NCBI GenBank assembly: GCA_036940085.1 | Contig: JALLBK010000202.1 | Coordinates: forward strand, 1 to 31,192 | Direction: 5' to 3' | Length of the DNA stretch: 31,192 bases | Source: Discostella pseudostelligera | Lineage: Eukaryota > Bacillariophyta > Thalassiosirophyceae > Thalassiosirales > Thalassiosiraceae | In this document: positions 1-31,192 of the stretch, piece by piece | Layout of the letters: each line of letters begins with the position of its first letter | Position numbering within the stretch: the first letter of the stretch is position 1 | Position numbers and translations under genes: made by a program | The notes under the pieces: generated by a model | The model's input: the letters and a program-made list of their open reading frames with translations, nothing else | The model's database searches: none | What the model was told of the DNA's origin: nothing

Positions 1-452
1 GAGGACCACAGAATTTCTTTCCCCAGTGGTGATGACATATGAATGTTATTTCCTAAAAATATAAAGAGGAGAGATGAAGATTGGAAGAGAGGAGGTCGAT
101 TTTGCAGCGCGCTGCATGAAATGCTGCTCTTTTTGCCGACTCTTTCTCACTTTGCACCTTGTGCTAACCTCTGCCACGTGTAAGTGTCTCCCGCCAAATC
201 ATTGCCACTTCGAAAGCTCCTTTCTCCTTTCGGAGTCGAGTCGTCGCTTTTCAGAAGACGGACAGACGTATCTTTGTCCAAACTCAAACTCCAACCTCAA
301 CTTTACCCACGGTCAGACGGACATCGCCCGCCACTCGCCCATCACCATGAAGTCCACCTCCTACTAGTACGACCTCCATACACCGTTCACCCTCCACCTA
401 CGTCGACGCCTGAACACAGCAGAACAAACGAAAAGTGGATGATTGTCGGATT
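1..452. other. Upstream region of the oxygenase gene, no supported gene
   Basis: This is the left edge of the window and the upstream region of the oxygenase/TPR gene. Two overlapping short open frames on the plus strand (74-367 and 184-459) have no recognisable domain and unlike codon use, so I do not call them genes. An E2F-like motif, CTCCCGCCAAA, lies at 188-198 and is the only regulatory candidate I can point to. An upstream 5' exon of the oxygenase gene cannot be excluded. Confidence 0.5.
188..198 (-). promoter_or_regulatory. E2F-like promoter motif upstream of gene 1
   Basis: The plus strand reads CTCCCGCCAAA, that is TTTGGCGGGAG on the minus strand, close to the E2F/DP consensus TTTSGCGC/TTTGGCGGGAA. 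It lies about 255 nt upstream of the likely oxygenase start codon. The match is seen directly; the binding protein is inferred. Related motifs recur in three other upstream regions of this window. Confidence 0.35.
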
Positions 453-2936
453 ATGTTGATGATCATGAGGAGAGTGATTTGTCTAACCCTACCATTGATC
501 ATCTCGTCGTCGTCGTCGTCGTCGTCGCAAGAGGAAGAGAATGACGTCGTTGTAGCAAACCGTATCCGACAAGCCAAGCTGGATCTTTGGCTTCACGGCG
601 CATTTTCCATGACTACCGAGTATGGTGTGGTGGATAGTAGTAGTAGTAGTGCTATTATTGCGGCCGACTTGGAGATGCAAGTTTCCACAGCCCTGGTTCG
701 GCATGGACCAATCCGAGATATTCGAAGGCGGCTTCTGCGTGATTTGCAATTGGATAAAATGGATAGTGGTGGTGGAGTGTATTCAACAATGACAACTACT
801 ATCATGGGCATGCGGGGAGGCGATGGGTCAGTAAGAGAAGATTATGCCTCTCGTCTTGAAAACCAATTGGCTGAATTAAGTGTCAAGTTCGGGAAACCGT
901 TCATTGATGCAATCGAGCGGGTGAGTATTATATTACTGCATTTATACTTTGTATACCGATTCTTCAACTACATTGCATCTTCGTTGTCCACCAATATCTC
1001 GTATCAGAACCAAGTGGAACATGCCGCTGACTGTGCAAGAAGTTGTGAGCTGTTCTATTGTGCAAATGATTCAACATCTATTGAATGGGATCCGGAGGCA
1101 CATAATGAGACAACTTTTGCATCATACTCCTTTGGGTCGGTTCCACCAGAAGATTTTAGTGATGAATTCCAGTACGTGCCAGTGATCGCATTTTTGCTGT
1201 CGTCTTCACTTTTTTCATGCTCATCCCATTCATACTTTTCCCTTTCCATAGATTTCCACTAGATCTCATAAAAGTTACGCAAGGAGCGCCATTATTTTCG
1301 GCTGAGGAATGTGCATCAGTTATTGATCGAGCTGAAGAAGAGGGTGTGGATAAAAACGAGTATAAGAGCGGGAAATATAGACTAGGAGGTAGGAATGGCA
1401 TGGATTGATGTTTATGAATTGCGCTGAATATGTCTGAAAATGTAACTGATCACCACCTGTTTTTTGCTGGTTTCAGGAGACTGGCTAGTTAATCTTCCAT
1501 CGACACGAGCATGGTTCAATTCCAAGCTTGAGCATGTGTTATTCCCTCTTCTTCACCATCTCTTTCCCGAGATTATTCGCAACCCATCAATTCTCAGAGC
1601 ACACTCCGTATCGCTCCTCAAATACAATCATACCCACCCACGAACAGATGTGCATATTGATAATGGAATACTCGCCATGACGCTCGCAATGACACCTCAA
1701 TCTGATTACGTTGGTGGAGGGACCTTCTATGAACATATGGGAGTAGACCACGTATTGCCGATGGATGTTGGGCACGGCACTTTTCGACCCGGCTCTGTTC
1801 GGCATGGAGGACATAGAGTCACCTCTGGCACACGATACATATTAGGAGCATTTCTTCTGCTGGAAGATCATGTAGAGCATGTTCGGAGGTTAAAGAATAG
1901 AGGATCAGAGTTGCGAACAAGCGGAGACTTGCAAGGGGCAATCAGCCACTTTGAATGGGCTTTGGCCCTCAATCCTAGATGTACGACGTGTCTGAAAGAT
2001 TGGGCTGAAGTACTCCTGTCACAGAAAGATTTTGCTAAAGCGGAAGAGATGATTCGAAAAGCATTAGAAATGCTGGAAGGTCTTGACTCTGACGCTCTCT
2101 TCACTTTGGGACTGATTCTCTCTGAGCAAGGGAAGGACGACGAGAGTATAGCAACATACAGAAAGAGTATCGAGTTGAATGCTGAAGATGCGGAGCTATG
2201 CTTCAATCTTGGTATCAAGCTTGGTGAAAGAAATGACATTACAGGCGAATTAGCCATGTACAAGAAAGGTGCGTCCTCCTTTGCTTCCTATCCATTTTGC
2301 ATGTATGAGGATACCGGGCTCTGTTTTATCTGAATTTGGATTGATTCTGCATTACAACTCTGCTCACGTTTAATGTTGTTGGATTATCCCACAGCAACGG
2401 AAATTGATCCGCATATGGGAGGGGCGTGGATCAATATGGGTACTACACTTGCCGAGTCGGGTGATTTTGATTCGGCCGAACTAATGTTCTTGAAAGCGAT
2501 TCAGTGCTGCGATGATGTCAAGACGAAAGGAATGATGAATTTGGCATTGACTTTACAAGCAAAAGCAAACAACTTGGCAGCAGGCGGTGACTTGAGTGGT
2601 GCAAAGGCGGCAATAGATCACGCGGCCACATTGGTGGATGAAGCAACACCTTTGCTGCAGGCAAAAATTGCATTGGGTAGTGCGACCTCCGAAGACGCTG
2701 TATTTGCGAGGCAGACAAAGCCTCTACGAATTCAAATACATCGCCTCTGTGGACAGATTCTAGCAGGCATGGGAGATTTGGTAGCATGTGAGGCCGAGTT
2801 TCGAACAGCAAGCGAGAAGTTTGGTGACATTCCTGGCATATGGGAAGCACTAGCACGTGTCTTAGATTTACAAGGGAAAACAGAGGATGCTAAACAAGCG
2901 AGAGATAGGTTGGCAGAGATTCGAGGCGTGCTGTGA
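453..2936 (+). CDS. Prolyl 4-hydroxylase-like 2OG-Fe(II) oxygenase with C-terminal TPR repeats
   Basis: Five exons are inferred: 453-920, 1008-1171, 1252-1388, 1477-2268 and 2395-2936. All junctions are GT-AG and keep frame, giving about 700 residues. The ATG at 453 opens a short basic then hydrophobic segment (RRVICLTLPLII) that looks like a signal peptide, followed by eight serines from a TCG microsatellite; the in-frame codon at 435 is GTG, so I did not use it. The oxygenase core has the iron ligands H316 and D318 (HID) and H369, with R376 (SGTR) as the expected 2-oxoglutarate contact, as in the P4Hc family. Residues about 385-700 form TPR-like helical pairs, for example GDFDSAELMFLKAI. 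Known P4H-type enzymes hydroxylate proline or related residues; the TPR region may bind substrate or a partner. Substrate unknown. Secretory location is inferred. Confidence 0.8.
504..527 (+). repeat. (TCG)8 coding microsatellite
   Basis: Eight perfect TCG units encode a run of eight serines immediately after the hydrophobic leader of the oxygenase/TPR protein. A shorter (AGT)5 array at 636-650 encodes five more serines. Both are in frame, so length changes by whole units would be tolerated. Confidence 0.9.
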
Positions 2937-3115
2937 TTGAATAATGCCACGACGAGCGAGGTGGGTAGCCTTCCAATCGAACCAACCGCAGCATGCAAGC
3001 GTTTTACTACGAAGTCCATGATCAGCGCCGACACTTCACCGAGGCAGTTACACCGATCATCTAGACTACTACTTCAACATATCGTTATCATCGCAAGTCA
3101 GTGGAAAAAAATTCC

Positions 3116-3768
3116 TTATGATTTCCATAGCAATACCGTAACACGGGGTACCACCGAAAAATGACTGCATCAAATTCAGTTACAATGAGTAAGTCAGAGT
3201 TGACGACAATTTTATGACGATATGTCGATCAAGCATGTTCGAACACTCACATGTATGTTTTCATCCTATGGGTGACGCTAGATCCAAATGCGTCTGTGGA
3301 AGAGAAGGAAAATAACGATGTTGGGCCCATGAAGCGTACTCTGTCTAGAGAAAGGAGCGATATCTGGGAAGCAACTGCAACCACTTTACACTCACCTCCA
3401 ACAACACAGCTCCATCCTCCTGATCCCGCAGACTTGACTCCCAAATTATTCGCTGCTGCTCCCACTCTGCTGGACGAATCATTTACACCACCACCACTGC
3501 TGCTGCTGCATCTGCCCGCGAAGAAAGCATCATGCTCCTTCTCAAATTCTGATCGAATCGAATCAGCAATAGTTTGGTATAACTTGCCATGATGATTCAC
3601 GGGGGCATTGAATGCACGCTGGGCGATGGCAATGATTGATCCACGCATCTCCTCGGTCATATCGGTTGCGTACACGATGACATTTTTGTGAAGGCTGGCA
3701 TTGATGGAAGCTGCGGATAATGCACTGCCTTCATTCTCTTTGTTGGCGTCTTTATTGGATATGTTCAT
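3116..3768 (-). CDS. Dynein light chain LC8-type, with internal low-complexity insertion
   Basis: Three exons on the minus strand: 3768-3396, 3293-3251 and 3164-3116 (stop 3118-3116), giving about 154 residues. The first intron (3395-3294, 102 nt) has no stop and hides the splice; the second is 3250-3165. Spliced, the protein shows the LC8 signature in order: an N-terminal DMTEEM segment, amphipathic helices ending in SEFEKEHDAF, then GWSCVVGDAFGSSVTH, KTYIHFSV and a C-terminal VLLWKS, which parallels the VAILLFKSG end of animal DYNLL. LC8 is a dimeric hub of dynein and other complexes. Oddities are a 30-residue Asn/Ser-rich N-terminal extension and a Ser/Gly/Ala-rich insertion at residues 86-118, exactly between helix 2 and the first core beta strand; typical LC8 is about 90 residues. 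The in-frame codon at 3783 is GTG, so the ATG at 3768 is preferred. It is tail-to-tail with the oxygenase gene. Confidence 0.82.
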
Positions 3769-4803
3769 GTTTGATTCATTCACTTCTTGCCCATCACTTT
3801 CATTTGCGGATCAAACAAATTTTGAAATTAAAACGAGGTTTTCTAAGTTCAAGTTGTTGTGGATCAAAGAGGAGTTGAGACATCATGATGATGACGATGT
3901 TGCCCAAGCCAAAGTCCATGATGGTGGTGATGCAACATCAATGAGAATTACATGACGAAGCTTTCAGCAACCGTAATACAACTGTGAAACTTGGCAAATA
4001 ATTGAAGTATCATCATTGTGCAGTCCGTTCTCGCATTACTCTAATGATTATCGCACCAATACGATTGTGATTCGGCTCCATCATGGTGATGTTGTGGTAT
4101 GTCATCGCCGGGCTTATCATTCTCACAATCAGCTGCTATTTGTTTGTGATAGATGAAATACACTCGATATTGTTGTCAATACGATTCCTATGCAAATCTC
4201 ACGCGTGTTGGCTTTCGTCTGCTGCTTCAGCTGTTTGTGGTAAAAATGTACGATACGCGCCCCTTTTGGGTCGGAGGTGGATCGTTTGCAGGATGAAGTG
4301 TTACGTTAAATTTTGTTGGAAGCCATGCTACTTACGGCCTCTATTTATTCTTTATAAAAATTTCCATATTTGGGAAACTAAAGTAAATTTACTTATCTTT
4401 AGTGGCACGTCCCCCGCCGCAGCTGCGATCACTCCACCACACCCACACGCACAGCCACAGCCGTCGTCGGCCCTATCCACATCGTCAATAGCAATAGCAA
4501 AGAGCGGAAACCAGGAAGCATAACGGCGTCGACGCCAGAACACGATAAGGAGAGGGGGCGCGTTGATATTACAGGTGAGATTGAACCACAATTGTTGGCG
4601 CCTTGTTGTTGGTGGCCGACGGCTCATTTCATGGTCGACGACGGTGCCGACGGTCAGTGTCATTTTTCATGCGGCAACATCGTCTCTGCTCTCAATCCTT
4701 TGTCATGCCAACATGAAATTCACCCGTCGTTCTATTTTCCCGCCCATATCAGGCCATTACTTTCACGCCTGATAGTCGCGACCGCGACAGAAGAGATACC
4801 ATC
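3769..4803. other. Divergent intergenic region between LC8 and SET genes
   Basis: About 1 kb separates the start codons of two divergently transcribed genes. An open frame at 4083-4523 encodes a hydrophobic start followed by Pro/Ala/Ser-rich sequence with no recognisable family, and I judge it chance. The region is AT-richer in its middle (around 4340-4400). A strong E2F-like site sits 60 nt upstream of the SET gene start. I see nothing else that I can support. Confidence 0.5.
4735..4745 (+). promoter_or_regulatory. E2F-like site upstream of the SET gene
   Basis: The sequence TTTTCCCGCCC is a close match to the E2F/DP site TTTSSCGC and lies about 60 nt upstream of the start ATG of the giant SET protein. 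Link to cell-cycle control is inferred from the motif alone. Confidence 0.4.
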
Positions 4804-7800
4804 ATGGTGGGGGAACAATCGTCGCCGCCAAGCGAGGGGACATCTTCCCAACAGCGGCGTATACCAAAGAAAAAGAAATTCACACACGACGCGATGGCCG
4901 ATGATGCCAATTTCAACATCACGACTGCCAATGAGACCTCTACATTAACTTGCGATGTTGAACACGAGACAGTAGGGGCAGTCGACGACGGCATGAATTT
5001 GAGCAAACTGCCCACCAAGGACGCCACAACAACAGAAGTTGATGGGCCAAGTGAGTCAGGACTAGATCATCTCAAGCGCAAATCTGCTGCCAAAACTGAG
5101 AATACTCCCGAGATGATTTTTGATCCTCCCATTCTTCGTAAAGGAGATCTCGTTCGACTTTCTAACGAGTAAGTTGAACGCGTATTGTGAATTGTCAATG
5201 ATAGCTTGAGCTCAACCATCTTTCATTCTCATTACTACCACTTTACATTCCCAGGCAAAGATCAGGCCGCATTCAAGGAGGATTAGCTCGTATTACTCGC
5301 GTGATATTTGCTACCATCGATGACGACACACGAGCTGGCGATGAAATTCCGACTGGTTATGATATTGAATACGTCCTTGGGGGCAAACTCTCCAATTTGG
5401 CACGATGCGACTTAGCTTATACAACCGCTACGGCAGAAGGTCTTGTGGATGCAACTGATAATTCTAGGGGACATCTCTTGCGTCGTCGACGGCCCGCGGC
5501 CGTGGAGAAGGAACGGGAAGTGGCAGATTCATCCATGGGCAAAGACAACGACAAACAGAAACCTAGGGCTGGTGGCAATGAAATGGAAACCCCCACGAAG
5601 CGCAAACCAGGAAGACCACCGAAGAAAAAGGCCGATGAGCCTGCAAAAGAATCAGAGGATGTGGTAGCTGACGAGTTGACGTCGTCGTTGTTGTCGAAGA
5701 AGGATAAGGGTCGAAAGAGTGAACTCACTTCAGGTGCTGATAAGAAACAACGTGCTTCAAAGACCAGCAACAATGATAGCAATGCTGATGAGAACATCCG
5801 AAGTAAGATCGCAAAGCTTGGATGGGAAACGAGGCGCGCCCAAGAGGCTGCTGCTACTAACAAGACTACTAAGCCTTCGATTAAGTCGGGGACGAGCAAA
5901 GGAACTAGTGGTACTAACGTAAAGCGGAGTAACAAACGGCACAGCAACACAGATACTAGCGAGTCGGATGTAACCTCAATCGCTGGGCATACAGAGGAAT
6001 TATCTGGATCGCGCCGTCTAGACTTTTATACTAAACAGAGAAAGGAGATGGAAAAGTCGCTTCAGAGGCTTGAAAAGGTTGACCGATTTGGATTTTTCTT
6101 GGATGAAACCCCTCCTGAGTTTGACGAGAATTACGACCACGACGATTGTGACGACCTCCCTGATGGCGATGACGGGTCTGTCCCAGTTGCTAATATTCGC
6201 AAGAATGTGCAGTTTCCTGATCAACCACCGTTTAACTTTCTAGTTGTTCGCAAGCGCCTTGCGGCTGGGAGATACAATGTCGACATGGTGGCCGCTGAAG
6301 TGAAAAGACTCAGGGAAATTGAAGCCATGCTACACCCATCTGGAACTGATGAAGGACAACAAGTCGTTGAAGTTGACTCTGACGAATTGAAACAATCAGT
6401 ATGCAATCCAATTGCTGTCGACTGGGATACTTTTTATGCAGATATTGTTGGCATGTGCGACGCTGCTTTGGACCGTGATCCTGAAGGCCCTTCACTAGGC
6501 GGTGGTCATTTGGGCTGGGCGGCAATTAAAGTCAAAAAAATGATGGAACAAATGTATTTTGGTTACGGCAATAGACGAAGGTTGGAAGTGGAGGAGAACG
6601 AAGCCCGTGAACGATACGAAAAGATACTGTTGAGTTGTGGCAATACAGAAGCGGCAATGCAAGGAAAGTGGCGAAAGGAGGCATTCCCGGAGCGCAAGTA
6701 TGAAAGGTTGCAGACTTCCAGTGTGATATGCGATGGACTTTCACCAAAGGATAGATCGTATGCAATGTATGAGCTCGAAACTAAGTTGCCAGACAGCTTT
6801 GTTGGGTTGGCATACACATATGACGATAGCGGCCAGCTCAGCGAGATGTGGATGAAGACCGTTGCTGACGAGACGCACAAAAAGTCAAAGCAAAGGAAGA
6901 AAAAGAAGGACTCCAAAGACGATAGTGATTCGGTAGTGAACGAGGATGAATCCACAGCCCAAAAAGCTGCCATGGCATTGGCAAAGGATGATGGTGTGGT
7001 CCGCGCTCAGGTTCAAACGGCTATGGTTAATCTTCTTATTCAAGTCCAGGATCGAGTTATGACGGATCTCGGTGTGATGCACAGTCCTGAGGCTCGCAGC
7101 GCCAATTGGGACGATGGCGATCGTGGCCGCGACTACCGTGGTGGAGGTGCCGAGGTTGAGCAAGGGACACATACAGTACTCTCTCTCCCGGAGGTAGCAG
7201 AACAAGAAGTTTGGGGCATTGATTGTTACACGAGGAAGAATGTCATGACATTGATCGAATCCGAATTTACGCCTGAAATTGCTGTTGAATTTGTTGAGAA
7301 GTGGTTGCTTCCTGCAATTAATGCATGCCCTATTGACCTCGCACATAAAATGTCAACGGCCGCCAAAATTTTAGAAGGGCAAGATCCCATCGCTGCCGCC
7401 CGAACCAAAACGAATTTACTCGATGATACGACTTCAGAATCTAGTGATGTCGATGGAACATCTCAGAATGCCTGTCAGCCGTGTGAAATAAAGACTGACG
7501 CTCGAAAAATACAAGAGAGCTGCGTATTTTTGAGAGATGCACTCAAATCGAAAATCAAGGAACATTCGCCCCCGTGGCTCAAGTCTGCAGCGCGCTTGAT
7601 CCGCCTAGCGTCTGATTCCATAGACGATGACTATTTTAGAATCCATCCAAAAGGGCACGGATCCGTCGTGATTGGCGAAGGTGGGCTCAAGGCGAATTCC
7701 CTTGTCACGTATTACCGTGGGGAGGTGTATCCTGCTTGGCGTTGGTGCGAGAAATTGGACGCAATTGAGCATGTACAGAAGAAACTGAATTTGCGTCCAA

Positions 7801-10800
7801 ATCTTCCCGACTTTTACAACATGGCAATGGAGCGGCCGAAGAAGGATCCACGCGGATATTGTCTTCTATTTGTTGACGCTTCTCGCAAATCAGGGTTGGG
7901 GTCTTCCTTTTCTCATAGTTGCAACCCTACCTGTGAGGTTCGCGTGGTATCTCTCAATGGAAAACTTTCTCTCTCAATGACTACTCTTCGAGATTTGGAG
8001 CAAGGCGAGGAATTAACATTCGACTACAATGCAGTTACGGAGTCATTGAATGAGTATCGATTTGCAGTTTGTTTGTGTGGGCAAAAGAAGTGCAGGGGAT
8101 CATTTCTGCACTACGCTACTGCAGATTGTTACCAACAAGTCCTGAGTCGAAATTCTCCTGTATCTGCTCGGTTCGCCAATCTAGTTCGCGGTTGCATGAA
8201 GCAGGTCATGTCGAAGGAAGATTCAGAGCTCTTATTGAAACACGGTTTCAACACTGCAGCATTTGGAGCGGTGAGCTTCAACCACCACAGCGGCGTCGAC
8301 CCTCAATCAAATCCTGATTCGATTGAAAATGTGCCCGTATGGTTGCGAACATATGTTGCTGACTGCTTGCGGTATATCGAGTATGAGCGAAGGGCGCTCC
8401 CCGTCGCTTTACTATGTAATCAAATGGAAAGGATGGAGAACAAGCAACCAAAATTGAAGGCTTCGCTACCGAAAAAAGAAAAACCCGCCCCCGCAAATGA
8501 ATTATCATCTTCCAAAATGAAATCTGTTGCTGGCTCAAAGCCCGCGACGTCATACTTCTTTTTTCTTCAGAGTCAAAGAGAGCATTGGGAGTCGATTGCG
8601 CGACAGAATTACGGCGATCTGAAAGGTCTTGAATTCAGCCAAGAAGTAAATAAAGAAGCATCACGAGCTTGGAGCAACCTTACTGATGAAGAGAAATTGT
8701 CATGGAAGAAAAAATCAATCGCAGACTGGAAGAAAAATGGAGGGAAAGAGAAAGCAAAGCTGGAGGCCGAACGGCAGCGAGGATTGAAAAACTTATCAGA
8801 TGGTTCAGCGAAGTCATCGGAGCCAGCTAAAGCTACCGAAAAACAGATAGGAAACAACGAAGGGGGAAACGGAGACAATGGCAAACCGGCTGAGCATGAA
8901 AGTTTGGTTGAAACTAAAAGTATTTCAATTGCCGATGCAGACGCAGAGGGGTTTTCAGCCATGGAGCAACGAATTCAGCAGCTGGCTCAAAGCTTGAGCC
9001 GCATAGGTCGTGTTCTTGATAGACACAGAGAGAGTGTATGTGCCGAAAGAAAGGATATCACAACATCCATCGACTCTGACCGACTGCGTGATTTGGTGCC
9101 CACCCCATTGAAGATTATGTTTGACGAGGAAGTAGTGAGCTGGATTTGGTCGGACTGTAAGGGTGTAGTTAACGCCCTGTTCTCGATGACGACTATTCAC
9201 TTTCCTGAACATTCTCTGTTGAGGAAGCTCCTTTCGAATACCAAAGATTCATACCCTGTTCTCTCAGCATTCAATCAATATCGTTCTATCCACCCTCTGG
9301 ATAGGAAGGGAAAAAATTCTTGCACAAGTACTCATGCAAGGAAGTTAGTTCGCGAGGCGTTGTTGAACTTTCGAATGAACATAATGGATTTCCTTTCACT
9401 CGCAGAAAAATCAAATGCCGATGTCCGGAATGAAAAGCGCAGAGACCAAGCACGCGCAAGGGAGGAGAAGAAAAGGCAGGGAATCAATGTTTCTGAAGGT
9501 CCTGAGTTGTCTCAAGGTGTAACAGATTCATGCAGTGAAATCAAAAGTACTCACGCTTCCTCCCTTCAAACTACGGGGGACGAGGACATGAAGCAGGAAC
9601 AAGGCCTACCCGCTGGACTGGACCACAATGATTTGATACCCCCAACTAGTAAAGAAAGAATATCTCTGGAGAACACAGCCCACGACTTGGATAATCAACC
9701 TTCCCCCGCAACTGCAGTCGGGAAAGAGGTCAATTCTTCGCCTAGCGCGGGAGAAGAAGTCATGTCGATGCGAGGGGGCGGCGACGAGTGCGCCTCCACA
9801 ATTCGTCAAACGAATACTTTCGAGCCTTCAATTAAGAACCCAATCGAAGATACAAACAGTATGTTATCCGACGCGCCAACTCACGCAGATCTTAGCGCAA
9901 CCGATGTCCCATTCACTGTTGTTGACGATGTTAAGCCTTCGTCGAAAATCTTTTCTGTGGCATCTCACTCTTGCGAAGCCGATGATTGCATCGACGTGGG
10001 AGAAAGCTCCGTCAACATGAATGCTGTGCCATCCAATGAACGATCTGAGTCCTTAGTTGACGAAGGTACTAGCCAGATATTGGATGCTGCTGCTGCAACG
10101 AGACTACAAGATTTAATCAATGCCGCATCGAGCAACAGAGGTGATGAGATAGAAATTATTTCCTTAGCGCTTGCGTTGACAGAAGAAATACCGTCGGAAC
10201 CAACCATCATGGAGGTAGAATCAAAAAAACCTCGAAAGAAAATTGTTCCAATGTCACAAGACCAAGTCAGCTACCTCAAGGATTGGTTATTTGATCCGAA
10301 ACATATATTGAACCCATACCCGACGGAAGAGGAAAAGTGGATAATGATTAAAGATATTGGAATTGAACGCTCTCGACTCGACAGCTGGTTTACGAAGAAC
10401 CGACAGAAAGTGCTGAATCCGGAAGTCAAACCAGTCACAATGAAATGGCGCAAAGACGACCAAGTTCATTGGGAAACCTTCCGAAAGAGCAGATACATGT
10501 TAGAAGCCACAGCTGATTTGTTGCTCATGTACGCCAACACCAAAACGTTCTTTTTGTTGGACCCCTTTCTTCATTTCGATTCGACTCCAATCGACGTGTA
10601 TGCTAGGGAGCTGGGAAATGAAGTTCCGTCTCGCTTCGCCTTGAATAGTCAACATGTCTCGGGTGATAATCCGGATGCTGTAGTCTCTCGTGACGAAGAA
10701 TCCCCGGAAGTAAATCGCGAAGGACTAGGGGTCGACGAAAGTTCAGAGATCATCAAGACCAAAGTGTCAAACTTATTTTGCTCCCCCGACGAGGTGATTG

Positions 10801-13800
10801 ACAAAGTAACTATTGATTACACAGGAGATTATGTTCTCAGTCAATTATTGCAATGGTTCAATGGTGGAATAGGTCAACAGAAGGGACTTCCGGACCTCTA
10901 CGGGTGCGTGATGCTACCGCCCATTACAGGTTGCTGGGAAGAAATTAAATGCAGTGAGGTTAAGCTTCCAAATCACACCAGGTGAGTGCCAAATACTTTT
11001 CATTGTTTCCCTTGACCAAGCCAATCTTACTCAAGTCATCGATCGTGAATTCGACAATACAGATGGAATCAATGTACTACCACCGAATATGATGCAGTTG
11101 CACGCCCCAAGCTTGCCGAATGGATCGCTGATCGTTACCAGCGCGGGAGTCCATGGGATAGAGAATTGGCAAAATATTTTTGCCCTTTGAGCCAAGGTGC
11201 TCCTGACCCAACTTTGCCGATGGGCTCACCAGTTTTGGATTATTTAGTCACTGGGATCGACGAGAACATACAGCACGTTTCATCAGCGCTCCGAGGACAT
11301 GCTAGCACCACTGAACAAGGAAGGTCGAAAATGTCCGCATCTGATAGGCTTCAGTCCACCGTCGATGATGGGATGCCCGCTCAAGCTGTTGCGAATTGGG
11401 TTCAATGTGAAAATCCGAAATGCCTTAAATGGCGTAAACTGCCTTGGCATGTTGATGTAGATCTTTTGCCAGAAAAATTCTTTTGCAAGGACAATATTTG
11501 GAATCCTAAGTCGCAAAATTGCGATGCAATTGAAGATGAATGGGATATGGGAGATGCTCCTATTAAGTTTGATACCAATGATGAAAAATTTGAAGTTGGA
11601 GGTGTGTTACTACTCTGTTTCATTCGTTTATTTTTCCTCAACATTGTGCTCATCTTCATACTCCAGCGTGGTTTGACGTTCAACGTGAGGGCAAGGTGGG
11701 TTATCACGAAGCACAGGTGGTGGAACTCGATTTCGAGTCGAATGTGAAGAGAATTAAGTTTCATTTTTGGAAACTACCCAGTGACCGCGATGAATGGATC
11801 GTGGTTGGATCTCCGAGAATTGCACCTCATGTAAGTTGCTTTATATCTGCATCAAGGTTTCAGCTCACGTTCAATACTAACACATGCCTGCAGCACTCCT
11901 ACACACCGAGACCGCTCGAAGGTTACTCATCTAGGAGCAAGAGAAACACCGGCAAAAGTAAAGAGCTCGTCAATGACTTGCCGGTCGATGCGGCAACTGA
12001 GGCAACTGAGTTGCCTCAAAAGAGGAAGACGGATCACTCGAATGACGTGGAACCGAAGTGCGAAGGGACCGCCGACGAGCCAGCCGGCTTCGCTCTATTT
12101 GCAAAGCCCATTGTTGATTACCTTAATGCCTGGATGGTTCAACACAATGACAATCCATACCCAACACCGAGCGAAAAAGTGAAAATCACTGCTGATACCG
12201 GCTTGACAAAGAGGCAAATTGGGGATTGGATGGCTAGGTCAAGGAAGAAACTGAAGGCAAAATCCAGCCAACCCGCCAACGACATTGAACCGGCTGTCAC
12301 GCCCTCAAATGATGTCACAATTGTGGACTCCGATCACGGTAATCTGTTAAATGTCGTGAACTTGCTCCCTGTCTTGCGGAATCAATCAGCAATGCCCATG
12401 CAGGACATTCCAGGCGATTCCAAAGATGTGATACCGGATGGCAATACCAACACTGTAGATAAAACATACAAGAGTTCTGATGGAGTCTCTTACAGATCAC
12501 CTGTCCTCACCGAGTCGGGAAATCTGAGTCAACCAACGTCATTGAAAGAGCTTGAGGTTTTCATGAAGACTTGGCTCACTGGTCCGGAAGGCAATTTATT
12601 TCCGACCTTGGCGCAAAAAGAGAGAATAATCCAAGCGACGGGTATAGATAAAAAACGACTAGAAGGTTGGTTCTTTCGAGCAAGAAAGAAGATAAAAAAG
12701 CAGGAATCAATGAACGTAATTGCGAAGCCCGAGACAAATCTCGCGGCGGAGTCGTCGGCATTGGGCCCAGAAAACAAGCTTTTGAATGAGAATCGACCTG
12801 CCGGTCCATTAACTTGTGTGATTCAGGCTAGCAAAAAGNCAGGCTAGCAAAAAGAAATCAATATCTCGGAAGGACGTCGAATCTGCCAACAATCGAACTC
12901 CAGTAAACGCAATGAGCCTGAGTTCACTCAGTTCTTCCACTGAACCTCTCAAATCTCAAATGAATGATCCTCTCACATATGCCTGTGTCTCAAATCATGA
13001 TGTGTCGAAGGAATCAAGTTTGCAGTCTAAGGGTTTGACACAAGAAGCAAAGAACTATCTCTCTCGGTGGCTATCTGAGCACTCAGGAAATCCATACCCT
13101 ACGAGGGAGGAGAAGGACGCAATGATGACACTTTTGGGTATTTCGTCAGAAAGGCAGCTAGAAGGCTGGTTCTGCAGGGTGAGGAAGCAAAAGAAGAAAA
13201 ATTCTAACTCCACTGACCAAGATCCCCAGAGCCAAGTGCCAAACCAAGCATCAACGGAAATTACTCACGAGACTACAAACTCGTTACGCCCTCCTAACAA
13301 TGGTGCGTTTGGAGATATCGATTCGAAAAGTCAGCAGGACGAATCTTTCCATTTTGGCGCCCCCACTCTCTCCTCCAACTTTGCATCCCTTTTGAGCGCG
13401 GCGAAATCGGAGCTCAGTGAAGAACCATGGGTAAATCCACCTCACGTGCATGCATTTAGTCAGGAGACAAGAAATAAATCGACTTCTCATCGCACTGATC
13501 ACTCACAACATCAGATACAACTGTCGACTCAGTATGGAGCACAACACGGTTTCGCTGCTAATAACGGCGAAGAAGACTATCATCGCCTAGATGCAAGAGT
13601 TCATCTGTCCTCCTTTCAAAGCTTGGAGTCGTCAGACCTACAGGATCGGTCATCTCATGCCTCCTTATCTGTGCATCCGCCTTGCCAACAGCCTCAGCAC
13701 GACGAACGAATCGATTATTCATCGTACCATCGCGTACAGCAGAGAGCGTCTCCTACAGAGTACACACAAGTTCAGTACCCTCACAGCCAATACTCTCGTG

Positions 13801-14144
13801 CTGAATATTCATCTTATCCCGAGTCTTATCCTGCCGACTATTCTTCCTATCAGCACAGTGCGTCGTACGCTAGCAACGCATCGTATTATTCATCGCAAGG
13901 AGAAACGCGAGCCTCTCCCGCAGATTATATGCATGAATCAGAGAAGGTTAGAGGGACAGCGGATCCAGTCGATTACCCATGCTATTCACACGTCGGCGAT
14001 CACCAGCAAGTTCAACGTTATACTTACCCTCGTCCTCACGAAGATAGTTTAAAATACCCTGGCGTGGAGGGCAATGGGTTACATCAAGCTCACACATCAT
14101 CTTATGAGCAGCAGCGTTCTGAAGACCAATCGATGAACAAGTAA
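4804..14144 (+). CDS. Giant ATXR3/SDG2-type SET methyltransferase with AT-hook, HMG box, CW finger and four homeodomains
   Basis: Five exons (4804-5168, 5255-10981, 11063-11601, 11667-11830, 11894-14144) join in frame if the 16-nt N-plus-duplication near 12839 is collapsed, giving about 3009 residues. The start ATG has a good context (ATCATGG). Domains in order: AT-hook near 237-247 (KPGRPPKK); SET about 905-1075 with GEVYP, SHSCNP (H1009, C1011), FDY1046 and post-SET cysteines C1061, C1063, C1068; HMG box about 1218-1283; homeodomain 1 about 1788-1845; CW finger about 2143-2192 (C2146, C2151, C2172, C2184); Tudor/chromo-barrel-like segment 2211-2265 ending DEWI...RIAP; homeodomains 2-4 about 2333-2388, 2480-2536 and 2638-2697; a Ser/Tyr/His/Gln-rich tail. 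The SET and flanking segments resemble plant ATXR3/SDG2, an H3K4 trimethyltransferase, so nuclear H3K4 methylation is the likely role. SET, HMG and homeodomain 1 share one 5.7-kb exon, so the fusion is not a gene-model error. Confidence 0.88.
12824..12854. other. Likely assembly join: 15-nt duplication around a single N
   Basis: The 15-mer CAGGCTAGCAAAAAG occurs at 12824-12838, is followed by N at 12839, and repeats exactly at 12840-12854. As written this shifts the frame of the SET protein and gives a stop at once. Removing one copy plus the N (16 nt) restores one continuous frame through homeodomain 4 to the stop at 14142-14144. The pattern is what results when two contig ends with an unmerged overlap are joined. 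Confidence 0.85.
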
Positions 14145-14321
14145 ACACTATGATGACCAATCTTAGATTTTTCACATGTGCTATGAAGCTTCTTAATATT
14201 CTTCCATCACTGAATTGTTCCACGAAAATAGGAATGGTAATAGTCTAAACAAATTACATAACATTAAAGTCCAGCTCAATTATTTCTTCATCGCAATAGC
14301 TTTCTATGAAGACGGCGTTAT

Positions 14322-15626
14322 TCAATCAGCAACACTCACAACATTATCATCATTTGATGTGTTAATCGTGACTGTTTGCTCAATTGCATTCAAACGTTCA
14401 TTAAAAGAATCTATCCTTTCCGTGATGCGCATTTCCATGTTGGTTAGCATCGTTTCCAATTTCGCCATGGTCCGTTCTTCGGAATGTTTGAGAAATAGTC
14501 CAAGTCCTGCAATGGCATTCACAATTTCTGCATGATTTTTTTCCTGTTGATGATGTGGCTGCTGCTGTTGCGTACTACTCTGGATGAATGATTGCATTTG
14601 TAGTACCTGAACGAATTGTTGTTGCGATGCAATTTTTGGCGTACCGATTGCACCGTTTCGTCCGGGCGTTCCAGTTGTAGATGATATACTATCGGTGTTG
14701 CCATTCCCTTCTATATTGTGTATTGCTGAATTGCGATTTGTATCTCTAATCAGAAAATTTACCTGTGGCACGGTTTGCTCCTGAGAGTTTTTTGGCAGAG
14801 GAATCGAATCGGCCAATCGGCCCTTGACCTTGAGTGTCCGAACAACAATGGATCCACCCGATGAGGTATCACATCCTACAAACTTTAACCTAACTCTCTC
14901 CGTTGGCTTAGCACCACCGGGCGATACCAATATGAACTTGAAAAATAATGTATTCCCCAGCATACCTTCGCACCCCAATTCATGATTTTTGTCCATTGAC
15001 ATGGGCGATTCTGTTAGTGGTGGAAGATCACGCATTGGAACTCCTTTGCAAGTCGTAAGTAAGAATTCGTCTGGTTTTGATGCTGTAGGATCGTCGATTG
15101 GCCGGGTAACATACACCTCAATTGTCTTGACATTGGTTATCAATTCAAATCCGCCAAATAAAAATATTTCATTTGCTGTAGTTGCATCAGTTGATTGAAT
15201 AGGTATATTTTCGCTCACATTGGAGATTGTACATGAAGTTATTGACGCCGCAGCAATAAAATTGTTCTCTCCGTTTCCAGTATTTGTTGTTTTGTCATCG
15301 TGTACGTTTGCCGGTGTGGTATCTGATCTCGCAGTATGTATGTCGTCGTTTGTGCTAGCGAGTGCACCGCCTTCGTAGTTTCGGAGCTTCTCGAATGGTT
15401 CACAAATCAACAAAATTGGATTTTCGAGAGCAAATGAGCACTTTTTATTGTCTTCTCGTACGAACAGTATTGTAGGGTGATGACGACGTCCACATATTTC
15501 CCCCGAATGCGCCGGTGTTGATGCGTACACGTCTGTTGATGACGAATCGTCTTTCGTTGCTATCAGAGACTTTCTTTTGGACAACAAGTCCATGAAGCAA
15601 AGAACGTGTTGAGGAATAAGAGACAT
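14322..15626 (-). CDS. Unknown protein, beta-sandwich-like domain plus C-terminal coiled coil (possibly PAAT/C10orf88-like)
   Basis: A single exon of 434 residues starting at a true ATG (15626-15624). I do not firmly recognise it. Residues about 152-271 alternate hydrophobic strands (EIFLFGGFELI, KTIEVYV, LFFKFILV, RVRLKFVG, IVVRTLKVKG), as in a beta sandwich. The order 'IEVY... LxTCKGxPxRD... FFKF... RVRLKF... VxxLKV' reminds me of the PAAT (C10orf88) family of ABC-transporter-associated proteins; this is recall and tentative. Residues 85-150 are low-complexity Thr/Asn/Asp, a Gln/His run follows near 345-365, and the last 50 residues are a heptad-like coiled coil (MAKLETMLTNMEMRITERI). There is no signal peptide or membrane helix. 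It is tail-to-tail with the SET gene (177 nt apart) and head-to-head with the Pro-rich gene, sharing two E2F-like motifs. Confidence 0.65.
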   Translation of the reverse strand: MSLIPQHVLCFMDLLSKRKSLIATKDDSSSTDVYASTPAHSGEICGRRHHPTILFVREDNKKCSFALENPILLICEPFEKLRNYEGGALASTNDDIHTARSDTTPANVHDDKTTNTGNGENNFIAAASITSCTISNVSENIPIQSTDATTANEIFLFGGFELITNVKTIEVYVTRPIDDPTASKPDEFLLTTCKGVPMRDLPPLTESPMSMDKNHELGCEGMLGNTLFFKFILVSPGGAKPTERVRLKFVGCDTSSGGSIVVRTLKVKGRLADSIPLPKNSQEQTVPQVNFLIRDTNRNSAIHNIEGNGNTDSISSTTGTPGRNGAIGTPKIASQQQFVQVLQMQSFIQSSTQQQQPHHQQEKNHAEIVNAIAGLGLFLKHSEERTMAKLETMLTNMEMRITERIDSFNERLNAIEQTVTINTSNDDNVVSVAD

Positions 15627-16135
15627 GGTATGGTGGAATGAAGGTCGCGGCTCGTGGGATGCTTACGCTTACGGCTCGGAGCTCATGGTATGATGTCGAG
15701 TGTAGTATCTAGTAGTGGGTCGGCGGTCGGCGGATAATATGGGTATGGGAGGAAGCTGTGGGTGAGATGACAGACCAAGGCATAGCTTTCTCGAGTTTGA
15801 AATTCATTTTTCTCGCAGTCGTTTCTTTGCTTTTTCTCGCATTCAAAATGTCTAATACTAAATCCTTTAAGCGTAGAAATCAAACATTCTCTTTTCTCGA
15901 ACTTGAAATGGCTCACCAGATTTTGCCACATTCCCGCCATCTCTTCCCGCCATAATCGTCCACCACCCACCGAGAGCCACGAGCCACACAAGCACAAGAA
16001 TCCGACGAGACCATGGTATGGTTTGGACCGTGCAAGGCCGCCAACTCCGGCAGCATTATTTCAGCAATAGAAGGCAGTGCCATCCTCATCCATGGTCGCT
16101 CTCCCCCAAGCGCCCGATAAAATTCGCTGAATAAC
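15627..16135. other. Divergent intergenic region with paired E2F-like motifs
   Basis: This 509-bp region separates two divergent start codons. It holds two exact copies of TTCCCGCCA, at 15931-15939 and 15944-15952, about 190 nt upstream of the Pro-rich gene. The short open frames here (for example 15758-15955 plus and 15997-15683 minus) have no coding character that I can defend. Confidence 0.55.
15931..15952 (+). promoter_or_regulatory. Tandem TTCCCGCCA (E2F-like) pair
   Basis: Two identical 9-mers TTCCCGCCA lie 13 nt apart, start to start. The same 9-mer occurs in reverse complement twice in the 21.1-21.2 kb upstream region. The motif match is direct; a role as an E2F/DP site for the flanking divergent genes is inferred. 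Confidence 0.45.
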
Positions 16136-18663
16136 ATGTCGAACTATTATCAGCCCAACGGCGGCGGCTATCCGAACGGGACGGCGCCACCACCACCACC
16201 CCAATTCCAGTGGAGGTGTTCTGTCGCCCCTGCGTCACACGGTAGTGGTAGCAGTGGCAGTGGTAGAGCACCAGCAACAGCCTCGAATGCTGAATATGAC
16301 GGTAATAATTATTGCATTCCACATGATGTGAGAGCAAGGGAAACTGAAGTAACGGCTAGCAACCACCACAGCAATAACTCGATGGGCGGGCACGCTTCAC
16401 TTGGGAGTGGTGACAATAATTGCAATTCAATTACGTCTCAGAGCAACCCATTAGCATACAATTCTATATCTCGCCAAAACGGAGCGTCGCAGCAAATGAG
16501 TAGATGGGGAGCCAAACAGCATGTAGGAATGCAACCACAATATCATCAACAACGACATGACTATCTCGGTCACCAACCGCCACTGCCACTGCCATTGGAC
16601 CCTCATCCCAACCCAGTACCAGAGGCATTGCATCATTTTTCTCATCAACCCCAAATAGAACTTCGTCAGCTTGCGCCACCACCTTTACCTCCACCCTTAC
16701 CTCCACAACTGCCCCCACCTCCTCCCCCATCTCAGGAAAATTCCAGCCATCTCACGGAAAGTCACATTCGACATGGCCTTAACCCACCTCCCCCCGCGCC
16801 ACCAATATTACCCGCATCAAGTAGTAGAGATCCAAATAATGACATCAACCAAGCCGTAGACGCTATAAGTGCATTGTCAAATCTTGAACAACGATGGTTC
16901 TTGGCACCAGCAGCGACAGGAAAGCGCCAGCATCAAGTGACATCGGGGGTGAAGAATGCCAAGCGAAAGAAACGACGGAGAAAACACAAGAAAAATAATA
17001 ATGAAGCAGACAATAAGGCTAGAAGCACCTCCGAAGATCTCGTCATCATCCGTGATGCAGGAGAATGGATGGATGTGAATGATACGGTGCCATCAAACGC
17101 GCTGCGGACGGTGATTCAACCTGCATTATTTGATCTTGCAATGAACGAAGGAGCAAATGAGTTCCCTCCATTGCAGGCGGGAGACGGTGATCCTCGCATG
17201 GTATCACTTAAACATGATTTTCCTCCGTTGGCATCTACATCTCGAGAATATGGCGTTGCTCAAGCGGATCCTCTTGCATCGTATGCTTCTGTTCTCCAGC
17301 AAAGTTTGGAACACAGTGGTGGCACCGGCGTTAATCTCAACTCCATGAATCAAGTTATTCAATTTTTGGAAGAATACGACGACGACGAAGAGATGGATAT
17401 ATCTGATGAAGATCACGATATCCAAATAAGTCAAGATGCTGGAGAATATGAAATGGGGGATGGAGCAACAGATGCGAATTTGTCAATCGATGTATCCGTT
17501 GACGGTACTGACGCACGTTCAATGATCGATAATGAGCAGGAGATGCGCGCTATGGAAAAACGAGCTTTGAAGCTTGCTGAACTGAAAGCAAAGGCAAAAC
17601 TTGCGAGAGCCAAACTACGAATGGCCGAGGAAAAGAAAGCTAGGGGTCAACGGGCGAGAGGATTACCCGAGTCAGCCGAAGTCGGTTCTTTGAATCGGAC
17701 AGATCCACTCATCAACGAAGCACCTTCGCGTCATTCGACATTGCCATTGTCCGATAGACTTCCTGATATCACTGCAATTCAAGATCCAATAGACGAAATT
17801 AGATTTGTAAACAGTGGACTCCAAGATTCAGTTGAGATCAAAGATGCAAATCAAAGTATCATTCCGATCGAGGTATCAAAACCTCAATTGATAATCGCAC
17901 CGCCTTCCACGCTCGCGGACGAAGAGAATGGAACAAAAGCAAAAACATTAAAGCAGAAGTTACATCTAGCTCGGCTTAAGCTAGAGATCAAAAAGAAGGA
18001 ACGCGAACTGGAGATGAAGAGAAACTCAAACTCAACACGTGGCTTAGATTCAGAGGTCAATCATCCGCCTGCAATCCTCACCAAGAACGACACAGCACCC
18101 AAGCAATTGGAGAATACAACTCGAAATCCGCAGCGTTTAGAGTACGAGAGTCTGCCAAAGGACCTAATATACTCAGGGACGAAAGATAATATTGCTTCGG
18201 AGAACAATTCTGAACCGACCGAATTACGCGACAAAAAGGCATTGGGTGCAAAGCTTCAGCAGTTGCGGAAGCGCCAGAAGGAACTGAAGCAACAAAATGA
18301 CAATGCCAATTTGCGGAACCTAATTCATAGACAAAGGGGCTTGCTGCAAGCGCAACGTCAAGATTTGATTGAAATATCCTCTCAGCTTCGATCATGCATT
18401 GACGGGCTCAAATCTAAGCAGGAATTATTAGAGCAATCCGAGAGTCGAGTCGAGGAGATGAAGCACAGAAAGAGGATAATTGAAGGAATGGGGTTACGCG
18501 CAACTGAGCAGCTGATTGCAGCAAGGAAATCCCTGAGCGAGCGGCGAATGGAAAGGTAAGTATTTGTTTGCGTTCCAACCATCGTCTGTTCACATTATTT
18601 GTCTGGTTCCTTCTTCCTACATCCATTAACAGTCCGAGCCCTATTCAAACATGTGCGTCTTGA
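16136..18663 (+). CDS. Pro-rich, basic, coiled-coil protein of unknown function
   Basis: The main exon 16136-18555 encodes 806 residues. The apparent stop TAA at 18557-18559 lies inside a perfect donor, AG|GTAAGT, and a good acceptor (TTAACAG, ending 18632) leads to ten more residues (SPSPIQTCAS) and a stop at 18661-18663, giving about 816 residues; unspliced it would be 807. I do not recognise the family. Seen in order: Gly/Pro/Asn-rich start; a proline cluster near 180-200; a strongly basic nuclear-localisation-like run near 272-288 (KRKKRRRKHKK); two FPPL motifs near 342-347 and 361-366; an acidic stretch near 415-430; and helical segments with a recurring LKxKxxLARxKL pattern near 480-505 and 601-632, followed by a long coiled coil 699-805. 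Nuclear RNA-related scaffolding (for example ZFC3H1-like) is a guess only. No zinc finger is present. Confidence 0.7.
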
Positions 18664-19079
18664 ATCAAGCGCCGGTCCCTTATTGAGGTAACTCCTAACA
18701 ACCAATCATTCAGTGCTTCAAGTATTCGTCATTGCTCGTTGTATGCATGCACCTCGAGCGAACGTATTGAGCCATGTCTTGACATGTTCTTTTTCTTTCA
18801 CAATCTGTACTACAGCAGGAAGCGAGACGCTTGAATGTGCGGTTGCGTGTTCAGTGTAAGTATCATTCATTGTTGTATTGTGGTGGCAAAGAGAAATTCA
18901 AACAATACATGCTTGATATCACTTCAAGCGACAGAGTTCCTGGCTGGAAATGATTGAGGAATGGATGTTGCGGAATGCATTGCAACGACAGACTTGTTGT
19001 CAATCATGACAAACGCAATATAGTCATGTCTTTGTCATAATGAATAACAATGAAATTTACGCACAACTCACTTTCATAG
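18664..19079. other. Convergent intergenic region, nothing recognised
   Basis: This stretch lies between the 3' ends of the Pro-rich gene and the caspase-like gene. It contains scattered splice-like signals (for example AG before 18820 and GTAAGT near 18859) that could belong to alternative 3' exons of the plus-strand gene, but no protein-coding frame that I can support. Confidence 0.45.
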
Positions 19080-21044
19080 TCATTGTCCTTTTGGAATCGA
19101 ACAATTCCCGGCAATATATTTTTCGACATCTTCGTGGTCAGATGTTTCAACCTCATCGGCACAAGAACTACTATCCTCACTGTTGTCATCGTCGCTGTCT
19201 TCATCATTGAAAAACCTCCGGCGTAGATAGGTGTTCGGCACCACCGATAGAGATGAATCAGATTCCCAATGTATTACGCTAAAGGCCCCAGACTCAAGGT
19301 AGCACATGTGATATGCAAGGACCATCAGCGGTAGATCCGAAAAAGTCACTGTATTCATTAATGTGACAGGCGTCCATTCACAGTCCTCGGCGTCATAAGC
19401 CTCCCAGCTAGTTGCATTGTCTTCAACTCCTGCTCTCTCACAAATAGGACAGTTTCCATTAAGTGTTTTTTCCGCACGTTCGAACGATGCCATCATTACT
19501 TCCGTGGGAGTTGATTCAAATTTCGATGTATTGCTCGAAGATATCTTATCTTTGCTCGAGCCTTTTATTATACAAGCAACCGTCGGTACAAATGAAACGC
19601 TATTATCGTCATCCCATCGAAGTGGTACGCAAGGACCAATTGATATGTCGAAGTCAATTCCCTCCCAATTAACTTCTTGATAACATAATGTTGTTGCAGT
19701 GTAAAATTTCCCATCTTCCCATAATGCAGTAACGGATATTCCTGATGGGAATGTAGTATCATAGTACGCCAGTTTTTCTGCCAAACGAGTAATTGCTGTT
19801 GCGCATTTTAGCGGGCTGAATCCAAATCCAAATGGATGACCGCCAATTATCGCGCCACTGCCCGACGGGAAAGAATTCATGTAAAGGGGCAGCGTAATGG
19901 TCCATTGCGACTGGAAGATGGAATCATACAACTCAATGCATGCCGTGACGTGGTTGACATTACGGTTGTCTTCGTTAACCGAGCTATGGTTGGGTTCAGT
20001 GATGGATATGATACGTCCAGGAAACCAGCCTATGCGAAGGACAGAAGTATTGTCATCGTTTCGATCACTCACAGAATTCCCAACGTATTTGACAAACACT
20101 CCATCACTAACAGTATGACACCGACGAAGAAAAGGTTCCATCCAAGTTTCATCCCGTGATATTCCAATTGACGAACAAGGTATGTCGGATGTGTTCTCAC
20201 GAAAGATGCATGGTCTCTTGAGCAGGTTTCCGTCTTCCATTCCCTCTCCCAAAAAAAGAGTAGTCAACCGATTCCCCTTAATCCTTGCCATTTCATCTGA
20301 AAGATATTCAATGACTTGTTCCCAGGATGGTTGTGTGTAAAAAATGTTGTCCTTGGTTGCATCAAAGTTTGGTGCCATTGTATTCTTGATGGGATGTATG
20401 CCATTTTTTGTTGATAAATAGTACAGATTGCTGTCACCTTTAGAACACCTTAAGTCTCCAGTGAATGCTCGTATCAAACACTCTGTCATTGTCCACTCCA
20501 GGCCAGCTTCATCTGCTGGCGGAACCGACATGATGCATCCATAATTCACGTTCAATGAGGTTGCATCTCGATATTTTTGTACAACAGCTTGTCCGAACCC
20601 CCCAGAATGGCAACAATCAATAATGCACCACACAGTCCCTCCCTTGAACCTTCTTTCCAATAGTTCAATGATATCCGAGTGTTTCAGCCAAGGCTCAGTA
20701 TGTAATTCGCCATTCTTTACACTCTGGTTTACGGTGCAAAACTCTCGATGCTTGCCATGCCCGCCATAATAGAACAATAGAGTGTCCTCGAGATCCTCTT
20801 TCTTCCTCGCAATTGTTCGCCGAGATAACCTCTTTTTGTTCCTTCTTCGCAAATCCAACAGACGATCGAGCGAACGCAATATATTCGATCTGGTCGCCAT
20901 CTCGTCATAAACCTCCACCAGATGCTCCCTGGGGAGTTGGACATGCTGGCCGAGGAGGCAGCGCGCCAAACCGATATCACCGTGGGAGCATCGCTGCTCT
21001 GGCCAATCTTGATTCACCCCGACAATAAAGGCGTAGTATGGCAT
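19080..21044 (-). CDS. C14 caspase-like (metacaspase-related) protein with long C-terminal extension
   Basis: A single exon of 654 residues. The N-terminal ~250 residues have the caspase-fold order: a start strand YAFIVGVN, a helix and strand HLVEVYDE, the catalytic-His strand LLFYYGGHG (H96), and the catalytic-Cys strand IIDCCHSGG (C145 in the DxCHSG position). Metacaspases of this clan cleave after Arg or Lys; substrate preference cannot be read here. No signal peptide is visible, so it is probably cytosolic or nuclear. Beyond the protease domain, residues about 314-382 (FVKYVG...IGWFPGRI...IELYD) and 435-492 (VTALWEDGKFYTAT) have the Trp/Gly pattern of Tudor/Agenet-type barrels; this is tentative. 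The C-terminus has an acidic Asp/Glu/Ser run near 610-640. The usual metacaspase p10 arrangement is not obvious. It faces a small gene across a 265-bp region with three GGCGGGAA motifs. Confidence 0.8.
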   Translation of the reverse strand: MPYYAFIVGVNQDWPEQRCSHGDIGLARCLLGQHVQLPREHLVEVYDEMATRSNILRSLDRLLDLRRRNKKRLSRRTIARKKEDLEDTLLFYYGGHGKHREFCTVNQSVKNGELHTEPWLKHSDIIELLERRFKGGTVWCIIDCCHSGGFGQAVVQKYRDATSLNVNYGCIMSVPPADEAGLEWTMTECLIRAFTGDLRCSKGDSNLYYLSTKNGIHPIKNTMAPNFDATKDNIFYTQPSWEQVIEYLSDEMARIKGNRLTTLFLGEGMEDGNLLKRPCIFRENTSDIPCSSIGISRDETWMEPFLRRCHTVSDGVFVKYVGNSVSDRNDDNTSVLRIGWFPGRIISITEPNHSSVNEDNRNVNHVTACIELYDSIFQSQWTITLPLYMNSFPSGSGAIIGGHPFGFGFSPLKCATAITRLAEKLAYYDTTFPSGISVTALWEDGKFYTATTLCYQEVNWEGIDFDISIGPCVPLRWDDDNSVSFVPTVACIIKGSSKDKISSSNTSKFESTPTEVMMASFERAEKTLNGNCPICERAGVEDNATSWEAYDAEDCEWTPVTLMNTVTFSDLPLMVLAYHMCYLESGAFSVIHWESDSSLSVVPNTYLRRRFFNDEDSDDDNSEDSSSCADEVETSDHEDVEKYIAGNCSIPKGQ

Positions 21045-21133
21045 GAATAATATACCTTTTCCTTATGGTCGTGGATGTGCCGATGATACTGGCCGATTCC
21101 ATCGGAGTGTCCAATTTAACTGAATTGAAATGC

Positions 21134-21213
21134 GGCGGGAAAAAAGATACCGCGGAAGATATGGCGGGAAGAAAGATACGACGGAAGAAAGATATGAGAT
21201 ATGGCGGGAAGAA
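21134..21213. promoter_or_regulatory. Three-copy GGCGGGAA(R)AAAGATA repeat in a divergent promoter
   Basis: Copies start at 21134 (GGCGGGAAAAAAGATA), 21163 (GGCGGGAAGAAAGATA) and 21203 (GGCGGGAAGAAG). The 16-mer GATATGGCGGGAAGAA is an exact direct repeat at 21158-21173 and 21198-21213. The core TGGCGGGAA is the reverse complement of the pair near 15.94 kb. They sit between the caspase-like gene and the small plus-strand gene and are candidate E2F-type elements. Confidence 0.5.
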
Positions 21214-21309
21214 GCCTCCGTCTCTCCATCTCCACGCACTTTCAATTATCTTCTTCATGCCATTGCCTGCGTCTCTCCATACTAGATATTATCCTCTATT
21301 GTCATTGTC

Positions 21310-21846
21310 ATGCATCGTTCTTTTCTTCCTATTGTCGCCTCGACATATCGAGGTTGTCGAGTATGCATTTTCCGACCGTCGCCTCGCTTCATCGCCGAGC
21401 GAGACCGCATCATCAATCGCCGCACCTTTTGTGCCCACCTTCAAACCATGACGCCGATGACGACAGTAGCACTCAACAACACTGGCCGGCAGTTTTCTAT
21501 GGATGGCGGCATCAACGGTAAATTGGGAAAGGCAAGTATTGAATCTGCAAAAGCTACTACCCAATGGAAGCGCAGCCATTATCGTAAAATAGTGGACAAG
21601 TTCCACCAACCTCAACCAACATCGCCAACAACAAAAAATATCACACAGCAACAGGAACCTCTCATCATTGATAATTACGAAGACGTCCAACCCATGTGGA
21701 AAGGAATGGAGAGTCGCGTGACCAAGCGCGTATCATTGACTTTAGATCAACGGGGAGGCGTTAGCGGACGAAGAAATGTTCGAAAGAGTGACGAAGATAT
21801 GTGGTTGGAGTCAGGGTTGTATGATAATGACAAGGCCGATAAATGA
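21310..21846 (+). CDS. Small unknown protein, Arg-rich N-terminus
   Basis: An open frame of 178 residues from the ATG at 21310; an in-frame ATG at 21448 would give 132 residues. I do not recognise a family. The C-terminal ~55 residues (EDVQPMWKGMESRV... RRNVRKSDEDMWLESGLYD) look like a constrained segment, with regularly spaced Trp, Met and charged residues and no low complexity, and are the best argument that it is real. The first 45 residues are rich in Arg, Ser and Phe and poor in acidic residues, which would suit a mitochondrial presequence if translation begins at 21310; otherwise this stretch is 5' UTR. It ends 168 nt before the PPDK stop on the other strand, and a ten-G homopolymer lies just downstream (21864-21873). 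Confidence 0.55.
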   Translation: MHRSFLPIVASTYRGCRVCIFRPSPRFIAERDRIINRRTFCAHLQTMTPMTTVALNNTGRQFSMDGGINGKLGKASIESAKATTQWKRSHYRKIVDKFHQPQPTSPTTKNITQQQEPLIIDNYEDVQPMWKGMESRVTKRVSLTLDQRGGVSGRRNVRKSDEDMWLESGLYDNDKADK

Positions 21847-22014
21847 GTATCTACTAATAAGTTGGGGGGGGGGTAGATCGCATGAATTATCAAATGTCAA
21901 ATGTGAGTTCTTAATACGAACGTTCATCATTCACTCACTATTTTACTACACTGCCTACTGACCTATTCGATTCAAATTCAACACAATCCTAGAAATAAAT
22001 CACATTCGTGCTAT

Positions 22015-25006
22015 TCATGCACTCAACGCGGGCCCACCTACGATATTTGCCGCCACGGGTTCTTGGCAACGAAACGCGTCTCTCCCGAGGGCAACAGCAG
22101 CGCCCTTCTTATCCATTTCCTTGACCGCTGCTCCCTTCGCCTCTTCCATTCGTTTCTTAACTCGGGCTTGACCTGCCGCAAGACGTGCAACTGGGACGCG
22201 GTATGGGGAGCAAGAAACATAATTCAATCCAACAGTATCGAAGAACGCAATACTCTTCGGGTCGCCTCCATGCTCTCCGCAGACCGAGAGCGACAGGTGG
22301 GGATTTGCACTCTTGCCCAACGTGGCAGAAAGTTTCATCAGATAACCCACGCCTTCTTCATCAACTGTTTGAAAGGGATCATCTTCGAAAATTCCGAGCT
22401 CCAAATATTTGGGAATAAATCCATTACTGTCATCACGGGAAATGCCCATGGTCATCTGTGTCAAGTCGTTTGTTCCGTAGGAGAAGAAGGAACAAAGAGG
22501 CTTTCCGTCTTCGTCATCCTTCAATGCTGCAATTTTGTTCGACACAAGTGCAGCTCGTGGGACTTCGATCATTGTCCCAATCTCGTAAGGAATGTCAACG
22601 CCACGTTGGTTTCGGATCCGCTCTGCTTCACGCTTGATGATTATGGCTTGGTCTTTATATTCATTGATAGATCCAATGAGGGGGATCATGATACGTGGGT
22701 GTGGTTTCGCTGTGCTTGGCGACTCTTCCATAAAATCCGCCGCTGCCAACATGATAGCTTCGACTTGCATTTTAGTGAAATCAGGCTTGATGATACCTAA
22801 GCGACAACCTCGGAGACCGAGCATTGGGTTTTCTTCATGCATCGATTCAATTCTGTCCAGCATACGCTTCACATCCTTTCCAAAGCCAAGCTCCTCGGCG
22901 ACTTTTTCTTGCACTTGTTCCGGCCGAGGTAAAAATTCATGTAAGGGAGGGTCCAGAAGCCGAATGGTGACAGGCATGCCATTCATGGCAACAAACAAAT
23001 CCTTGAAGTCAGATCGCTGGAAGTGCTTGATGTGGTCTAAGTCATCGAGGCATTCAGTGTGGAAGATCCAGCGCCTCACAATTGGCAGGCGCTCTGGGCA
23101 GAAGAACATGTGTTCCGTGCGGCACAGCCCAATTCCCATTGCACCATTTCCAGCGGCTTGCAGCGCATCAGGGCCACTGTCGGCGTTGGCCAGTACCTTC
23201 ATGACTCCTTGTTCTTTGTCTGCCCACCCGAGGAGTACTTCAAGATCACCTTTTAGAGAAGGTGTCTTTACTTCAATTGCAGTGTTGATGACCTCGCCAG
23301 TTGCTCCATTGATACTAATGACATCTCCTTCCTTGAACACCACGTTCGTGTCTTTGACCGTCACAGTTTTGTTCGTCTCGCTTACGATGATGTCAGAGCA
23401 CCCACATACGCATGGCTTACCCCAACCCCTGGCAACAACGGCCGCGTGACTTGTCATGCCACCTCTTGCGGTCAAAATGCCAGATGCTGAATGTAAATAA
23501 TCAAAGTATGGTAAGAGTTTGGAGTTTCAGTGCACAATTCGGTTATTAAGTATGTGCACTCACCTGCCCACATGCCACCAACATCTTCCGGGCTGGTTGT
23601 TTCCCTCACCAAAATGACACTTTCTCCATTGGCCTTCATTTCTTCAGCTTTCGCTGGAGTAAAGACGATCTTGCCAACCGCAGCCCCAGGAGAACCAGGA
23701 AGACCCTTCGCGACAACCCCTTTCGTGTATTCATTGGACTCGAGTGCTTCAGGCGAAAAGGTAGGATGCAGAAGTTGCTCCACGTGTCTTGGTTCCACCT
23801 TGAGAAGGGCCTCGCTCTCTGTGCAAATACCCTCTTTGACTAGTTCAGTGGCAATTCTGATGGCTGCAACACCAGTTCGTTTTCCATTGCGGCATTGGAG
23901 CATCCAAAGCTTTCCCTTCTCGACGGTGAATTCGACATCCTGCATATCTTTGAAATAGTGCTCCAACTTATCGACATTCTCAACGAACTTGGCATAACAA
24001 TCGGGCAATACCTCCTTCATTTGTTGAATAGGCTGAGGGGTACGAATTCCAGCAACGACGTCTTCACCCTGTGCGTTGATCAGATACTCTCCATACAAGA
24101 CGTTCTCACCAGTTGATGGATTGCGGCTGAAGGCTACACCAGTACCGGAGTCATCTCCCATGTTACCAAACACCATAGTCTGAATGTTGGTCGCAGTTCC
24201 TAGGAGATTTTTGATGTTGTGGATTTCACGGTACTTCACCGCTCTCGGAGTCATCCAGCTGCCAAAGACGGCCTTGACACATGCATAGAGTTGATCATAT
24301 GGATCAGTAGGAAATTGTTTCTTTTGTTGTTCGTACACTGACTTGTACTCGCGGCAGAGCTTCTTGAGGTCGTTGGTGTTGAGGTCAACATCGTTTGTGG
24401 CGCCGGCATCTTCCTTTACCTTGTCGAGGCGTTGTTCAAATTCTTCATGAGGGATGCCAAGGACAACTTCGCCGAACATATCGAGGAGCCGACGATACGA
24501 ATCCCAAGCGAATCTCTCATTGCTGGTGGTCGATGCAAGTCCTTCAACGGTAGTGTCATTCAAACCAATGTTGAGAACTGTGTCCATCATTCCAGGCATT
24601 GACACTGGGTTGGTAGGTGGTAGGTGGAAGTATCGATGAACAGAATACCACAAATGAGCTGGCACGAAATAAATGAAAGTGCATGGCGAAACGAACTGCA
24701 ATACTCACTAGCGGCGCCGCTGCGGCAAGAAAATAGTAGTGGGTCGTTGTTTGATCCAAACACCTTTCCCATATCCTTCTCAATCCTTGCAACGTTGTCG
24801 CGGACGCTCTTCCATACATCTGCTGGCAAATCATTATCTCTGGCATAAATTTGACATAACGGAGTTGTCAAAGTGAATCCAGGCGGTACATCCACACCAA
24901 TCTTTGACATGACCTGCAGACCAAGTCCTTTTCCGCCAACTATTTGTTTGTCTGGATCGACATCCGGCTTGGGAGCGGAGCCACCGAACGGATAGATGAA
25001 TTTCAT
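22015..25006 (-). CDS. ppdK: Pyruvate, phosphate dikinase (PPDK)
   Basis: Three exons, 25006-24709, 24604-23564 and 23486-22015, splice in frame to about 936 residues, close to the usual 870-950. PPDK interconverts pyruvate, ATP and phosphate with PEP, AMP and diphosphate. Visible landmarks are the N-terminal nucleotide-binding start (VGGKGLGL), the SCRSGAA|MSMPGMMDTVLN segment recreated exactly by splicing, the swivelling phosphohistidine motif TARGGMTSHAAVVAR (H460) and, in the PEP/pyruvate barrel, CRTEHMFF, GLRGCRLGI, SYGTNDLTQMT and CGEHGG. Thr458, two residues before the catalytic His, is the position phosphorylated by the plant regulatory protein and is conserved. The start MKFIYPFGG has an in-frame stop about 20 nt upstream and no leader, so as read the enzyme is cytosolic unless an upstream exon exists. 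It is divergent from threonine ammonia-lyase across a CRE-rich region. Confidence 0.96.
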
Positions 25007-25511
25007 GTTGAGATCTCGATTATCAATTAGAGTTTAGAGTAGTAGATTTCAGGGAGCTTGAGCTTGAGTAAGTAGATTCTGTTTTATGATCCGATCATTG
25101 ATAATCATCTTGGCGTTCTTGATCCAAATCCGAGTTGCACTCTCTCATGCAGATCATTGTTTCATGCCCATCATTATTCAGGGTTCTGGATTTGGAGTGG
25201 AGAGGGTTCTCATCGATCGATGGGGATGTCAAGAAGATTCTTCTTGTGTCGAATAATTATTATTGTGAGAGGAGCTAGCTAGCTGCCAGAAAGCTGCGAG
25301 GTGACGTCACCTCTTCTGACGTCGACGTCACCCTTGCTGACGTCGACTCTACGTCAGCAACTTGAGATGATGAAATTCTCACTTCCACTTCCGCCGTCTG
25401 CCGCCGCTCTGCACCTCACTATTACACTACCAAGTACCATCGATACGAACACTGCTAGGAGCGAGGGGGGAGATCATAAAAACAAACCTCGATCTCGGGC
25501 ACCAAGCTGAT
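25007..25511. other. Divergent promoter between PPDK and threonine ammonia-lyase
   Basis: This 505-bp region holds no defensible gene. It contains the dense TGACGT/ACGTCA cluster at 25302-25356, about 155-210 nt upstream of the lyase start and about 300-350 nt from the PPDK start, and small palindromes such as AGCTAGCTAGCT near 25273. Confidence 0.65.
25302..25356. promoter_or_regulatory. Cluster of TGACGT/ACGTCA CRE-like elements
   Basis: Within 55 bp there are TGACGTCA (25302-25309), the palindrome TGACGTCGACGTCA (25317-25330), TGACGTCGA (from 25338) and ACGTCA (25351-25356). These are bZIP-type half-sites. The same hexamers are the CO2/cAMP-responsive elements described for the Phaeodactylum PtCA1 promoter and bound by bZIP11-type factors. 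Function here is inferred from motif density and from the carbon-metabolism neighbour PPDK. Confidence 0.6.
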
Positions 25512-27223
25512 ATGATTCGTAGCATCTTATCCTCGGCTCCGAGGAGGTCAATCGCATCCTTTTCCCCAACTGCGCTAGCTACCAAGTCAATAGGCTCAGC
25601 ACCATCATTATTTGTCGCTGATGCCCGAGCCGCATCCAATTGTTCTTTCCATGCTCGCTCCGCCATCACCATCAACCGATCCTTCTCGATCGAAGCGGGC
25701 TCAGAGTCAGAAGATGACATTTCGCCAGCATCATCATTCATTGATGAAGATCCATCACCTCCCCGACGAAAGACCAAGACCGAACGTGAAAAGTTACTTG
25801 AATCTCTCCCCGTCACCTATGCAGACATATCCCGGGCCAACGTGGCCATACGCAATGGTGTGAAGCGAACACCCTGCATCAAATCATACTTCCTATCCGA
25901 ATTGCTTGGGGCCAACATATTTCTCAAGACGGAATTTCAGCAATTCACGGGCTCCTTCAAAGAACGGGGGGCCCGGAATGCCATATTGACCTTGTTGCGT
26001 GTTATGGGAAAGGAGAAGTTACAACAGACGGGGGTGATTGCGGCCAGTGCCGGAAATCACGCACTTGCTTTGGCGTATCATGGGAAGGATCTGGGTGTGC
26101 CGGTGACGGTGGTAATGCCGACGGTTGCGCCATTGGCAAAAGTGGATAAGTGTCGAGTGAGTACCAGATCTGTTATAGTTGAGACATGTGCAAATGCTTT
26201 GCTCCCTAATCAAGGTATTGTTTGTTCCATAGAAATTTGGTGCAAAGATTATCATTGAAGGATCCCATATTGGCGAGGCTAAAGCCTACGCCGAACAACT
26301 TATTGCTTCGGAAGGCTTGGAGTATGTGAACGGTTACGATGATCCTCCAATTATTGCTGGAGCGGGTACCCTCGGCATAGAAATCATCGAAGATGTTCCC
26401 TGTGTGGATGTAGTGGTTGTTCCTGTGGGTGGTGCAGGATTGATTGCGGGTATATCCTGTGCAGTCAAAACTCTCAAGCCCGACGTGACTGTGTTTGGAG
26501 TGGAACCTGAATTTGCAGCATCGTACATTGCAGCTTTGAAAGCCGGGAAGCCAGTTCCTGTGGAAGTTACGCCGACACTGGCCGACGGACTCGCCGTACC
26601 GACGGTTGGACCGCATGCGTTTGAGGTTGCAAGACAATATGTTGATGAATGTGTTACATGCACCGAGAAGGAAGTTAGTTTGGCGATATTGCGTTTGATT
26701 GAGAATGAGAAGATGGTGGTCGAAGGTGGAGGAGCGACGGGTTTAGCTGCTCTGTTGCCTGGTGCACAGCTAGATCGGCCAGAGCTGAAGGGAAAGAATA
26801 TCGTTATTCCATTGTGTGGAGGTAATATCGATACCACCGTGTTGGGAAGAGGTTAGTTTAGTTGTTTTATGCCCATTTGTTTTTGGTTCAAAGAGTTCCA
26901 ACTCATGTTTCACGTGACACTTGTGCATGCCAGTACTGGAGCGAGGTCTGGCGGCCGATGATAGATTGAAGGCATTGGTGGCAACAGTTAGTGACAGACC
27001 AGGAGGCATCGCAAGGCTTACGACAGTGTTAGGAAATAATGGCGCCAGTATCAAGGATATCTATCACGAACGAGCTTTCCTTCATGCCAATATTGATCAT
27101 GTCCGTGTAAAGGTTGTGATTGAGCTGCAAGGAAAGGACCATGCACAGAAAATTAAGCAGATATTGATAGCGGAAGGTTACAATCCTGTTTGGGACGATG
27201 ATAACCATAAGAAGATGATTTAA
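25512..27223 (+). CDS. ilvA: Threonine ammonia-lyase (threonine dehydratase), single ACT domain
   Basis: Three exons, 25512-26156, 26233-26851 and 26934-27223, give about 517 residues. The PLP enzyme deaminates threonine to 2-oxobutanoate, the entry to isoleucine synthesis. Visible are the PLP-lysine motif TGSFKERGA (K150), the substrate loop SAGNHA, PVGGAGLIAG, and the phosphate-side Gly motif PLCGGNID. Residues about 430-517 form one ACT domain (TVSDRPGGIARLTTVLGNNG...), matching the single-ACT class rather than the two-ACT plant/enterobacterial IlvA, so isoleucine feedback may differ. The first ~35 residues (MIRSILSSAPRRSIASFS) are Arg/Ser-rich without acidic residues, which suggests a mitochondrial presequence; no diatom plastid signal is seen. 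A Ser/Asp/Glu linker (60-85) precedes the enzyme core. It is divergent from PPDK. Confidence 0.94.
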
Positions 27224-27327
27224 TGCTAGCAACCAAGGAAGATATCAACCACAGTTAGGGGATTAGGTAAATCTCGTTAGTGAAAAGTTGGATTCATTAT
27301 ACATTACATCTGAATCTAAGAAGTCTT

Positions 27328-28023
27328 TTATCTTTTCCTCCTTCCACCTTGATCAGGTCCGGAATGCAATGAATCCAAGTCAGAAACGTCACCGCTTGTC
27401 TTTTCGTGGTGAATCAAACGAATAGGCGGAAGTTTGACTATTGGCCCTTTACTCCTCTCCTTGGTGGCGTTTCTGTACGCCATTTCAGCGAATAGGCCGC
27501 CAGAGAACATTGCATTTTCTACGTCATGATTCGTGTGGCAGTGCAAATACACCGCTTTGTCATCCAGACTCTCCGCAAATTCAGAATCAATTGTGGAGGT
27601 ATCGTCATCATATATCTGCTCCTCGACCTGGGTTTTCAGAATAGGGTGGAGGCTGTGTTTTTGTCGGAATTCTCTGCACAGTTTATCTATTTCTCGTGGC
27701 AACAAGATGTTCTTTACTGCCATGTGTTTGGTCAAACTGCTCCGAGATGATCGGTACGATTGTTGGCTTCTTTTGCTTGCCGAACTTCGTTGTGTTCTGA
27801 AGCTCATCACGCTCTCTGCATCGCTTTCAGTTCGCCTTCGTCTCGTGGACTTACTGGCCTGCTGCAAAGAATCGTTCTTTTGTCGTCGCTTCTCGGGCTC
27901 GTAGAATCCAATCGGTTTCGATAAGTATGGCGAAGTCAAGAATTCAGGAGCAATATTATACTTCCGCCCACCCCAATTCACATCCGAGTTTGACAGTTGC
28001 TGTTGATGCCCGCTCATTTTCAT
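27328..28023 (-). CDS. Unknown Arg/Ser-rich protein
   Basis: A single exon of 231 residues from a true ATG (28023-28021); a second Met follows at codon 3. I do not recognise a domain. A conserved-looking N-terminal block (NWGGRKYNIAPEFLTSPYLS) is followed by an Arg/Ser-rich stretch near 55-95 (for example STRRRRTESD), a helical segment (LPREIDKLCREFRQKHSLHP) and a C-terminal half that includes VYLHCHTNHDVENAMFSGG. There is no signal peptide or membrane helix. It is tail-to-tail with the lyase gene (104 nt) and head-to-head with the SAP-like gene (195 nt between start codons). Confidence 0.62.
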   Translation of the reverse strand: MKMSGHQQQLSNSDVNWGGRKYNIAPEFLTSPYLSKPIGFYEPEKRRQKNDSLQQASKSTRRRRTESDAESVMSFRTQRSSASKRSQQSYRSSRSSLTKHMAVKNILLPREIDKLCREFRQKHSLHPILKTQVEEQIYDDDTSTIDSEFAESLDDKAVYLHCHTNHDVENAMFSGGLFAEMAYRNATKERSKGPIVKLPPIRLIHHEKTSGDVSDLDSLHSGPDQGGRRKR

Positions 28024-28042
28024 TCAATCTCAATCGATAATC

Positions 28043-28063
28043 GTCAAAAGTCAAAAGTCAAAA
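28043..28063. promoter_or_regulatory. (GTCAAAA)3 tandem repeat in a divergent promoter
   Basis: Three perfect 7-nt units GTCAAAA (TTTTGAC on the other strand) lie 20 nt upstream of the minus-strand start codon. TTGAC is the W-box core in plants, but a matching factor in this organism is not established. A TGGCGCCA palindrome lies at 28137-28144 in the same region. Confidence 0.35.
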
Positions 28064-28218
28064 ACATGAACTCATCCGAAACATACCGAAAAATTAAAAA
28101 TGGACCAAATGACGAGACTTTTGAATTTGAACGATCTGGCGCCAACGATGTTTGAGCACTTCAAACGCTACTCTCATTCCTTCTTCTGGCATTACTCACT
28201 CCATTTTTGTTAGCCACC

Positions 28219-29370
28219 ATGCCGCGAATTTACAGGAAGAGAACCGACATTCAAATTCCAGAGCCAAGACATCGAGTTGGTCCGAAGGGAGTTTCATCTG
28301 GCATTTCATTCAGGAACCTTCCACCTCCATCATTAGATGAAATCAAAAAGGTCTGTGAGCACTATCAGATAAAATGTGCGGGGACGTATAAATCTCTTGC
28401 GTCGAGATATCTTTTCCAAATGGCGAACGAGATTGACCTCTTGGTCGATGCTCTCAAAGAAAGTGGCCTTCAATGCGACGCGCAAGATCGTTACTTCAAT
28501 GCGTTCTTAGATGACGTTGACGGTCTCCTCTCAAAGAAAATGAGCGGCGCAGATGGTCATGCTAAGCGAAGTCAGGAAAAGAGGAACGTGAGTTTTGGTC
28601 AGAGGAACATTCAAGGGGCTCGCCCTCAAACATCACAGTCCAATCGAGGCAAACAGAAGCCTTGCAATATGACGGCAACAGAGTGTACTGCGGTTCCATC
28701 ACCATACACATGCCGGCCACGAAGCAATGCTGATTCTGAACGCCAAAACGAGGATATTCTTCGTTGGTTGAAAGAAAACTCCAGCCGCTTACAGAGGAGT
28801 GCAGATGACAATGAGAAAATTCTTAACTGGTTGAAGGAGGATTCAAACCGTCCACAAACTTATGCCGAATCGATAGCACACCTCAACTTAGAAGGTCAGA
28901 ATGAGGAAGTTCTTCGCTGGTTGAAAGAAGAGATTAAACGCAGCCAATCCCTCATCGATCGATCACGTTATATGCACGATGCCGAACTTGTGAATGCCCA
29001 AAACGAGTTGAAAAGGGTGAAGAAGGCAGCCAAGCTGTTGGTCAAAGCCGTGCACAAGAAGGGAAAGGAAAAGGCTGCAAAGTCGGAAGCGAACGCGGAA
29101 ATGGAGAGGCTTCGACGAATGCAAAGTCAGAAGATGATCGAGAGCTTAATTCAATCTCATTCTGCGCAGATTGATCTTTTGAAAAGAGGTCTTCGTGTTG
29201 ACTCACCATATAATGTGAGAAATCAAGGTCGATTGTATCCATGGGGAGATGTGCAGGATGATAGAACTGAAGTTTCGTTTGGCTTTACCGAATCCTCTGA
29301 CCTTACGAGCATTCTTGATGAACTTGCTGAGGAGTCTTACCGACGATCAAAAGTTGTCGAGCAACCATGA
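28219..29370 (+). CDS. SAP-like domain protein with repeated NExxLxWLKE motif and coiled coil
   Basis: A single exon of 383 residues. The open frame extends to a TTG at 28207, but the first ATG, at 28219, has an excellent context (GCCACCATGC) and is preferred. Residues about 37-68 (SLDEIKKVCEHYQIKCAGTY...) resemble a SAP helix-extended-helix DNA-binding motif; this is tentative. Three copies of a short motif follow: QNEDILRWLKE (176-186), NEKILNWLKE (198-207) and QNEEVLRWLKE (227-237). A basic, heptad-like coiled coil follows at about 246-330. The region 107-175 is low complexity. There is no leader or membrane segment, so cytosol or nucleus is likely. Specific function unknown. Confidence 0.68.
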   Translation: MPRIYRKRTDIQIPEPRHRVGPKGVSSGISFRNLPPPSLDEIKKVCEHYQIKCAGTYKSLASRYLFQMANEIDLLVDALKESGLQCDAQDRYFNAFLDDVDGLLSKKMSGADGHAKRSQEKRNVSFGQRNIQGARPQTSQSNRGKQKPCNMTATECTAVPSPYTCRPRSNADSERQNEDILRWLKENSSRLQRSADDNEKILNWLKEDSNRPQTYAESIAHLNLEGQNEEVLRWLKEEIKRSQSLIDRSRYMHDAELVNAQNELKRVKKAAKLLVKAVHKKGKEKAAKSEANAEMERLRRMQSQKMIESLIQSHSAQIDLLKRGLRVDSPYNVRNQGRLYPWGDVQDDRTEVSFGFTESSDLTSILDELAEESYRRSKVVEQP

Positions 29371-29461
29371 TCATGTTCCTCTCCTACCGTTTCCCAAGCC
29401 GTACTTTGTATCAAACTTAGCGCCAGTTATAATATTACATTTAGGCTTTAGATCATTATAT

Positions 29462-31121
29462 TTATTCCATCCCTGTCCTTATATCTGATTCATCATCATC
29501 GGAGTCTTCATCGTCATCATCATCATATTGTGCAGGAAGACTTTTTTGTAGTATTTCTTGATCTTTTCCAGCTAACTCTTCACTACTCAACAGCTCTCTT
29601 ACTCGATTGAATACCTTCCCTACCAATTGTGGCCCACGTAGCAATCTCACCATAAATGCCTCCGTTACACCCAAGGGCGAGTCTACATCTATTTCCATCG
29701 GTCTCCTCTCCCTTAAGAATCGTTGAAGACTGAACAAACGTTCCTCCTCTTCTTTTCTTATGATTTCCCAGTCCTCCACAGCCTTCCTTTCAACCTCACT
29801 CAAGCCACTACTTATAGATGCATCTTTTGGTCTCACCAATTTTCCCGCATTCTTCTCCCGATCTTTCACTCTTTGTCTCTCTGCTCGTATGATATCACCT
29901 ATGTATCGTTCGAATTCTCCCAATGGGCCAGGAACATCAATCGGCCGCACGGCCTCTCCACCCCGCCTGCGAGATTGATCCATACGTATCCGTTCCGACT
30001 CGATGACTTTATCTAATGCCAATACTGCCCTAGCCTCGGCCTCCCCCAGCGGTCCACGAGATTTCATATCCTTTGGCCGGAGTGTGCCCGATCGTACCCG
30101 TTCCACTTCTGAATCACTAACCTTACTTAAAAATTGGATGGCGGATCGTTCAAGGTCCGAGAGCGGACCTGCCTCGTCGGTAGAGGCTAGATCTTTTGGA
30201 CGTATCAATTCCCCATCTGATTCAGCAATACGTCGAGCACGTTTGCCTTCCTCTTCGATAACAGACATGAGCCATTGAACTGCAGATTTTTCGGCGTTTC
30301 CCTGTGATATTGTTTTTGTGAATGGGTTACAACGATGCACACATCATGAGATGCACCTGTTCCATCATGATTACTGTGACCAAACAGAAATCCTTACCAG
30401 CGGACCTCGCACCTCATCCCCAGCATCCATCGGTCTAGCATAGGCAGGATCCTTCCCCATCATGCGTGCCATCCACTCTTCTTCCATTCGATCAGCCTCG
30501 TTCTTTTTAAAGAGAGCCGAACGCCATTTGTAATCGACGAGACTCAACGAGGCTAGATTTCGTAACGCTTGTTTGAACACATCTCGTTTTCGTTCGCGTG
30601 CCTTGTGGTTGACGAAAATAAGTTGAGATGAAGTTGTGGGAGTGGAATTATTATAAATGAATAAAATAATGCCAATTAATGTCCTTCGGCAATCAGAATA
30701 TCGACATAGATATTCGATGTGCAATACACTCGATATGAATATGCGAACTCACAATCGGAATTATTTCTTCGACATAGTCGTCGTCACCCAAGAAAGAAGC
30801 AGCCAGGCCCACCGTCTTCTCTTCTACAATTGCATCGATATAATCATCATCGCTTGATGTCAGGGCCGATATTCTTGATACTGTTGGCATGCTAGTTGGG
30901 CATGAAAAGGGACAATTGCGGCGGCGGCGACGGTACGAGCTTCCGGCATTTTGATCGCTCATCGAATTTGAAGAGCTGCTCATCCTGCTGGCCCCTCTTC
31001 TTCCTCCATTATAAGAGATTGAATAAGCAGAGACGATAGATGTGGATTTATGATCGAGAAGGATGGAGGTGAGGCCTACGAAGCCGACGACTTGGGCATG
31101 GGCGAGCTTCATCAACTTCAT
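29462..31121 (-). CDS. Putative plastid-targeted protein built from GPLGExE...RPKD repeats
   Basis: Three exons, 31121-30753, 30601-30398 and 30301-29462, all joined in phase 0, give 470 residues. The N-terminus has a hydrophobic core (VVGFVGLTSILL) and a likely cleavage at SIVSA|YS followed by a Ser/Arg-rich stretch, which resembles the diatom bipartite plastid presequence (ASAFAP-type, with Tyr in place of Phe). Residues 189-405 are repeats of 38-47 residues: GPLGNAE (189), GPLSDLE (236), GPLGEAE (274), GPLGEFE (316), SGLSEVE (356) and SPLGVTE (399), each followed by a charged helix and then RPKD or RPID/RPME. A degenerate unit ending RPMD (179-182) precedes them. Splicing of exons 2 and 3 recreates a perfect GPLGNAE, which confirms the junction. 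The C-terminus is strongly acidic (Asp run 450-462). I do not recognise the repeat family. Function unknown. Confidence 0.75.
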
Positions 31122-31192
31122 GGTGATGGTGTTTGTTGTGTGTTTTTGCTTGCTTCTTCGCTCTTTGCTGTTGTTGGTGTTGTTTGTTGATG

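Follow-up and report, generated by a model that had tools for sequence, protein, structure and literature searches.

A diatom gene of the ATXR3/SDG2 methyltransferase family with an HMG box and four predicted homeodomains

Introduction

Can one diatom gene join a histone methyltransferase to an HMG box, histone-reader modules and four homeodomains, and what would such homeodomains do there? The question was raised by a predicted gene in a stretch of 31,192 nucleotides of Discostella pseudostelligera DNA, which is called the window here. A known relative is plant ATXR3/SDG2, an H3K4 methyltransferase of the KMT7 class in which, as in the window protein, a SET domain is followed by SDG2_C. H3K4 trimethylation activity of Arabidopsis ATXR3 is described in the available text of PMC9372134. 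In this study, we examined the gene model, its family, the distribution of its domains among relatives and the residues of its homeodomains.

Results

The locus reads as a single gene

The predicted gene had five exons on the forward strand (4804-5168, 5255-10981, 11063-11601, 11667-11830 and 11894-14144) with GT/AG borders, and the joined frame stayed open for 3,009 codons. The introns measured 86, 81, 65 and 63 bp, with the borders CGA/GTAAGT...CCCAG, CAG/GTGAGT...TACAG, GAG/GTGTGT...TCCAG and CAT/GTAAGT...TGCAG. They were chosen by best consensus borders, without RNA of D. pseudostelligera, and alternative splice choices also kept the frame open. As shown in Table 1, the domain order was an N-terminal conserved segment, an AT-hook-like motif, SET, SDG2_C with the HMG box and homeodomain 1 inside it, a CW finger, a barrel-like module and homeodomains 2 to 4.

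Table 1. Positions of the predicted gene, its domains and the assembly join in the window
Feature	Residues (aa)	Position	Strand	Basis or remark
Whole gene	3,009 in all	4804..14144	+	Predicted; duplicated overlap at N counted once
N-terminal conserved segment	111-182	5134..5435	+	Family HMM; barrel-like by eye; split by intron 1
AT-hook-like motif KPGRPPKKK	239-247	5604..5630	+	Motif search
SET domain	893-1050	7566..8039	+	Pfam
SHSCNPTC motif of SET		7911-7934	+	
TFDYNAV motif of SET		8016-8036	+	
Post-SET CxCx4C		8070-8093	+	Just after SET
SDG2_C part a	1055-1179	8052..8426	+	Pfam best stretch positions 2-122 (2-67 when scanned apart)
HMG box	1217-1289	8538..8756	+	Family HMM; between SDG2_C parts a and b
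SDG2_C part b	1360-1500	8967..9389	+	Weak Pfam match, 13 bits, positions 155-210
Homeodomain 1	1785-1850	10242..10439	+	Pfam KN; between SDG2_C parts b and c; residue 51 Lys, codon 10395-10397
SDG2_C part c	1868-2095	10491..11255	+	Pfam positions from about 224/242 on; crosses intron 2
CW zinc finger	2140-2192	11388..11546	+	Pfam zf-CW 56 bits; both expected tryptophans, four cysteines
Tudor/chromo-barrel-like (Royal family) module	2207-2269	11589..11905	+	Family profile; interrupted by introns 3 and 4
Homeodomain 2	2333-2392	12095..12274	+	Pfam KN; residue 51 Arg, 12236-12238
Homeodomain 3	2480-2540	12536..12718	+	Pfam KN; residue 51 Arg, 12677-12679
Assembly join (15-mer, N at 12839, same 15-mer again)		12824..12854		Within gene, between homeodomains 3 and 4
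Homeodomain 4	2639-2698	13029..13208	+	Pfam KN; residue 51 Arg, 13176-13178

A literal reading across the N at 12839 broke the frame, and the frame was open when the overlap was counted once. The N and its direct 15-bp duplicate are probably an unmerged contig overlap. The stretch from homeodomain 3 to homeodomain 4 was uninterrupted in the orthologues P0004, P0014, P0026 and P0028. P0004 and P0031 each carried SET, HMG box, CW, barrel and four homeodomains; P0004 is a Detonula protein from MMETSP, a transcriptome project, and P0031 a Cyclotella cryptica gene model, with the species read from its CCRYP label.

The position of the join inside the gene and the consensus-based introns would suit a model that wrongly fuses two adjacent genes, one with SET and the HMG box and one with the CW finger and the homeodomains. 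However, the 5.7-kb exon 2 holds SET, the HMG box and homeodomain 1 together, as the original prediction had stated, and homeodomain 1 lies inside SDG2_C, which itself spans intron 2 in the direction of the CW finger. The full chain was found in single orthologue proteins, one of them derived from MMETSP, and CW followed SDG2_C in every scorable relative (105/105, among 120 listed). A fusion of two genes is thus very improbable, and a mis-joined model was rejected on the shared exon, the SDG2_C domain across intron 2 and the orthologue chains. With its open five-exon frame and its orthologues of the same chain, the locus reads as the one continuous gene that had been proposed.

Three other regions of the window were noted. 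An open frame at 19083-21062 on the reverse strand matched the caspase domain Peptidase_C14 (23.1 bits, cut-off 21.4), with a long C-terminal part beyond the match. A pyruvate phosphate dikinase-like gene lay at 22018-24704 on the same strand in two open frames (PPDK_N; PEP-utilizers and PEP-utilizers_C). TPR repeats were found at 1446-2933 on the forward strand in two adjoining open frames, and the part ahead of them was oxygenase-like by eye.

The scaffold belongs to the ATXR3/SDG2 family

In exon 2, Pfam matched SDG2_C at 92.2 bits (cut-off 27) and SET at 40 bits, over its cut-off, with SDG2_C directly downstream of SET. When the three SDG2_C parts were scanned apart, part a matched positions 2-67 (63.9 bits), part b 155-210 (13 bits, below the cut-off) and part c 242-287 (36.5 bits); with the inserts taken out and the parts joined, the score was 102.7 bits in four stretches. 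Part b also matched FANCI_S4, below the FANCI_S4 cut-off. A search of the genome (23.0 Mb, 963 contigs) for SDG2_C found one locus, namely this gene. Because of the SDG2_C match, we assign the gene to the ATXR3/SDG2 family (KMT7 class), and its protein is predicted to methylate H3K4. The proposed ATXR3/SDG2 scaffold is upheld by this match and by the single locus found, as is the placing of the HMG box and homeodomain 1 within the ATXR3 C-terminal half, since both sit in gaps of SDG2_C.

In the aligned SET segment, H125, C127, Y162, C177, C179 and C184 were invariant across 71 sequences, and we presume catalytic roles for these residues. The nearest solved SET domains by sequence were those of ASH1L and yeast Set1. 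Two structure predictions that included the SET region gave low-confidence models.

The HMG box, CW finger and barrel are usual in diatom relatives

Relatives were collected by a search with the SET/SDG2_C region, which gave 220 proteins from 2,447 candidates, and the best 120 of the 220 were analysed with family HMMs seeded from the window. Organism names are attached to a minority of the 120, and those named are diatoms. In 117 of the 118 scorable relatives, P0040 being the exception, the HMG family HMM matched at the same place, which was in every case the gap between parts a and b of SDG2_C. Pfam HMG_box reached 19 bits in the window protein, below the cut-off of 25.4; PF00505 was precomputed in 7/120 listed relatives, and P0029 gave 35 bits when rescanned. 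In a structure prediction of low overall confidence, the HMG region was a helical segment with a pLDDT of 83-92. The rows shown of the structure search were filled by homeodomains, so the HMG fold was barely probed there.

The CW finger aligned to that of MORC3 with the two tryptophans and four cysteines kept. The two tryptophans are taken as the cage residues of CW fingers, and H3K4 methylation reading is the role expected of such a finger. Pfam gave no match on the barrel in the window, and the family profile matched the Tudor domains of PHF20/PHF20L1 along their full length (E 8e-6 to 2e-5; PHF20 at profile positions 3-62 of 69, E 8e-6). L3MBTL3 MBT rows scored best (4e-10), but their best stretch covered positions 31-62 only; the matches to L3MBTL MBT repeats were likewise partial, and the At1g02740 chain matched over positions 4-55. 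Besides CW in all scorable relatives, the barrel was present in 41 of the 46 listed relatives that extend 120 residues or more past CW. Seven barrel copies were seen in Fistulifera solaris P0097 (residues 1897-2481), and four followed CW in P0033 (residues 1256-1848). The original prediction had these reader modules added at the end of the protein; they do follow SDG2_C, but they are common to nearly all scorable diatom relatives.

The N-terminal segment (ILRKGDLVRL...YDIEYVLGGK) matched its family HMM in 52/120 listed relatives, many of the others being N-terminally incomplete. Pfam on aa 104-190 gave no match, and a PDB profile search of the segment returned SNU114 chains only (E 0.07 and above), nothing convincing. 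The AT-hook-like motif was searched with the established AT-hook definition; Pfam AT_hook had no match in the window protein. A GRP motif of this kind preceded SET in 18 of the 24 proteins reaching the N-terminal segment among the top 31, against 1/28 others; for these counts and those of the N-terminal segment, the clade is defined as ranks P0001-P0031. Because the motif is short, this distribution is weak evidence, and the AT-hook is perhaps clade-specific.

Among the relatives examined, the homeodomains are restricted to one clade

Homeodomain 1 was found in 27/115 scorable listed relatives, always between SDG2_C parts b and c, and in 0/88 of those outside the clade. Of the 40 listed relatives that continue for 150 residues or more beyond the last barrel, 9 had tail homeodomains, and all 9 also had homeodomain 1; tail homeodomains were found in 0/31 long-tailed listed relatives outside the clade. 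Beyond the 31 top-ranked of the 120 listed relatives, no homeodomain match appeared even at E < 1. T. oceanica protein P0016, as well as P0017, P0018 and P0025, end before the homeodomain 1 place. An assembly artefact as the origin of the homeodomains was rejected because 27/115 scorable listed relatives share the homeodomain 1 place.

All four core blocks were present in 116 sequences, counting the window, and 68 of these (those up to rank P0066, the named rows and P0106) were used for a maximum-likelihood tree. The 28 homeodomain bearers, again counting the window, formed one group with support 100/100 in this tree, which flags several long branches, among them P0106, P0040 and Attheya. The six named bearers were Detonula, Thalassiosira sp. 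AJA248-18, T. exigua, Conticribra weissflogii, Cyclotella cf. meneghiniana and C. cryptica, and look-up confirmed the order Thalassiosirales for four of them. Among the relatives examined, the HMG box, CW finger and barrel are usual in scored diatoms and the homeodomains are restricted to one clade. The homeodomains fit a single gain in the clade containing the named Thalassiosirales.

Four separate homeodomain sequence types persist across the clade. In both Cyclotella proteins (P0030, P0031), the tail was continuous and the last two types seem to stand in reversed order relative to the window, a reversal for which the tree gives modest support; the homeodomain types thus do not seem to keep a fixed position across the clade. 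P0015 and P0029 had two tail homeodomains only. The other KN domains found in the genome fell on the homeodomain 1 side of a tree that was unrooted, spanned 65 columns and left many forks unresolved, and the homeodomains may derive from the TALE repertoire of the diatom itself. Given this grouping, no support was seen for a recent horizontal transfer.

The homeodomains lack Asn51

Homeobox_KN exceeded the Pfam cut-off at four places (exon 2, two stretches of exon 5 before the join, and one after it), and the genome search agreed. The homeodomain fold was supported for homeodomain 1, the only one covered by the VIA-align rows. No Foldseek match reached E <= 0.001; the best 50 of the 175 rows were homeodomain or homeodomain-complex entries at E 0.1 and above. 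The loop was N-P-Y-P in homeodomains 1, 2 and 4 and N-L-F-P in homeodomain 3, and third helices were strongly basic (RARKKIKK, RSRKKLKAK, RVRKQKKK).

Canonical homeodomains normally read DNA with Asn51 of the recognition helix. This residue was invariant across 346 homeodomains in an earlier survey, according to the available text of PMC2211742. In the window, it was absent in all four homeodomains, with Lys in the first and Arg in the other three. It was also absent in 62/64 readable homologous copies, with a basic residue 51 in 61/64, where the tail fragments P0121-P0126 are counted with the in-gene homeodomains although their gene is not shown. W48 was kept in 63/65 and R53 in 61/62 readable copies. 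In contrast, at least four other KN homeodomains were found in the genome, and these four all had Asn51. Since Asn51 is replaced by Lys or Arg in all four, canonical sequence-specific targeting is doubtful, and with it the multi-site DNA targeting of the original prediction. Nucleosome or DNA anchoring, or an altered recognition, is the likelier role for these domains, as judged from their residues.

DNA-binding domains at three places in SDG2_C

P0033 (2580 aa) had a CXXC finger at residues 916-972, inside SDG2_C part c (48 bits, cut-off 26.5). Its identity to vertebrate KMT2B and KMT2B-like proteins was 52-55% over 36-40% of the 131-residue query. The fragment P0127, without SET, had CXXC in the same SDG2_C place (residues 507-534 and 629-675), and an assembly effect may explain its duplicated stretch. 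C. weissflogii P0029 carried a further HMG box (residues 1896-1967) just ahead of homeodomain 1. SDG2_C thus has three insertion places, the a/b gap with HMG, the b/c gap with homeodomain 1 and part c with CXXC. Since three kinds of DNA-binding domain occur in it, the ATXR3 C-terminal domain seems to have received grafts of DNA-binding modules repeatedly.

Discussion

In other diatom ATXR3 proteins (P0055 of Thalassionema, P0064 of Cylindrotheca, P0096, whose Psemu1 label points to Pseudo-nitzschia, and P0097 of Fistulifera), SET and SDG2_C occur with the HMG insert, CW and usually the barrel, but without homeodomains and usually without the AT-hook motif. Animal KMT2B (MLL2), an H3K4 writer, likewise combines chromatin readers with a DNA-binding module (CXXC), but it is of another SET class, with no SDG2_C among its listed domains and no homeodomain. 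The window homeodomains share the Pfam KN match, the homeodomain fold and the N-P-Y-P loop (N-L-F-P in homeodomain 3) with TALE transcription factors, and differ in Lys/Arg for Asn51 and in being housed in a methyltransferase. In plants, the part of PMC11069243 available to us tabulates SET+SDG2_C (potato, tomato, rice) and SET+SDG2_C+GYF_2 (Arabidopsis), with no HMG, CW, barrel or homeodomain. The inserts are read as gains because of this plant comparison and the tree. An HMG box and SET also share one protein in the trithorax-class PHD-HMG-SET and PWWP-PHD-HMGb-SET proteins of Archaeplastida, which, in the available text of PMC5725981, are of another SET class with HMG ahead of SET, whereas in the window it lies after SET inside SDG2_C, and no homeodomain is listed for them. 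Multi-homeodomain proteins of stramenopiles have been noted before (available text of PMC6368402). We found no description of a homeodomain-SET fusion in the open-licence PMC literature at abstract level. The architecture had been called new; it appeared in none of the literature searched, but it is common to a clade in protein databases.

We consider it fairly probable that the gene encodes a diatom ATXR3/SDG2 member that methylates H3K4 and is held on chromatin by grafted modules, with the homeodomains as DNA clamps. The enzyme would place methyl groups onto histone H3 lysine 4. The CW finger would bind the enzyme's own product and the barrel another methylated residue, and together they could provide read-and-write spreading or retention. 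The homeodomains, HMG box and AT-hook may act as electrostatic or altered-specificity DNA clamps that lengthen the dwell on nucleosomal DNA, so that the homeodomains would not be classical sequence-reading transcription-factor domains. A clamp role is suggested because Lys/Arg replaces Asn51, yet the homeodomains stay conserved islands with a basic third helix. In the available text of PMC9372134, transcription and RNA polymerase II were the best predictors of where Arabidopsis ATXR3 localises, which was read as co-transcriptional; the diatom grafts would add retention via DNA and histone contacts. A fuller account is that HMG in nearly all diatoms, the homeodomain in Thalassiosirales and CXXC in another lineage were separate grafts, and that in Thalassiosirales a conserved Asn51-to-Lys/Arg change turned four formerly sequence-reading homeodomains into nucleosome clamps of a non-canonical kind within an H3K4 writer-reader, which would be the first homeodomain-SET methyltransferase. 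We put this forward tentatively, at a little under even chances.

The homeodomains might still read specific motifs, with Lys/Arg51 shifting the base preference (e.g. guanine for adenine) and the four domains forming a four-part DNA address. The retention of W48 and R53, the non-random basic residue 51 and the four distinct sequence types maintained across the clade are consistent with such an address, but we know of no Lys/Arg51 homeodomain with a defined motif. The invariance of Asn51 in the 346 surveyed homeodomains (PMC2211742, available text) also speaks against it, and we regard it as quite unlikely. Alternatively, the homeodomains could be protein-protein modules without DNA binding, e.g. 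docking TALE partners from the four other KN loci found in the genome. Homeodomain 1 keeps its fold with Asn51 lost, and HOPX is a homeodomain protein without DNA binding (available text of PMC2211742); however, strongly basic third helices would be unexpected in a pure protein dock, and this role seems unlikely.

The enzyme of this clade, with four homeodomains and an AT-hook-like motif atop the shared HMG box, would be a natural experiment on changed writer recruitment. With the gaps of one scaffold used repeatedly and Asn51 replaced in nearly all of these conserved homeodomains, the repurposing of homeodomains can be tested in diatoms that grow in culture.
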